From NCBI GenBank assembly GCA_902569245.1, contig CACFTO010000003.1, forward strand, positions 1 to 64,000: a stretch of 64,000 nucleotides of DNA, read 5' to 3'. The position numbers were made by a program, and so were the translations under genes. The notes below the pieces were generated by a model that saw only the letters and a program-made list of their open reading frames with translations, had not been told where the DNA came from and searched no databases. Shown piece after piece: positions 1-64,000 of the stretch. This DNA is from an uncultured Pelagibacteraceae bacterium (GTDB lineage Bacteria; Pseudomonadota; Alphaproteobacteria; Pelagibacterales; Pelagibacteraceae). Position 1 is the stretch's first letter; each line of letters begins with the position of its first letter.

Positions 1-1
1 A

Positions 2-223
2 GGTTATGCCAAGGAAATTAAAAAACGAATTTTATTACACAACAGTTCAAAAGGGGCTAAATTTACCAAGGGAAATTATTGGGAGATTATATATAAAAAA
101 TCCTATAAATCTAAATCTGAAGCAATGAAAGCTGAATATAAATTAAAAAAAAACTATAAATTTAGAGATATATTAAAGAAAAAATATATAGAAAATGAAG
201 ATATCAATATTACTACCTTATAA
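2..223 (+). CDS. GIY-YIG endonuclease domain protein, C-terminal part (5' truncated by window edge)
   Basis: Frame 2 open from the window edge to TAA 221-223: GYAKEIKKRILLHNSSKGAKFTKGNYWEIIYKKSYKSKSEAMKAEYKLKK...; the HNxSKGAKFTKG...SKSEAMKxEYxLKK pattern is typical of stand-alone GIY-YIG proteins. Not in the ORF track. Confidence 0.8.
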   Translation, partial: GYAKEIKKRILLHNSSKGAKFTKGNYWEIIYKKSYKSKSEAMKAEYKLKKNYKFRDILKKKYIENEDINITTL

Positions 224-2306
224 AGAAAATTTTTCTCCTGAGTATGCTGGAGCCGTATCTCTTTTTGTAAAAGACACAACAAAGATAAGTACTTATAAGA
301 AAAGAATTACTGTTTATGGAAATACTGACTATAAAAGAAGATATAATATTAATTATAAAAACTTAAATCTTAAAAAAAAATTTCTTAATAGTACCTCAAA
401 AATATATATCAGCGAATTTTTGAATAACGAAATTAAGTATCCTTCAGATTTGATTGAGGTTCATAATCGTCCAGCTTATGTAAAGCCTATTTATGAAAAA
501 TTAAAAAAAAATATCATACTGTATTATCACAATGATCCTTTATCAATGAGTGGATCTCAATCTGTAAATGAAAGAAAGTATTTATTGAATAAATGTAAGT
601 CTATAATTGTTATTAGTGAATGGATAAAAAAAAGATTATTAAAGGACCTTGATGCAAATGACGATCATCTTCAAAAAATTTTTGTAATTCCTCATTCAAC
701 AAATAAAATAAATAATACAAATCTCATTAAACGTAAGAAAAACTATATTATATTTGTTGGTAAATTAAATTCACAAAAAGGTTATGATATTTTTGGAAAC
801 GTTATAGTTAAAATTTTGAAAAAAAATAAAAATTGGAGAGGTATAGTTATAGGTGATGAAGAAAGAGAAAAATTAGTTTTTAAACATCCCTCCTTGAATG
901 TTATGGGCTTTATTGAACATAATAAAGTTATCAAATTATTTGAAAAATCTAGTATCGCTGTTGTACCGTCTAGATGGGAAGAACCTTTAGGTAGAACTGG
1001 TCTAGAAGCTTCAAGCAGAGGATGTGCCACTATAGTCAGTAACAGAGGTGGTTTGCCAGAAACTGTTACAGATGGAATAATTTTAAAAAAACTTGATGAA
1101 AAAGAATTATATAAAAATATTCAATTTTTAATAAATAATAAAAATTATAGAACTAACTTACAGAGAAGATCTATTATTAATTTTAAGCTTGATCACAAAT
1201 TAATTGCTGAAAAAATTGACAATGTAAGAAAGAAAACATTTAAATATTTTATTTTTAATATTAATAAAAATAGTAAACTTAAGATTGTTCATGTAACTAA
1301 CTTCAATTTTAGATATCATGGAAGATTACATTTTAATACTGGAACAAGGTTAAATAATGGACTTATCAGATTGGGTCATAATGTTTTAAGCTTATCTGAT
1401 AGAGATTTAGTAAGTTTAGGTAAAACACTTACTGATTACACAGGGTCAAAATATTTGAATGAATTAGTTTCAAAAACAATAAATAATTTCAAACCTGATC
1501 TGCTAATCATTGGGCATGCAGACAGAATAGATAAAAATATGCTTTCTGATGTAAAAAATACAAATAAAAATCTTAGGATTTCACAATGGTTTTTAGATCC
1601 TTTATCTAGAAGGGGACCTGATTATCATAAAAATAAAGAAAGAATTCTAGATAAAATAAATTGTGTTGACACTACTTTTGTTACTACCGACCCTAAATCA
1701 TTAGATTTTGAAATTAAAAATTCTTTTTACATGCCAAACCCTTGTGACAAATCTCTTGATAATTTAACAAATTTTAATGAAAAACCTGAGTTTGATATTT
1801 TTTATGCAATAAGTCATGGAGTTCATAGAGGAACCCTTAGAAAAGGGAAAATAGATGAAAGAGAAATTTTTATCAATAAACTTATGAGAAAAAGCAAAAA
1901 TATTAATTATGATATTTATGGTATGTTCAATAGACAACCTATATGGGGTGATGAATTTATAAAAAAAATATCTCATTCCAAGATGGGTCTTAATCTTAGT
2001 AGAGGTGAACCAATTAAATATTACAGTAGTGATAGAATAGCACAATTAATGGGTAATGGTTTACTAACTTTTATTGATAAGAGAACACAGTACAATAATT
2101 TTTTTAACAATAATGAAATGATTTTTTACAATAATATTGATGATTTGGTTGAAAAAATAAATAAATATAAAAACGACACAAAATCTTTAAAAAGAATTGC
2201 AAAAAATGGACATAAAAAATATCATAAATTTTTTAATTCAAATATTGTAGCAAAATTCATAATAGATAAAACGTTTGGTTTAAAAACTAATACTTTTTGG
2301 GAATAA
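195..2306 (+). CDS. Two-part glycosyltransferase (GT4-like N-terminal half, second glycosyltransferase-like C-terminal half)
   Basis: N half has VGKLNSQKGYDIF and VPSRWEEPLGRTGLEASSRGCATIVSNRGGLPETV (GT4/group 1 signature). C half restarts with YHGRLHFNTGTRLNNGLIRLGHNVLSLSDRD and ends with MGLNLSRGEPIKYYSSDRIAQLMGNGLLTFID, as in a second glycosyltransferase-like domain. Confidence 0.8.
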   Translation: MKISILLPYKENFSPEYAGAVSLFVKDTTKISTYKKRITVYGNTDYKRRYNINYKNLNLKKKFLNSTSKIYISEFLNNEIKYPSDLIEVHNRPAYVKPIYEKLKKNIILYYHNDPLSMSGSQSVNERKYLLNKCKSIIVISEWIKKRLLKDLDANDDHLQKIFVIPHSTNKINNTNLIKRKKNYIIFVGKLNSQKGYDIFGNVIVKILKKNKNWRGIVIGDEEREKLVFKHPSLNVMGFIEHNKVIKLFEKSSIAVVPSRWEEPLGRTGLEASSRGCATIVSNRGGLPETVTDGIILKKLDEKELYKNIQFLINNKNYRTNLQRRSIINFKLDHKLIAEKIDNVRKKTFKYFIFNINKNSKLKIVHVTNFNFRYHGRLHFNTGTRLNNGLIRLGHNVLSLSDRDLVSLGKTLTDYTGSKYLNELVSKTINNFKPDLLIIGHADRIDKNMLSDVKNTNKNLRISQWFLDPLSRRGPDYHKNKERILDKINCVDTTFVTTDPKSLDFEIKNSFYMPNPCDKSLDNLTNFNEKPEFDIFYAISHGVHRGTLRKGKIDEREIFINKLMRKSKNINYDIYGMFNRQPIWGDEFIKKISHSKMGLNLSRGEPIKYYSSDRIAQLMGNGLLTFIDKRTQYNNFFNNNEMIFYNNIDDLVEKINKYKNDTKSLKRIAKNGHKKYHKFFNSNIVAKFIIDKTFGLKTNTFWE

Positions 2307-2320
2307 TATTAATAAGGCTG

Positions 2321-3298
2321 ATGAATATATGTTTTGTTGATAATACAAATTTTAAATATGATGGAGATTCTATTTATTCACATAAATTGAGAGGTGCAGA
2401 AAGTGTAGTTATTAACTTATCAAACGCATTAAAAGTTTTAGGACATAAAGTTACAGTAATTAATAATTGTGAAGAAACTAAACAAATTGATGGAGTAAGT
2501 TGGATTGATATAAAATCAATTAAAAAAACTGATGAATTTGATTTTGTTATTGCAAACGGAGATTGTAGATTATTCAAATATGCAAAGTCTAATAAAAATA
2601 TTCTATTTTCGCATAGTTTACAAAGTATAGAAAAATTTTTAAGAAAGAAACAATTGATATCTTATATGAAATATAAACCAAAAGTTTGTTTTCTAAGTAA
2701 TTATCATCAAAAAAATAGATCAAAACTTTTATATATATTTGGCCATATTCATTTAAGGTGGTCAGTTGATGAATTGTTTTTACGTTCAAACCTTTCATCT
2801 GAAATTGATAATAATCTAGCAATCTTTACATCTAGACCAGACAGAAATTTAGAATTACTTATAAATATATGGACAAACTCAATTATTAAGATGAGAGGAA
2901 ATTCAAAATTATTGGTTACAGATAATAATTTTATCTACAAGAACAGCTCAATATCAAAAAGAAAACTAGGAAATCAAAAAGATTTATTAAGAGATTTATT
3001 AAAAGCTAGAATATGTCTTTTACCAGGTCATAAATCTGAGCTTTTTTGTTTAGCCGCCGAAGAAGCTAGAGAGTTATGTGTTCCTATAATTACGCTTGGA
3101 CTAGGATGTTTAGGTGAAAGAGTAGAACATAATACCACAGGATTTATTGCTAAAAATGAACATGAATTTGCTAATTATACTTTAAAGTTATTTTCTGATG
3201 ACGAACTTTGGAATAGATTAAGATTAAACCTTATTAAAAAAAGAAAAACGAATACTTGGAAAAAAGTTGCTGAACAATTAATAGATCAATTGTATTAG
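2321..3298 (+). CDS. Glycosyltransferase family 1/4-like protein
   Basis: MNICFVDNTNFKYDGDSIYSHKLRGAESVVINLSNALKVLGHKVTVI... and LPGHKSELFCLAAEEARELCVPIITLGLGCLGERVEHNTTGFIAKNEHEFA. ORF track starts at a TTG (2297); ATG at 2321 is more likely. Confidence 0.75.
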   Translation: MNICFVDNTNFKYDGDSIYSHKLRGAESVVINLSNALKVLGHKVTVINNCEETKQIDGVSWIDIKSIKKTDEFDFVIANGDCRLFKYAKSNKNILFSHSLQSIEKFLRKKQLISYMKYKPKVCFLSNYHQKNRSKLLYIFGHIHLRWSVDELFLRSNLSSEIDNNLAIFTSRPDRNLELLINIWTNSIIKMRGNSKLLVTDNNFIYKNSSISKRKLGNQKDLLRDLLKARICLLPGHKSELFCLAAEEARELCVPIITLGLGCLGERVEHNTTGFIAKNEHEFANYTLKLFSDDELWNRLRLNLIKKRKTNTWKKVAEQLIDQLY

Positions 3299-3309
3299 AT
3301 ATTTATTAT

Positions 3310-4320
3310 ATGAATAAAAAAAAAAATATATTGGTTGTAGGTGCTGGTGGATTTATTGCTGGACATTTAATAAAAAGATTACTTTTGAATGGTAACAATA
3401 TTATTGCAACTGATATAAAACCAAAAGAGTATTGGTTTCAGGAATTTGACAAAGTTGAAAATCACTATTCTATGGATATGAAACTTCTTGATAACTGTGT
3501 AAAATTAACAAAAAACATCGATTATGTATTTAATATGGCCTGTAATATGGGTGGTATGGGTTTTATTGAAAATAATAAAGCAGAATGTATGCAATCAGTT
3601 TTAATAAATACAAATCTTCTAATTGGTTGCAAAGATAATAGTGTAGAAAAATATTTTTTTTCATCAAGTGCATGCGTATACGATCAATCAAAACAACAAG
3701 ATGTTTTTATTGATGGTTTAAGAGAAAATGATGCTTATCCAGCTGACCCTGAAGATGGGTATGGATGGGAAAAGTTATTTAGTGAAAGAATGTGTAGACA
3801 TTTTATGGAAGATTATGGATTGCAAGTTCGTATTGCTAGATATCATAATATTTATGGACCATTTGGAACATTTGATGGAGGTAGAGAAAAGGCACCCGCA
3901 GCACTTTGTAGAAAAGTGATTAGTTCTAAAATAAACAATAGTAAATCAATTGAAGTCTGGGGTGATGGAAATCAGACTAGATCATTTTTATATGTTGATG
4001 ATTGTATTGATGGAACAATTAAATTATTTGATTCCAACTATTCTGAACCAGTTAATATTGGAAGTGATGAACAGGTTTCAATAAATCAAATGATAGAATT
4101 ATTAGAGGAAATTTCAGAACACAAGGGACTTAAAAAAAAATATCAACTTGATAAACCAAAAGGAGTTAGGGGTAGGTCAAGTAACAATGATTTAGTTAAA
4201 AAAATATTAGGTTGGAATTATCAGATTAAACTAAAAGATGGCTTAATGAAAACTTATGAGTGGATATATTCTGAAATATCAAAAAAAGGGCTTAACTTAA
4301 GTAGGTTTACTCAACCATAA
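3310..4320 (+). CDS. NAD-dependent sugar epimerase (GDP-mannose 3,5-epimerase-like, extended SDR)
   Basis: GAGGFIAGHLIKRLL nucleotide-binding motif, SSSACVYD, YGWEKLFSERM (YxxxK), RYHNIYGPFGTFDGGREKAPAALCRKV. Confidence 0.85.
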   Translation: MNKKKNILVVGAGGFIAGHLIKRLLLNGNNIIATDIKPKEYWFQEFDKVENHYSMDMKLLDNCVKLTKNIDYVFNMACNMGGMGFIENNKAECMQSVLINTNLLIGCKDNSVEKYFFSSSACVYDQSKQQDVFIDGLRENDAYPADPEDGYGWEKLFSERMCRHFMEDYGLQVRIARYHNIYGPFGTFDGGREKAPAALCRKVISSKINNSKSIEVWGDGNQTRSFLYVDDCIDGTIKLFDSNYSEPVNIGSDEQVSINQMIELLEEISEHKGLKKKYQLDKPKGVRGRSSNNDLVKKILGWNYQIKLKDGLMKTYEWIYSEISKKGLNLSRFTQP

Positions 4321-4331
4321 GAATTTAATAA

Positions 4332-5162
4332 ATGAAATTTAAAAAAAAATATTTTAAAAGTTTAAATAAAGAATTATTTAAGGGATTTAATCGATTATAC
4401 TGGTTTCTATACACAGAAGTTAAATATTATTACTTTAAATATAAATTTAAAGATCGTAATGAGTCTAAACAATATAAAATTTCATTACTATTGCCTTCTA
4501 GAGAAAGATCTAAAAAATTCAAAAGGATGCTAGAGTCATTAATTTCAACATGTAGTAATATATCAAGAATTGAACTTTTGATTCTTTTAGATACAGACGA
4601 CAAAGAAAAGATATTATATGAAAGTATTTTGTCAAATAAGAAGTATTCAAATTTAAATCATAAAATTTATTTAAATAATTTATCTTCGCACGCCAAGAGA
4701 AATAATTTTTTGGCGATGAAATCTGTTGGTGATATTTTATTTCCAATAAATGATGATATAACTTTTATTTCAAAACATTGGGATAAAGAAATAGACAATG
4801 AATTTTCAAAAGTTGTTAATCAACCATATTGTCTTTGGGTCGACTCTGGTCAAAAATATTTATACTTACATTCAGATTTTCCAATTGTAAACAAAGAATG
4901 GTATAAAAAACTAGGTTATATAGGTAGTGAATTTTTTAATTTTTGGTACCTAGATACATGGATATGTGATTTATGTCATAGATCAAAAAAATTTTTAATA
5001 TCGAAAAAAATTAAACTTTATCAGTATTCTGCTCATACAATCAAAGAAGAAGTTGACAACACTCATTTAAAGAATATTAAGAACGATATACCCTTAAAAG
5101 ATAAAATCATTTGGAATGAAACTGTTGGACAAAGAATTAAAGATGCAAGATTATTAGTATGA
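4332..5162 (+). CDS. Glycosyltransferase family 2-like protein
   Basis: ISLLLPSRERSKKFKRMLESLIS...LLILLDTDDKE...FPINDDITF resembles GT-A fold glycosyltransferases. Confidence 0.6.
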   Translation: MKFKKKYFKSLNKELFKGFNRLYWFLYTEVKYYYFKYKFKDRNESKQYKISLLLPSRERSKKFKRMLESLISTCSNISRIELLILLDTDDKEKILYESILSNKKYSNLNHKIYLNNLSSHAKRNNFLAMKSVGDILFPINDDITFISKHWDKEIDNEFSKVVNQPYCLWVDSGQKYLYLHSDFPIVNKEWYKKLGYIGSEFFNFWYLDTWICDLCHRSKKFLISKKIKLYQYSAHTIKEEVDNTHLKNIKNDIPLKDKIIWNETVGQRIKDARLLV

Positions 5163-6430
5163 ATATTGGTTTTCTAGGATTGGGAAAGTTAGGTTTACCT
5201 GTAAGTTTGGCTGTTGAAGATAAAGGACATAATATTTTTGGGTACGATATTTCAAAACAAACAATTGAAGATATTAAAAATAGAAAAATTCGTTACAGAG
5301 AAGAATGGGTTGATAAATATTTACCTAAAACAAAATTACAGATTAATAGTATTGGTAATTTGGTAAAAAACTCTGAAATTATATTTGTACCAATTCAAAC
5401 ACCACATGATCCACAATACGAAGGTATTACAAGAATTCCAAAAAAACGAATAGATTTTGATTATTCTTATCTTAAATCTGGTATCAAAGAGTTGTCTCAA
5501 GAAATTGAAAAAAATGGTGAAGATAAAGTTGTAATTATAATTTCAACTGTTTTGCCTGGTACAATTAGAACACAAATTAAACCATTATTGGGTAAGCACA
5601 CTAAACTTTGTTACAATCCTTTTTTTATAGCCATGGGATCAACAATTAGAGATTTTCTTTATCCTGAATTTATTCTTTTTGGTGTTGATGATGAGCATGC
5701 AGCCACTAAAGCTCAAAATTTTTACAAGACAATTTGCGACTCTCCTTTTTATAAAACCACTATAGAAAATGCTGAACTAATTAAAGTTTCTTATAACACA
5801 ATGATATCCACTAAAATTTCTTTTGTTAATACAATAATGGAAGCCTGTCACAAACTACCAAATACTAATGTTGATGATGTTACTAATGCATTAAAGATGG
5901 CAAATAGAAGATTAATTTCAGACGCTTATCTAACAGGTGGAATGGGTGATGGGGGAGGATGTCACCCGAGAGATAATATCGCTTTAAGTCATCTTTCTCA
6001 AAAATTAGATCTTTCTCATGATTGGTTTGAAGATATTATGATGCAAAGAGAAAATCAGTCAGAATGGCTTGCAAATTTAATAATTGAAAATTCTGAAAAT
6101 AGACAGATTAATATTTTAGGTAAAACTTTTAAACCTGAGACAAATTTAATCTTAGGAAGTCCAGCTTTACTATTAGAAAATATTTTAAAAGAAAAACAAA
6201 AAAAGGTTTACTCTTGGGATCCTTATGTTGATGAAAATTATGACAATGTATGTGATAATCTAAATTGGACAAACAACGATATTAAACATGTTTTTTTCAT
6301 AGGTACGAAACATCCTGATTTTATAAAATTTAATTATCCAAAAAATTCTATTATTATTGATCCTTTTAGATATATTTATAATGTTAAAGATTCAAAAATT
6401 ATTAGAATTGGAGATAATACTAACAAATAA
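5159..6430 (+). CDS. NDP-sugar (UDP-glucose/GDP-mannose type) 6-dehydrogenase family protein
   Basis: MNIGFLGLGKLGLPVSLAVEDKGHNIFGYD Rossmann motif; ENAELIKVSYNTMISTKISFVNTIMEAC; GGCHPRDNIAL; NILGKTFKPETNLILGSPALLL. Confidence 0.8.
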   Translation: MNIGFLGLGKLGLPVSLAVEDKGHNIFGYDISKQTIEDIKNRKIRYREEWVDKYLPKTKLQINSIGNLVKNSEIIFVPIQTPHDPQYEGITRIPKKRIDFDYSYLKSGIKELSQEIEKNGEDKVVIIISTVLPGTIRTQIKPLLGKHTKLCYNPFFIAMGSTIRDFLYPEFILFGVDDEHAATKAQNFYKTICDSPFYKTTIENAELIKVSYNTMISTKISFVNTIMEACHKLPNTNVDDVTNALKMANRRLISDAYLTGGMGDGGGCHPRDNIALSHLSQKLDLSHDWFEDIMMQRENQSEWLANLIIENSENRQINILGKTFKPETNLILGSPALLLENILKEKQKKVYSWDPYVDENYDNVCDNLNWTNNDIKHVFFIGTKHPDFIKFNYPKNSIIIDPFRYIYNVKDSKIIRIGDNTNK

Positions 6431-7384
6431 TTATATCTTTACTTTATTAAGTGCATTATTTTTAAATATATTTGCTTCTCTTATATATCTTCTAACCATT
6501 TGAGTTGTTTTATGGCCTGTCATCGCCATTATGCTTCTTTCGTCTGCACCAGACTCAGCTGCTACTGTTGCAAAACCAGACCTTAAACTATGACCAGCAA
6601 AATTTTTGTTTTCTATTCCTGCTAAATCTAAATACTTTTTCATTAATAAAACTACAGTTTGGTCTGTTAATCTTTTTTCAGTTAAAAATGATCCCTTGGA
6701 GAATCTTCTAAAAATAGGTCCAGACCTTATTTTAGAAATATCTAACCATTTTTTTAAATTAACAACAGGGCAAAAGTTTTCATTAGTGAAGTAGGGTAAT
6801 CCTTTAATCATTCCTTCACCAAATTGATCGGTTTTTGATCTTTTAATTGTGATTTTGAGACCTTCAGGTACAAATTCTAAATCTTCATGATCAATTGATA
6901 TAAGTTCAGTCCGTCTAAAACCACCTCCAAAACCTACCAAGATGATTGTCTTATCTCTAAATTTCCTAATATCATCAATATTTTGTTCATTTATTACATT
7001 AATTATTGATTTTAAATGATTGATTAATAATGGTTTTTTACCTTTTTGAATACTTCCTTTAACTCTTTTTATTCCCATTAAATTCTCAACAATAATTGGA
7101 TGTTTTGAATCAAAGTAATGCCCTTTTAGTTTATGAACCATACTTATTGACACCAGTCGTCTTCTTAAAGTACTAATTTTTGAATTTTTAGAAAGATGGG
7201 TTAGGTATAAAGATACAATTTTAGGCTCTGAGGGTAATGAATTTAGTCCGTGTTTAGCACAAAAAGCTCCAAAATCTTTAAAGTCTGATTTATAAGCCCT
7301 TAGAGTATTATTTGCTTTAGAACTTTTGAGGTTATTTAAAGTAGACTCATGAAGCGATTTTAGATCTGTAGTTAGTTCACTCAT
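6431..7384 (-). CDS. Tyrosine recombinase / site-specific integrase
   Basis: Catalytic residues visible: GGGFRRTELISI (Arg I), HSLRSGFAT (HxxR), TGHKTTQMVRRYIREA (His and Tyr). N-terminal SAM-like DNA-binding region precedes. Confidence 0.9.
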   Translation of the reverse strand: MSELTTDLKSLHESTLNNLKSSKANNTLRAYKSDFKDFGAFCAKHGLNSLPSEPKIVSLYLTHLSKNSKISTLRRRLVSISMVHKLKGHYFDSKHPIIVENLMGIKRVKGSIQKGKKPLLINHLKSIINVINEQNIDDIRKFRDKTIILVGFGGGFRRTELISIDHEDLEFVPEGLKITIKRSKTDQFGEGMIKGLPYFTNENFCPVVNLKKWLDISKIRSGPIFRRFSKGSFLTEKRLTDQTVVLLMKKYLDLAGIENKNFAGHSLRSGFATVAAESGADERSIMAMTGHKTTQMVRRYIREANIFKNNALNKVKI

Positions 7385-7389
7385 ATAAT

Positions 7390-7420
7390 TACTAATGATA
7401 ACAATTAATTATCAATAGTA
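7390..7420. repeat. Imperfect inverted repeat, 12-bp arms with 7-bp spacer, directly upstream of the integrase start
   Basis: TACTAATGATAA-CAATTAA-TTATCAATAGTA; the arms are complementary at 11 of 12 positions. Confidence 0.8.
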
Positions 7421-7469
7421 ATAATATAACTCATTTAACAAGTCAAGCATTTAATGTAGAAGAATATTC

Positions 7470-7634
7470 ATGCCTAAATACGTATTAATTGGACTAATTG
7501 TTGTTATTGGAACATTCCTTATCATGAATTATTGGCCAAAATTAAAAGAACAAACAAAAAATAGAATATTAATGGTTATTTTCGGTATTTTTTTTATAAG
7601 CATATTTGTTTTATTATTTTTATTAATGTTTTGA
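7470..7634 (+). CDS. Small two-TM hypothetical protein (54 aa)
   Basis: ATG 7470 to TGA 7632-7634: MPKYVLIGLIVVIGTFLIMNYWPKLKEQTKNRILMVIFGIFFISIFVLLFLLMF; below the ORF track length cutoff. Confidence 0.5.
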   Translation: MPKYVLIGLIVVIGTFLIMNYWPKLKEQTKNRILMVIFGIFFISIFVLLFLLMF

Positions 7635-7640
7635 GGTTAT

Positions 7641-8114
7641 TTGATAGATATAATTAGTATTTTAGTTGCTGGGATATTTTCTTGCATAATACTTGACATT
7701 CTAGGTTATTTACTCAAATTGTTTGGTATTCCAGAGCCATCTTGGGGAATTGTTGGAAGATGGACTTATTATATGCTTAAAAATGCTACTTTTTATAACC
7801 CAAATATTGCCCAAATGCCAAATTTTAGATATGAGGTTTTACTTGGTTGGATTTTTCACTATTATGTATCGATTTGTTGGGCAGTAATCTATTATTTTTG
7901 TTTTTTAATGATAGGTCTAAAAATGACATATTTTTCAGGCTTTATATTTGGAGCTCTCACAACATTAGCTCCGTTAATGATATTTCTACCTTTTACAGGA
8001 CAGGGAGTGTTTGCAAATAAGACTGGAATACCTGTTAAAACATCAATTATGTTTCTAATCAGACACTCAATTTACGGTATTGCAATGTATGAGGGTTTTA
8101 GATGGTTTACTTAA
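7641..8114 (+). CDS. DUF2938-like membrane protein
   Basis: VAGIFSCIILDILGYLLKLFGIPEPSWGIVGRW... multi-TM protein with GIVGRW and late FLIRHSIYGIAMY motifs; TTG start. Confidence 0.65.
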   Translation: MIDIISILVAGIFSCIILDILGYLLKLFGIPEPSWGIVGRWTYYMLKNATFYNPNIAQMPNFRYEVLLGWIFHYYVSICWAVIYYFCFLMIGLKMTYFSGFIFGALTTLAPLMIFLPFTGQGVFANKTGIPVKTSIMFLIRHSIYGIAMYEGFRWFT

Positions 8115-8221
8115 AGCTTTAGATTAAGTTATCCCCACTATTCTACCCTGTTAAAAAATGAGTATATTCAACGATAAAGTGATACATACAACCTACTCTA
8201 TTTGATATTGTAGAAAATGAA

Positions 8222-8404
8222 TTAAGAGGCAACTCTTAACTGACCAGCTAGGGAAAAACCGAGAGGTTCAAGCCTAGAGGGCAGAAAGCTCTACAGAGTA
8301 GCGCTAAAATTGTAGGGTGGACGGCATGGCGGTAGCGCATACAACGACGTGCCAAAAACTACTGTTCTTTGTGCCTGAAAAGGTACAAGGAAACAGGGTT
8401 TTTT
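8222..8404 (+). ncRNA. Candidate structured RNA (stand-alone ncRNA or leader of ogt)
   Basis: TTAAGAG-GCAA-CTCTTAA (8222-8239); CTAGG...CCTAG (8248-8252/8273-8277) enclosing AACC-GAGA-GGTT (8257-8268); GCGCTA/TAGCGC (8301-8306/8333-8338); TTGTA/TACAA (8310-8314/8340-8344); GGCATG/CGTGCC (8323-8328/8348-8353); final 14-bp hairpin plus T6. Locally G/C-rich against an AT-rich background. Confidence 0.7.
8362..8404 (+). terminator. Intrinsic terminator-like hairpin with T tract
   Basis: CTGTT-CTTTGTGCC-TGAAAA-GGTACAAGG-A-AACAG, then GG TTTTTT (8399-8404). 9 bp stem (two G-U) extended by 5 bp past a one-base bulge. Confidence 0.75.
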
Positions 8405-8410
8405 CTATTT

Positions 8411-8686
8411 ATGATCCTAAAAGGCACTAAATTTCAGGTAAAAGTCTGGAAATATTTAAAAACTATCCCTAAAGGCCAAATAAGAAACTATTCTCAGGTA
8501 GCAAAAGCAATTAAAAATCCAAAAGCAGTAAGAGCTGTAGCAAATGCCATAGCAAAAAATCCTTATGCCCCTAAAATACCTTGTCACCGAGTAATAAGAT
8601 CAGATGGTTCTCTGGGTGGTTATTCTGGCAAAGGTGGAATAAATACTAAGAGAAAACTACTAAAATTAGAGGGCATTTTGCTCTAA
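8411..8686 (+). CDS. ogt: Methylated-DNA--protein-cysteine methyltransferase (C-terminal catalytic domain only)
   Basis: IPCHRVIRSDGSLGGYSGKGGINTKRKLLKLEG active-site motif. ORF-track start at 8369 (TTG) lies inside the terminator hairpin; ATG 8411 is preferred. Confidence 0.85.
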   Translation: MILKGTKFQVKVWKYLKTIPKGQIRNYSQVAKAIKNPKAVRAVANAIAKNPYAPKIPCHRVIRSDGSLGGYSGKGGINTKRKLLKLEGILL

Positions 8687-8695
8687 AAACTATAG

Positions 8696-8733
8696 ATACC
8701 AACGTTTTTTTACAAATATACAACATTTGGTAT
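8696..8733 (+). terminator. Possible terminator downstream of ogt
   Basis: ATACCAA...TTGGTAT 7-bp stem with a long loop followed by TTATTTTTT. Confidence 0.35.
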
Positions 8734-9212
8734 TTATTTTTTAATATCACCTATAAGTTGCACTGTAAAATTATAAACGCTTAAAATAGACCCTATTATG
8801 GGCTTTTAAATGGTATATTCGAATATTGCAGAGCTATTTCAAAATCAGCTTTTTTCTGCTAAAAATTCAATTTTATTATTTGAAAAAACTTTAATAATAT
8901 GAGCTTAAAACATGTAACTATCAAAATATTGGCTCATTTGCTAGTTTTTTAAGTTATTTATCACTAAGCTTTAGTAATTCTAATTTAATTTATAAACTAG
9001 TATTTATACCCCGCTCTATTCTCATCAGATCTTACCTAATTATGAAAAAATTATAAATTAATTCTTATTAAATAAGACTTTTTTTATGAAATTAATTATT
9101 AAGATAAAAGAATGAAAAATATTTTATATATATATATTAATTTAAAAAAAACCATAAATTACATATGTATACAAATAATTTATAAAGTATCACATTAAGA
9201 TATTAGTAAGTA

Positions 9213-10070
9213 TTACTTACCTAGATAAAGTCTAGATAAATAATACTCTCTTCTAGATATATAAATACCACAGAGGACTATTATAAAAAGACCTAAATAT
9301 GTCCAATTATCTGGAAATTCTTGAAATATATAATAACTGAGCAAAATATTAGTAATAATTTCAGTATAGCCAAGGGGGGCTAATTTAGAAGCATCAGCGT
9401 ATTTAAGAGACAAAATGATAAAAAGATGGGCAATAGCTGCTATAAAGCCAATTAAAGCCATCATAATCCACTGACTATTTGATGGCTGTATCCAAACACC
9501 GGGCATAAATAAAGACATGACAATAGTCCCTACTGTGCCAGCAAATAATAAAGTTAATAGAGAGTTATCAGAGGTACTTAATTTTCTAGTAATAATTAAA
9601 TAAAAACCATAGCAAATACCATTGCCCAAAGCTGCTAATGTAGCTAAATTAATCTCTATAAATCCAGGTCTAATAACAATTAAGGTACCAATAAAACCCA
9701 TTGATACTGCTGTCCACCTTCTTAAACCTACTTTTTCATTTAAAAAAAAGGGGGACATTGCAGTTACACAAATTGGAGCAACAAATGCTAGAGTTAAGGC
9801 CTTGGGCAAAGAAATCTCAGATATTGCAAAAAAAAATAAATATGTTGAAAATACAAAAATCAATCCTCTTATCAATTGAAGCATGGGTTTTTTACTCCAA
9901 ACCATGGATTTTCTATAAAAAAGCATTATTGAGAGTGCAAAGACAACTGTAAAAAAATATCTAGCCCAAGTAATTTGCAAAACATCCATAGATGAACTTA
10001 AATATTTTGCTAAAGCATCCATAAATGGAACAATCATCCAAGCTGATGCATTGAGTATAACAGCCTTCAT
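9213..10070 (-). CDS. EamA/DMT superfamily permease
   Basis: Ten-TM-like ORF with LRGLIFVFSTYLFFFAISEISLPKALTLAFVAPICVTAMSPFFLNEKVGLRRWTAVSMGFIGTLIVIRPG. Confidence 0.85.
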   Translation of the reverse strand: MKAVILNASAWMIVPFMDALAKYLSSSMDVLQITWARYFFTVVFALSIMLFYRKSMVWSKKPMLQLIRGLIFVFSTYLFFFAISEISLPKALTLAFVAPICVTAMSPFFLNEKVGLRRWTAVSMGFIGTLIVIRPGFIEINLATLAALGNGICYGFYLIITRKLSTSDNSLLTLLFAGTVGTIVMSLFMPGVWIQPSNSQWIMMALIGFIAAIAHLFIILSLKYADASKLAPLGYTEIITNILLSYYIFQEFPDNWTYLGLFIIVLCGIYISRREYYLSRLYLGK

Positions 10071-10086
10071 ATGAAAATCTTATCTC

Positions 10087-10986
10087 TTAATTAAAGTATT
10101 TTAAAGCAAAGAATACTGTTATGGGTACAGTTATAAGAGACATTAAAGTGGAAACAACAATTGTGCTAGATATGTTATCAACAATTTCCTTAGGCGAATA
10201 CATTGAAGCAACAAGATAACAAAGTATTGCACTTGGCATAGATGACTGAATTAAAAGAACACCAGCAGCAAACCCAGATAGGTTAAAAAAAGAGATCAGT
10301 GAAAAGCCAATTAAGGGCCCTATAATAACTCTTCCGGTAGATGTAATTAAAGCATCTTTAAAAGAAAAAACTTTCATTTGTGTTAATGAAACACCTAAAG
10401 ACATTAAAATCATTACTATCATTCCATAAGCAAGAAGCATAACTGTATTCAATACAAATATTGGCAAAGGTATTTCGTAATATAGAAAAATAATGGTAGC
10501 AATTATTGCATAAAATGATGGACTTTTTATTATAACCTTTAAATCAAACTCACGTTTAGCTAAAAAAATATTAAGAGTAAAATGAAGAAGAACGACTAAA
10601 GAAGATATAGCTGCCGCAATACCCATACCCAATTTACCATATGCAAATAAGCATATTGGAATACCCATATTCCCTGTGTTAGGTAGAAAAAATGTTGGTA
10701 GTTCTCTCAAATAATCTTTCTTCATCAAAATTAAAAAAATTAACCCAACAATTAAAAAAGAGGATAAAAGAATTACTGCATATAAAAAATACTCTGAAAA
10801 CATCGCAAAAGTTACACCGCTTGCTGAAATAGAAAATATTACTATAGATGGCGTTCCAAAATTAGCAGAATAAGTAGTTATAAATGATGTATCAAAATTT
10901 GGATTTTTTTTACCTAAAAAATATCCAATACCAACTATAAAAAAAACTGGAAAAAGAACTTCAAATAATTTTATATAAAGTTCCAT
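10087..10986 (-). CDS. AEC family transporter (auxin efflux carrier-like)
   Basis: FPVFFIVGIGYFLGKK start; FFLPNTGNMGIPICLFAYG; VLLIQSSMPSAILCYLVASMY. Confidence 0.85.
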   Translation of the reverse strand: MELYIKLFEVLFPVFFIVGIGYFLGKKNPNFDTSFITTYSANFGTPSIVIFSISASGVTFAMFSEYFLYAVILLSSFLIVGLIFLILMKKDYLRELPTFFLPNTGNMGIPICLFAYGKLGMGIAAAISSLVVLLHFTLNIFLAKREFDLKVIIKSPSFYAIIATIIFLYYEIPLPIFVLNTVMLLAYGMIVMILMSLGVSLTQMKVFSFKDALITSTGRVIIGPLIGFSLISFFNLSGFAAGVLLIQSSMPSAILCYLVASMYSPKEIVDNISSTIVVSTLMSLITVPITVFFALKYFN

Positions 10987-12275
10987 TAAAATAATCGAAT
11001 AAGAACAGGATTTTTAATAATATTTTTATTTAATTTAAATGATTTAATACATCTTTGAGCGTCTAACTCATTTGCATTATGGGTAATAAGAACAATCGAA
11101 GCTGTCTTACTTTTATGGTCAGGTAATTGTATTAATCTTTGAATAGAAATTTTATAATTCGCTAGAATCTTTGTTATAGAAGATAGAACGCCAGGTTTAT
11201 CCTTAACTTCTAATCTTAAATAAAGAGAGTTTGATGATTGGTCTTTATTAAATATTTTAGGTTTAAATCTTTTATTTTTAGATATACCAAAAGGATATTT
11301 TATATTTCCTCTCAATATAGATAATAAATCAGACATCAAAGCAGAGGATGTTGGTCCTGGTCCAGCCCCCTCACCTTGCAATACAGACTCTCCAATAGGT
11401 GAACCATTTAATATAACAGCATTCATTACACCATCTACATTTCCTATGTAAGAATCTTTTTTAACTAAACATGGATGAACTCTTTCAAAAATACTATTAT
11501 TTATAATCTCAGTTATACCTAATAATTTTATTCTAAAATCTAACTGATCAGCAATTTTAATATCTGCATAATCAATGTTTTCAATACCTTCCATTAAACA
11601 TTCAGATTTTGAAATTTTCTTATTGAAAGCTAATGATGTCAAAATTTTTATTTTAGCTAACGCATCATAACCGTTAAGATCTAATTTTGGGTTTCCAGGT
11701 TCAGCATAACCTAGTTTCTGTGCCATCTTTAGAACATTTTTGAAACTATCTTTAGTTCTTTCCATTTCTGACATGATGTAGTTACAAGTACCGTTAAGTA
11801 TACCATAAACTTTTGTGATTTTATTTGTAGCCAAACCTTCTTTGATTGTTCGTACAATAGGAATGCCTCCTGCAACAGATGCCTCAAATTCTAAATTAAC
11901 TTTGTTTTTCTCAGCTAATTCTCCCAGTTTATCACCATGTTTGGAAATTAATGCTTTATTTGGAGTTATTACATGAATTTTATTTTTAAGAGCAGTTTCA
12001 ATAATTTTTTTCGATATACCATCTGATAGACCTATAGCTTCGATCACTATATCTAAGTTTTTAATCTTTAAAATATCTAGAGGATTTGAATAAAAAATTT
12101 TCTTATTAATTTTAAATTTTCTTTTCTTATTTTTATTTTTAGCCGAAATAGCTATAACTTTAATTTTCTTTCCAGTTTTAATTTCAATATCTTTTTTTTT
12201 GACATGTAACTCATTAAGAACATATGAGCCAATTTGACCAAGTCCAATAACAGCAATATTTATATTTTTATTCAT
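10986..12275 (-). CDS. hom: Homoserine dehydrogenase with C-terminal ACT domain
   Basis: VIGLGQIGSYVL; VTPNKALISKHGDKL; EASVAGGIPIVRTIKEGL; GILNGTCNYIMSEM; LDLNGYDALAKIKILTSLAF; C-terminal ACT-like LEVKDKPGVLSSITKILANYKISI. Confidence 0.95.
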   Translation of the reverse strand: MNKNINIAVIGLGQIGSYVLNELHVKKKDIEIKTGKKIKVIAISAKNKNKKRKFKINKKIFYSNPLDILKIKNLDIVIEAIGLSDGISKKIIETALKNKIHVITPNKALISKHGDKLGELAEKNKVNLEFEASVAGGIPIVRTIKEGLATNKITKVYGILNGTCNYIMSEMERTKDSFKNVLKMAQKLGYAEPGNPKLDLNGYDALAKIKILTSLAFNKKISKSECLMEGIENIDYADIKIADQLDFRIKLLGITEIINNSIFERVHPCLVKKDSYIGNVDGVMNAVILNGSPIGESVLQGEGAGPGPTSSALMSDLLSILRGNIKYPFGISKNKRFKPKIFNKDQSSNSLYLRLEVKDKPGVLSSITKILANYKISIQRLIQLPDHKSKTASIVLITHNANELDAQRCIKSFKLNKNIIKNPVLIRLF

Positions 12276-12279
12276 TAAA

Positions 12280-12486
12280 TTAATCTAATTTAGGAAAATC
12301 ACTGATCTTACCATATTTAATAACACTTTTTTTAAATTCTTCAAAAGATGTTTCATTTTCAAAGTTTAATTTCGAAATATCTTTGTCTGTACTATCTTCA
12401 TCAATATTCCACATAGAAACAGGATGATTTAGTGAACAATGTGATAATGAAAATATTAATGAAATTTTAAAAATATATTTAAACAT
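12280..12486 (-). CDS. Small putative lipoprotein
   Basis: MFKYIFKISLIFSLSHCSLNHPVSMW: signal with lipobox-like LSHC; overlaps argC by 8 nt. Confidence 0.5.
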   Translation of the reverse strand: MFKYIFKISLIFSLSHCSLNHPVSMWNIDEDSTDKDISKLNFENETSFEEFKKSVIKYGKISDFPKLD

Positions 12487-13504
12487 TTAGACCTTCGCTC
12501 TGATCAAAGCCATAATAATTATTCATATTTTGTACAGCTTGACCTCCACCACCTTTAATCAAATTATCAATTGCAGACAATATTATTATTTTATCTTTAT
12601 ATTTGCTTTTACATACAGAAATTAAGCAATTATTAGTGTTGATCACATCGTTAGTGCTTAAGAAAGTATTTATTTTGCTAATTTTTATAAATTTTTGATT
12701 CTTATATTGAATATTAAGAACCTTAATAATTTTGTTTATGTTACTACCCTTTTTTAAATCAACATAAATAGTGCTTAAAATACCTCTAAACATCGGTGTA
12801 AGATGAGGTGTAAAATGAAATTTATTTTTTTTGCCAGTTTGAAGATCAAGCTCTTGTTGAATTTCGGAATTATGCCTATGATTTGCTAATCCATAAGCAC
12901 TTAAAGACTCATATAAATTTTTATCTTTATATTTTTTATGTACTCCTCTACCTGCTCCTGAATAACCAGATTTTGAGTCAATAATAATTGTTTGATTATT
13001 AATTAAGTTTTTTTTTATTAAGGGGATTAATGGAATTAATACAGATGTAGGATAGCATCCAGGACAAGATATAATCGGAAATTTTTTAATTAATTGTCCA
13101 CTAATTTCAGGTATAGAATAAATACTTTTTTTAATTTGATATGATGCTTTGTGTTTAATTTTATACCATTTTTCATACTCTTTTTTATTTTTAAGTCTAA
13201 AATCAGCTGCTAGATCTATTAGTAAATTATTTCTATTTAAAAATTTTGAAATAGATTGTGCCTCACCATTAGGCAATGCTGTAAATACTATATCCACATC
13301 TGATAAAAATTCTTTTTTAAATTGTGAAATTTTTGGTAATTTATATTTTTTTAATTTATGTTCATAGGTATCTATTTTTTTTCCAACAGATGTACTTCCA
13401 CACAAATATTTAATATTTATGTTTTTATGTTTACATAGAAGTTTAGTAAGTTGTAATCCTATATATCCTGTAGCACCACATATAAGAACATTTTTCTTGT
13501 CCAT
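12479..13504 (-). CDS. argC: N-acetyl-gamma-glutamyl-phosphate reductase
   Basis: VLICGATGYIGLQLTKLL; LIDLAADFRLK; SCPGCYPTSVLIPLIPL; SGYSGAGRGVHKK; HFTPHLTPMFRGILSTIYV. Confidence 0.95.
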   Translation of the reverse strand: MDKKNVLICGATGYIGLQLTKLLCKHKNINIKYLCGSTSVGKKIDTYEHKLKKYKLPKISQFKKEFLSDVDIVFTALPNGEAQSISKFLNRNNLLIDLAADFRLKNKKEYEKWYKIKHKASYQIKKSIYSIPEISGQLIKKFPIISCPGCYPTSVLIPLIPLIKKNLINNQTIIIDSKSGYSGAGRGVHKKYKDKNLYESLSAYGLANHRHNSEIQQELDLQTGKKNKFHFTPHLTPMFRGILSTIYVDLKKGSNINKIIKVLNIQYKNQKFIKISKINTFLSTNDVINTNNCLISVCKSKYKDKIIILSAIDNLIKGGGGQAVQNMNNYYGFDQSEGLNV

Positions 13505-13537
13505 AATTTAATATAACAGTTGAAATTTAAAAAGAAA

Positions 13538-13969
13538 TTATCTTTTAGAAAACTGGTAGCTTTTTCTAGCTTTTGCTCTACCAGGTTTTTTTCTCTCTAC
13601 AGATCTTGAGTCCCTTGTAGTAAGTTTTTCTTTTCGTAAGGTTGATTTTAAAGTTTCATCGAATTTTAGTAAAGCTCTTGAAATACCATGTACTAAGGCA
13701 CCGGCTTGACCAGTTTGCCCTCCACCGACAACTTTAGATCTAACATCGTAATCAGTTGATTGATTAATTATTTCAAAAGGTCTTAAAATTTGCATTACAT
13801 GATTAGCTCTTGGAAAATAGTCGTTTAAGGATTTGCCATTTACATAAAATTTTCCTGAACCTTTTTTTAACCAAACTTTGGCTACAGATTTTTTTCTTCT
13901 ACCTGTTGCATATTTACTATCTTTAAAGTCTAATTTTATTTTCGGTGAAGAAGTTTGGGAAGTTTCCAT
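13538..13969 (-). CDS. rpsI: 30S ribosomal protein S9
   Basis: ATGRRKKSVAKVWLKKGSGKFYVNGK... DSRSVERKKPGRAKARKSYQFSKR. Confidence 0.98.
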   Translation of the reverse strand: METSQTSSPKIKLDFKDSKYATGRRKKSVAKVWLKKGSGKFYVNGKSLNDYFPRANHVMQILRPFEIINQSTDYDVRSKVVGGGQTGQAGALVHGISRALLKFDETLKSTLRKEKLTTRDSRSVERKKPGRAKARKSYQFSKR

Positions 13970-13970
13970 A

Positions 13971-14429
13971 TTAATTTCTTACAATATTTTTTTGATTAAG
14001 TTTACCAATTTCAATTATTTTTGGATTTTGTGCAGTGTGTGGGTGTTCTTCTCCTGAATAAATTTTTAATTTAGTTAATTGTTTTTTTCCTAGCGCACCT
14101 GAAGGCAACATTCTTTTAACTGCTAACTTTAATACTTCACCTGGTTTTTTTTCACTCAACTTTTCAGGAGTAATTTCTTTTATACCGCCAGGGTATCCAG
14201 TATGTCTGTAATATTTTTTATTTTGAAATTTATTTCCAGTAAATTTAATTTGATCAACATTTTTGATAACAACAAAATCTCCATGGTCCATATGAGGCGT
14301 ATATGTTGTTTTATTCTTACCTCTTATGATTTTTGATACAACTGTTGCTAGTCTACCGACAACTGCACCTTTAGCATCGATTTCAAACCACTCGCTATTT
14401 ATCTCATCTTTTTTAACAAACTTTGTCAT
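13971..14429 (-). CDS. rplM: 50S ribosomal protein L13
   Basis: WFEIDAKGAVVGRLATVVSKIIRGKNKTTYTPHMDHGDFVVIKN; KMLPSGALG-type motif RMLPSGALGKKQLTKLKIYSGEEHPH. Confidence 0.98.
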   Translation of the reverse strand: MTKFVKKDEINSEWFEIDAKGAVVGRLATVVSKIIRGKNKTTYTPHMDHGDFVVIKNVDQIKFTGNKFQNKKYYRHTGYPGGIKEITPEKLSEKKPGEVLKLAVKRMLPSGALGKKQLTKLKIYSGEEHPHTAQNPKIIEIGKLNQKNIVRN

Positions 14430-14576
14430 GAATGCGGGATTAATACTTATAATTACTTATATTGTCAAATTATTATATTTTTTTTGGACTGAATGGTTGA
14501 TTGAATTATGACCATTTATTAGTAATAATAACGTTGATAAAAACGAATTCATAAAATTATAAATTAAAGGAGCCTA

Positions 14577-15908
14577 ATGAGTGATAAAAAAAAAGAATTA
14601 AAACCAAATACATATAAATTTGATACCCTTAGTTTGCATGCTGGTTATCAACCACACAAAAATGCTGGCTCAAGACAAGTACCAATATATCAAACCACAT
14701 CTTACCTTTTTGATGATGTCGATCACGCAGCAGCTCTTTTTAATTTAGAAAGAGGTGGACATATTTATAGTAGAATTTCAAACCCAACAGTTGGTGTATT
14801 AGAAGAAAGAGTTGCTTCACTTGAAGGTGGTACGGCAGCATTAGCTACATCTTCGGGAATGAGTGCAATATTTTTGACAGTAATGACATTATGTGAAGCA
14901 GGTGACCACTTAGTTGTATCATCTCAACTATATGGAGGAACTGTAAACTTATTTAGATTAACCTTACCTAAATTTGGAATTAAATGTACATTTGTTAAAC
15001 CAAGGGATACAGAGGGATTTAAAAAAGCAATTCAAAAAAATACAAAAGGTATTTTTGGAGAACTTGTTGGAAATCCAGGTAACGAAATAATGAACATGCC
15101 TGAAATTGCCAAAATTGCGCATGATGCTGGAATTCCATTGATGGTTGATGCAACTTATCAAACTCCTTATTTATGTAAACCGTTTGAGCATGGTGCTGAT
15201 ATAGTAATCCATTCACTAACAAAATGGATGGCAGGACATGGATCTTCGATGGCTGGAATATTAGTTGAAGGTGGAAAATTCGATTGGATGCAAAATGATA
15301 AATTTCCAACAATGACAAAACCTTATGAAGGATATCATGGATTATCATTTGCCGAGGAGTTTGGTCCAACAGCTTTTACAATGAAAGCTAGAGCAGAAGG
15401 CATGAGAGATTTTGGTCCTTGTTTAAGTCCTCAAAATGCATGGAACGTTTTGCAAGGTATTGAAACTTTGTCAGTCAGAATGAAAAAACATTGCTCTAAT
15501 GCAGAGGAAATGGTTAAATATTTATCAAACCATGAAAGTGTTGCTTGGGTATCACATCCAAGTGTTCCAGATCATCCAGATCATGAATTAGCAAAAAAAC
15601 TTTTGCCAAATGGAAGAGGCTCAATGATTGCCTTTGGTATTAAAGGTGGAAAAGATGCTGGTGTTGCATTTATTAATAACGTAAAATTAGCATCACATTT
15701 GGCAAATGTAGGTGATACAAGAACTTTAGTTATTCATCCTGCATCTGGAACCCATTCGCAAATGGACGAGGCAACTTTGAAGTTTGCTGGGTTGTCCCAC
15801 GACATGATTAGATTGTCAGTAGGTATTGAAGACATTGATGATATAAAAAATGATTTCGAGATTGGTTTTAGAGCAGCAAGAAAACCAAGACTTGTATCAA
15901 ATCAATGA
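14577..15908 (+). CDS. metY: O-acetylhomoserine sulfhydrylase-type Cys/Met metabolism PLP enzyme
   Basis: DTLSLHAGYQPHKNAGSRQVPIYQTTSYLFDDVDHAAALFNLERGGHIYSRISNPT; PLP-lysine SLTKWMAGHGSSMAG; HPASGTHSQMDEATLKFAGLSHDMIRLSVGIED. Confidence 0.88.
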   Translation: MSDKKKELKPNTYKFDTLSLHAGYQPHKNAGSRQVPIYQTTSYLFDDVDHAAALFNLERGGHIYSRISNPTVGVLEERVASLEGGTAALATSSGMSAIFLTVMTLCEAGDHLVVSSQLYGGTVNLFRLTLPKFGIKCTFVKPRDTEGFKKAIQKNTKGIFGELVGNPGNEIMNMPEIAKIAHDAGIPLMVDATYQTPYLCKPFEHGADIVIHSLTKWMAGHGSSMAGILVEGGKFDWMQNDKFPTMTKPYEGYHGLSFAEEFGPTAFTMKARAEGMRDFGPCLSPQNAWNVLQGIETLSVRMKKHCSNAEEMVKYLSNHESVAWVSHPSVPDHPDHELAKKLLPNGRGSMIAFGIKGGKDAGVAFINNVKLASHLANVGDTRTLVIHPASGTHSQMDEATLKFAGLSHDMIRLSVGIEDIDDIKNDFEIGFRAARKPRLVSNQ

Positions 15909-16723
15909 AATTTAAAGTAAACAATAACGAGGTTTTTGCCTCTACTGGTGGAAGACCTTTTGATAAAAAAAAACCATTAATTATATTTGTTCATGGTAGT
16001 GGTCTTACCCATATGACATGGGTGCTTCAAACAAGGTACTTTGCTTTCCATGGTTATAATGCTTTAGCAATTGATCTTCCGGGTCATGGCTTGTCTAGCG
16101 GAGAAAGTCTTAAATCAATTGAGGAAATGGCAGATTGGGTAAATGATGTAATCGATGCTGTGGGCCATAAAGAAGCTTCCTTGGTAGGACACTCACAGGG
16201 ATGTTTGGTAACAGTAGAATGTACATCAAGGTATCCTAATAAAATTAAAACTTTGAGTTTGATGGGTGGAGCTGGCGCTATACCAATGAACCCAGAGTTA
16301 CTTTCATTAGCTGAAAATAATGATCCCAAGGCAGTAGATTTAATGATGGATTGGGCTCATGGTCCTGCTGGTCACTTTGGTGGTCATCCTGTACCTGGTC
16401 TTTACCATATTAACACAGGAACAATGCTCGCAAAATCCAGAACAATACAGAATACATTAGGTGTAGATTTTAGAGCTTGTGATAATTACAAAAATGGATT
16501 TGAGGCAGCTAAAAATATCAAATGTCCCACTCTATCAATTTTAGCAACAGATGATAAAATGTGCCCTGTTAAAGAGGGAAAAAAATTAGCTTCATTAATT
16601 GACGGTAGTCAAGTTGATATAATTGATAACTGTGGTCACATGATGTTATTGGAAGAAGCAGATAGAGTCTTAACTGTACTTAAAAAATTTATAACAACAA
16701 ATTATCCCCCATTATCAAGTTAA
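15905..16723 (+). CDS. Alpha/beta hydrolase fold protein
   Basis: FVHGSGLTHMTWVLQTRYFAFHGYNALAIDLPGHGLS; nucleophile elbow VGHSQG; catalytic-His region DNCGHMMLLEEAD. Overlaps the preceding stop by 4 nt. Confidence 0.9.
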   Translation: MKFKVNNNEVFASTGGRPFDKKKPLIIFVHGSGLTHMTWVLQTRYFAFHGYNALAIDLPGHGLSSGESLKSIEEMADWVNDVIDAVGHKEASLVGHSQGCLVTVECTSRYPNKIKTLSLMGGAGAIPMNPELLSLAENNDPKAVDLMMDWAHGPAGHFGGHPVPGLYHINTGTMLAKSRTIQNTLGVDFRACDNYKNGFEAAKNIKCPTLSILATDDKMCPVKEGKKLASLIDGSQVDIIDNCGHMMLLEEADRVLTVLKKFITTNYPPLSS

Positions 16724-16736
16724 ATTTAAGCTTGAT
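16714..16736 (+). terminator. Possible terminator after the alpha/beta hydrolase
   Basis: ATCAAG-TTAAATTTAAG-CTTGAT hairpin followed by TGTATTTTTT, overlapping the hydrolase stop. Confidence 0.4.
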
Positions 16737-16784
16737 TGTATTTTTTCATTTTAGTTTAATACATTTTTAAACAGAAGGGGAAAT

Positions 16785-18110
16785 ATGAGTAAAAATAAAC
16801 ATCCAGAAACAATAGCATTACATGGTGGTGATTACAGAAGTGATCCAGCTACAACAGCCGTAGCAGTACCACTATATAGAACAACATCTTATCAATTTAA
16901 TGATACAGACCATGCTGCAAATTTATTTGCACTAAAAGAATTTGGAAACATATACACAAGAATTATGAATCCAACAAATGATGTACTTGAAAAAAGAGTT
17001 GCGGCTCTTGAAGGAGGACTTGCAGCTGTGACAGTTGGTTCAGGTCAAGCAGCATCAACATTTGCCATAATGAACGTGTGTCAATCAGGTGATAACTTTA
17101 TTAGTTCAACTGATTTATATGGTGGAACGGTTAACTTATTCACTCATACACTTAAAAAATTAGGTATCGAATGTAGATATGCAGATCCTTCAGATCCAAG
17201 TAATTTTGAAAAATTAATTGATGATAAAACAAGATGTTTTTATGCAGAGACTTTGCCTAATCCATACTTAAGAGTATTTCCAATCAAGGAAGTTTCGGAT
17301 ATTGGAAGAAAGCATAATATTCCATTAATTATGGATAACACTGCAGCACCAATTATTTGTAAACCCCTAGAACATGGTGCGGCGGTAGTAGTTCACTCGC
17401 TTACTAAATTCATTGGTGGTCACGGTACAGTTATTGGTGGGGCTCTTGTTGATGGAGGTAATTTTGATTGGACAAAAGATCCAAAAAGACAACCATTATT
17501 TAACGAGCCAGATGCTAGTTATGGTGGAGCAAAATGGGGTGAAGTAGTACCACAATTAACAGGTGCAAATGTTTCATTTGCTGTAAGAGCTAGAGTGTGT
17601 CTATTAAGAGATCTAGGAGCCCCTTTAGCACCTGATAACGCCTGGGGAATTATTCAAGGTCTAGAAACTGTTCCATTAAGAATGCAGCAGCACTGTTCTA
17701 ATGCAGAAAAAGCTGTAGCATTTTTACAAAAACATAAGAATGTAGAGAGAGTTATATACCCTACTCTTCACAAAGGAGAAATTGGTGAAAGATCTAAAAA
17801 ATATATGAAGGGTGGTAATGGAGCACTTGTAGGTATCGAGGTTAAAGGTGGTGTTGAAGCAGGTAAAAAGTTTATAGAGTCATTAAAAATGTTTTATCAC
17901 GTTGCAAACATTGGAGATGCAAGAAGTCTAGCTATACATCCTGCAACTACTACTCACAGTCAATTAACAGAGGAAGAATTACTAGCTGCAGGTGTAACAC
18001 CAGGATATGTTAGATTGTCTATAGGTATTGAACATCCAGACGATATTATAGCTGATCTAGATCAGGCTTTAGGAGCTTCAGGGAAACCTAGCTTGAAAGC
18101 TGTAAGTTAG
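16785..18110 (+). CDS. Second O-acetylhomoserine sulfhydrylase-type PLP enzyme (paralog of 14577-15908)
   Basis: ETIALHGGDYRSDPATTAVAVPLYRTTSYQFNDTDHAANLFALKEFGNIYTRIMNPTNDVLEKRVAALEGG; SLTKFIGGHGTVIGGALVDGG; HPATTTHSQLTEEELLAAGVTPGYVRLSIGIEHPDDI. Confidence 0.88.
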   Translation: MSKNKHPETIALHGGDYRSDPATTAVAVPLYRTTSYQFNDTDHAANLFALKEFGNIYTRIMNPTNDVLEKRVAALEGGLAAVTVGSGQAASTFAIMNVCQSGDNFISSTDLYGGTVNLFTHTLKKLGIECRYADPSDPSNFEKLIDDKTRCFYAETLPNPYLRVFPIKEVSDIGRKHNIPLIMDNTAAPIICKPLEHGAAVVVHSLTKFIGGHGTVIGGALVDGGNFDWTKDPKRQPLFNEPDASYGGAKWGEVVPQLTGANVSFAVRARVCLLRDLGAPLAPDNAWGIIQGLETVPLRMQQHCSNAEKAVAFLQKHKNVERVIYPTLHKGEIGERSKKYMKGGNGALVGIEVKGGVEAGKKFIESLKMFYHVANIGDARSLAIHPATTTHSQLTEEELLAAGVTPGYVRLSIGIEHPDDIIADLDQALGASGKPSLKAVS

Positions 18111-19119
18111 ATTTTGTGTTTATAAATAAGAAATAGATACAAGATGCAACTAAAAAAATAGAACTTATTTGGTGCATAGATGCAATTAATATTTGTGCAC
18201 CATATAACAAAGTAAATATTCCTAAAACAATCTGTAAAATTATAAAAAATCCCAAAATATTAACAGATTTATATAAATCAGTTTTTTTATTCCTGTAAAT
18301 ATTAAATAATAAATACAGATAAAATAATCCAATTAAATAAGCTAATTTTCTATGTATAAATTGAACTAAAGAAGGGTCGCTAAAAGCAGATAATTTAAAT
18401 AAATTATCAATACTATTATCATCTGGAAAAATTGAGTTACCCATTAATGGCCAGGAATTATAAATTTTACCTGCATCCATTCCTGAAACGAATGCACCAA
18501 CAGAAATTTGTAAGAAGACTAAAAAAAGAAAACTAAATGGAAATATTATATTAATAGTATTTTGAGAATTATTTTTAACTTTTATTTTTAAATAATTCCA
18601 AAAAATTAAAGATAAAATAAAAAAAGCTATTAACAAATGTATTGATAATCTAAAATGACTAACATCTATTCTGTCAATTAGACCACTACTAACCATATAC
18701 CACCCTATAAACCCTTGAAAGCATATTAAAGCAAAGATGAAATAAAGATTTATTAATTTTATAAATTTAATTTTAAAGCTGAAATATATTAATGGTATTA
18801 GAAAAGCTAAGCCTATTAATCTTCCCATAAATCTATGAGCCCATTCCCACCAAAAAATAACTTTAAATTCCTGCATTGTCATATCGTAATTTTGTAATTT
18901 AAATTCAGGTATTTCTTTGTACAAATCAAAATACATAATCCATTCTGAATTATTAAGTGGTGGTAAGAAACCAGAGAACAATTGCCACTGAGTAATTGAT
19001 AATCCAGAATCGGTCAATCTTGTTAGTCCTCCAACTACAATCATGGCAGAAATAATCCAAAACATACTGATAAGCCATATTGAAATTTGATTATTAACCT
19101 TAAGATTTTCACTATACAT
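18088..19119 (-). CDS. ctaA: Heme A synthase (COX15/CtaA)
   Basis: VGGLTRLTDSGLSITQWQLFSGFLPPLNNSEW; WWEWAHRFMGRLIGLAFLIPL; QGFIGWYMVSSGL; FIHRKLAYLIGLFYLY. Confidence 0.92.
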   Translation of the reverse strand: MYSENLKVNNQISIWLISMFWIISAMIVVGGLTRLTDSGLSITQWQLFSGFLPPLNNSEWIMYFDLYKEIPEFKLQNYDMTMQEFKVIFWWEWAHRFMGRLIGLAFLIPLIYFSFKIKFIKLINLYFIFALICFQGFIGWYMVSSGLIDRIDVSHFRLSIHLLIAFFILSLIFWNYLKIKVKNNSQNTINIIFPFSFLFLVFLQISVGAFVSGMDAGKIYNSWPLMGNSIFPDDNSIDNLFKLSAFSDPSLVQFIHRKLAYLIGLFYLYLLFNIYRNKKTDLYKSVNILGFFIILQIVLGIFTLLYGAQILIASMHQISSIFLVASCIYFLFINTKSNLQLSS

Positions 19120-19162
19120 AAATGGATAAATATAATAATTTTTTAATTATCCAAATATATAA

Positions 19163-19456
19163 ATGTCGCCATTAAAAAAAGAAAAACTGAGTAAAATAAG
19201 AAAAGAATTAGATAAATTAGACGATTCTTTAATCAAAATAATTAAGAAAAGGACTAATCTTGTTAAAAAGGTCCTGGCACTTAAAGAAAGAAAAAATCAA
19301 ATAGTTGATCAAGAAAGAATTAGTTTAATTCTAAGAAATATAAAAAAAAAATCACTTAAGAGTAATATAGATCCAAAAATCACAAATAAGATTTGGAAGA
19401 ACATGATTTATGCATATATAGATTTTGAAAGAAGAAATTTTACTAAAAAAAAGTAA
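19163..19456 (+). CDS. Chorismate mutase type II family protein
   Basis: LSKIRKELDKLDDSLIKIIKKRTNLVKKVLALKERKNQIVDQERISLILRNI matches the AroQ-type helix pattern. Confidence 0.8.
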   Translation: MSPLKKEKLSKIRKELDKLDDSLIKIIKKRTNLVKKVLALKERKNQIVDQERISLILRNIKKKSLKSNIDPKITNKIWKNMIYAYIDFERRNFTKKK

Positions 19457-19457
19457 A

Positions 19458-19649
19458 TTATTTACTATGAGGTGGAAGTTTTTTTTCTACAAAAACTTCA
19501 TGTTTTCTTGTTGCTGGGTTATATTTTTTTGCTTTTAATTTAACTTTAGCTTTTTCACCACCTGCAGGTTTTTTAACATAATAAAAAAATGGACTGTCAG
19601 GTTTTGCCTCAGGAACTAATCTTACTTTAACGTGAGTTTTTTTTGCCAT
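19458..19649 (-). CDS. rpmG: 50S ribosomal protein L33-like
   Basis: MAKKTHVKVRLVPEAKPDSPFFYYVKK...LKAKKYNPATRKHEVFVEKKLPPHSK: L33 KYNPxxRKHxxFxExKL motif. Confidence 0.88.
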   Translation of the reverse strand: MAKKTHVKVRLVPEAKPDSPFFYYVKKPAGGEKAKVKLKAKKYNPATRKHEVFVEKKLPPHSK

Positions 19650-20025
19650 CTTGATCCTTTAATTCGTTTATAATATTTTTAATCTTATTAATTTTTGACC
19701 TGATAATATTATCACGACTTATAGTCGTATTGAACATTTCGTCAATATCAGAATTTTCCGAATTTAAAACTTTTTTAACGCCAATTAATGTCATGCCCTT
19801 CTCTTTTAGCAGATATTTGATTTTTTTTAGAACATTTATTGAGTTTTCATCATAATATCTTCTATTTCCAGCAAAAATTTTTGGTTTTATTTGTTTAAAC
19901 TGTTTTTCCCAAAAGCGAATGGTATGTGTAGATAATGACCCTCTTTTTTTATCAATAAGATTCAATATTTTAGCTACTTCCCCAATAGTTTTGTATTTGC
20001 TATTTTCTTTCATGCTATGAGTCAT
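19627..20025 (-). CDS. MerR-family HTH regulator
   Basis: KTIGEVAKILNLIDKKRGSLSTHTIRFWEKQFKQIKPKIFAGNRRYYDENSINVLKKIKYLLKEKGMTLIGVKKVL. Start moved to internal Met; ORF track starts at 20073. Confidence 0.88.
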   Translation of the reverse strand: MTHSMKENSKYKTIGEVAKILNLIDKKRGSLSTHTIRFWEKQFKQIKPKIFAGNRRYYDENSINVLKKIKYLLKEKGMTLIGVKKVLNSENSDIDEMFNTTISRDNIIRSKINKIKNIINELKDQDGKKNSR

Positions 20026-20308
20026 TATTAATGAAATCTTTAAATTCCCTTGAAGCTTTAAAAAGAATAACATTCCTCTCAGAAATTATTTTTGTTTCTT
20101 TTGTTTTGGGATTTCTTCCTACTCTTTGTTTTTTTTTTCTTAAAGAAAATGTACCAAATTTCGCAATTTTAACCTTTTTATGTTTAATTATATTTTTCAG
20201 GATAATCTCAAAAATATCTTCTAATAAAACTTCATTAATTTTTTTAGAAAAACCTATTTGCATATAGATTGAATTTATAATTTCTTTTTTTGTTAAATTT
20301 GTTCTCAC
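20015..20308 (-). CDS. ihfA: Integration host factor alpha subunit
   Basis: RTNLTKKEIINSIYMQIGFSKKINEVLLEDIFEIILKNIIKHKKVKIAKFGTFSLRKKKQRVGRNPKTKE: HU/IHF family; ihfA position beside plsX and merR. Confidence 0.9.
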   Translation of the reverse strand: MRTNLTKKEIINSIYMQIGFSKKINEVLLEDIFEIILKNIIKHKKVKIAKFGTFSLRKKKQRVGRNPKTKETKIISERNVILFKASREFKDFINNDS

Positions 20309-21316
20309 TTATAAAATATTTTGTTTTATTCGATCTATTAATTTACCTCTAATAGTCTTTTCACAAACTTTTAATGAGTTTGCAAACCCAATTGAATCAG
20401 TTGCACCATGACTTTTGATAACAGGTTTATCCATACCAAGCAATATGGCTCCATTGTATAATCTTGGGTCTAATTTTTTTTTAAAAGAATTAAGATTTTT
20501 AAAGTTTATTAAAGAAGAAATCTTTCCAATCATAGATGATGATAAAGCTGATTTTAACTCACTTATAATAAAATTAGATGTGCCTTCAGCAGTTTTTAAA
20601 GCAATATTTCCTGTAAATCCATCTGCAACGATTACATTTACATCTCCATCCATTATATTGTTACCCTCGATATATCCCTTAAAATGAAAAAGTGAATATT
20701 TATTGTCATTTAATAATTGATAAGTTTCTTTAATTACTGCATTTCCTTTTAATTCCTCAGATCCTATATTTAGCAAAGCAACATTAATATTTTCTTTATC
20801 AAATAATGCTTTGTGTAATGCAGAACCCATAATTGAAAAATCTAATAAATTTTTTGAACTACATTCAATATTTGCACCTAAGTCCAGGACGACATTCATA
20901 CCTTTTCTGCTAGGCCAGAGAGCTGATAAAGCAGGCTTATCAATATTTTCAATCATATTTAAATTTAATTTTGATATTAAAAAAAGTGCTCCTGTATTTC
21001 CGGCAGAAACTATAGCATGAGCTTCATCATGTTTTAATGACTCTATAGATAACCATAAACTTGTATCCTTGCCCCTCTTTGCTGCTGTAAGAGCGGTATC
21101 TTCACCCTGAACAACTTTATCTGTATGAATAATTTGAAATACCTCATTTGAAATATTAAATTTTTTAACAAGTGGATCGATTAAGTTTTTGTTTCCAAAT
21201 ATTTTATAAAAGACATTATCTGTAGTCTTTGAATGTATGCTAATACCTTTAATTATTTTATGAGGAGAGTCATCACCACCCATTGCGTCAATGGCGATTA
21301 TTATTTTATTACTCAT
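20309..21316 (-). CDS. plsX: Phosphate acyltransferase PlsX
   Basis: IIAIDAMGGDDSP; VSAGNTGALFLIS; VLDLGANIECSSKNLLDFSIMGS; ADGFTGNIALKTAEG; AILLGMDKPVIKSHGATDSIGFANSL. Confidence 0.95.
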   Translation of the reverse strand: MSNKIIIAIDAMGGDDSPHKIIKGISIHSKTTDNVFYKIFGNKNLIDPLVKKFNISNEVFQIIHTDKVVQGEDTALTAAKRGKDTSLWLSIESLKHDEAHAIVSAGNTGALFLISKLNLNMIENIDKPALSALWPSRKGMNVVLDLGANIECSSKNLLDFSIMGSALHKALFDKENINVALLNIGSEELKGNAVIKETYQLLNDNKYSLFHFKGYIEGNNIMDGDVNVIVADGFTGNIALKTAEGTSNFIISELKSALSSSMIGKISSLINFKNLNSFKKKLDPRLYNGAILLGMDKPVIKSHGATDSIGFANSLKVCEKTIRGKLIDRIKQNIL

Positions 21317-21321
21317 AAGTA

Positions 21322-21501
21322 TTAATCTTTTGGATCTAAAACTTGTCTTCCTTTATAATAACCGGTCTTTAAATCTAAATGATGTGATAATCTGTATTCA
21401 CCAGATTTTTTATCCTCAATAATGTTTTTTGGAGATACTTTTAAATGAGATCTCCTTTTACCGGATCTTGATTTTGTAGTTTTACGTTTAGGTACAGCCA
21501 T
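21322..21501 (-). CDS. rpmF: 50S ribosomal protein L32
   Basis: Read by eye (shorter than the ORF track cutoff): [59 protein letters not shown]. Confidence 0.95.
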
Positions 21502-21503
21502 AA

Positions 21504-21977
21504 TTAAAATTTAAGATCTATTATATCTTTTGTAAAGATTTTTAAAGGATTATTTAGTAAAAAATCTCTATATTTATCAAAATAACTAATAAAAAAAACA
21601 CCATTATCTTTTATATTTATGAATTCAGCGATCAATGCCATTTTAGATGATTTATCTTTATTATCCCATGTTTCAATTTTTTCTAAAATTAAGTAAAATA
21701 AATTAACATAATCTTTCATTTTTTTATTCACAGAAACATCACCATAGCCTATTTCACGTATAGATAGTTCAATTTGTCTAATTATAAAGTCAAATAAATC
21801 TTGAGACTCTTTGGTTGAAATCTGACTTTTGTAAATTTTTAAAAAAAAACTATAATGAAATAAAAGAACAACTAATCTATCAGAAAATGTATCATTGTTT
21901 TTTAAATTTAAATAAAGATTTTTATTTCTAGTTAATTTAATTAAATTATTGTAAATATTTAAATAGTCGTTTTTCAT
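21504..21977 (-). CDS. Ubiquinol-cytochrome c chaperone (CBP3-like) family protein
   Basis: [43 protein letters not shown] resembles the family core, and position beside bamE/rpmF fits. Confidence 0.7.
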
Positions 21978-22433
21978 ATGAAATATATTTTATATCTATC
22001 ACTTTTTTTATTTACACTTAATTGTTCAATAAATAAAGTTTCTAATATACATGGTTTCAGATTATTAGACACCAAGTCAGAAAAACTTGTCATATTAAAA
22101 ACAAACAAAAACGATGTTAGAAAGATATTGGGCCCACCTTCCTCAAAAAGTAAATTTGATGATATTTGGTTTTATATTGAGAGAAAAAAGACTAATCAAA
22201 AAATATTTAGTTTAGGTAAAAAGAAACTTTCTAAAAATAATGTACTAATAATAGAATTTGATAATAAAGGCATTGTTAAATCAAAAGAGGTTTTAGATAT
22301 TAAAGATATGAATGAAATTAAATTTGCTGATAAAAAAACAATTAAAAAATATGAACAAGATAATATGATTTATAGTATACTTTCAACATTGAGAGAAAAA
22401 ATTAACGCTCCAACAAGGAATAAAAAAAAATAA
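21978..22433 (+). CDS. bamE: SmpA/OmlA (BamE-like) outer-membrane assembly lipoprotein
   Basis: MKYILYLSLFLFTLNCSINKVSNIHGF lipobox; ILKTNKNDVRKILGPPSSKSKFDDIWFYIE. Confidence 0.82.
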   Translation: MKYILYLSLFLFTLNCSINKVSNIHGFRLLDTKSEKLVILKTNKNDVRKILGPPSSKSKFDDIWFYIERKKTNQKIFSLGKKKLSKNNVLIIEFDNKGIVKSKEVLDIKDMNEIKFADKKTIKKYEQDNMIYSILSTLREKINAPTRNKKK

Positions 22434-22434
22434 A

Positions 22435-22509
22435 TGGCGGTCCCTAGGGGAATCGAACCCCTCTTTCATGGATGAAAACCATGTGTCCTAACCGATAGAC
22501 GAAGGGACC
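22435..22509 (-). tRNA. tRNA-Glu (anticodon TTC), CCA encoded
   Basis: Reverse complement: GGTCCCTTCGTCTATCGGTTAGGACACATGGTTTTCATCCATGAAAGAGGGGTTCGATTCCCCTAGGGACCGCCA; cloverleaf with TTTTCAT anticodon loop. Confidence 0.97.
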
Positions 22510-22544
22510 AATGTTGGATCTTTTATTGTAATTTTCTAAATTAA

Positions 22545-23489
22545 TCAAGTCAACGAAACATCTTTTTTAACTAATTCTAAATTAGATTTTTTAAAAGCTA
22601 CTATTGTTTCAGTTATGAATTTATCATTTTTTTTGATTATTCCATTCATTAATTCACAATTAGTTATAGCTGTAGCACAGAAAATACTTTCACCTTTAAC
22701 AATTTCATTAATTTCATATTTTTTATTCAAATTTTGTATCCCCATTTTTTTTGCTCTATATATTTCATGTTCTGATTTAAATAAAAACCTACCTTGAAAC
22801 TTACATTTTAATGACCTTAAAGCTGCAGCTGCAATTACCCCTTCTGGACCACCTCCGGTGCCCATAAAAATATCAATATTATATTTTTTGTCTGTAACTG
22901 CCAATGCTCCGTATACATCACCGTCAGTAATTAGTTTTATATTTACATTTAACTTAATTAATTCGTTTATAATTTCCTTATGTCTAGGTCTATCTAAAAT
23001 GCACACAGTAATATCTGATAGCTTTTTACTTGTAACATCAGAATAGTTTTGAATATTTTTCTCAACTGTAAAATCTAAATCTAAGCATTCATTTGGGATA
23101 TGACTACCAGTTGCTAATTTTTCCATATAAGTTTCAGGCGCATTAAACAAGTTGCCTTTATTTGCTATAACTATAACAGACATTGAACCTGGTAGATTAT
23201 TTGCTACAAAATTTGTACCCTCAACAGGATCAACTGCTATATCTACAGCTAAACCATTTCCATTTCCAAGTTTCTCACCAATATAAAGCATTGGAGCCTC
23301 ATCTAGTTCACCTTCGCCAATAACAACTTCACCATTTATATCTAATTTGTTGAGTTGATTTCTCATAACATCCGTTGCAGCTTTATCAGCTAAGATTTTC
23401 TCATTTTTTCCAATATATGGATAACAAGCCACTGCAGATCTTGTTGTAATGTCTATAAGTTTTTCTAAAAGTTCTTGAGATAACTGCAT
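22545..23489 (-). CDS. glpX: Class II fructose-1,6-bisphosphatase
   Basis: VVIGEGELDEAPMLYIGEKLG; DIAVDPVEGTNFVANNLPGSMSVI; DIFMGTGGGPEGVIAAAALRSL. Confidence 0.95.
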   Translation of the reverse strand: MQLSQELLEKLIDITTRSAVACYPYIGKNEKILADKAATDVMRNQLNKLDINGEVVIGEGELDEAPMLYIGEKLGNGNGLAVDIAVDPVEGTNFVANNLPGSMSVIVIANKGNLFNAPETYMEKLATGSHIPNECLDLDFTVEKNIQNYSDVTSKKLSDITVCILDRPRHKEIINELIKLNVNIKLITDGDVYGALAVTDKKYNIDIFMGTGGGPEGVIAAAALRSLKCKFQGRFLFKSEHEIYRAKKMGIQNLNKKYEINEIVKGESIFCATAITNCELMNGIIKKNDKFITETIVAFKKSNLELVKKDVSLT

Positions 23490-23495
23490 TTAAAT

Positions 23496-24491
23496 TTAAG
23501 TTTTAATTTTCTCTTCATTTTCTTCAATTTTTAATTGAGTTTCAAATTCTCTCAGTCTTTTATATACACTTGCAAGTTCTATAATTGTGGGCCAAGCTTT
23601 TAATATATATTGCATTGATCCTTCTACTCTTCCGAATGCTCTAATTATTTGTTGCATGACACCTAAAGTAACAGCACCAGCTACAATTGCAGGCGCAAGA
23701 AATACGTATGCAGATAAAACATTGGCCTGTAAGTATGCTATTCTTCCAATATTGAAATATAAATATCTTATATAACTTAGAAAATGTATACTTCTTACAT
23801 CGTCAAAAAAATCCTCAATTGATTTTGGTCTCACTGTTCCATCATCCTCAGCTATAACTAAAATTTTTCTGTATGCTGCTTCTTTTTTTTGAAGGTCATA
23901 CTCAATACCAACTAATCTTAAAATTAAACCCAAAATAATTAAGAAAATAGTTCCACCAATAGACCATATTAAAGCACCAACAATTAATCCATAATCCCAA
24001 TCTCCAAAAAAGAATATAGGTATCCCAATACTCAAGCCAAATAAAATGGGCATAAATTCGACAAGTATCATTATTGCTTCAATTAAACTTGTTCCTAAAG
24101 ACTCCATTATTCGGGAAAATTTAATTGTATCTTCTTGTACTCTTTGAGAGGCACCTTCAATATTTCGCGCCTTTTCGTAAACACTGTGATAATATTCTAC
24201 CATTGCCGTTCTCCATCTAAATAAATAATGAGATGTAAAATAACTTACAACAACGGCAACACTCACATACATTGCAGCTAAAATTATAAAAGAAAACAAA
24301 CTTGACCAATATTCTTCAATTGTAATAGCATTAGGTTGGCCTAAAGCTTTTTGTATCATGTCATAAAATTCACCAAACCATTCATTAATTTTGACATCAA
24401 TTTTAACTTGTATCCATAGGGATGATAAAATTATTATTGATCCTGCCCAAGACCATAAATACCATTTTTTAATTGTGAAGAACCTAAACAT
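23496..24491 (-). CDS. SbmA/BacA-like peptide transporter family protein
   Basis: LWIQVKIDVKINEWFGEFYDMIQKAL; FTSHYLFRWRTAMVEYYHSVYEKARNIEGASQRVQEDTIKF; no ATPase domain. Confidence 0.82.
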   Translation of the reverse strand: MFRFFTIKKWYLWSWAGSIIILSSLWIQVKIDVKINEWFGEFYDMIQKALGQPNAITIEEYWSSLFSFIILAAMYVSVAVVVSYFTSHYLFRWRTAMVEYYHSVYEKARNIEGASQRVQEDTIKFSRIMESLGTSLIEAIMILVEFMPILFGLSIGIPIFFFGDWDYGLIVGALIWSIGGTIFLIILGLILRLVGIEYDLQKKEAAYRKILVIAEDDGTVRPKSIEDFFDDVRSIHFLSYIRYLYFNIGRIAYLQANVLSAYVFLAPAIVAGAVTLGVMQQIIRAFGRVEGSMQYILKAWPTIIELASVYKRLREFETQLKIEENEEKIKT

Positions 24492-24772
24492 TATTTTATA
24501 AAGTTATCTGCGTATGATTTTTTATTTATTTTTCTTTTCTGTGGTTCTACAAGTTCAAAACTAATATTATTTTTTTTTGCATACTCAATAGCTAAATCTT
24601 TTGATTTAAATTCTAAATTTAATTCTGAATAAGTATCTGAAGAACTTTCCCAACCCATTAGAGGGTTTTTGCCAGGATCCTCAGTTATGAATTCAATGAT
24701 CCATTTATCAAATTTCTTTAAACCTGATTGCATTGCGGTTTTAGAGGGTTTGTATATTTTAGCTTTCTTCAT
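24491..24772 (-). CDS. ETC complex I accessory subunit, NDUFS4-like
   Basis: AKIYKPSKTAMQSGLKKFDKWIIEF...PLMGWESSSDTYSELNLEFKSKDLAIEYAKKNNISFEL. Confidence 0.88.
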   Translation of the reverse strand: MKKAKIYKPSKTAMQSGLKKFDKWIIEFITEDPGKNPLMGWESSSDTYSELNLEFKSKDLAIEYAKKNNISFELVEPQKRKINKKSYADNFIK

Positions 24773-24773
24773 A

Positions 24774-25601
24774 TTAATTTATTTTATACACATAATTAGA
24801 GTTTGTTTTTAAAGCAACATTATACCCTTTGGAAATAATAAAATCATGTAAATGATGGTAATTTTTATCCTTATTATGTTCAATTATCATTAACCTTGGA
24901 TATATTAAATTTCTATTTTTCTTATTAAAATAACTTTTTAATATACTATTTTCAGAACCTTCAGTGTCAATTTTGAGACAGCCTATTCTTTTTATTTTAT
25001 GTTCTTTTACTATATTTGTAAGTGTGTCAATTTTCACTGTAACAAATTTTTTATTTTTTTTTTTTATTATTTTTGAATGAGGGTTTAAGCCTGAAATATC
25101 TAAAAATCCATATTTTTTTCTGCGACCTAAAGCTTTTTTAATAATGAAAAATTTTTTTTTTACATACTTGTTTTGATTAATAAGAAGATTTAAATTTTCG
25201 TTTAATCGTAATATCATTTTAGGGTTTGGTTCAACAGAAATAACATAAATCTTTTTTTCAAGGGTATTCATAGCACCTACAAATAATGAATATAATCCAA
25301 GATTTGATCCAACATCTATAAACCATGAATTATTTTCTATATTATTTTTTATAAACTGGATTTCTTTATTTTCTTTTCTTTGAAAATAAATTTTCATTTC
25401 GGTTTTTTTATCTGAGTAAAAATGTATAAAAAAATTATAAATTTTTGTAGTAAATATAGATTGATCTAAATTATAAGATGAGCGTGTAGTTATAAATTCT
25501 ATAAGATTGATCAAATGTCTTTTGAGTGCACCTCTTCCTAAAAATGTATATTTGCCAAAGAAAATTAAAGTTTTTAGTAGAAATTTAATAAGATTGTTCA
25601 T
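24774..25601 (-). CDS. FkbM-family methyltransferase
   Basis: NNSWFIDVGSNLGLYSLFVGAMN; EPNPKMILRLNENLNLL; KIDTLTNIVKEHKIKRIGCLKIDTEGSENSIL. ORF-track N-term (MGPEGRRFKSCRPDHY) is the antisense-free read-through of the tRNA-Pro gene; ATG at 25601. Confidence 0.85.
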   Translation of the reverse strand: MNNLIKFLLKTLIFFGKYTFLGRGALKRHLINLIEFITTRSSYNLDQSIFTTKIYNFFIHFYSDKKTEMKIYFQRKENKEIQFIKNNIENNSWFIDVGSNLGLYSLFVGAMNTLEKKIYVISVEPNPKMILRLNENLNLLINQNKYVKKKFFIIKKALGRRKKYGFLDISGLNPHSKIIKKKNKKFVTVKIDTLTNIVKEHKIKRIGCLKIDTEGSENSILKSYFNKKNRNLIYPRLMIIEHNKDKNYHHLHDFIISKGYNVALKTNSNYVYKIN

Positions 25602-25605
25602 GTAA

Positions 25606-25682
<77 letters not shown>

Positions 25683-25775
25683 ATTGCAGTACTAATACAG
25701 TAGATAAAAAAAAATTCAAAGTATAAAAACACATTTTAAAAGGAATTTTAAACATTTATACTATATAAGAGACTT

Positions 25776-26279
25776 ATGATCATTAATTGTGAGTGTGGTA
25801 AAAAAAAATTTAATATAGATAGCATTCTAATACCTAAAGAAGGTAGATTATTAAAATGTGGGAGTTGCAGCAAAATTTGGCATTATACACCTATTATTGA
25901 GACCAAAAATGACGAAGATTTAGATGTTAAAATTGATAAAAAAATTATTAAAAATGTAGTTCAATCTAATGAAGCAATAAATGATGAGAATATTAAAGAT
26001 ACAAACGAAGAAAAGTTATCTAAGGAGAACACAGATGATGGTGAAGAAGAAGAAAAAAATATAAAAGAAGAAAAGGACAATGAAAAAAAACAGGGAAAAG
26101 TAAAGATGATATTAGTTTATTTTATTGTAATTGTTATTTCTCTATTAGGTCTTATATTTTTATTAGATACATTTAGATCTTATTTATTAAGCGTGTTTCC
26201 AAATATAAATCCACTTTTTGATAGCTTTTATCAAACTCTTTTAGATTTCAAACTTTTTATTAAAGATCTTTCTAACTAA
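25776..26279 (+). CDS. MJ0042-type zinc-ribbon, single-TM protein
   Basis: MIINCECGKKKFNIDSILIPKEGRLLKCGSCSKIWHY: C-x-C...CxxC ribbon, acidic linker, then a TM helix. Confidence 0.75.
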   Translation: MIINCECGKKKFNIDSILIPKEGRLLKCGSCSKIWHYTPIIETKNDEDLDVKIDKKIIKNVVQSNEAINDENIKDTNEEKLSKENTDDGEEEEKNIKEEKDNEKKQGKVKMILVYFIVIVISLLGLIFLLDTFRSYLLSVFPNINPLFDSFYQTLLDFKLFIKDLSN

Positions 26280-26281
26280 AT

Positions 26282-27454
26282 ATGATTCAAAAAATTACAA
26301 AAGGTTTTACATCATTTTTTAAACTTGAGGCTGCTAGTGGAATAGTGCTTCTTTTTGCAGCCGTAATAGCATTGGTTATAAGTAATTCTGAATTATCTAC
26401 TATATATTTTTCAACATTAGAAAGGTATTTATTTATTGGGATAAATAATTTTGGTCTAAAGCTTTCAGTTTTACATTGGATAAATGATGCATTAATGGCA
26501 ATATTTTTCTTTTTTGTAACACTTGAAATTAAAAGAGAGTTTTTACAGGGAGAATTATCAAATATAAAGCAAGCACTCCTACCTATAATTGCTGCTGTAG
26601 GTGGAATGGTAGTTCCAGCATTGATATATGTTTTTATAAATCTAGGGGATGGACAAACACTAAAGGGTTGGGCAATACCTTCTGCTACAGATATAGCCTT
26701 TTCTTTAGGGGTATTGTCGTTATTAGGAAGCAGAGTCCCTCTTTCTTTAAAGGTATTTCTTACAGCTTTAGCAATTATAGATGATTTAGGAGCAATAGTT
26801 ATAATAGCTTTGTTTTACTCTGGTGATTTAAGTATTAAATATTTATCTTTGATGCTTTTAGCATTTATTGCTCTATTAGTTATAAATAAATTTAACGTAA
26901 AAAAATTTCTACCCTATTTAATAATTGGAATTTTCTTATGGGATTTTACTCACAATTCAGGAATTCATGCAACAATTGCTGGTGTATTGCTTGCAATGAC
27001 AATACCTCATAGAAAAAAGGATAAAGATTTCTCACTCTTAATTAAAGTTGAACATGCAATAAGCCCATATGTTGCATTTGGAATAATGCCTATTTTTGCT
27101 TTTGCAAATGCAGGTGTATCTTTGGAAGGTTTATCCTTTTCATCTTTATTAGATAAAGTTCCTTTAGGCATAGTTTTAGGATTATTTGTAGGTAAACAAT
27201 TGGGTGTTTTTGTATTTTCATATGTATCAATTAAATTAAAAGTTGCTCAAATGCCAAGTAATACTAGTTGGTATAATTTCTATGGTGTTGGTGTTTTAAC
27301 AGGTATTGGTTTTACAATGAGTTTGTTTGTCGGAAATTTAGCATTTGCAGAAAATTTACAATATATGGATGGTGTTAAAATTGGAGTTCTAACTGGGTCA
27401 TTATTATCCACTTTATTTGGATACTTTTTAATATTACTTACACCAAATAAATAA
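26282..27454 (+). CDS. nhaA: Na+/H+ antiporter NhaA
   Basis: FFFVTLEIKREFLQGELSNIKQALLPIIAAVGGMVVPALIY; ATDIAFSLGVLSLLGSRVP; LAIIDDLGAIVIIALFYS; HNSGIHATIAGVLLA. Confidence 0.97.
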   Translation: MIQKITKGFTSFFKLEAASGIVLLFAAVIALVISNSELSTIYFSTLERYLFIGINNFGLKLSVLHWINDALMAIFFFFVTLEIKREFLQGELSNIKQALLPIIAAVGGMVVPALIYVFINLGDGQTLKGWAIPSATDIAFSLGVLSLLGSRVPLSLKVFLTALAIIDDLGAIVIIALFYSGDLSIKYLSLMLLAFIALLVINKFNVKKFLPYLIIGIFLWDFTHNSGIHATIAGVLLAMTIPHRKKDKDFSLLIKVEHAISPYVAFGIMPIFAFANAGVSLEGLSFSSLLDKVPLGIVLGLFVGKQLGVFVFSYVSIKLKVAQMPSNTSWYNFYGVGVLTGIGFTMSLFVGNLAFAENLQYMDGVKIGVLTGSLLSTLFGYFLILLTPNK

Positions 27455-27462
27455 TTTAAATA

Positions 27463-28011
27463 ATGAAAAACCTATCAATACTTGGGCTTACTATACTTAT
27501 GTTTTTTTTTAAAAGTTCATTGCATGCAGATTATAAAAAAATCTTTTATGATTTTAAAATAAATAGCATATCGGGTGATGTAATAAATTTAAATGAATTT
27601 AAAGGGAAACCTGTTTTAGTTGTGAATACTGCTAGTTATTGCGGATTTACAAAACAGTATAATGACATGCAAGAATTATGGGAAAAATATCGTGAAAGAG
27701 GGTTAGTTGTTCTTGGCATACCATCAAATTCTTTTAATCAGGAAAAAAAAAATAATAATGAAGTTAAAGAATTTTGCGAAGTTAACTTTAGTATTAATTT
27801 TCCACTTACAGAAATCACTAATGTAAAAGGTGATAATGCACACGAAATTTATAAATGGGCCAAAGAAAACTATGGGAAGTCTGCCGTACCAAAATGGAAT
27901 TTTTATAAAATTTTGATAAATAAAGATGGTATAATTGAAGATACTTATGCATCTTTAACAAAACCAACTTCAAATAAAATTACAAAAAAAATTGAAAGTT
28001 TATTAGATTAA
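27463..28011 (+). CDS. Glutathione peroxidase-family protein, exported
   Basis: VLVVNTASYCGFTKQYNDMQELWEKYRERGLVVLGIPSNSFNQE; FPLTEITNVKGDNAHEIYKW; KWNFYKILINKDG. Confidence 0.9.
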   Translation: MKNLSILGLTILMFFFKSSLHADYKKIFYDFKINSISGDVINLNEFKGKPVLVVNTASYCGFTKQYNDMQELWEKYRERGLVVLGIPSNSFNQEKKNNNEVKEFCEVNFSINFPLTEITNVKGDNAHEIYKWAKENYGKSAVPKWNFYKILINKDGIIEDTYASLTKPTSNKITKKIESLLD

Positions 28012-28776
28012 TACTGTTAATCCATCATAAGCAGGAATTACATTTTTTGGTAATAATTTTTTAATTCCCTTATAATCAATATCATTGCTCAAATTAGTTA
28101 AAATTGTTTTTTTTGGTCTTATTTTATGAATTAAATTCAAAACATCATTTAAATTAAAATGTGTAGGATGATAATTATACCTTAAACAGTCAACAATAAA
28201 GTATTTTAAATTTTTAAGATACTTAAAATCTTTATTATCAATCTTATTAACATCAGGTGCATAAGCACAATTATCATTTATGATGTAGCAAATACTTTTT
28301 ATTGAGCCGTGGTGAACCTTTAAGGGTTTTATAACAATTTTTTTCTTATAATCTTTTAGTACGTGTTTACTTTTTAATGTTTTTGCATCAAGTATGGATG
28401 GATAATTTTTATTATCTTTAAAACAATAACCAAATGTATTTTTAAGATTTTTCTTTGTAATTCCATCTGCGTAAATTGGTATTTTTTTTCTATTTTTTAA
28501 AGAAAATACTCTCAAATCATTAATACCATGTGTTTGATCAGCATGAGAATGAGTATAAAAAACTGTATCAATATTTTTAACTTTATTTTTTAGTAATTGA
28601 GATTTTAAATCTGGAGATGTATCAATCAAAACATTTAAATTTTCAGATCTTATTAGAGCTGAACATCTTGATCGTATATTTTTTTTATTCTTAGGATCAC
28701 AATCTCCAAAGTAACCATCAATTCTAGGTATTCCTAATGAGCTACCACAGCCCAAAATGGTAAATTTTATGCTCAT
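28003..28776 (-). CDS. MBL-fold metallohydrolase (PhnP-like)
   Basis: ILGCGSSLGIPRIDGYFGDC; FYTHSHADQTHGINDLRVF. Confidence 0.88.
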   Translation of the reverse strand: MSIKFTILGCGSSLGIPRIDGYFGDCDPKNKKNIRSRCSALIRSENLNVLIDTSPDLKSQLLKNKVKNIDTVFYTHSHADQTHGINDLRVFSLKNRKKIPIYADGITKKNLKNTFGYCFKDNKNYPSILDAKTLKSKHVLKDYKKKIVIKPLKVHHGSIKSICYIINDNCAYAPDVNKIDNKDFKYLKNLKYFIVDCLRYNYHPTHFNLNDVLNLIHKIRPKKTILTNLSNDIDYKGIKKLLPKNVIPAYDGLTVLI

Positions 28777-29534
28777 TTATTAAAAAATAATCTATTGAAA
28801 TTGTCAGTCGTTATTTTATCCATTTCTTCTACTTTAATATTTTTTAAGTCTGACAATTTTTTTAGAGTATAGCGAACAAAAGATGGTTCATTTTTCTTAC
28901 CTCTCATTGGTTCTGGTGCTAAAAAAGGACTGTCTGTTTCAATTAGTAATCTTTCTACTGGTAATTCTTTAAAAGTATTTTGAAGGATAGTACTATTCTT
29001 AAATGTAATAATGCCGCTAGCTGAAAAGTAAGAATTAAGTTCCATTAATTTCAAGGCAAATGATAAGGATCCTGTAAAACAATGCATTAGTATTTTTAAG
29101 TTTTTGTCATAATTTTTTAATATTTCATATGTTTCAGACTCAGCATTTCTTGAATGAACTATTATAGGTATATTCAATTCTAATGCAGCATCGATATGAT
29201 TCTTAAAACTTTTAATTTGTTTATCTTTATCACTATTATTATAATAGAAATCTAAACCTGACTCGCCGACTCCGATAATTTTATCATTTGACCTGATTTT
29301 TTTAATTATTTCATCTTTTGATAATTGATCAGTATTTGTTTCGTGAGGATGTATACCGAAAGTTCCAAATATCATTTCATCTTTTTTTATAATCTCTAAA
29401 ATTTTTGGAAAACCACTGATTGTTGTTGAAATTGTTAATACCTTTTTAATTCCCTCCTTTTTACATCTAGATATAACATCATAAATATTTTGAGCTAAAG
29501 GTTCATGATCTAGGTGGCAATGTGAGTCAATCAT
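28773..29534 (-). CDS. TatD-family hydrolase
   Basis: MIDSHCHLDHEPLA; GTFGIHPHE; IGVGESGLDFYYN; PIIVHSRNAE; LLIETDSPFLAPEPMRGKKNEPSFV. Confidence 0.93.
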   Translation of the reverse strand: MIDSHCHLDHEPLAQNIYDVISRCKKEGIKKVLTISTTISGFPKILEIIKKDEMIFGTFGIHPHETNTDQLSKDEIIKKIRSNDKIIGVGESGLDFYYNNSDKDKQIKSFKNHIDAALELNIPIIVHSRNAESETYEILKNYDKNLKILMHCFTGSLSFALKLMELNSYFSASGIITFKNSTILQNTFKELPVERLLIETDSPFLAPEPMRGKKNEPSFVRYTLKKLSDLKNIKVEEMDKITTDNFNRLFFNK

Positions 29535-31063
29535 TTTTCAATTTTTTTAAATAATATATCTAATTTATTCAATTTAAGACCTTTTTTTAGATAATTATTT
29601 TCTTTAATCGTTTCAAAATTAATATTTTCCTCATTTATACCAAATAAACCTAAAACTTTTAGAGATGATGACGGTATAATAGGATATAGAAGTATAGTTA
29701 CTTTTCTTATTAATTCTAAAGCAACATAAATAATAGTATTCATCCTTAATTTATCATTTTTTTTCTTCCATGGCTCTTGATCATTAAAATACTTATTTGC
29801 TGCAAATAACTGCTCAACAATAAAATTAATATATGAATTAACATCTTGATTATCTGAATACATAATTAAATTATCATAATATTTGGTGTAATGATTTAAA
29901 ATAATTTTATCCTCCTCTGTTAGATCTTCTGTAGCAGGAACTTCTAAATTCGCATTCTTTTCACAAAACGCTAAAACTCTTTGACACAAATTTCCATAAT
30001 TATTAGCTAAATCACTATTAATACAAGACTCTAGTTTTTCTTGTGAGATATTTCCGTCATTACCAAAAGAAACCTCTTTAATTAAATAATATCTTAAAGG
30101 ATCTAAGCCATAATTATCTATAATCTCAAGTGGATCTAAAATGTTACCTTTAGATTTAGACATTTTTTCATCTCCTGAAAGTATCCATCCGTGGCCAAAT
30201 ACTCTTTTTGGGGGTTCTATATCTGCAGCCAATAAGAAAGCCGGCCAATAAATAGCATGAAATCTTAATATATCTTTTCCAATTAGATGTAGATCTGCGG
30301 GCCAAAAGGATTTGTACAAATCATCACTTTCATTCGGATAATTTAAAGCACTTAGATAATTTGTTAAAGCATCTAACCAAACATAAATAACATGGTCTTT
30401 ATTAGATGGAACTTTTATACCCCAATTAAAAGATTTTCTACTTACAGATAAATCTTTTAATCCTGATTTTACAAAACTGATAACTTCATTTTTTCTTGTT
30501 TCAGGTAGTATAAAATCTGGATTTTTATTATAAAACTCAATCAATTTATCTTGCCAATTTGATAATTTAAAAAAATACGACTCTTCTTCCACCCACTCTA
30601 CTTTTGAACCTGAACTAATTGATTTTTTTATACCGTCTAAATCTTCAATTTCACTTTCTGTGTAAAATGCTTCATCAGATACTGAATACCAACCAGAGTA
30701 CTTGGATAAGTAAATTTCACCTTTTTTTTCTAAAATATTCCAAAGATTCACAACAGATTTCGAATGTCTTTTCTCAGTAGTTCTTATGAAATCATTATTA
30801 GACAAATTTAATGTGTCGGATAAATCTCTAAAGGTTTTGCTAATTTCATCACAAAATAGTAAAGGATCCATTTTTTTTTCTTCTGCAGCTCGTTGTATTT
30901 TTTGTCCATGCTCATCAGTGCCTGTTAAAAAATAAACATTAAAACCCTGTATTCTTTTTAATCTTGCAAAAAAATCAGCAATAATACTTGAATAAGCATG
31001 ACCCATATGAGGCTTTGCAGATGGATAATAAATTGGTGTTGTAATGTAGTAATTTTTATTCAC
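29531..31063 (-). CDS. metG: Methionyl-tRNA synthetase
   Basis: YYITTPIYYPSAKPHMGHAYSSIIADFFARL; LTGTDEHGQKIQRAAEEK; VFGHGWILSGDEKMSKSKGN. Confidence 0.97.
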   Translation of the reverse strand: MNKNYYITTPIYYPSAKPHMGHAYSSIIADFFARLKRIQGFNVYFLTGTDEHGQKIQRAAEEKKMDPLLFCDEISKTFRDLSDTLNLSNNDFIRTTEKRHSKSVVNLWNILEKKGEIYLSKYSGWYSVSDEAFYTESEIEDLDGIKKSISSGSKVEWVEEESYFFKLSNWQDKLIEFYNKNPDFILPETRKNEVISFVKSGLKDLSVSRKSFNWGIKVPSNKDHVIYVWLDALTNYLSALNYPNESDDLYKSFWPADLHLIGKDILRFHAIYWPAFLLAADIEPPKRVFGHGWILSGDEKMSKSKGNILDPLEIIDNYGLDPLRYYLIKEVSFGNDGNISQEKLESCINSDLANNYGNLCQRVLAFCEKNANLEVPATEDLTEEDKIILNHYTKYYDNLIMYSDNQDVNSYINFIVEQLFAANKYFNDQEPWKKKNDKLRMNTIIYVALELIRKVTILLYPIIPSSSLKVLGLFGINEENINFETIKENNYLKKGLKLNKLDILFKKIEK

Positions 31064-31976
31064 TTAATAATTTATCATTAAATTCTAGAAAAAAAGACTC
31101 AAAATCTAAATTATATTTTTTAACAAAAGAAAGTTTTAGGTAAAAATATTTTTTTATTTTAAATGAAATTTTCTTAGAGATATTTATATTTTTATAGAAA
31201 AAAAGTTCAATAAATAAATTCAAATATTCTTTTATAAAATCATTAGATGTATATGATTTATTTTTGATTATATAGGCCAATAGATTCTCTATAGAGTTAT
31301 CTTTAATTGATAAATCATTACTTTCTAAAAAGTTTACTAATGATATTAAAAAGGATGGAGAGTTGTAATTGTTTATAAAATCTAAATTTATATCTTTATA
31401 TATATCAGCTTCAAAGTGGTAATTCACAATATCCATTACTTCTGAATTTAGTAAATTTAATTTAAATTCTAAACATCTTGATTTAATAGTTTCCAAAACT
31501 TTAAATTCTGAGTTATTTATTAAAATAAAGTGTATTTTGTTATTAGGTTCTTCAATTGATTTTAATAACGCATTAGCGGAATTAATTCCTAATAGATTAA
31601 CATTTTCAATAATTATAAACCTTCTGTCATTGTTAAAAGAAGTTTGATTGGTGAATTTAATCATTTCTCTAATTTGATCTATATCAATTATTTTTTTATC
31701 ATTTTTCCGATAAATTTTGAGAACATTGGGATGAGTGTTTGAAGATACAATTTTAGATATATTATTACTCAAATTATATTCATAATTCTTTAAATTATAA
31801 GATTGTTTGTTCTCTTTTAAATAAAAATAATTTAAAAAATGATTTACAAATAATTTTTTGCCAATACCTTTCGGACCATTTAATAAAATTTTATTGGGAA
31901 ATTTTTGTATCTGGTCAAGGTAAATAAAATTATTAAAAAGAGGCTTATGACCAATCATTTTACTTATCTCACTCAT
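31056..31976 (-). CDS. holB: DNA polymerase III delta prime subunit
   Basis: ILLNGPKGIGKKLFVNHFLNYF; IIENVNLLGINSANALLKSIEEPNNKIHFILINN. Confidence 0.85.
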   Translation of the reverse strand: MSEISKMIGHKPLFNNFIYLDQIQKFPNKILLNGPKGIGKKLFVNHFLNYFYLKENKQSYNLKNYEYNLSNNISKIVSSNTHPNVLKIYRKNDKKIIDIDQIREMIKFTNQTSFNNDRRFIIIENVNLLGINSANALLKSIEEPNNKIHFILINNSEFKVLETIKSRCLEFKLNLLNSEVMDIVNYHFEADIYKDINLDFINNYNSPSFLISLVNFLESNDLSIKDNSIENLLAYIIKNKSYTSNDFIKEYLNLFIELFFYKNINISKKISFKIKKYFYLKLSFVKKYNLDFESFFLEFNDKLLSE

Positions 31977-32600
31977 TTACTTTATAATTTTATCTATTTT
32001 TTTAATTAATTTATTTTCAATTATTTTTAAATTATCTTTATTGGTATCTAAAATTAAGTATTTAGATTTGTTTTTATTTGCAATTTTTAAAAAACCTTTT
32101 TGAACTTTATTATAAAAATTATAATCAAAATTATCGTATTTATTTTTATTTTTTCTCAACTTTAATCTATTGAGCATATTATTTTTATTTACAATACTTA
32201 AGAAAGTAAAATTTGGTCTTATATTACCTAATAAAAAGTTATTCATTTTTAAAATTAAATCTTTATCTAGTTTCATTCCATAATGTTGATAGGCTAATGT
32301 CGAGTCAATAAATCTGTCAATTAATATAACTTTTTTTTTATAATTTTTTTTTATAATTTTATCTACATTTTCTGATCTAGAGGCCATTAGTAAAAATAAA
32401 TCCGTTTTATTACTTAATGCTGATTTTTTATTTAGCATTAAAGATCTTAGTTTCTCAGATAGTTTTGCCCCACCTGGTTCTCTAAAGGAAACATGCTTAA
32501 TTTTTTTTGTTTTTAAATATTTAATTGTTTTTTTTAAGCTGGTGGATTTTCCAGAAGCTTCTATACCTTCAAATACTAAGATGGGATATTTAGACATCAC
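31977..32600 (-). CDS. tmk: Thymidylate kinase
   Basis: PILVFEGIEASGKSTSLKKTIKYL; FREPGGAKLSEKLRSLML; LIDRFIDSTLAYQHYG. Confidence 0.93.
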   Translation of the reverse strand: MMSKYPILVFEGIEASGKSTSLKKTIKYLKTKKIKHVSFREPGGAKLSEKLRSLMLNKKSALSNKTDLFLLMASRSENVDKIIKKNYKKKVILIDRFIDSTLAYQHYGMKLDKDLILKMNNFLLGNIRPNFTFLSIVNKNNMLNRLKLRKNKNKYDNFDYNFYNKVQKGFLKIANKNKSKYLILDTNKDNLKIIENKLIKKIDKIIK

Positions 32601-33744
32601 CCCAGATTAGGAAATTTATAGAAGAAATAAACCTAGAGAAAATATTTTGTCTTTTTACATCTTCAAAAGCTAATAGATCGTATTCGCCTATTTGTTCATC
32701 TTTATATGATATTTTAACTTTGCCTATTATGTCATTTTTCAATATTGGTGCTTTTAAAGGACCTTGATAATTGACTGATACTTTTAGATATTTTTTTTTA
32801 GCTTTTGGAATTGTTTGATAAACATCTTCATTTATATATGATTTAATAGTTTTCTGTGTTCCTTGCCAAACATCTAATTCATCAAATATTTCATCTTTTT
32901 TTGCAATATTGATTGTGTCAAAATTTGTTAAACCATATGTGAGTAGTTTAAGTGACTGTTTTGATCTTTCATTTTTCGAAACAAAACCACTTCCAATTGC
33001 AATTATTCTCCTATCATTTCTTTTAATTGTAGAAGCAAGTGAATATTTTTCATACGCAAGATATCCAGTCTTTATTCCATCCACTCCTATATTCTTATAA
33101 AGCAATGGGTTTCTATTGCCTTGTTTAATTGGGTCTCCACCTGTTCTATCCCAAGTAAATTCAGTTTCTTTGTAATATTCATAATAATTTGGGTAATTTT
33201 TTATCAAATAATTAGACATAATTAATATATCTCTAACTGTTGATAAATTATCTGGAGCATTTATTCCTGATGAATTTGAAAAGTTAGTATTTTCCATACC
33301 AATTTCTTTTGCCTTTTCAGTCATCATAATTGCAAACTCTTCTTCTGTGCCAGCAATACCTTCGGCAAGAGCAATACAAGCATCATTGCCTGATGAAACA
33401 ATAATACCTCTTAATAAATTTTCTACAGTTATTTCATCTCCAACCATAATAAACATCGATGAATATCCAGCTTGTGACAATCTCCATGCATTTTCAGATA
33501 CTAAAAATTTTTCATCTAATGATAACTCACCGCTTTTAAGTAAATCGAAAGCTATAATCGAAGTCATAATTTTAGTCATAGACGCAGGAAAAATTTGTCG
33601 GTCGGCATCCTTTTCATACAATATTTTTCCAGATAAATAATCTTGTACGATAGCAGTTCTAGCATCTACATCAAAATTTGCAAAAACTGGTTTTATAAAA
33701 AAAGATAAAAATATTAAAATCAATGATAAATTTTTTATTCTCAT
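32590..33744 (-). CDS. D-alanyl-D-alanine carboxypeptidase (PBP5/6 family)
   Basis: DRQIFPASMTKIMTSIIAFDLL (SxxK); SSGNDACIALAE (SGN); DGIKTGYLAYEKYSLAST (KTG). Confidence 0.94.
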   Translation of the reverse strand: MRIKNLSLILIFLSFFIKPVFANFDVDARTAIVQDYLSGKILYEKDADRQIFPASMTKIMTSIIAFDLLKSGELSLDEKFLVSENAWRLSQAGYSSMFIMVGDEITVENLLRGIIVSSGNDACIALAEGIAGTEEEFAIMMTEKAKEIGMENTNFSNSSGINAPDNLSTVRDILIMSNYLIKNYPNYYEYYKETEFTWDRTGGDPIKQGNRNPLLYKNIGVDGIKTGYLAYEKYSLASTIKRNDRRIIAIGSGFVSKNERSKQSLKLLTYGLTNFDTINIAKKDEIFDELDVWQGTQKTIKSYINEDVYQTIPKAKKKYLKVSVNYQGPLKAPILKNDIIGKVKISYKDEQIGEYDLLAFEDVKRQNIFSRFISSINFLIWGDV

Positions 33745-34568
33745 AGTTTAATTATTTCAATACTATCAAAATCAAGATTTTCGATATTATGAAATCCTTT
33801 CTTTAATTTTTCAAAATCTTTATAAGGTCCTTTATAAACTCTAAAATTATTTTGTGACAACTTTTTGATTAAGATATTCTCAATATTATGCTCTTCAAAT
33901 AACCTATTTTTTAACATAATAGCAGAATCTTCAAAATAAAAATCTGCAAATTTAATTATATAGTTAAAATTTGTTACAAAATTATTAGTCTTAGATTCTT
34001 TAATTTCAGTTTCTAAACTTATGCTCTGGATCATTATATCTTCAACAGGAGCTTTATTAGCAACTTCTTTTTCTTCATCAAATGTTTTTACATCATTTGC
34101 AACATATAAATTGTTAGAATTGATAGTTTCAATATACACATAAGGCTCATTAGGATTTATTGATAGTTCACTAGCAATTCTTTTTGTTATTACTGAATTA
34201 TAAAAGGCAGGCAAAACAGTTTTGTTTTTAACAATAGTCATTAAAGATTTTCCGTTAATTATATTTGTTATTCTAACAGGTGTACCATTAGGTAGATTAG
34301 GACTTAATATATTCAGTGACGTATTATCTAAATTGCTTTCTAATGAGTTATCTACATCTTCATCATATATCAACGCAAAACCTTTATTAGAATAAACAAT
34401 ATTAATTATTTCTTTTTTTTCATCTTTATCTGATGAGACTTTAATTTTATCTTTTTGGACAACAGTTTTTTTATCTTCAGGTTTATTTTTAATATTTATA
34501 TTTTTTGAATGATGCTCACAGGCAAATAATGTTAAAAATAAAAGATATAAAATATATTTAAATTGCAT
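33741..34568 (-). CDS. RlpA/SPOR-like lipoprotein
   Basis: YLLFLTLFACEHHS lipobox; LPNGTPVRITNIINGKSLMTIV RlpA-like; C-terminal SPOR-like ENILIKKLSQNNFRVYKGPYKDFEKLKK. Confidence 0.7.
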   Translation of the reverse strand: MQFKYILYLLFLTLFACEHHSKNINIKNKPEDKKTVVQKDKIKVSSDKDEKKEIINIVYSNKGFALIYDEDVDNSLESNLDNTSLNILSPNLPNGTPVRITNIINGKSLMTIVKNKTVLPAFYNSVITKRIASELSINPNEPYVYIETINSNNLYVANDVKTFDEEKEVANKAPVEDIMIQSISLETEIKESKTNNFVTNFNYIIKFADFYFEDSAIMLKNRLFEEHNIENILIKKLSQNNFRVYKGPYKDFEKLKKGFHNIENLDFDSIEIIKL

Positions 34569-35556
34569 TTTTAAATTTGTTTTTTAGTGTGCATACAGCT
34601 AAAGCAAATCTTAAAGATCTATTCCATTTTAAAATTAATTCATAATTATCAAAAACTAAATAAGCTGGAGTTAATTTTTGTGCGTCAGGTATAATGTCAT
34701 AATCAGGAGTCACAATTGCAGCTTTCAAATTATCAAGGTCATTAAGTTTTTCACTGTTTTTGATATATTTTTTTAAATAGGATATTTTATTTTTATGCTT
34801 AATTTTCTTTGCAGATGTATTTAGATATTTATGTGGTGTTTCGTTGATAAGTTCAACTTTGTAAAAGCATGGTGTTTTATTATTCCACCCTATCTTATTT
34901 AAGTAATTAGCAGCAGAAGCAAATGAATCTTCAATATTCTTCAAATTTATAATTTCATCCTCATTGTAATCAATTGCATAATTTTTAATTGTAGAAGGCA
35001 TAAATTGAAAATTACCAAAAGCTCCTGCCCATGATCCTAAATAATTATTTGGATTTATAATTCCTTTATCAAATAAAATTAAAAGTGTAAGTAGTTCTGA
35101 TGTGAAGAATTCACTTCTTCTTTTATCATAACTTAAAGTTGCTAATGATGAGACTATATCCATTTTGCCTAAATAATTACCAAAATTTGTTTCAATGCCC
35201 ATAAGTGATAAAAGCAAATCCTTATCAACAGAAAATTCTTGAGTGATTTTATCAATTTTTGTTTTGTTGATTTTGTAAATTTTTAAACCAGAATTTACTT
35301 TTTTATTATTAGCTCTTTTAGAAATATATGTTTTGGTATCTTCATAGAATTCTGGTTGGTATCTATCATATTTTATAACATTCTTTAAAAAAATAGATTT
35401 ATCAATTGTACTTTCGATTATTTTCAAACTCACCCCTTTTTCTAAAGCAATTAATCTAAAATTTTTCTTCCACTCATTAAATTCAGAGTCATTTGCATAA
35501 ACGTTTAAATTTATTAAAATAAAAAGAAAGAAAACATAAATTTTAATTTTTTTCAT
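34558..35556 (-). CDS. Lytic murein transglycosylase B family
   Basis: LMGIETNFGNYLGKMDIVSSLATLSYDKRRSEFFTSELLTLL; GSWAGAFGNFQFMPSTIKNYAIDYN. Confidence 0.92.
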   Translation of the reverse strand: MKKIKIYVFFLFILINLNVYANDSEFNEWKKNFRLIALEKGVSLKIIESTIDKSIFLKNVIKYDRYQPEFYEDTKTYISKRANNKKVNSGLKIYKINKTKIDKITQEFSVDKDLLLSLMGIETNFGNYLGKMDIVSSLATLSYDKRRSEFFTSELLTLLILFDKGIINPNNYLGSWAGAFGNFQFMPSTIKNYAIDYNEDEIINLKNIEDSFASAANYLNKIGWNNKTPCFYKVELINETPHKYLNTSAKKIKHKNKISYLKKYIKNSEKLNDLDNLKAAIVTPDYDIIPDAQKLTPAYLVFDNYELILKWNRSLRFALAVCTLKNKFKNAI

Positions 35557-36424
35557 AAATATCTTTCAGATATATAAATACAGCAATCCATATTAAAATA
35601 AAACTAACTAACTGATTTATATTAAATTGCTCATTATAAATGAAAAAGCCAAGAATAAATTGCAAAGTAGGAGTAATATAAAAAATCATTCCAGCAGGTC
35701 CTAGTCCTGCTAATTCAACACCTCTTACATATAAAAAAAGAGGAATCACCGTCATTGGTCCTGCCAACATTAATAAAGGCATCAAAGAAGGATTTGATAA
35801 ACTGAAATCATTGTAATTATTTATGCTTATAAAATAAAATGCAACTAATACAAAAGGAAGTATATACAAACTTTCTATAAGAAGCCCAATATCAGTTTCT
35901 ACGTTAATTTTTTTTCTAAATAGATTATAAAAACTCCAACTTAAGGCTACGATTAAACCTACCCATGGAATTGAATTAAAATCTATTATCAATAAATAAC
36001 TGACAGAAATAATTACTAAAAAGATCGAAATTTTTCCTTTTTTAGTAATAGATTCTTTAAAAAAGAAATTACCTAAAAAAACACTTATAATTGGCATTAT
36101 AAAATAACCAAAACTTGCATCAATTATTTTATCTACGCTAACTGCATAGATCCATACACCCCAATTAATAAAAATTAAAAAACCAGAAATTAAAAGAATA
36201 AATAATTTCTTTTTATCATTAAGAATTTTTTTAAAAATACTCCATTTAGAAAAGAAAAAAGTAGTAACTATTAATAAAAAAGCTGTCCAAACACTTCTAT
36301 GAATTAATACTTCTACATGACCTGCAAAGGAAATATATTTGAAGTAAATAACACCAAAAAAACCCCACCAAAACGAACCAAAAGATGTAAGCAAAACTCC
36401 TTTATTAAAATTTTTTTTGTTCAT
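35543..36424 (-). CDS. rarD: RarD-type EamA transporter
   Basis: FGSFWWGFFGVIYFKYISFAGHVEVLIHRSVWTAFLL; INWGVWIYAVSVDKIIDASFGYFIMPIISVFLG; GMIFYITPTLQFILGFFIYNE. Confidence 0.88.
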   Translation of the reverse strand: MNKKNFNKGVLLTSFGSFWWGFFGVIYFKYISFAGHVEVLIHRSVWTAFLLIVTTFFFSKWSIFKKILNDKKKLFILLISGFLIFINWGVWIYAVSVDKIIDASFGYFIMPIISVFLGNFFFKESITKKGKISIFLVIISVSYLLIIDFNSIPWVGLIVALSWSFYNLFRKKINVETDIGLLIESLYILPFVLVAFYFISINNYNDFSLSNPSLMPLLMLAGPMTVIPLFLYVRGVELAGLGPAGMIFYITPTLQFILGFFIYNEQFNINQLVSFILIWIAVFIYLKDIYEKN

Positions 36425-36508
36425 TTTTAAATATCTGAATATTTTGACTAACTACTTAAGTCATTTTATTGTTGAAATATATATTAATAATAATAAAACC
36501 TTGCACAC

Positions 36509-36598
36509 GGAGAGATGGCTGAGCGGTTGAAAGCATCGGTCTTGAAAACCGACAAAGGGGCAACTCTTTCCTGGGTTCGAATCCCAGTCTCTCCGCCA
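36509..36598 (+). tRNA. tRNA-Ser (anticodon TGA), CCA encoded
   Basis: GGAGAGATGGCTGAGCGGTTGAAAGCATCGGTCTTGAAAACCGACAAAGGGGCAACTCTTTCCTGGGTTCGAATCCCAGTCTCTCCGCCA; long variable arm. Confidence 0.97.
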
Positions 36599-36599
36599 T

Positions 36600-36845
36600 T
36601 CATTTAAAATCAATCAACAATTTAAATATTTTATTATTTTTAAAGATCATTTCTTTCCTTGAAATTTTGATAATGTCTTCATCATTCATATTAACTAATT
36701 TATCTAGGTCCACTAAATCATTAAATGATAATGAATCGATAATAGATTTAACAAAACCACTGACAAATATATCCATTTCTTTTGTGCCTCGATATTGAGA
36801 TCTATAAATAATCTTATTAATTAAATTTTGTTTGTTTGAATTCAT
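36600..36845 (-). CDS. sdhE: Succinate dehydrogenase assembly factor (SdhE family)
   Basis: NKIIYRSQYRGTKEMDIFVSGFVKSIIDSLSFNDLVDLDKLVNMNDEDI: RGTKExD hallmark. Confidence 0.88.
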   Translation of the reverse strand: MNSNKQNLINKIIYRSQYRGTKEMDIFVSGFVKSIIDSLSFNDLVDLDKLVNMNDEDIIKISRKEMIFKNNKIFKLLIDFK

Positions 36846-36871
36846 TGTTTATAAACATATATATATATTTA

Positions 36872-38914
36872 ATGAGTAATTTTGAATATTTATTGTCACC
36901 TATCAATACAATTAAAGGTGTTGGTAAAAAAACATTAAGTTCATTCAATAAAAAAAAAATTTTTACAATTTTTGACCTATTATGGCATTTACCTATTACA
37001 AGAATTGAAACTGCTGAAGATACTGAGATTAATGATTTACAAGTAGGAAAAAATTACAATATTAAAGTAATACCAATTAAATATAATTTTCCTCGAATTA
37101 GAAATTTACCCAATAAAGTGCTATGTGAAAAAAATGGAGTAAAATTAGACTGTATTTTTTTTAATAGTTACGAAGGATATATAAAGAAATTATTGCCCTT
37201 AAATGAAGAAATAATAATACATGGAAAAGCAAATAACTTTAGAAATAAATTTCAATTTGTAAATCCAACAACAAAAAAAACAAATAATTTAAATATTATA
37301 AATGAAGATAGTAAATATAGTCTTTCCGATGGTTTAACATTAAATAAATATAATCAAGTAATAAATAGTGTTTTGCAAAATTTACCTGAATTAGAAGAAT
37401 GGTTGCCAAAACAAGTATCGAGTTTATTCGATAATATTACATGGAAGGAATGTATTATTAAAATTCATAAGGAGGAAATTACAAAAATTAAAGATACAAA
37501 ATATTTTAGGAGGCTTGTTTTTGATGAGATATTTGCAAATTTTTTACTTTCATCTGATATAAGAAATAAAATTAAAAAAATTAAAAAAAAAAATAAAATT
37601 TTAGACTTTAAATATCAAGATAAACTTATAAGTAGTTTAAAATTTAAACTCACAACTGATCAAATAACTTCATTAGAAAATATAAATAAAGATATGGAGT
37701 CAAAACAAAAAATGTTTAGATTATTACAAGGAGATGTGGGATCTGGAAAAACAATAGTTTCTGTAATTGCTGCATTAAATGCTATAAAAGCAGGCTATCA
37801 AGTAGTAATAATGGCTCCAACTGAAATATTAGCTATTCAACATTTCAGTTTTATATTAGAAAATTTTAATACATTTTGTAATCCTGAAATATTAACTGGT
37901 AAAACCGAATATAAAAAAAGAAAAAATATTTTAAATGATCTCTTAAATAATAAAATTGATATTTTAATTGGCACACATTCTCTTTTTCAGGAAAAAATTA
38001 CTTACTTTAATTTAGGTTTAATTATAATTGATGAACAACATAAATTTGGTGTTAATCAAAGAAAAAAACTATCAGATAAAGGAGGCAAAGATTGCGATGT
38101 ACTAGTTATGTCAGCAACGCCAATTCCAAGGACTATGATGATGACTATTTATGGAGATATGGATATTTCTCTTATAAAATCTAAACCAAAAAATAGAAAA
38201 CCAATTAAAACATATAGCAAAAACGAGACTAAAATAAATGAGGTTATTAATTTTATTAAAAGTGAAATTTTAAAAAAAAATCAAGTATTCTGGGTTTGTC
38301 CACTTATAAAAGAATCAAAAAAGATTGACCATCAATCTGCTACAGAAAAATATAAATATTTAAGTAAAATTTTTAAAGATAGAGTTGATATTGTTCATGG
38401 ATCGATGAGCAAGGAAGAAAAAGATAAAGTATTAAATAAGTTTAATGATAGAAAGATAGATATATTGGTTTCAACTACAGTGATAGAGGTTGGCATCGAT
38501 TTTCCAAATGCTAATGTAATCATTATAGAAAATTCAAATAAATATGGTTTATCGCAGCTGCATCAATTGAGAGGAAGAGTTGGCAGAGGTAACAAAGAAT
38601 CATCGTGTATACTTATGTTTAAAGCAGGGCTGAGTGAAAATGCTCGTAAAAGAATTACAATTCTCAAAAATACTAATGATGGTTTTAAAATTGCTGAAGA
38701 AGACTTAAAAATTAGGGGGTATGGAGATATTTTAGGGTTTAAACAAAGTGGATTAAAAAAATACAATCTAGCGGATCCTATACAACATGAAGATCTTTTT
38801 GATATTGCAGAAAAGGAGATTAAAAAAATTGAAAAAAATAACACTAAAATGAATAACTTTAATAAGCTTATCAAACTTTATGACAAGGTTGCAGTAATTA
38901 ATGAGACTATTTAG
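36872..38914 (+). CDS. recG: ATP-dependent DNA helicase RecG
   Basis: LLQGDVGSGKTIVSVIAALNAI; IIDEQHKFGVNQRKKL; VMSATPIPRTMMMTIYGDMDIS; ENSNKYGLSQLHQLRGRVGRG. Internal ATG 36872 preferred over 36836. Confidence 0.96.
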   Translation: MSNFEYLLSPINTIKGVGKKTLSSFNKKKIFTIFDLLWHLPITRIETAEDTEINDLQVGKNYNIKVIPIKYNFPRIRNLPNKVLCEKNGVKLDCIFFNSYEGYIKKLLPLNEEIIIHGKANNFRNKFQFVNPTTKKTNNLNIINEDSKYSLSDGLTLNKYNQVINSVLQNLPELEEWLPKQVSSLFDNITWKECIIKIHKEEITKIKDTKYFRRLVFDEIFANFLLSSDIRNKIKKIKKKNKILDFKYQDKLISSLKFKLTTDQITSLENINKDMESKQKMFRLLQGDVGSGKTIVSVIAALNAIKAGYQVVIMAPTEILAIQHFSFILENFNTFCNPEILTGKTEYKKRKNILNDLLNNKIDILIGTHSLFQEKITYFNLGLIIIDEQHKFGVNQRKKLSDKGGKDCDVLVMSATPIPRTMMMTIYGDMDISLIKSKPKNRKPIKTYSKNETKINEVINFIKSEILKKNQVFWVCPLIKESKKIDHQSATEKYKYLSKIFKDRVDIVHGSMSKEEKDKVLNKFNDRKIDILVSTTVIEVGIDFPNANVIIIENSNKYGLSQLHQLRGRVGRGNKESSCILMFKAGLSENARKRITILKNTNDGFKIAEEDLKIRGYGDILGFKQSGLKKYNLADPIQHEDLFDIAEKEIKKIEKNNTKMNNFNKLIKLYDKVAVINETI

Positions 38915-39530
38915 TTTTAGTATCTGATGTTCCAGCTGAGACAATAAATTTTGACGCCTCTTCAAATGTCATATCTAAATATACAATCTCACTTTTAGGA
39001 AACATTAACAGAAAACCACTAGTTGGATTTGGAGTTGTAGGAACAAAAACATTAACTAATTCTGTATTAGTTTTTTTTGAAATTTCACCTTTATTTTCTT
39101 TTGTAGCAAAACCAACTGCCCATGTACCTTTTCTTGGATATTGAATTAAAACTACACTTTTTTTTGAACCTTTTTTCGGTGCAAAAGTCTCTGTCATTTG
39201 ACCAATTGCTGAATATATTGTTCTTAAAATTGGTATTTTTTTTAATAGGTCATTAAACAATTGTAAAACTTTTTTTCCAATGAAAGATAAAGAAAGGCCT
39301 CCTACAAGAGTTATAAATATTACAGATAATAAAATTTCTAAACCTGGAATAGCAAAGGGTAAATAACTATTCGGATTTATTCCTTGTGGAATTAATTTTG
39401 ATGAAATGGATATAAAAAATGTTGTGAGATATAATGTAATTCCAATTGGGACTAATACAACAATTCCTGTTATAAAGTAGTTTCTTAATCTTGCTATAAA
39501 TGAAATTCTTTTTCTTCTTAGTTTTGACAT
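38907..39530 (-). CDS. DUF502-family membrane protein
   Basis: NYFITGIVVLVPIGITLYLTTFF; KIPILRTIYSAIGQMTETF; VNVFVPTTPNPTSGFLLMFPKSEIVYLDMTFEEASKFIVSAG. Start set to MSKLRRKR. Confidence 0.88.
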   Translation of the reverse strand: MSKLRRKRISFIARLRNYFITGIVVLVPIGITLYLTTFFISISSKLIPQGINPNSYLPFAIPGLEILLSVIFITLVGGLSLSFIGKKVLQLFNDLLKKIPILRTIYSAIGQMTETFAPKKGSKKSVVLIQYPRKGTWAVGFATKENKGEISKKTNTELVNVFVPTTPNPTSGFLLMFPKSEIVYLDMTFEEASKFIVSAGTSDTKTK

Positions 39531-39576
39531 AACTTTAATTGATAATAAATTACATGTAATATAAATATAAAGAAAA

Positions 39577-40398
39577 GTGAATAGAAGAAATTTTATATAT
39601 TTAATAGGTTGTGGCTGTCTTTCTGCAGGTTTGCACGCATGTACCACTGCTCCAATCACAGATAGAAGACAATTAAAATTAATTCCAGAATCAAAATTAA
39701 ATGCACAAGCTGCTCAATTGTATGAAAAAGTAAAAAAACAAGCAAAATTAAGTGATGATAAAGAAAGTCTTGATAAAATTATTGCAATAGGATCAAAAAT
39801 TGAAATCTCTATATCAGAATACTTCTATAAAAATAATATTGATGATCCCACATCAAACTTTTCTTGGGAATATATTTTAATTGATAATAAAAAAGTTAAA
39901 AATGCATGGTGCATGCCAGGAGGAAAGATTGCTGTTTATACTGGTATGTTAGACATTACCAAAAATGATGATGGTTTAGCTGCTGTAATGGGACATGAAA
40001 TTGCTCACGCAGTTGCAAAACATTCAGTTGAAAGAGCAAGTAGATCAGTATTATTAAATACTACAACTGGAATAATAGACATTGCAACAGGTGGAAAATT
40101 ATCTCAAGTAAATAGAACAACGGGCATGAATACAGTTGGCTTATTATCCCAAATTGGAATAATGAATCCCTTTACAAGAAAACAAGAGAGTGAAGCTGAC
40201 TATTTAGGATTAATTTTTTCATCTTTATCTGGTTACGATATTAGAGAAACTACTAAAATATGGGAAAGAATGAAGAAAGCAAATAAAGGGAAGGAACCAC
40301 CTGAGTTTATGAGCACACATCCATCAAATGACAGGAGAATTCAACAAATTAACAATTGGACGAACGAAATTATATTAAAATACCCACCAATTGCCTAA
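39577..40398 (+). CDS. M48-family metalloprotease lipoprotein
   Basis: LIGCGCLSAGLHACTTAP; VMGHEIAHAVAKHSVERASR (HExxH); QESEADYLGLIFSSLSGYD; GTG start. Confidence 0.92.
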   Translation: MNRRNFIYLIGCGCLSAGLHACTTAPITDRRQLKLIPESKLNAQAAQLYEKVKKQAKLSDDKESLDKIIAIGSKIEISISEYFYKNNIDDPTSNFSWEYILIDNKKVKNAWCMPGGKIAVYTGMLDITKNDDGLAAVMGHEIAHAVAKHSVERASRSVLLNTTTGIIDIATGGKLSQVNRTTGMNTVGLLSQIGIMNPFTRKQESEADYLGLIFSSLSGYDIRETTKIWERMKKANKGKEPPEFMSTHPSNDRRIQQINNWTNEIILKYPPIA

Positions 40399-40403
40399 TG
40401 TGT

Positions 40404-40479
<76 letters not shown>

Positions 40480-40529
40480 AACACGAAAATTCTTATATTG
40501 ATTTTTTGATATTTGGCAATGGTTAAAAT

Positions 40530-41645
40530 TTACAAAATATTAATATACTTATCATGAAACTCCTCAAAAGTTCCCATTTTGATATTTTTTCGAATTTCGT
40601 ACATAAGTTCTTGGTAAAAATTTATATTGTTTAATGTTAAGATCATTGAAGCTAGCATCTCATTAGTATTATGAAGATGATTCAAATAATTTTTGGAGTA
40701 TTTGTTTAAGTCAAATTTAGTAACACTACTATCTAGAGGTGTATTATCTAGTTTATTTTCAGAGTTTCTTATTTGGATTCTGCCATTCCAAGTAAAAGCT
40801 AAACCAGTTCTTCCAGATCTTGTTGGAAGAACACAGTCAAACATATCTATGCCACGCTTAACTGCTCCCAATATATCAGAAGGAGTTCCTACACCCATTA
40901 AATATCTTGGTTTATCAATTGGTAATCTATCTTTAATACCATCTAACACGTCAAACATTTCTTTCTGAGTTTCTCCAACTGCAAGCCCACCGATAGCATA
41001 TCCATCAAATTCTATATCTATTAACTTATCAAGAGACTCATTTCTTAAATCCTTGAATAAGCCTCCTTGAACAATACCAAACAACGCTTTGTGAGGATTT
41101 TTTCCAAATTCTTCTTTAGACCTTTTTGCCCACTCTGAAGACAAATCCATTGAAATTTTTATTTTATTATAATCATTGGTATTTTTTGGACACTCATCCA
41201 TTACCATAACAATGTCTGAATTAAGTTTTTTTTGAACTCTAATACTTTCCTCAGGACTTAAAATGAAGGTTTTTCCATCAATATGTGATTGAAATATAGC
41301 TCCTTTAACTTTGTCAATTTTATTAAACTTAGACAAAGACATCACTTGATAACCACCTGAGTCTGTCAAAATAGGAAGCTTACAATTCATAAAATTATGT
41401 AAGCCACCGACTGCCTCTATCCTTTCTGTTCCAGGTCTAATCATTAAGTGATAAGTGTTAGAAAGAATTATTTCACTTCCTGTTTTAATAATATCATCAA
41501 TAAAAACACCTTTAACAGTAGCTTGGGTTCCTACTGGCATAAATGCAGGGGTATTAATTTCTCCACGATGTGTTTGAATTAATCCAACACGATAATTTTT
41601 ATTTTGATATTTTACGCTAAAAGAAAAATTCTTTATATCTTCCAT
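40530..41645 (-). CDS. tgt: tRNA-guanine transglycosylase
   Basis: GEINTPAFMPVGTQATVKG; LTDSGGYQVMSLSKFNKI; VMVMDECP; FGIVQGGLFKDLRNES; MFDCVLPTRSGRTGLAFT. Confidence 0.96.
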   Translation of the reverse strand: MEDIKNFSFSVKYQNKNYRVGLIQTHRGEINTPAFMPVGTQATVKGVFIDDIIKTGSEIILSNTYHLMIRPGTERIEAVGGLHNFMNCKLPILTDSGGYQVMSLSKFNKIDKVKGAIFQSHIDGKTFILSPEESIRVQKKLNSDIVMVMDECPKNTNDYNKIKISMDLSSEWAKRSKEEFGKNPHKALFGIVQGGLFKDLRNESLDKLIDIEFDGYAIGGLAVGETQKEMFDVLDGIKDRLPIDKPRYLMGVGTPSDILGAVKRGIDMFDCVLPTRSGRTGLAFTWNGRIQIRNSENKLDNTPLDSSVTKFDLNKYSKNYLNHLHNTNEMLASMILTLNNINFYQELMYEIRKNIKMGTFEEFHDKYINIL

Positions 41646-41655
41646 CCATTAAATT

Positions 41656-42213
41656 CTACTCAGATTTAAAGCTAATTATTTTATCTGGGTTAGAAACAGA
41701 TCCATTGGGTCCATCACCTTTTGTAATCATGTCAACAAACTCCATGCCTTCAATTACTTTTCCAAATACAGTATATTGTCTATCTAGATGCGGTGTAGGA
41801 CCAAAACATATAAAGAACTGACTGTTTGCACTATTCGGATCTGAAGATCTTGCCATGGATAACGTTCCTCTTTCATGAGGTAAATCATTAAACTCTTCTT
41901 TAAGATCTGGCATATCTGAACCACCCATGCCAGCTCTGCTTAAGTTAAAATCGTTAGAAGATGAATTTCCAAATTGAACATCTCCTGTTTGAGCCATAAA
42001 GCCGTCGATTACTCTGTGAAAAACAACACCGTCGTATTTTCCACTGTTAGCCAGTTCTGTTATTCTTTTAACATGGTTTGGGGCCACGTCTGGAAATAAT
42101 TCAATTTTTAAATCTCCATCTTTTAATTTTAGTATCATTGTATTCTCCTTTGCATTTAAAGCTGTTGTTAATAAAAATATTGATAAAAATAAAATACTTA
42201 TTTTTTTAAGCAT
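41656..42213 (-). CDS. Cyclophilin-type peptidyl-prolyl isomerase, exported
   Basis: VVFHRVIDGFMAQTGDVQFG; RGTLSMARSSDPNSANSQFFICFGPTPHLDRQYTVFGKVIEGMEFVD. Confidence 0.95.
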   Translation of the reverse strand: MLKKISILFLSIFLLTTALNAKENTMILKLKDGDLKIELFPDVAPNHVKRITELANSGKYDGVVFHRVIDGFMAQTGDVQFGNSSSNDFNLSRAGMGGSDMPDLKEEFNDLPHERGTLSMARSSDPNSANSQFFICFGPTPHLDRQYTVFGKVIEGMEFVDMITKGDGPNGSVSNPDKIISFKSE

Positions 42214-42700
42214 AAGCTTCTTTCAGTGACTTGATAGTACTTTTAGTTGTAAATTTTTTTAAATCACCCTTATGAAGGGCTATTTCTTTAACAAATCTCG
42301 ATGAAATAATTTGATTTTCAACATCAGACATAAGAAACACTGTTTCTACTTTGTTATTTAATTTTCTATTCATTCCAGCTAACTGAAACTCATATTCAAA
42401 ATCTGAAACAGCTCTTAAACCTCTTAGAATTAAGTTTGAATTGTATTTTTTACACAATTCTGTTGTAAGAGAATTGAATTTAATAACCTGAATTTTATTT
42501 TTTGAAAGTTTCAAGTCTCCATATAAAGCCTTTGAAACAATTTTTAATCTTTCATCTATTTGAAATAAAAAATTTTTCTCATTTCCATCTGATATACCGA
42601 CAATTATTTTGTCTGCTAATTTTAGAGCTTTTTTAATTACATCTATGTGGCCGTTTGTTATTGGATCAAATGTACCTGGATATATAGCTATATTTTTCAT
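42206..42700 (-). CDS. coaD: Phosphopantetheine adenylyltransferase
   Basis: AIYPGTFDPITNGHIDVIKKAL; LILRGLRAVSDFEYEFQLAGMNRKL; SSRFVKEIALHKGDL. Confidence 0.96.
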   Translation of the reverse strand: MKNIAIYPGTFDPITNGHIDVIKKALKLADKIIVGISDGNEKNFLFQIDERLKIVSKALYGDLKLSKNKIQVIKFNSLTTELCKKYNSNLILRGLRAVSDFEYEFQLAGMNRKLNNKVETVFLMSDVENQIISSRFVKEIALHKGDLKKFTTKSTIKSLKEAYA

Positions 42701-45282
42701 TAAACCAAATTATCATCTAATTTAATTGAAGAGACAACCTTTTCATCACCAGTTAATTTAATAATTCTTACTCCTTGGGTATTTCTTCCGGCAATTCTTA
42801 TTTCTGTCACTGCAGTTCTAATAACTCTACCTTTATTGGTAGAAATTAATATTTGATCACCTTCAAAAACAGGAAAAGATGAAGATACATTACCGTTTCT
42901 TGGGGAATTAACTATGCCAATTATTCCCTTTCCACCTCGATTTGTAACTCTAAAATCATAATGGGATGTTCTTTTTCCATAACCATTTTCTGTAATGGAT
43001 AAGATATATTTTTCTTTAGCTTTAACTTCAGATTTTTCATCTCTAGTCTTGCTTTTACTTTTTTTAATATTATCTTTATCAATTATAGATAACGAAACAA
43101 TTGTATCTTGTTCTGAAAGATTAATTCCCCTTATACCTTTAGATGATCTGCCCTTAAATACTCTAAGTTTTTTTGATTCAAACCTTATGCATTTACCAAA
43201 TTTTGTATTTAACATTATATCCTGATCATCTGTACATATTTTTACCCCAATAATCTTATCATCAGAGTCTAATTTCATTGCAATTTTTCCAGAAGCATTA
43301 ATAGAAGAAAAATCTTCTAAATTATTCTTTCTAATTTTCCCTTTGCTAGTTGCAAATATGATGTGCATATTTTTTTTATCAACATCTTCATCAGGAAAAG
43401 GCATAATTGAACTTATAGACTGATGGTTTTTTAAAGGTAATATATTAAAGAGAGATTTACCTTTAGAAGAAGCAGAACCTTCTGGTATTTTCCAGGCTTT
43501 AACTTTGTAAGCCAAACCCTCTGTTGAAAAGAATAATAGTGATGTATGTGTATCAACAGATAATGTCTGAACTACCGAGTCTTCTTCCCGTGTTTTAATT
43601 CCTGTTTTACCTTTACCACCCCTTTTTTGTTGTTTAACACCACTTAGGGCGCCTCTTTTTATATATCCTTGTAGTGTTATTGTTATAATAACTGACTCTT
43701 TTTGTATTGTTTCTTCTATGTCATAATTTAAAACAGCATCGATAATTTTTGTTCTTCTAGGAACCGAAAATTTGTCTTTTATCATCTGCAAATCATTGCT
43801 TATTACCCTTAATAGCTCGTTTTTGGAATTTATTATCTTTTTATACTTGGAAATCTCCTCAGCTAATTTTTTAATTTCTATCTCTATTTCGTTTATTCCT
43901 ATGGCAGTTAATTTTTGAAGTCTTAGTTCTAATATAGAGATTACTTGATTATTAGATAATACATATTTTCCTTTATAATTTTTACTATCAACTAATTTAA
44001 TAAGTTTTGATGCCTTGTTTATTTTCCAAGTTGTTTTTAAAAGAGAATTTTTTGCTTCCTCGGGATTTTTAGATGATCTAATTATTTTTATTACTTTATC
44101 AATATTTTCAACACTAACAGATAGTCCTAATAAAATATGAACTCTCTCTTCAGCTTTTTTAAGATCAAATTTAGTTCTTTTTATAACTACATCTTCTCTA
44201 AACTTTAAAAAGTTTTCTAAAAAATCTTTTAAATTACAAGTCTTTGGTTTTTGATCAACAATTGCTAAAGAATTAAATCCGAATGATGATTCTATTGATG
44301 TATATTTGTATAATTGTCTTTTGACAGTTTCAGGCTCAACATTTCTTCTTAAATCGATTGAAACTCTTATTCCCTCACTATTTGATTCATCTCTTATATC
44401 ACTTATACCCTCAATTTTTTTATCCCTTACTAGTTCTGCAATTCTTTCATTCAAGTTAGACTTATTAATTTGGTAAGGTATGGATGAGACAACAAGTCTA
44501 TCTTTACCATTTTTTAAATTTTCTACTGAAATTTCTCCACGAATTTTAAATGACCCTCTTCCAGTTTTGTAGCCTTGTTTAATTATATCTTTACCAATTA
44601 TTAATCCTCCTGTTGGAAAATCTGGACCTGGGATATGTTTCATTAGCTCATTAATTTTAATATCTTTGTTTTTAATTAAGGCTAAAGTGCCATCTACAAC
44701 CTCGCCCAAATTATGGGGCGGAATACTTGTCGCCATTCCGACAGCAATTCCACCTGCACCATTAACTAAAAGATTCGGATATTGAGCAGGTAATACAATG
44801 GGTTCTTGCTCTGTTTCATCATAATTACTTTTAAAAGATACGGTATTTTTTTCTATATCATCAATTAAAAACTGTGAAACTTTTGCAAGTTTAGTTTCAG
44901 TGTATCTCATTGCCGCTGGTGGATCTCCATCAATAGAACCAAAATTACCTTGTCCATCTACTAAAGGTAAGCTCATCGAAAATTCTTGGACCATTCTAAC
45001 TAAAGCATCATAAACAGCTTGATCTCCATGTGGATGATATTTACCAATAACATCTCCAACAATTCTTGCAGATTTTCTAAATTGTTTTGACCAATCAAAA
45101 CCACCTTTGTGCATGGCATAAATAATTCTTCTATGAACAGGTTTTAATCCATCTCTGACATCAGGTAATGCCCTACTTACTATAACGCTCATAGCGTAGG
45201 ACAAATATGAAGAACTCATCTCATCATACATTGAGATTGGTTTAATATTATTATTTATTTTTGGAATTTCGTTTTTTTCCAT
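42700..45282 (-). CDS. gyrA: DNA gyrase subunit A
   Basis: [61 protein letters not shown]. Confidence 0.97.
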
Positions 45283-45287
45283 ATTAA

Positions 45288-45737
45288 TTAAAATGGAATA
45301 TCGTCGTCTAACCCACTTTGATCTGGTACAGGCGCATCATCAAAATTTTGTTTATTATCTTGTGATGAAATATTATTTTGATTACCGCCTCCAAGCATTG
45401 TTAATGATGAGTTATAACCTTGAATTAAAATTTCAGTTGAGTATTTGTCTTGACCACTTTGTTCATCTTTCCACTTTCTTGTTGAAAGTTGACCTTCAAC
45501 GTATACTTGTGCACCTTTTTTCAAATATTGCTGAACAACATTTACCAAACCTTCGTTAAAAACCACTATTCTATGCCACTCAGTCTTTTCTTTTTTTTCT
45601 CCTGTATTTTTATCTTTCCAGGACTGGCTTGTAGCTAGACTAAGTCTTGCAACGCTTTTACCATTCACCATTTGCTTAACTTCTGGATCTGCGCCCAAAC
45701 GACCAATTAATAATACTTTATTTAAACTACCAGCCAT
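45288..45737 (-). CDS. ssb: Single-stranded DNA-binding protein
   Basis: [53 protein letters not shown]; acidic C-terminal tip DDDIPF. Confidence 0.96.
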
Positions 45738-45818
45738 AATATTTTAATATTTAAGAATGATTATTATATCACTTATTAACTTGAATATTAATTTTATTAA
45801 TCTAAAGCAACAAAAATT

Positions 45819-48695
45819 ATGCTTAAAAAGATAGTTATTAAGGGCGCAAAAGAGCACAATTTAAAGAATATAACGCTTGAGATTCCAAAAGAAAAATTTG
45901 TAGTAATCACAGGTCTATCTGGATCAGGAAAATCCTCTTTAGCATTTGATACTGTTTATGCTGAAGGACAGAGACGATACGTTGAGAGCTTGTCAGCTTA
46001 TGCAAGACAGTTCTTAGATAAAATGAAAAAACCAAATGTAGATTTAATAGAAGGTTTAAGTCCAGCGATCTCAATTGAACAAAAAAACACATCAAAAAAT
46101 CCAAGATCCACAGTTGCAACAGTTACAGAAATTTATGACTACATGAGAGTTCTTTATGCAAGAGCTGGTATTCCCTACTCTCCATTTACAGGGCTACCGA
46201 TCACTTCTCAAACAATAAGTCAAATTGTTGACAAAATTAAAACACTGCCAAAAAAATCAACAATTTTTTTATATGCACCAGTTGTTAGAGGACGAAAAGG
46301 AGAATATAGAAAAGACATACTTGGCTACAAGAAAAGAGGATTTAGAAAAATTAAAGTTGATAATAAACTTTATGATATTGATGACGTTCCAGAATTAAAT
46401 AAAAAATTGAAACATGATATTGCAGTTCTTGTTGATAGAATTGTTTTAAATGCTTCATTAGGAAACAGGTTAGCTGAAAGTGTTGAAACAGCAGTTAACC
46501 TAGCAAATGGATTAATGTTTGTAGAATATGAAGATGAAACACTACCAAAAAAATTTAGAAAGACTGAAAATTTGATATTTTCAACTAAGTTTGCCTGTCC
46601 TGAAAGTGGTTTTACAATAGAAGAAATAGAACCAAGGCTTTTTTCTTTTAATAGCCCTTATGGTGCATGTGAAGAATGCGAGGGTATTGGTGTTAAATTA
46701 AATGTGGATCCAAAGTTAGTTGTGCCCGACGAAAAGAAAACAATTGCAGATGGAGCTATTGAGCCTTGGTCAAAGTCTTCCTCTTTGTACTATGCTCAAA
46801 CTTTAGCATCAATTTCGAAACATTATGGTTTCTCATTAAATGATAGGTGGTCAAAATTACCAAAAAAAATTAAAGATGTAATTTTATTTGGATCTGATGA
46901 AGAAGAAATCAAATTTTCATATGATGATGGATACGAAAAGTATTCACATAAAAAAACTTTCGAAGGGGTGGTTAATAATTTAGAAAGAAGATTTTTAGAA
47001 ACTGATAGTGATTGGAAAAGAGAAGAAATATCTCAATATCAATCAGATACAAAATGTGAAAGATGTAATGGGCATAGACTTAAAGATGAGGCTCTTTGTG
47101 TTAAAATTAATGAACTTAACATTAGTGAAGTAACCGAAAAATCTATATTTGACGCAAAGGAATGGTTTAGATCGCTTGAGACAAAATTAGATAAACGTCA
47201 ACTTAAAATTGCTCAGCATATTTTAAAAGAAATTAACGAAAGATTGAATTTTCTCTTAAATGTTGGTCTTGACTACTTAACTTTATCAAGAGAATCTGGA
47301 ACTTTGTCAGGTGGCGAAGCTCAGCGAATAAGACTGGCTTCACAGATAGGTTCTGGATTAACTGGAGTTTTATATGTTCTTGATGAACCATCTATTGGCT
47401 TACACCAAAAGGATAATGTTAAATTAATAAATGCATTAAAAAGACTTAGAGATTTAGGAAATACAGTCATAGTTGTAGAACATGATACTGAAACCATGGA
47501 AAATGCAGATCATATAATCGATCTTGGTCCAGAAGCTGGGAACAAAGGTGGCGAAGTAATCGCTCAAGGATCGTATAATGATATACTAAATAATAACGAC
47601 AGTATTACAGGAAGATACTTATCAAACAAAAGCTTCATACCGATACCAAGAACTAGAAGATTAGCTAAAAATGGAAGATTTTTAGAAATTAATGGGGCAA
47701 GTGGAAATAATTTAAACAACGTGAATCTTAAAATTCCACTTGGAAGTTTTACCTGTGTAACAGGTGTTTCAGGAAGTGGTAAATCAACATTAATACTTCA
47801 AACTCTTTACAATGCATTAAATCTTACTCTTAATAATAATAAATCAAGAAAAATTCCAAAACCATTTAGAGGATTTAAAGGTATTGAATTAGTCGATAAA
47901 ATTATAGATATAGATCAATCCCCTATTGGTAGAACTCCAAGATCTAATCCAGCAACTTATACTGGTGCGTTTGGTCCAATAAGAGACTGGTTCACAAATT
48001 TACCAGAGTCAAAAAGTAGAGGTTATAAACCTGGAAGATTTTCATTTAACGTTAAAGGTGGTAGATGTGAAGCTTGTGAGGGTGATGGAGTAATAACTTA
48101 TGAAATGCATTTTTTACCTGATGTATACATAACTTGTGATGAATGCAAAGGAACTAGATATAATAGGGAAACGCTAGAAATAAAATTTAAAGACAAAAGT
48201 ATTGCAGACGTTTTAAATATGACAGTAGATGAAGGGTGCGAATACTTTGAAAATATTTCTAATATAAAAACAAAATTACTTACACTTAAGAAAGTTGGAT
48301 TAGGATATATAAAAATTGGTCAACAAGCTACTACACTATCAGGTGGTGAAGCTCAAAGAATAAAGTTAGCAAAAGAATTGTCTAAAAGGTCAACTGGAAG
48401 AACAATATATATATTGGATGAGCCAACAACAGGACTACATCAACACGATATTAAAAAATTGTTAGAAATTTTACATACCTTTGTTGCAACTGGAAATACT
48501 GTTGTTGTTATCGAGCATAATTTAGATGTTATCAAGACAGCTGATTATATAGTCGATATGGGTCCAGATGGTGGTGTAAAGGGTGGAAATATCATAGCAG
48601 AGGGTAAACCTGAAGAAATTATTAATGTTAAAGATAGTTATACAGGTAAATTTTTAAAACCAATGTTGGACAATAAGTTCAAAAAAACTGCTTAA
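45819..48695 (+). CDS. uvrA: Excinuclease ABC subunit A
   Basis: [103 protein letters not shown]. Confidence 0.98.
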
Positions 48696-48720
48696 ATTTT
48701 TATTAAAAATGTTATAAATT

Positions 48721-49332
48721 ATGAATATTATGACTTCGATTCTTCAATCATTATCTAAAACAGTTCATATCTCTTTAGCTTTATCCATTTTGCTATTTTT
48801 GGGTTTATATTTTGGAAATGGCGGTTTTGACATCGACGTAGTTTTTTGGAGTTGGTTATTTAGATATATACATGTCATTGTTGCAATAATGTGGATAGGT
48901 TTACTATGGTATTTTAATTTTGTTCAAATACCAAACATGGCAAAAATACCAGACGAACAAAAACCAGCTATTGGAAAAGTTATAGCTCCTGCAGCCCTGT
49001 TTTGGTTTAGATGGGCAGCTTTAGTTACAGTAGTATCAGGTCTGATCTTAGCTTATTTAAACGGTTATGTTCATCAAGCTATGACATTAGGAATTGGATC
49101 AGGTGGTGGTAAAGCAACTGCTATAGGTATTGGCATGTGGTTAGGAATTATAATGGCATTTAATGTTTGGTTTGTAATATGGCCAAATCAGAAAAAAGCT
49201 TTAGGCATTATTGATGTTGAGGCTGATGTTAAAGCTAAATCTGCAAAAACAGCTATGTTATTTTCGAGAACAAATACGCTTCTATCTTTGCCAATGCTTC
49301 TGACGATGGTAATAGCACAAAATCTTTATTAA
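48721..49332 (+). CDS. Urate hydroxylase PuuD-like membrane domain protein
   Basis: DIDVVFWSWLFRYIHVIVAIMWIGLLWYFNFVQIP; WFRWAALVTVVSGLILA; FNVWFVIWPNQKKALG. No C-terminal cytochrome c domain. Confidence 0.65.
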   Translation: MNIMTSILQSLSKTVHISLALSILLFLGLYFGNGGFDIDVVFWSWLFRYIHVIVAIMWIGLLWYFNFVQIPNMAKIPDEQKPAIGKVIAPAALFWFRWAALVTVVSGLILAYLNGYVHQAMTLGIGSGGGKATAIGIGMWLGIIMAFNVWFVIWPNQKKALGIIDVEADVKAKSAKTAMLFSRTNTLLSLPMLLTMVIAQNLY

Positions 49333-50222
49333 TCTTTTTCCTCTTTAACTATTGTTCTTTGGCTGACATTCAGTGAAACTAAAATAGGATTTGCGATATA
49401 TATTGAAGAGTAAGTTCCAAAAATAACTCCTAATATCATTGCTAATGAAAATCCTTTTAGTATTTCACCACCAAAAAAGTAAATTGATAGCAGAGCTAAT
49501 AATGTAGTCACAGAAGTAATAATTGTTCTAGATAAAGTTTCATTAATTGAAATATTTGTTAAGTCAAAAATTTTAATATCAGAGTATTTTCTTAAATTTT
49601 CTCTCACTCTATCAAATATTACAACGGTATCATTCATAGAGTAACCAACAATAGTTAAAACAGCTGCAACTATAGAAAGATTTATCTCAAGTGAAAAAAT
49701 TGAGAATATACCCAATGTAATAATAACATCATGAAATATAGCCAAAATAGCACCTAAACTAAATTGCCATTCAAATCTTATCCAAATATACAATAGCATT
49801 GCTGCAAGCGACAAACTTATAGCTATAATTCCAGATTTTAAGAGTTCTGAGCTTACTTTAGGACCAACATTTTCTACTCTTCTAAATTCGACATCACCAA
49901 TAGAGCTAGATAATTTATTCTGAATATTTTTAATAAATTCAGGATCATTTGAATTTTGCTTTTCAAATTTAACAATAAAGTCTGTTTCATTGCCAAATTT
50001 TTTGACAGATACATCTCCTAAATTCATTTGATTAAAGCTGTCTCTAATAAGACTAATATTGTTAGTTTTATCTGTAGCTCTTAATTCAATTAACGTACCA
50101 CCTTTAAAATCAACACCATAATTTAATCCTTTAAAAATTAAAAATACTAAAGAAACAGCAATAAGAATTAATGATAATACATTAAATTGTCTATAAAATT
50201 TATTGAAAGAAATATTTGTCAT
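49329..50222 (-). CDS. secF: Protein translocase subunit SecF
   Basis: GLNYGVDFKGGTLIEL; GYSMNDTVVIFDRVREN; SVTTLLALLSIYFFGGEILKGFSLAMILGVIFGTYSSIYIA. Confidence 0.96.
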   Translation of the reverse strand: MTNISFNKFYRQFNVLSLILIAVSLVFLIFKGLNYGVDFKGGTLIELRATDKTNNISLIRDSFNQMNLGDVSVKKFGNETDFIVKFEKQNSNDPEFIKNIQNKLSSSIGDVEFRRVENVGPKVSSELLKSGIIAISLSLAAMLLYIWIRFEWQFSLGAILAIFHDVIITLGIFSIFSLEINLSIVAAVLTIVGYSMNDTVVIFDRVRENLRKYSDIKIFDLTNISINETLSRTIITSVTTLLALLSIYFFGGEILKGFSLAMILGVIFGTYSSIYIANPILVSLNVSQRTIVKEEKD

Positions 50223-50223
50223 T

Positions 50224-51777
50224 TTATAATAGTTGTTCCTTTTCTTTATTTCTTACCACATAAAAAGAAGTTAATAATCTTGCTATAAAATAAACTGAGA
50301 ACAATGTAGTTAATATTCCAACACCTAATGTTACTGAAAAACCTTTTACAGGTCCAGACCCCATAAAAAATAAAATGAATGCTGCAATTAATGTTGTGAT
50401 ATTGGCATCTAAAATAGTTGTTCTTGATTTTGTATATCCAGCATCAAAGGCTATTATAGGATTTTTCTCATTTTTAGTTTCTTCTTTAATACGTTCAAAA
50501 ATTAGAACATTTGCGTCTACTGCCATACCCACTGTTAAGATAATGCCTGCAATTCCAGGTAAAGTTAATGTTGCTTCAAACAAAGTTAAAATACCAATTA
50601 ATAAAAAAAGATTTGAAACCAGAGCTAAATTAGCAATTAAACCGAATGTTCTATATTTATAAATCATAAACAGAATAACCAATAAAAAACCAATAATTAA
50701 AGATAAAATACCAGCATCTATTGAATCTTGACCTAAGTCAGGACCAACCGTTCTTTCTTCAATAATATTTAAAGGCGCAGGTAAGGCTCCTGATCTTAAT
50801 AATAACGCTAGATCTGTTGCTGATTGAAATGTGAAACCACCAGAAATTTGCCCAGAGCCACTAATTATAGGCTCTCTAATTGTTGGAGCACTAATTATTT
50901 TTCCATCTAGTACTATTGCTAACTGTTTACCAACTCCAGTACTAGTTGCTCTACCAAATTTTTTAGCTCCTACTCTATCTAAACTAAAAGAAACTACTGT
51001 TTCATTAGTTTCAGTGTTCATTGTTGGTTTTGCATCAATTAAGTTATCACCACTTAAAATTATCCTTTTACCAACTATTGCGTCTCTAGAACCATCTTCA
51101 AAAGATAATTTTTCAGTTCCGAACGACTCTTCATTATTTTGTGAAATAAACTGAAAAGTAAGATTTGCTGTCTTTCCTAATAGTGATTTAATTCTGTTAG
51201 GGTCATCTAAACCAGGTAATTCAACCAAAATTCTATCATTTCCTCTTTTTAAAATATTGGGCTCATTCGTTCCAACTTCATCTACTCTTCTTCTTACAAT
51301 TTCAATAGCTTGATCTAATGAGGAATTTTTTAGTAAAACTAATCCATATCTTGAATATGTTAAATTAAAAAAATTTCCATTTTCTGATACATCAAACTCG
51401 TGTGATTTATATTGTTGATAATATGCATTAATATCACTTTTTTTATCATTTAAGATATTTTTAACATTTTCAAATTCGTTATCTGATGCCTCAAATAAAA
51501 TTGTGTTTTCTTTTAACGAAAAATTTTTTAAACTTATTTCTTTTTCTTTAAAATATCTTTTTAGTTCAATTATTTTTGCTTGTAATTTTTGAGTAATTAC
51601 TGGCTGATTATCTATTTCAAGAAGTAGATATGAACCTCCTTGTAAATCCAAACCTAAATTAATATTTTTTGAAAAAAATTTATCATCAAATTTAATAAAA
51701 TTTGAAAAAGCAAAATAAGAAAAAATAATTGTAAAAATAATTACTGAAATTATTCTTAATTTTGAAAAGTATAACAC
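50224..51777 (-). CDS. secD: Protein translocase subunit SecD
   Basis: NLGLDLQGGSYLLLEID; QAIEIVRRRVDEVGTNEPNILKRGNDRILVELPG; GMAVDANVLIFERIKEE. Confidence 0.96.
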   Translation of the reverse strand: MLYFSKLRIISVIIFTIIFSYFAFSNFIKFDDKFFSKNINLGLDLQGGSYLLLEIDNQPVITQKLQAKIIELKRYFKEKEISLKNFSLKENTILFEASDNEFENVKNILNDKKSDINAYYQQYKSHEFDVSENGNFFNLTYSRYGLVLLKNSSLDQAIEIVRRRVDEVGTNEPNILKRGNDRILVELPGLDDPNRIKSLLGKTANLTFQFISQNNEESFGTEKLSFEDGSRDAIVGKRIILSGDNLIDAKPTMNTETNETVVSFSLDRVGAKKFGRATSTGVGKQLAIVLDGKIISAPTIREPIISGSGQISGGFTFQSATDLALLLRSGALPAPLNIIEERTVGPDLGQDSIDAGILSLIIGFLLVILFMIYKYRTFGLIANLALVSNLFLLIGILTLFEATLTLPGIAGIILTVGMAVDANVLIFERIKEETKNEKNPIIAFDAGYTKSRTTILDANITTLIAAFILFFMGSGPVKGFSVTLGVGILTTLFSVYFIARLLTSFYVVRNKEKEQLL

Positions 51778-51790
51778 TTTTTTTATTATG

Positions 51791-52075
51791 TTATTTTTTT
51801 GGTTCGATGGTAGTTACTAAACCTTGAATTCCAGTTGCTCTGACAACTTCGACATTCACATTATCAGAAATTTTTACCTCAACTTTTTCGTTATCAATTA
51901 TTCTTTCAACGGTACCAACTATTCCTCCAGAGGTAATAACTTTGTCTCCTCTTTTAAGTGCTTCCACCATGGCTTTATGATCTTTGACTTTTTTCTGTTG
52001 AGGTCTAATTAGAAAAAAATAGAAAATAACAAAAATTAAAACTAATGGTATAAATTGTCCAATTCCAGCATCCAT
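51791..52075 (-). CDS. yajC: Preprotein translocase subunit YajC
   Basis: FYFFLIRPQQKKVKDHKAMVEALKRGDKVITSGGIVGTVERI. Confidence 0.95.
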   Translation of the reverse strand: MDAGIGQFIPLVLIFVIFYFFLIRPQQKKVKDHKAMVEALKRGDKVITSGGIVGTVERIIDNEKVEVKISDNVNVEVVRATGIQGLVTTIEPKK

Positions 52076-52130
52076 AACGTATCCTATTAAGTTAAGGCTA
52101 TTTATCCTATCTATTATTCAAACTCAACTC

Positions 52131-53390
52131 TTAATTGATAGAAATTTTATCTATATTTGGCATATATGGCTTAAGAACATCAGGTATCAAAATAGATCCA
52201 TCTTCAGTTTGATAATTTTCCATAATAGCAATCATAGTTCTACCAATCGCTAATCCACTACCATTAAGTGTACCAACAAATTCTTTTGAATTATTTTGTC
52301 CTTTGTATCTAGCTTTCATTCTCCTTGCTTGGAATGAACCGCAAGATGAGCAGCTTGAAATCTCTCTATACTTATTTTCAGATGGAAGCCAAACTTCAAT
52401 GTCATAAGTTTTTTCTGCACTAAAACCCATATCACCAGTACATAAAACAATTTTTCTATAAGGAAGTTTTAATGCATCCAATATCATTGTAGCAGAGTTA
52501 GACATCCTCTCTAACTCCTCTGAACATTTATCGTTTTCTACAATACTCACTAGTTCGACTTTATAAAATTGGTGTTGTCTGATCATACCTTTAGTATCTT
52601 TACCGTAACTACCCGCCTCTTTTCGAAAGCATGGTGTTGATGCAACTACTCTAATTGGTAATTCATTCTTTTCTAAAATTTGATTTTTTACAATATTTGT
52701 CAAAATTACTTCAGCGGTTGGTATTAGAAACTTTCTTTCTTCACCTTCATCAAGTTTAATTTCAAATTGATCATTTTCAAATTTTGGCAATTGTCCAGTG
52801 CCAAACATTGTTTCAGCAGTTGCAATTAGTGGAGGTGATATTTCTGTATAACCATTTTTTTGAGTATGTGTATCAATCATAAAATTTGATATTGCTCTTT
52901 CTAATTGCGCTAATTCTTTTTTAACAAATACAAATCTAGAACCAGTTGTTTTTGTTGCGAGGTCAAAATCAAGCATATTTAATTTATCTCCTAATTCATA
53001 ATGGGATTTGGGTTTAAAATTAAAATCTTTTATTTCACCCTTTTTCTCAATTTCTTTATTAGAATTTTCATCTTGTCCTATTGGAACATCGCTTAATGGT
53101 ATATTCGGTATAGAAGATAAAATTTCAGTAATCTGGCTCTGTAATTTTATTTGATTTTTATTAATTTCTTCAATTTTTAAAGAAAGTTCTTTTGATTTTT
53201 CGAATAAACTTTGGTCTTTCGATTTTGAAATAGATTTTTTTTCCATTTCAAATTTTTCTTTTTCTTGAATAAGTTTTCTATTTTCCCCATCTATACTTAA
53301 TATGTTATCAAGACTTATATCAATGTTTCGATTTTTAAGTCTTTCCTTAAAGTTTTCGAAGTCATTTCTGATATCTTTAATATTGTGCAT
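52131..53390 (-). CDS. serS: Seryl-tRNA synthetase
   Basis: MHNIKDIRNDFENFKERLKNR; TRSRFVF-type GSRFVFVKKELAQLERAISNFM; PCFRKEAGSYGKDTKGMIRQHQFYKVELV; NGSGLAIGRTMIAIMENYQ. Internal Met start. Confidence 0.95.
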   Translation of the reverse strand: MHNIKDIRNDFENFKERLKNRNIDISLDNILSIDGENRKLIQEKEKFEMEKKSISKSKDQSLFEKSKELSLKIEEINKNQIKLQSQITEILSSIPNIPLSDVPIGQDENSNKEIEKKGEIKDFNFKPKSHYELGDKLNMLDFDLATKTTGSRFVFVKKELAQLERAISNFMIDTHTQKNGYTEISPPLIATAETMFGTGQLPKFENDQFEIKLDEGEERKFLIPTAEVILTNIVKNQILEKNELPIRVVASTPCFRKEAGSYGKDTKGMIRQHQFYKVELVSIVENDKCSEELERMSNSATMILDALKLPYRKIVLCTGDMGFSAEKTYDIEVWLPSENKYREISSCSSCGSFQARRMKARYKGQNNSKEFVGTLNGSGLAIGRTMIAIMENYQTEDGSILIPDVLKPYMPNIDKISIN

Positions 53391-54147
53391 TTTTTTCTGC
53401 TGCTTTCTTTTCAATTATTCCTACTGATATTATTGATAATTCATATAAAATTAATAATGGTATACCCAAACCAATTTGAGTAATTGGATCTGGTGGAGTT
53501 AATATAGCTGCTGCTGCAAATATTATTACTACAACATATTTTCTTCTCTCTTTTAAAAATGTTGAATTCACTACCCCAATTCTAGCTAATAAACTTAATA
53601 CTACTGGTAATTGAAAACTTAATCCAAATGCAAAAATAAGCTTCATTACTAATGATAAATATTCGTTTACTTTAGCTTCTAATTGAATTGGTAGATTCGT
53701 TGCTGCACCTAAACTCTCGAAGGATAAAAAAAACTTTATAGCTAAAGGCATTATTAGATAATAAACCAACATTCCTCCAAGCAAGAATAGAATTGGAGTT
53801 ACAACCAAGTAAGGCATTATAGCTTTCTTTTCATGATTATAGAGACCAGGTGCTATAAATTTCCAAATTTGAATTAGTATAAATGGGCTTGTAATAAAAA
53901 AAGCAGCAAAAAAAGAAACCTTTAAGTATGTTAGAAATGTTTCTTGAAGAGCAGTAAATATTAATCTTCTGTTTGTGTCGTCATCCTTTACTGCATTTGC
54001 ATATGGTTCAACTAAAAATCCATAAATGTACTCAGAAAAATAATAACAAATTACAAATAAAATAGCCAAAAATATAAACGAGTTTATTAATCTTTTTCTT
54101 AATTCGGTTAAATGACTTATGAAACTTCCCTCTTTATCCTTACTCAT
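53377..54147 (-). CDS. tatC: Twin-arginine translocase subunit TatC
   Basis: SFISHLTELRKRLINSFIF; ALQETFLTYLKVSFFAAFFITSPFILIQIWKFIAPGLYNHEKK; AILTPPDPITQIGLGIPLLILYELSI. Confidence 0.96.
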   Translation of the reverse strand: MSKDKEGSFISHLTELRKRLINSFIFLAILFVICYYFSEYIYGFLVEPYANAVKDDDTNRRLIFTALQETFLTYLKVSFFAAFFITSPFILIQIWKFIAPGLYNHEKKAIMPYLVVTPILFLLGGMLVYYLIMPLAIKFFLSFESLGAATNLPIQLEAKVNEYLSLVMKLIFAFGLSFQLPVVLSLLARIGVVNSTFLKERRKYVVVIIFAAAAILTPPDPITQIGLGIPLLILYELSIISVGIIEKKAAEKNAQY

Positions 54148-54373
54148 CTTTTTTTTTCTCTTTATTTTCAGATTTAGGTTTTTCGTTTATATCAGTATTT
54201 AGAGTTTCATTTGTTAAATCACTGACTTGTCCTTGGACATCACGAACATATCTTTTAGCTGAACCAATCCATGAACCAATTTTTTTTAACATGTAAGGAA
54301 AATCTTTAGGACCTACTACAATAATTGCTATTGAGACTATGATTAGTATTTCTAGCCAGCCAATTGACGGCAT
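54140..54373 (-). CDS. tatB: Sec-independent translocase TatB
   Basis: MPSIGWLEILIIVSIAIIVVGPKDFPYMLKKIGSWIGSAKRYVRD. Confidence 0.92.
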   Translation of the reverse strand: MPSIGWLEILIIVSIAIIVVGPKDFPYMLKKIGSWIGSAKRYVRDVQGQVSDLTNETLNTDINEKPKSENKEKKKDE

Positions 54374-54376
54374 TTG

Positions 54377-54574
54377 TTATTCTTTTTTATTAGAGTCTTG
54401 ATTATCTGAAATATTTTTAGTTTGGTCTTCATCAGTAACATCTGTAGCCATACCTTTTTTAAAACTTTTGATCCCTTTAGCAACATCACCCATCAGGCTA
54501 GAGATTTTTCCTCTGCCAAAAAGTAACACTACTAAAATTACTACAATTGCTATTTGCCAAAATCCTATACTCAT
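54377..54574 (-). CDS. tatA: Twin-arginine translocase TatA/E
   Basis: [42 protein letters not shown]. Confidence 0.94.
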
Positions 54575-54617
54575 AAATTATTTATAACCTTATTATTGAT
54601 TTATTAAAAGTGATTTT

Positions 54618-55307
54618 TTAGGTTTCGTCAGATTTGAGGGTACTGCTTAACATTTCATCAATATCAGAATAAATATTTTCCTTTTTATCGACTTGTTTTT
54701 CTTTAAAAAATTTACCTGTTCCAAATATTGATGAGTCTACACTTGATGTATCAATTAAGCCTGCCGAACCTAATTCATTCACGGTCGGTAAATCTGACAA
54801 TTTTTGCAGATTAAAATGACTTAAAAATTCATCTGTGGTTCCATATTGTATTGGTTTACCAGGAACATTTTTTCTACCTTCATGTTTAACCCAATTTAAC
54901 TCCATAAGAATTTCTAAAGTATTAGTTCCAAAAGCTACACCTCTTATCTCTTCAATTTCAGACCTTGTAACCGGTTGATGATAGACAATAATAGCAAGAG
55001 TTTCGATTGCAGCTCTAGATAATTTTTTTTCAACAGTTTTTTGTTCTGACATTAAAGAAGATAAATTAACTGCAGTTCTAAATGACCATTTATTAGATAT
55101 GCAAATCAAATTAATACCTCTATTTGAGTAGAAATCTCTTAGTTTTTCCAGTGATTGTTGAATATCTGTTTGTTTTGATAATTTAGACTCTATTGTTTCA
55201 ACTGAAAGAGGCTCAGCGGCAGCAAATACAATAGCCTCAATCTCTCTTTCTACATCGGTGAGTTTAGTTGGAAAACTTACAATATTATTTTTTTTAATTT
55301 TGTTCAT
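54618..55307 (-). CDS. scpB: Segregation and condensation protein ScpB
   Basis: EREIEAIVFAAAEPLSVETIE; ALAIIVY-type ETLAIIVYHQPVTRSEIEEIRGV. Confidence 0.94.
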   Translation of the reverse strand: MNKIKKNNIVSFPTKLTDVEREIEAIVFAAAEPLSVETIESKLSKQTDIQQSLEKLRDFYSNRGINLICISNKWSFRTAVNLSSLMSEQKTVEKKLSRAAIETLAIIVYHQPVTRSEIEEIRGVAFGTNTLEILMELNWVKHEGRKNVPGKPIQYGTTDEFLSHFNLQKLSDLPTVNELGSAGLIDTSSVDSSIFGTGKFFKEKQVDKKENIYSDIDEMLSSTLKSDET

Positions 55308-56041
55308 TAATTTTCCTTAACATAGATATCATCGAATAATTCTTTTTGCTTTAAAGATATATTTCCTTCCTTTACCAATTCTAAAGAGCCAGCAAAGATC
55401 CCTGCGCTACCTGTTCTTTTTAAATTAGGAGACTTGTTAAATCCAGAAGGAACCAACTCAGACAAATTTTTCCAATCATTGAGCGTACCAAAGAACTCTT
55501 TTATTCTTTTAATAGCATCTTCAGTAGTAAAAACAGGAAGTTTAGGTATGTTCATAGTATGAAAATCTTTAGTCATGACTATCCCTGAATATGCTTTTAA
55601 TAATTCAAATAATGTTAAAGAAACTTTTTTGTCGTATATCGACTTTACACCACTTTTAGAACCACGCATAAAAACATCTCTACCTAATCTTTTTCTATCT
55701 AACATTTGAGAAGATAATAATCTAATTAATTCTAATTTTTTTAATTGTAATTTAAGTTTCTCAGCAACTTCAAAAGCTTTAAACTCCTCCTCATCAGTTT
55801 CAGGAAGTAATAATTTTGATTTCAAATAAGTAAGCCAAGTTGCCATTAACAAATATTCAGAGGCTATTTCTAAATTTATATTTTCTTTTTCTGTTAGATA
55901 TTGATGGAATTGATCAGCAAGTTTTGTAATAGAAATTTCTTCTAAATCAACTTTTTGCGATTTAGCAAGATCAAGTAATATTTCAAGGGAGCCACTGAAA
56001 TTATTTAAATTTACATTGAAATCTAAAGAATCATTGGACAT
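55307..56041 (-). CDS. scpA: Segregation and condensation protein ScpA
   Basis: FSGSLEILLDLAKSQKVDLEEISITKLADQFHQYL; EYLLMATWLTYLKSKLLLPE. Confidence 0.94.
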   Translation of the reverse strand: MSNDSLDFNVNLNNFSGSLEILLDLAKSQKVDLEEISITKLADQFHQYLTEKENINLEIASEYLLMATWLTYLKSKLLLPETDEEEFKAFEVAEKLKLQLKKLELIRLLSSQMLDRKRLGRDVFMRGSKSGVKSIYDKKVSLTLFELLKAYSGIVMTKDFHTMNIPKLPVFTTEDAIKRIKEFFGTLNDWKNLSELVPSGFNKSPNLKRTGSAGIFAGSLELVKEGNISLKQKELFDDIYVKEN

Positions 56042-56052
56042 AGTAAATTACT

Positions 56053-57006
56053 CTAACCTATAATTTTTATTAATTGTGATGTTTTTTTCGTTACAAATTT
56101 GTCTAATTTTGGTGAATTTTGTGCAACTGTAACCATTTCACTTAAATTTCCATTGCAATGTAAGGCTAAATTGCATCCGGCTAAAAAAGATTTTTTTACT
56201 CTAACATCAAGTTTATCTTTTAAAGCTTTCATTGAAAGGTCGTCTGTTAAAATTAGATTTTTAAATTTTATTTTATTTCTTATTAAACTAATAATTTTTT
56301 TTGAATGAGTAACATTATTTTGTGGATCAATTTTTTGAAAAAGTAAATGGCCTGTCATTGCGATTAATGCTTTTTTGTTTTTAAAAGTATAAAAGTCATT
56401 TTTAACTAAATAATCCTCATTTTTGTTTATTTTAGGTAGATTTTTATGACTGTCGACTTTAGCTAAACCATGACCTGGTATGTGCTTGATTACTGTTGCA
56501 ACACCATTTTTATGAAAATGATTGATACAAATATCTCCCATTGTTGAAACTATTTTTTTGTTACTTGAAAATGATCTATCATCAACAATCTTATGAAAAT
56601 TTTTTCTTTTAAGGTCTAGAACTGGAACTGTGTTGATATTTATACCTAATAATTTTAATAGATATGTAATTTGTTTAACATAAACGTTATAGTAAATAAA
56701 AAATTTTTTTTTATCTTTATTAAAAAGATTTCCAAAATATTCAGCTGAAAAAATAGAATTATCAATAAATTTTCTTAATCTACTAACTCTACCACCCTCC
56801 TCATCTATCATAATAGGATAATTTTTATTTTTAAAAATTTTTTTAATGGAATTTGTTAATTCTTGAGTTTGATTTATAGAATTTATATTTCTAGAAAATA
56901 AAATAATTCCCCATGGTTTATATTTTTTTAAAAAACTTATTTCCTTTTGGGTAAGATATTTACCTTTTATTCCACATATAAATGATCTATGAAATTTATT
57001 TGTCAT
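56053..57006 (-). CDS. nagZ: Beta-N-acetylhexosaminidase (GH3, NagZ)
   Basis: IMIDEEGGRVSRLRKF; TVIKHIPGHGLAKVDSHKNLP; LILTDDLSMKAL. Confidence 0.92.
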   Translation of the reverse strand: MTNKFHRSFICGIKGKYLTQKEISFLKKYKPWGIILFSRNINSINQTQELTNSIKKIFKNKNYPIMIDEEGGRVSRLRKFIDNSIFSAEYFGNLFNKDKKKFFIYYNVYVKQITYLLKLLGININTVPVLDLKRKNFHKIVDDRSFSSNKKIVSTMGDICINHFHKNGVATVIKHIPGHGLAKVDSHKNLPKINKNEDYLVKNDFYTFKNKKALIAMTGHLLFQKIDPQNNVTHSKKIISLIRNKIKFKNLILTDDLSMKALKDKLDVRVKKSFLAGCNLALHCNGNLSEMVTVAQNSPKLDKFVTKKTSQLIKIIG

Positions 57007-57259
57007 TATAAAGAAGTTCCCAAAAAGAATATTTATTTTTTTTCTTATTATTTTTAAATTCTACATATTCAATAATATTTTCTGTATCATTTTCTAATAA
57101 TATAAGATCTTTTTCTATATTATTAATTTTTTCATCAATTGAAGAAAGTGATCTGTAAGATTTCTTAATATTTTCATCAGAAAAATAATATCTGGCAGTA
57201 AAAAAAATAAAGAAGAAAATTATAATAAGAAAAAAAAGATACTTTAGTTCTTTAATCAT
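56996..57259 (-). CDS. Small single-TM coiled-coil-like protein of unknown function
   Basis: N-terminal TM (YLFFLIIIFFFIFFTARYYF) followed by an 'SSIDEKINNIEKDLILLENDTENI' helix; lies between argS and nagZ. Confidence 0.55.
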   Translation of the reverse strand: MIKELKYLFFLIIIFFFIFFTARYYFSDENIKKSYRSLSSIDEKINNIEKDLILLENDTENIIEYVEFKNNKKKNKYSFWELLYNDK

Positions 57260-58989
57260 TACATTTTTTCAGGGGTGTCTACACCCAAAATATTCATACC
57301 TGTTTTCAAAGTATTGGCTATAGATTTTAAGAAAACTAGTTTTTCTATTTGAATTGTATTATCTTGATGGATAAATCTTTTAGAAACATCTTCCTTGCCC
57401 ATATTCCAATAAGAATGGAACTCAGAAGCTAAATCATATAGATAAACTGAAATTCTATGTGGTTCTAATTTTTCTGAAGAAACTTCAACACATTTAGGCC
57501 ATTCACTAATTTTTTTAAATAGTTTTATTTCTTCATTGCCAAAGTTAAAATCTGAATTCTTTGTCTCAAGATTATTATTTATATCATTTTTGGTATTTCT
57601 AAACACAGACGATATTCTTGCATATGCATACTGAACATAATAAATTGGGTTTTCTTTGGATTTTTCTTTTACTTTGTCAAAATCAAAATCAATTTCTGCA
57701 TCACTACTTCTGCTTAACATAATAAACCTTGTTGCATCCTTACCAACTTCATTAATAAGATCCTCTATAGTGATATAATCACCTTTTCTTTTAGACATTT
57801 TAAAAGGTTTTTTATCCTTAATTAGTTTTACTAACTGACTTACTTTGCAAATTAATTTATTTTTTTCACCTGATAATGCCTCAACCACTGAAGTAATTCT
57901 TTTAATATAACCAGCGTGATCAGCGCCAAGAATATTAATTAGAATATTAAAATTTCTTTTTAATTTTGTATTATGATAAGCAACATCACTGGCAAAGTAT
58001 GTCCAAGATTTGTCTTCTTTTTGTAGAGCTCTATCTTTATCATCACCAAAGTCTGTAGATTTAAACAATAATTGCTCTCTTTCTACCCAGTTTTCATTAC
58101 TTTCTCCCTCAGGTGCTTTAATTTTTCCTTCATAAATATATTTTTTTTCTTTTAAATTTTTTATTACTTCATCAACTTCATTATTATTTATTACATCAGT
58201 TTCACTTGCAAAATTATCATGCTTTATACCAAGATTTTCTAAATTTATTTTTATTAATTTTAAAGATTCTTGTATTGAAAGTTTTTTTAGTTTTTCTGAA
58301 ACTGATTCAAAGTTTTTGAAATCTAAATCTTTATTTTTTGAAATTATTTTTTTTGCTATATCTATAAGATAGTCTCCAGGATATAATTCCTTATCGTCTA
58401 TCGGAAAAGTTTCATCATAAAGAATTTCTTTTATTCTTAAATAAACAGATTTTGTAAAATGAGAGATTTGATTTCCATAATCATTAACATAATATTCTTT
58501 GGTAACTTTATGACCGTTAAAGGATAAAAGATTAGATATTACATCTCCAAGTATGGCACCTCTTGAATGGCCTACGTGTAAAGGTCCAGTTGGATTTGCA
58601 GATACAAATTCTACTAAATAAGTATTTTTTTTTCCACTAGTGCTACTTCCATATGATGAATTATTTAAGACATCTAGTATAAAGCCATTCCAAAATTCAT
58701 TTTTAAATTTTAGATTAATAAAACCTGGTTTTTCGATGCTAATTTCATCAATATTGTTATCATTATCTTTTATTAAGTCAGCTATCTGCTTAGCAAGTTC
58801 TAGCGGAGTTTTTTTATTAATTTTGGATAAAACCATTGCAACATTTGTGGAAATATCTCCAGTAAATTTTGCAGGTGGTATATCAACATTGATACCTGAT
58901 AAACTATCTGGCAACTCTAACAAATTATCTTTGTGGGCAGATTTAATAATTTTTTCTATCTTTAATAAATAATTTTCAAATATATTCAT
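57259..58989 (-). CDS. argS: Arginyl-tRNA synthetase
   Basis: LVEFVSANPTGPLHVGHSRGAILGDVISNLL; YYVNDYGNQI; FKMSKRKGDYITIEDLINEVGKDATRFIML. Confidence 0.96.
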   Translation of the reverse strand: MNIFENYLLKIEKIIKSAHKDNLLELPDSLSGINVDIPPAKFTGDISTNVAMVLSKINKKTPLELAKQIADLIKDNDNNIDEISIEKPGFINLKFKNEFWNGFILDVLNNSSYGSSTSGKKNTYLVEFVSANPTGPLHVGHSRGAILGDVISNLLSFNGHKVTKEYYVNDYGNQISHFTKSVYLRIKEILYDETFPIDDKELYPGDYLIDIAKKIISKNKDLDFKNFESVSEKLKKLSIQESLKLIKINLENLGIKHDNFASETDVINNNEVDEVIKNLKEKKYIYEGKIKAPEGESNENWVEREQLLFKSTDFGDDKDRALQKEDKSWTYFASDVAYHNTKLKRNFNILINILGADHAGYIKRITSVVEALSGEKNKLICKVSQLVKLIKDKKPFKMSKRKGDYITIEDLINEVGKDATRFIMLSRSSDAEIDFDFDKVKEKSKENPIYYVQYAYARISSVFRNTKNDINNNLETKNSDFNFGNEEIKLFKKISEWPKCVEVSSEKLEPHRISVYLYDLASEFHSYWNMGKEDVSKRFIHQDNTIQIEKLVFLKSIANTLKTGMNILGVDTPEKM

Positions 58990-60104
58990 TTGTGTGACTT
59001 ATATAATTGTATTGCGTATCTGTCAGTCATTCCTGATATATAATCAGAAATTGCTCTATATTTATTTTTATCTATAAATTTATTAATAATAAACTTTTTC
59101 GGTTTCTTTTCTATTATTTTAAATAAATTTTCTACTATTTTTTTTCCACGATTATTTTTCAATTGTACAGTCTTATTATTATACATATTTATTTTTAAAA
59201 AATTTTTAACCTCTTTTTCTATTGATAAAAATTTACTAGAGAAATTAATTATTTTATCTTTGTACATTTGAACGTCTCTTTTAGTATTGATCTTATTTTT
59301 CTTTAAATTTTTAATACTATTTTTAATTACATCTTGCACCATTAAATTTATCGAGTCTCTTATAATTTGATAAACTATTATATCTTTATTTGAACGATTA
59401 ATTTTAGTTTTATAGGATTTATAAATTTGATTAAAAAAATTAATTTCACATAATTGATTTAGAGAAAACAATTTTGCCTTAATTCCATCTTGTATATCAT
59501 GATTATTATAGGCTATGTCATCAGATATAGCTGCAATTTGTGCCTCAAGAGAAGAATTGTTTTTAAAATTAATTTTTTGTTTAAATTTTTTGGCTCCAAT
59601 TATTCTATTTATTTTATCAATATTACTTATTGGTCCGTTATGTTTTAAAAGACCATCCAGTGTTTCAATTGTTAAATTTAAACCTTTAAACTTTAAATAT
59701 TTATTTTCTATGAACATGACTATTCTTAAGGTTTGAAGATTATGATCAAAACCACCATGCATGGTCATTGATTCATTCAAGGCTTCTTCACCAGCATGTC
59801 CAAATGGAGTATGTCCCATATCATGGGCTAGACTTAGTGTTTCAACTAAATCATCATTTAAATTCAAATATCTAGATATTGATCTTGCAATTTGAGCAAC
59901 TTCTAATGAATGAGTTATTCTCGTTCTATAATGGTCACCTTCTGTATTAACAAAAACTTGGGTTTTGTGCTTTAATCTTCTAAAAGATGCGGAATGAATA
60001 ATTCTATCCCGATCTCTTTGAAATGGCGTTCTAAAGATGCTATTTGGCTCAAAAACTAAACGACCTTTTGATGTAAAAAAACCTAATTTTGAGTAATTAT
60101 TCAT
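58986..60104 (-). CDS. dgt: Deoxyguanosinetriphosphate triphosphohydrolase-like protein
   Basis: FQRDRDRIIHSASFRRLKHKTQVFVNTEGDHYRTRITHSLEVAQIARSI; LAHDMGHTPFGHAGEEAL (HD domain). Confidence 0.94.
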   Translation of the reverse strand: MNNYSKLGFFTSKGRLVFEPNSIFRTPFQRDRDRIIHSASFRRLKHKTQVFVNTEGDHYRTRITHSLEVAQIARSISRYLNLNDDLVETLSLAHDMGHTPFGHAGEEALNESMTMHGGFDHNLQTLRIVMFIENKYLKFKGLNLTIETLDGLLKHNGPISNIDKINRIIGAKKFKQKINFKNNSSLEAQIAAISDDIAYNNHDIQDGIKAKLFSLNQLCEINFFNQIYKSYKTKINRSNKDIIVYQIIRDSINLMVQDVIKNSIKNLKKNKINTKRDVQMYKDKIINFSSKFLSIEKEVKNFLKINMYNNKTVQLKNNRGKKIVENLFKIIEKKPKKFIINKFIDKNKYRAISDYISGMTDRYAIQLYKSHK

Positions 60105-60154
60105 TCTTTAAAAATGGCAAATATTAATTATATTAGTAATAACAGCGATAAATA

Positions 60155-60472
60155 ATGATTAAAGAAATTAAATTTACAGATAATGCGTTAAAACAAATCA
60201 ATAACCTTTTATCAACGAAGGATGAAGGTTCTTTTTTTAGAATCGCTATCAAAGGTGGTGGATGCTCAGGGTTTCAGTATGATTTCTCATTTGATAAAAC
60301 ACCTCAAGACGACGATTTAAGACAAGATAATATTTTAATTGATAAAACTTCAGCTGATCTCTTGAAAGGATCAGAGGTTGATTTCGTAAAAGAATTAATC
60401 GGAGACCAATTTAAAATTAGTAACCCACAAAGCAAATCATCTTGCGGTTGTGGTGTTTCATTTTCTCTTTAA
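60155..60472 (+). CDS. erpA: A-type iron-sulfur carrier / insertion protein
   Basis: FFRIAIKGGGCSGFQYDFSFDK; KSSCGCGVSFSL C-terminal CGCG. Confidence 0.9.
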   Translation: MIKEIKFTDNALKQINNLLSTKDEGSFFRIAIKGGGCSGFQYDFSFDKTPQDDDLRQDNILIDKTSADLLKGSEVDFVKELIGDQFKISNPQSKSSCGCGVSFSL

Positions 60473-61248
60473 TGATCATTAGCTCATGGAATGTAAATTC
60501 TATTAGGGCAAGAATATTAAACGTTCAAGAATACTTAAAAAAGTTCAATCCTGATATCGTGTTAACCCAAGAAATAAAAACTCAAGAGGAAACTTATCCG
60601 TTTGATGATATTAAAAAATTAAAATATGAAAGTTATGTATTTGGACAAAAAAGTTACAACGGTGTTGCAATACTTTCCAAAAAAAAATTAGATAAAATCG
60701 AAAAAGATATTTTTAAAGATAAAAACAAACAATCGAGAATAATTACAGCAGATGCAAAATATAAATCTAAAACTATTAAAATTATAAATATCTATACGCC
60801 AAATGGTAACCCAGTAGATACAGAAAAATATGATTATAAATTATATTGGCTAAATAGTTTAATTAAAAAAATTAAAACACTTTTAAAAAGTTATGATAAT
60901 ATAATTATTGCGGGTGACTTTAACATAATACCTTCTGCTGAAGATGTTCACGACCCTAAAGGATATGAAAATGATGCTCTTTTTAGAATTGAGATTAGAA
61001 AAAAATTAAGAGAAATGTTTAATTTAGGATTTCACGATGCATTTAGATATATTTATCCAGATAAAGAGGAATATACTTTTTGGGATTATACAAGTGGTGC
61101 TTGGCAAAAAAATAATGGAATGAGGATTGATCACTTTTTAGTGACTAACAGTTTACTGAATAATATTAAAGATGTTAAAGTTAATAAATATCCAAGAGGT
61201 AGAGAAAAACCATCTGATCATACTCCGATTGAATTAGAATTAGCTTAA
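60472..61248 (+). CDS. xth: Exodeoxyribonuclease III / AP endonuclease
   Basis: MIISSWNVNSIRARILNVQEYLKKFNPDIVLTQEIK; IAGDFNIIPSAEDVHDP; GMRIDHFLVTNSL; SDHTPIELEL. Start at ATG 60472 (TAATG overlap with erpA stop). Confidence 0.95.
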   Translation: MIISSWNVNSIRARILNVQEYLKKFNPDIVLTQEIKTQEETYPFDDIKKLKYESYVFGQKSYNGVAILSKKKLDKIEKDIFKDKNKQSRIITADAKYKSKTIKIINIYTPNGNPVDTEKYDYKLYWLNSLIKKIKTLLKSYDNIIIAGDFNIIPSAEDVHDPKGYENDALFRIEIRKKLREMFNLGFHDAFRYIYPDKEEYTFWDYTSGAWQKNNGMRIDHFLVTNSLLNNIKDVKVNKYPRGREKPSDHTPIELELA

Positions 61249-62238
61249 TGATTTAATTTTATTAACTAGATCCTCATTAATATGTCTAGGTCCTTTATCT
61301 AATCTATTCTTGTGTCTTCTTTCACCAGGAAGTCTGACATCACCCATCGATTTCATTTTTTCAAAAAATTTTGATGAATGTTCGTCCCAATTATTTTGTG
61401 ATAATTTATCTGGAGATATGGCTAAAATGAACTCTCCACCACTTGGAGGACCTCCATCATTATTATCCTTCTCAGCTGTCTCATAACTGAAATTATCTCC
61501 TACTAAGGCACCTGCAAGCAATTCGACCATCATCGCAATCCCTGAGCCTTTATAGCCACCGAAAGGCAATAAAACACCCCCATCTGCAATCTCAGCAGGA
61601 TCAGTTGTATCTTTTCCCTCTTTTGTAAGTCCTGTTCCTAATGGAACTTTATGACCTTCTCTTTTAGCAACTTGAACTTCGCCCATAGCCATTGATGCTG
61701 TTGCCATATCATAAACGACTGGAGGTTTGTTTTTTCTTGGCCAAGCAAATGATATTGGATTTGTTCCAAACAAAGGCTTAATTGCTCCAGCAGGTGCTAC
61801 AGCAGGTTTGTAAGATGTGCATGCAAAAGCGACCAAACCTTGTTCTGCAATCATTTCAGTTTCAGGCCACATAGCTGCCATATGATGAGAATTAGTTATA
61901 GCTAAAATCGCAACACCATTTTCTTTAGCAAGTTTAATTAGTTCTGGAATACTTTTTTTTAAAACAACAGGAGCTAAACAGTTATTACCATTAGCTTTAA
62001 TAACTGATGCTGATATTTTTTTTATATCTGGCTTCCCTTTGCCATTAATTTTTCCACTTTTTAATCCTGCTACGTAAGCTGGGACTCTGAATAAACCATG
62101 CGATAAGGATCCATCCGTCTCAGCTTTAGTAACTAAGTCTGCCATTATAGTTGCTGTTTCATCATCACAACCACTATTTAAAAAAGTATTTTTTGCTAAA
62201 TTATAAATTTCATCTAGCTCTAAAGATATATTGCTCAC
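61240..62238 (-). CDS. Ldh/malate dehydrogenase-type (LDH2) oxidoreductase
   Basis: GCDDETATIMADLVTKAETDGSLSHGLFRVPAYV; ITNSHHMAAMWPETEMIAEQGLVAFACT; PFGGYKGSGIAMMVELLAGAL. Confidence 0.9.
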   Translation of the reverse strand: MSNISLELDEIYNLAKNTFLNSGCDDETATIMADLVTKAETDGSLSHGLFRVPAYVAGLKSGKINGKGKPDIKKISASVIKANGNNCLAPVVLKKSIPELIKLAKENGVAILAITNSHHMAAMWPETEMIAEQGLVAFACTSYKPAVAPAGAIKPLFGTNPISFAWPRKNKPPVVYDMATASMAMGEVQVAKREGHKVPLGTGLTKEGKDTTDPAEIADGGVLLPFGGYKGSGIAMMVELLAGALVGDNFSYETAEKDNNDGGPPSGGEFILAISPDKLSQNNWDEHSSKFFEKMKSMGDVRLPGERRHKNRLDKGPRHINEDLVNKIKSLS

Positions 62239-62281
62239 ACATCTATTAGATATTATTTAAGATTTATTTCAAATAGAATAT

Positions 62282-63016
62282 TTATTTATTTTTATCTTCC
62301 CACTCAAAACGTGGAAATGAGTCAAAGATTTTAAAAATCCCATTTGACCATTGATTACACACTTTTGAGTATTCATCATCAGTAAGATTTAAGCACTTTT
62401 GGGATGCAATTTTATATTGATCTTTTCTATAAACTGTAAAATCAATTGGTGGACCGACTGTTAAGTCACTTTTTAATGTTGAGTCCATTGAAATTAAAGC
62501 ACATCTTGATGCATCACCAACTGTGACTTCGGGTTTAATAACTCTATCTAAAATAGGTTTTCCATATTTAACTTCTCCAATAACTAAATATGGCTTGCTA
62601 TCGGCAGGTCTTATATAATTTCCTTGAGGATAAACTAAATATAATTCCATTGGTTGTCCCTTAATCTGACCACCAATAACAAAAGTAGATCCCAATAATA
62701 CTGTGTCAGTGTTTATGCCTTTAGGTGCTGAATGTTCAATATTTAATGAGCCAATATATGACGCAATCTGATCAAAATTTTCACAAGTATTTAAATTCAT
62801 TATTCCAGTGGAATTCTTCAAATCATTTTGAATTGATTTATAAACTGCCTGAGAAGTTCCTAAATTACCTGAAGTAACAATAATAATTGTTCTGTCACCT
62901 ACATCGTACGTGAACATTTTTGAGTAAATATTTACGTTATCTAAACCAGCATTCGTTCTCGAGTCTGACGCAAAAACTAATCCATCTTGTGCTTTAATGC
63001 CAATACAATAAGTCAT
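62282..63016 (-). CDS. Anbu-type proteasome-like (Ntn hydrolase) peptidase
   Basis: MTYCIGIKAQDGLVFASDSRTNAGLDNVNIYSKMFTYDVGDRTIIIVTSGNLGTSQAV: N-terminal MT and SDSRTNAG block typical of Anbu peptidases. Confidence 0.88.
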   Translation of the reverse strand: MTYCIGIKAQDGLVFASDSRTNAGLDNVNIYSKMFTYDVGDRTIIIVTSGNLGTSQAVYKSIQNDLKNSTGIMNLNTCENFDQIASYIGSLNIEHSAPKGINTDTVLLGSTFVIGGQIKGQPMELYLVYPQGNYIRPADSKPYLVIGEVKYGKPILDRVIKPEVTVGDASRCALISMDSTLKSDLTVGPPIDFTVYRKDQYKIASQKCLNLTDDEYSKVCNQWSNGIFKIFDSFPRFEWEDKNK

Positions 63017-63128
63017 TTGAATAATTTACTATTGAATTATAACATTAATTAATAATCTATTAAAAGCATAACTGCTATATCTATTATGCATTTGCTTATT
63101 CTATCCAATTATTAAACATTATCTCGTT

Positions 63129-64000
63129 ATGGTCTCTAAACTATGGAAAAACTATAATGCTAAAAATGCTTATGATGGTTATTTCACAAAAGATAATAAG
63201 CTAAGAAAACATGCAACTATAATTTCAGGTATCCTAGAAAGATATGGTAAGAAAAAACTTCAGGAAATAGAAAAGAACTGCCAAAGTACAATTAGTGCAA
63301 GAGGAATAAATTTTAGAGTTTATGCTGCTAACAATCGTGCAGAAGAAAAAAAATGGCCATTGGATATAATTCCTAGAATAATACCAAAAAAACAATGGAA
63401 CAAAGTTTCAAAAGGCTTGCAGCAAAGAGTGAAAGCCTTAAACCTATTTATTGATGATGTTTATAATCAAAAGAAAATTTTTAAAGATAATGTAGTACCA
63501 AAAGAAATAATTTTTAAATCTCCATTCTATGTAAAAGAATGTGATGGATTTTCACCCAAACATAAAGCCTGGTCAAATATTTCAGGAGTTGATTTAATAA
63601 GAAATACCAATGGTGATTATTTAGTTTTAGAGGATAATTTAAGAGTTCCATCAGGTGTTTCTTACATGCTTGAGAATAGAATGGTAATGAGAGATGTTTT
63701 TCCAGAATTATTTACAAGGTATAAAGTTGCTTCTATTCACCAATATACAAACAAATTATTTAATTGCATGGTTGAATGTATCCCTAAGAAAACATCAAAT
63801 CCTCACATGGTTGTTTTAACACCTGGTATTTATAATTCAGCTTACTTTGAACATTCGTTTTTAGCAGAGCAAATGGGTATAGCTTTAGTGGAAGGAAAAG
63901 ATTTGTTTGTTGAAAATGATATTGTCTATATGAAGACAGTCAAGGGACCCCTCAAGGTTGATTGTATTTATAGGCGATTAGATGACAATTTTTTAGATCC
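63129..64000 (+). CDS. Circularly permuted ATP-grasp family protein (3' truncated by window edge)
   Basis: Open frame from ATG 63129 to the edge, absent from the ORF track: MVSKLWKNYNAKNAYDGYFTKDNKLRKHATIISGIL...VDLIRNTNGDYLVLEDNLRVPSGVSYMLENRMVMRDVFPELF... Confidence 0.88.
   Translation, partial: MVSKLWKNYNAKNAYDGYFTKDNKLRKHATIISGILERYGKKKLQEIEKNCQSTISARGINFRVYAANNRAEEKKWPLDIIPRIIPKKQWNKVSKGLQQRVKALNLFIDDVYNQKKIFKDNVVPKEIIFKSPFYVKECDGFSPKHKAWSNISGVDLIRNTNGDYLVLEDNLRVPSGVSYMLENRMVMRDVFPELFTRYKVASIHQYTNKLFNCMVECIPKKTSNPHMVVLTPGIYNSAYFEHSFLAEQMGIALVEGKDLFVENDIVYMKTVKGPLKVDCIYRRLDDNFLD

Follow-up and report, generated by a model that had tools for sequence, protein, structure and literature searches.

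A candidate dif-equivalent recombination site adjoining a single tyrosine recombinase gene in SAR11 bacteria

Results

The locus and its inverted repeat

The window analysed here is a 64,000-nucleotide stretch of DNA from an uncultured Pelagibacteraceae bacterium (GenBank assembly GCA_902569245.1, contig CACFTO010000003.1). It carries a gene for a tyrosine recombinase (int; Table 1), and a short inverted repeat lies in the intergenic space between int and the next gene. The first-pass annotation had described a 12-7-12 inverted repeat with 11 of 12 arm positions complementary, and the sequence at 7390-7420, TACTAATGATAA-CAATTAA-TTATCAATAGTA, agrees with that description. The repeat does adjoin the int start codon (ATG at 7384), but the distance had been given as 6 bp and the gap is five bases (7385-7389). 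Two further pairs (7389/7421 and 7388/7422) extend the arms to 14 bp and the site to 35 bp, with 13 of 14 pairs complementary. At 31-35 bp, the site is AT-rich (5 G/C in 31 bp) and has a 7-bp spacer.

Taken alone, the symmetry of this dyad is no more than chance would produce in a window so rich in A and T (27.8% GC). A search for 12-bp arms with at most one mismatch and a spacer of 4-10 bp returned 11 matches in the window (a count that includes overlapping registers), against 5-12 in Markov-shuffled windows. The case for a site must therefore be carried by conservation.

Table 1. Coordinates of the recombinase gene, the proposed site and its predicted promoter elements in the window, and of related sites in viral contigs (contig handles precede the positions)
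Feature	Position	Strand	Basis or remark
Tyrosine recombinase gene (int), 317 aa, PF00589 + PF02899	6431..7384	-	Pfam
Proposed dif-like recombination site, 35 bp, 14-bp arms	7388..7422	.	Pairing, core conservation, single copy
int-proximal arm, int strand TTATCATTAGTA	7390..7401	.	Window sequence
Asymmetric 7-bp spacer, int strand TTAATTG, presumed crossover region	7402..7408	.	Spacer conservation in host loci
int-distal arm, int strand TACTATTGATAA	7409..7420	.	Window sequence
Proposed -10 region of int, TATTAC, within int-distal arm	7418..7423	-	Predicted from 17-bp spacing to the -35 box
Proposed -35 box of int, TTGACT	7441..7446	-	Conserved TTGAC spacing
Pelagiphage-type site copies	L322 4149-4179; L323 13659-13689; L324 1780-1810; L349 4246-4278; L339 5318-5380		Beside large terminase gene
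Viral contigs with distant recombinase relatives and an upstream dyad (L413, L450, L395, L449, L386, L412, L402, L441, L414, L393, L381)			

Conservation and arm types

A GATAA-N7-TTATC core precedes the recombinase gene in 213 of the 213 related loci with upstream DNA, which represent 121 distinct 45-mers and include repeats from the same genome, and so are not a count of independent events. The loci come from at least eight SAR11 genera, with proteins down to ~53% identity. Conservation upstream of orthologous integrases, whose absence had been named beforehand as grounds for dropping the site, is present throughout. The spacer at these host loci is TTAATTG in 165 cases and TTAATGG in 43, with five others.

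The sites fall into two types by their outer arms. Type I sites, the majority class, have ACTAnY outer arms; type II sites pair TTCC on one side with GGAA on the opposite side, and were found in genera g6, g7, g8, g10, g11, g12, g15 and part of g1. The outer arms co-vary between types, and all distinct sites (100%) are symmetric at the pair 8 bp from the spacer, compared with 66% expected from column make-up. The pair 6 bp from the spacer is often mispaired (symmetric in only 69%). Among the SAR11 proteins compared, a 12-aa insert in the recombinase was present in 7/7 with type I sites and 0/13 with type II, a correlation on a shared tree that is not strict among viral relatives. Loci L315 and L316, from two genomes of genus g12, have different arm types, each with the matching form of the recombinase. 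This pattern suggests that site and gene are exchanged as one unit.

Copy number and position at the replication terminus

Of 300 genus genomes, 196 contain the 17-bp core, each exactly once, and none contains a reversed control. Eight of 44 near-complete genomes had no exact core; the genomes without it are consistent in part with incomplete assemblies. A search of the window's own genome at up to three mismatches returned no second copy of the site.

In five single-contig genomes from three genera, the site coincides with, or lies close to, the switch in GC skew that indicates the replication terminus. When candidate termini were ranked with a two-breakpoint GC-skew fit, sampling ~30% of each sequence, the position of the site came 1/269 in G012, 1/288 in G122 and 3/240 in G337, and, in further genera, 2/243 in G347 (genus g12) and 1/257 in G378 (genus g15); the relatedness of the genomes means that these fits are not independent, and SAR11 skew is weak and noisy. 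The best-fit terminus in G337 was at 730 kb, with the site at 675 kb. Within the window, GC skew was +0.134 in the first 8-kb bin and below zero in each of the seven that follow, and the per-base cumulative skew reached its maximum at 18.2 kb. The KOPS-type motif GGGNAGG, a candidate for guiding FtsK, pointed toward the site in a ratio of 64:24, which ranks 6th of 30 motifs of the same composition, other G/A-rich words also pointing there.

Glycosyltransferase and nucleotide-sugar genes (window 1-6430), possibly a surface-sugar variable region, directly adjoin the terminus site. An IMES-2 structured RNA (RF02035, 160.9 bits) lies at 8215-8355 on the + strand, ~0.8 kb from the site, and IMES-2 was also near the recombinase in 8/10 related loci scanned.

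A single divergent recombinase

Named matches of the recombinase belong to Pelagibacteraceae, i.e. SAR11, and its catalytic residues (R158, K184, H265, R268, H291 and Y300) are invariant in two alignments. Most genomes of the genus have a single orthologue, at 60-93% identity. At the family level, the recombinase was present in 90/102 genomes at least 90% complete and in 13/14 genera. It was found in all 11 single-contig SAR11 genomes checked (four genera), as the sole PF00589 protein in eight and with one extra in three. No tyrosine recombinase was found in G350 (99% complete, 20 contigs) or G357 (96%, 60 contigs), which may be due to an assembly gap or to real loss. The window's own genome (75% complete) contains a second, weak PF00589 protein (G000:C2:96138-96692, 43 bits, in a 556-aa frame) that is unlike the conserved recombinase.

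XerC and XerD are absent from SAR11. The SAR11 recombinase scored 70.4 bits on the XerD model (cut-off 329.6), 60.8 on XerC (cut-off 335.15) and 42.5 on XerS (cut-off 267). Members of the sister family in the same order mostly have two recombinases, and two examples came near the equivalog cut-offs (XerD, 326.1 of 329.6; XerC, 314.8 of 335.15). In a phylogenetic tree, the SAR11 recombinases and their viral relatives split from the sister-family XerC and XerD with full support; the viral relatives may be either ancestral or derived. In strain HTCC1062, SAR11_1019 is annotated as xerD (PMC5069961), and xerD and recA have been reported to be up in the light (PMC3090418). We infer that SAR11_1019 is the orthologue of the window recombinase.

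The predicted structure of the recombinase, from a model based on 16 sequences, had a pLDDT of 79.6 and a pTM of 0.63. The top 30 Foldseek matches were all Cre or Tre (TM 0.69-0.76), with XerH next (0.60). By phmmer, Cre and Tre chains matched at 3.5e-05 or worse, and Xer chains did slightly better (best 3.9e-08). FtsK was found in 10/10 genomes checked, and its gamma domain (PF09397) in both of the two tested (9.3e-26 and 3.4e-27).

Related sites in phages

In three viral contigs that lack this recombinase, the full site is located between terminase genes. Scanning for the arms only, we found type I sites in 91 contigs, compared with 7 for a reversed control, and type II sites in at least 120 stretches; these counts are not independent, as many of the contigs are closely related. 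Phage sites are often tandem, with type I and type II dyads together. When spacers of 5-9 bp were allowed, the matches listed had spacers of 7 bp (143), 6 bp (40) or 8 bp (20), and none of 5 or 9 bp. Also among the matches listed, the site was at most 1 kb upstream of the large terminase gene in 95 of the 101 contigs with a recognisable one. Most phage spacers are unlike those of the host; 16 of 47 distinct 7-bp spacers match at five or more positions, against ~10% for random spacers. The host spacer TTAATTG itself was found in several phage contigs.

The nearest cultured phages are HTVC010P-type pelagiphages. Recognisable sites were present in HTVC106P, Greip, HTVC100P and HTVC035P, and other phages were intermediate; HTVC010P, HTVC203P, HTVC204P and HTVC028P had no site above the shuffled level. 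Phages related to HTVC010P have been called lytic for want of an integrase (PMC6811365).

Genes for distant relatives of the recombinase (25-40% identity) are present in other viral contigs. Just upstream of these genes we found TTCCGATAA-N6/7-TTATCGGAA, in 11 cases from about five distinct groups. Because the contigs were retrieved through the dyad rather than through the gene, its association with the gene supports a role for the dyad as recognition site of this recombinase group. The arrangement hints at a possible common phage ancestor of the SAR11 module and these viral relatives.

Overlap with the predicted promoter

The site is predicted to overlap the recombinase gene's own promoter. 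In 159/159 distinct upstream sequences, a TTGAC box starts 32-34 bp upstream of GATAA (151 at exactly 33), compared with 6 in shuffled sequences. At type II loci, TATAAT occupies the -10 position inside the arm, again with 17-bp spacing. Across loci, the commonest position of the start codon is ~12 bp past the dyad core. A promoter scanner gave no int promoter in the window because the -10 region is weak; the case for this promoter rests on the conserved -35 spacing. With the -10 region inside an arm and the -35 box just outside, a recombinase bound at the site would cover its own promoter.

Discussion

A proposed dimer resolution system in SAR11

We consider it likely that SAR11 (Pelagibacteraceae) resolves chromosome dimers with a single recombinase and that the repeat is the core site at which this enzyme acts, a predicted equivalent of dif with autoregulation. 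This is the simplest account of the conservation of the site, its copy number, its position at the terminus, the sole recombinase and the phage mimics. In the proposed mechanism, the adjacent Cre/Xer-like tyrosine recombinase would bind the site as two monomers, one on each arm. After replication, the two sister copies of the site would synapse at the terminus, probably under the control of FtsK, and strand exchange across the asymmetric 7-bp spacer would turn a chromosome dimer into two monomers. The recombinase bound at the site would also repress its own gene, since one arm contains the -10 region and the -35 box lies a short way beyond the site. The first-pass annotation had raised both a tyrosine recombinase core site and an autoregulatory operator overlapping the promoter. 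Both suggestions hold up well, the former through conservation upstream of orthologues and the latter through the fixed distance of the -35-like box from the core and the -10 region in the arm.

The repeat could instead be an operator only, bound by the recombinase or by a repressor, with recombination taking place elsewhere. The promoter geometry fits this explanation, with a -35 box at a constant distance of 32-34 bp from the core, a -10 region within one arm and a start codon most often ~12 bp past the core. However, an operator would leave unexplained why the site is found at the skew switch in three genera, why phages carry copies with no neighbouring recombinase gene and why spacers are restricted to 6-8 bp. 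Moreover, no other site sharing this core came to light as a candidate for recombination elsewhere. We therefore regard an operator without a recombination function as unlikely.

It is more doubtful still that the repeat serves an integrated element as its attachment core, with the neighbouring gene as the integrase, as the first-pass annotation had also proposed. The genes on the left side of the window are of the glycosyltransferase type, as in variable islands, and a comparable dyad precedes the distantly related recombinase genes in viral contigs, so a phage origin of the module is possible. Yet the recombinase is near-universal in the family (the 90/102 genomes and 13/14 genera above) and sits at the terminus, and each of the 196 genomes with a match has the core once. 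The suggested check for second copies flanking variable islands was run and found none, nor was there a flanking repeat within three mismatches in the window's own genome. A dif site predicts the lack of a second copy, because its partner is on the sister chromosome. Single copy and family-wide presence led us to reject the attachment remnant.

A third explanation, of similarly low probability, is that the dyad forms an RNA hairpin in the leader of the recombinase mRNA and tunes its translation. The sequence folds well (-9.4 to -12.7 kcal/mol, in three cases out of three more stably than any of the 200 shuffles), and symmetric arm changes would preserve an RNA stem too. The position of the promoter makes such a hairpin unlikely despite this folding: if the conserved box is the -35, the transcript would begin within the dyad and lack the upstream arm. 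The common mispairs 6 bp from the spacer and the phage copies away from any such recombinase gene also count against a hairpin. Finally, a chance palindrome in AT-rich DNA agrees with the chance-level symmetry in the window, but is ruled out for practical purposes by the conservation of the core at 213/213 loci with proteins down to ~53% identity.

Returning to the proposed resolution system, 'Ca. Pelagibacter ubique' has been reported to be without a dif/Xer system (Carnoy and Roten, PMC2731167). The authors of that study asked what replaces dif/Xer in bacteria of this kind and noted that there was no evidence of a Cre/loxP-like system in them. We found no paper describing the SAR11 site in the open-access literature. 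SAR11 are among the most abundant bacteria on Earth, and this locus is a concrete candidate for their missing resolution system, making the question of what replaces dif directly testable. The site would also serve as a sequence landmark of the SAR11 terminus and might account for the host-like sites in pelagiphages. One idea, which we put forward tentatively and do not quite favour, is that integrase-less pelagiphages use the host recombinase in trans at the tandem dif-type sites (type I next to type II arms) that they carry a few hundred bases upstream of the large terminase gene, integrating at dif if the spacer matches and otherwise resolving or circularising their own genomes. If true, phages called strictly lytic would depend on their host's chromosome-resolution enzyme.

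Comparison with known systems

XerCD/dif resembles the SAR11 system in its terminus position, its low GC and the presence of FtsK with a gamma domain. It differs in using two recombinases rather than one and in its arms, and the SAR11 protein is far below the XerC and XerD cut-offs. Closer in organization are XerH/difH (Helicobacter, Campylobacter) and XerS/difSL (streptococci, lactococci), which like SAR11 have one recombinase and an AT-rich terminus dyad, with the site often beside the gene (PMC2731167). By inspection, the difH consensus TGAAAAC..TTTTCAAA (PMC2731167) is absent from the SAR11 site. The SAR11 recombinase is shorter than XerS and XerH (317 aa versus 353-363) and falls well below the XerS cut-off (42.5 bits of 267), and its site overlaps the promoter of the gene, unlike in these two systems.

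Cre/loxP shares with SAR11 the closest solved fold, near-symmetric arms, an asymmetric spacer and the use of one recombinase, and in E. coli dif can be substituted by Cre/loxP placed at the terminus (as cited in PMC2731167). The arm sequence is different, however, and Cre has 16-19% identity to the SAR11 recombinase in structural alignments. By phmmer, the homology is too distant for the protein to be filed as Cre. In addition, the SAR11 site is chromosomal and single-copy, whereas loxP belongs to a phage-plasmid.

The phage contigs resemble Xer-exploiting integrative elements such as LME-1 in having the arms of the host site without this recombinase. Unlike in elements of that type, most of their spacers differ from the host's and no integrated copy was seen, and their sites lie next to the terminase gene, where type I and type II arms often occur in tandem.

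XerL/dif of the Legionellales also comes from a clade thought to be without dif/Xer, and combines a single divergent recombinase with a strongly palindromic terminus site that is mimicked by a mobile element (PMC9765430). Legionella dif and xerL are >400 kb apart (PMC9765430), whereas the SAR11 site and gene adjoin. XerL has been tested by experiment; the SAR11 system is likened to it by description and is known here from sequence. The kind of system we propose is already known, and the SAR11 candidate is a new variant of it in a clade reported to lack dif/Xer.
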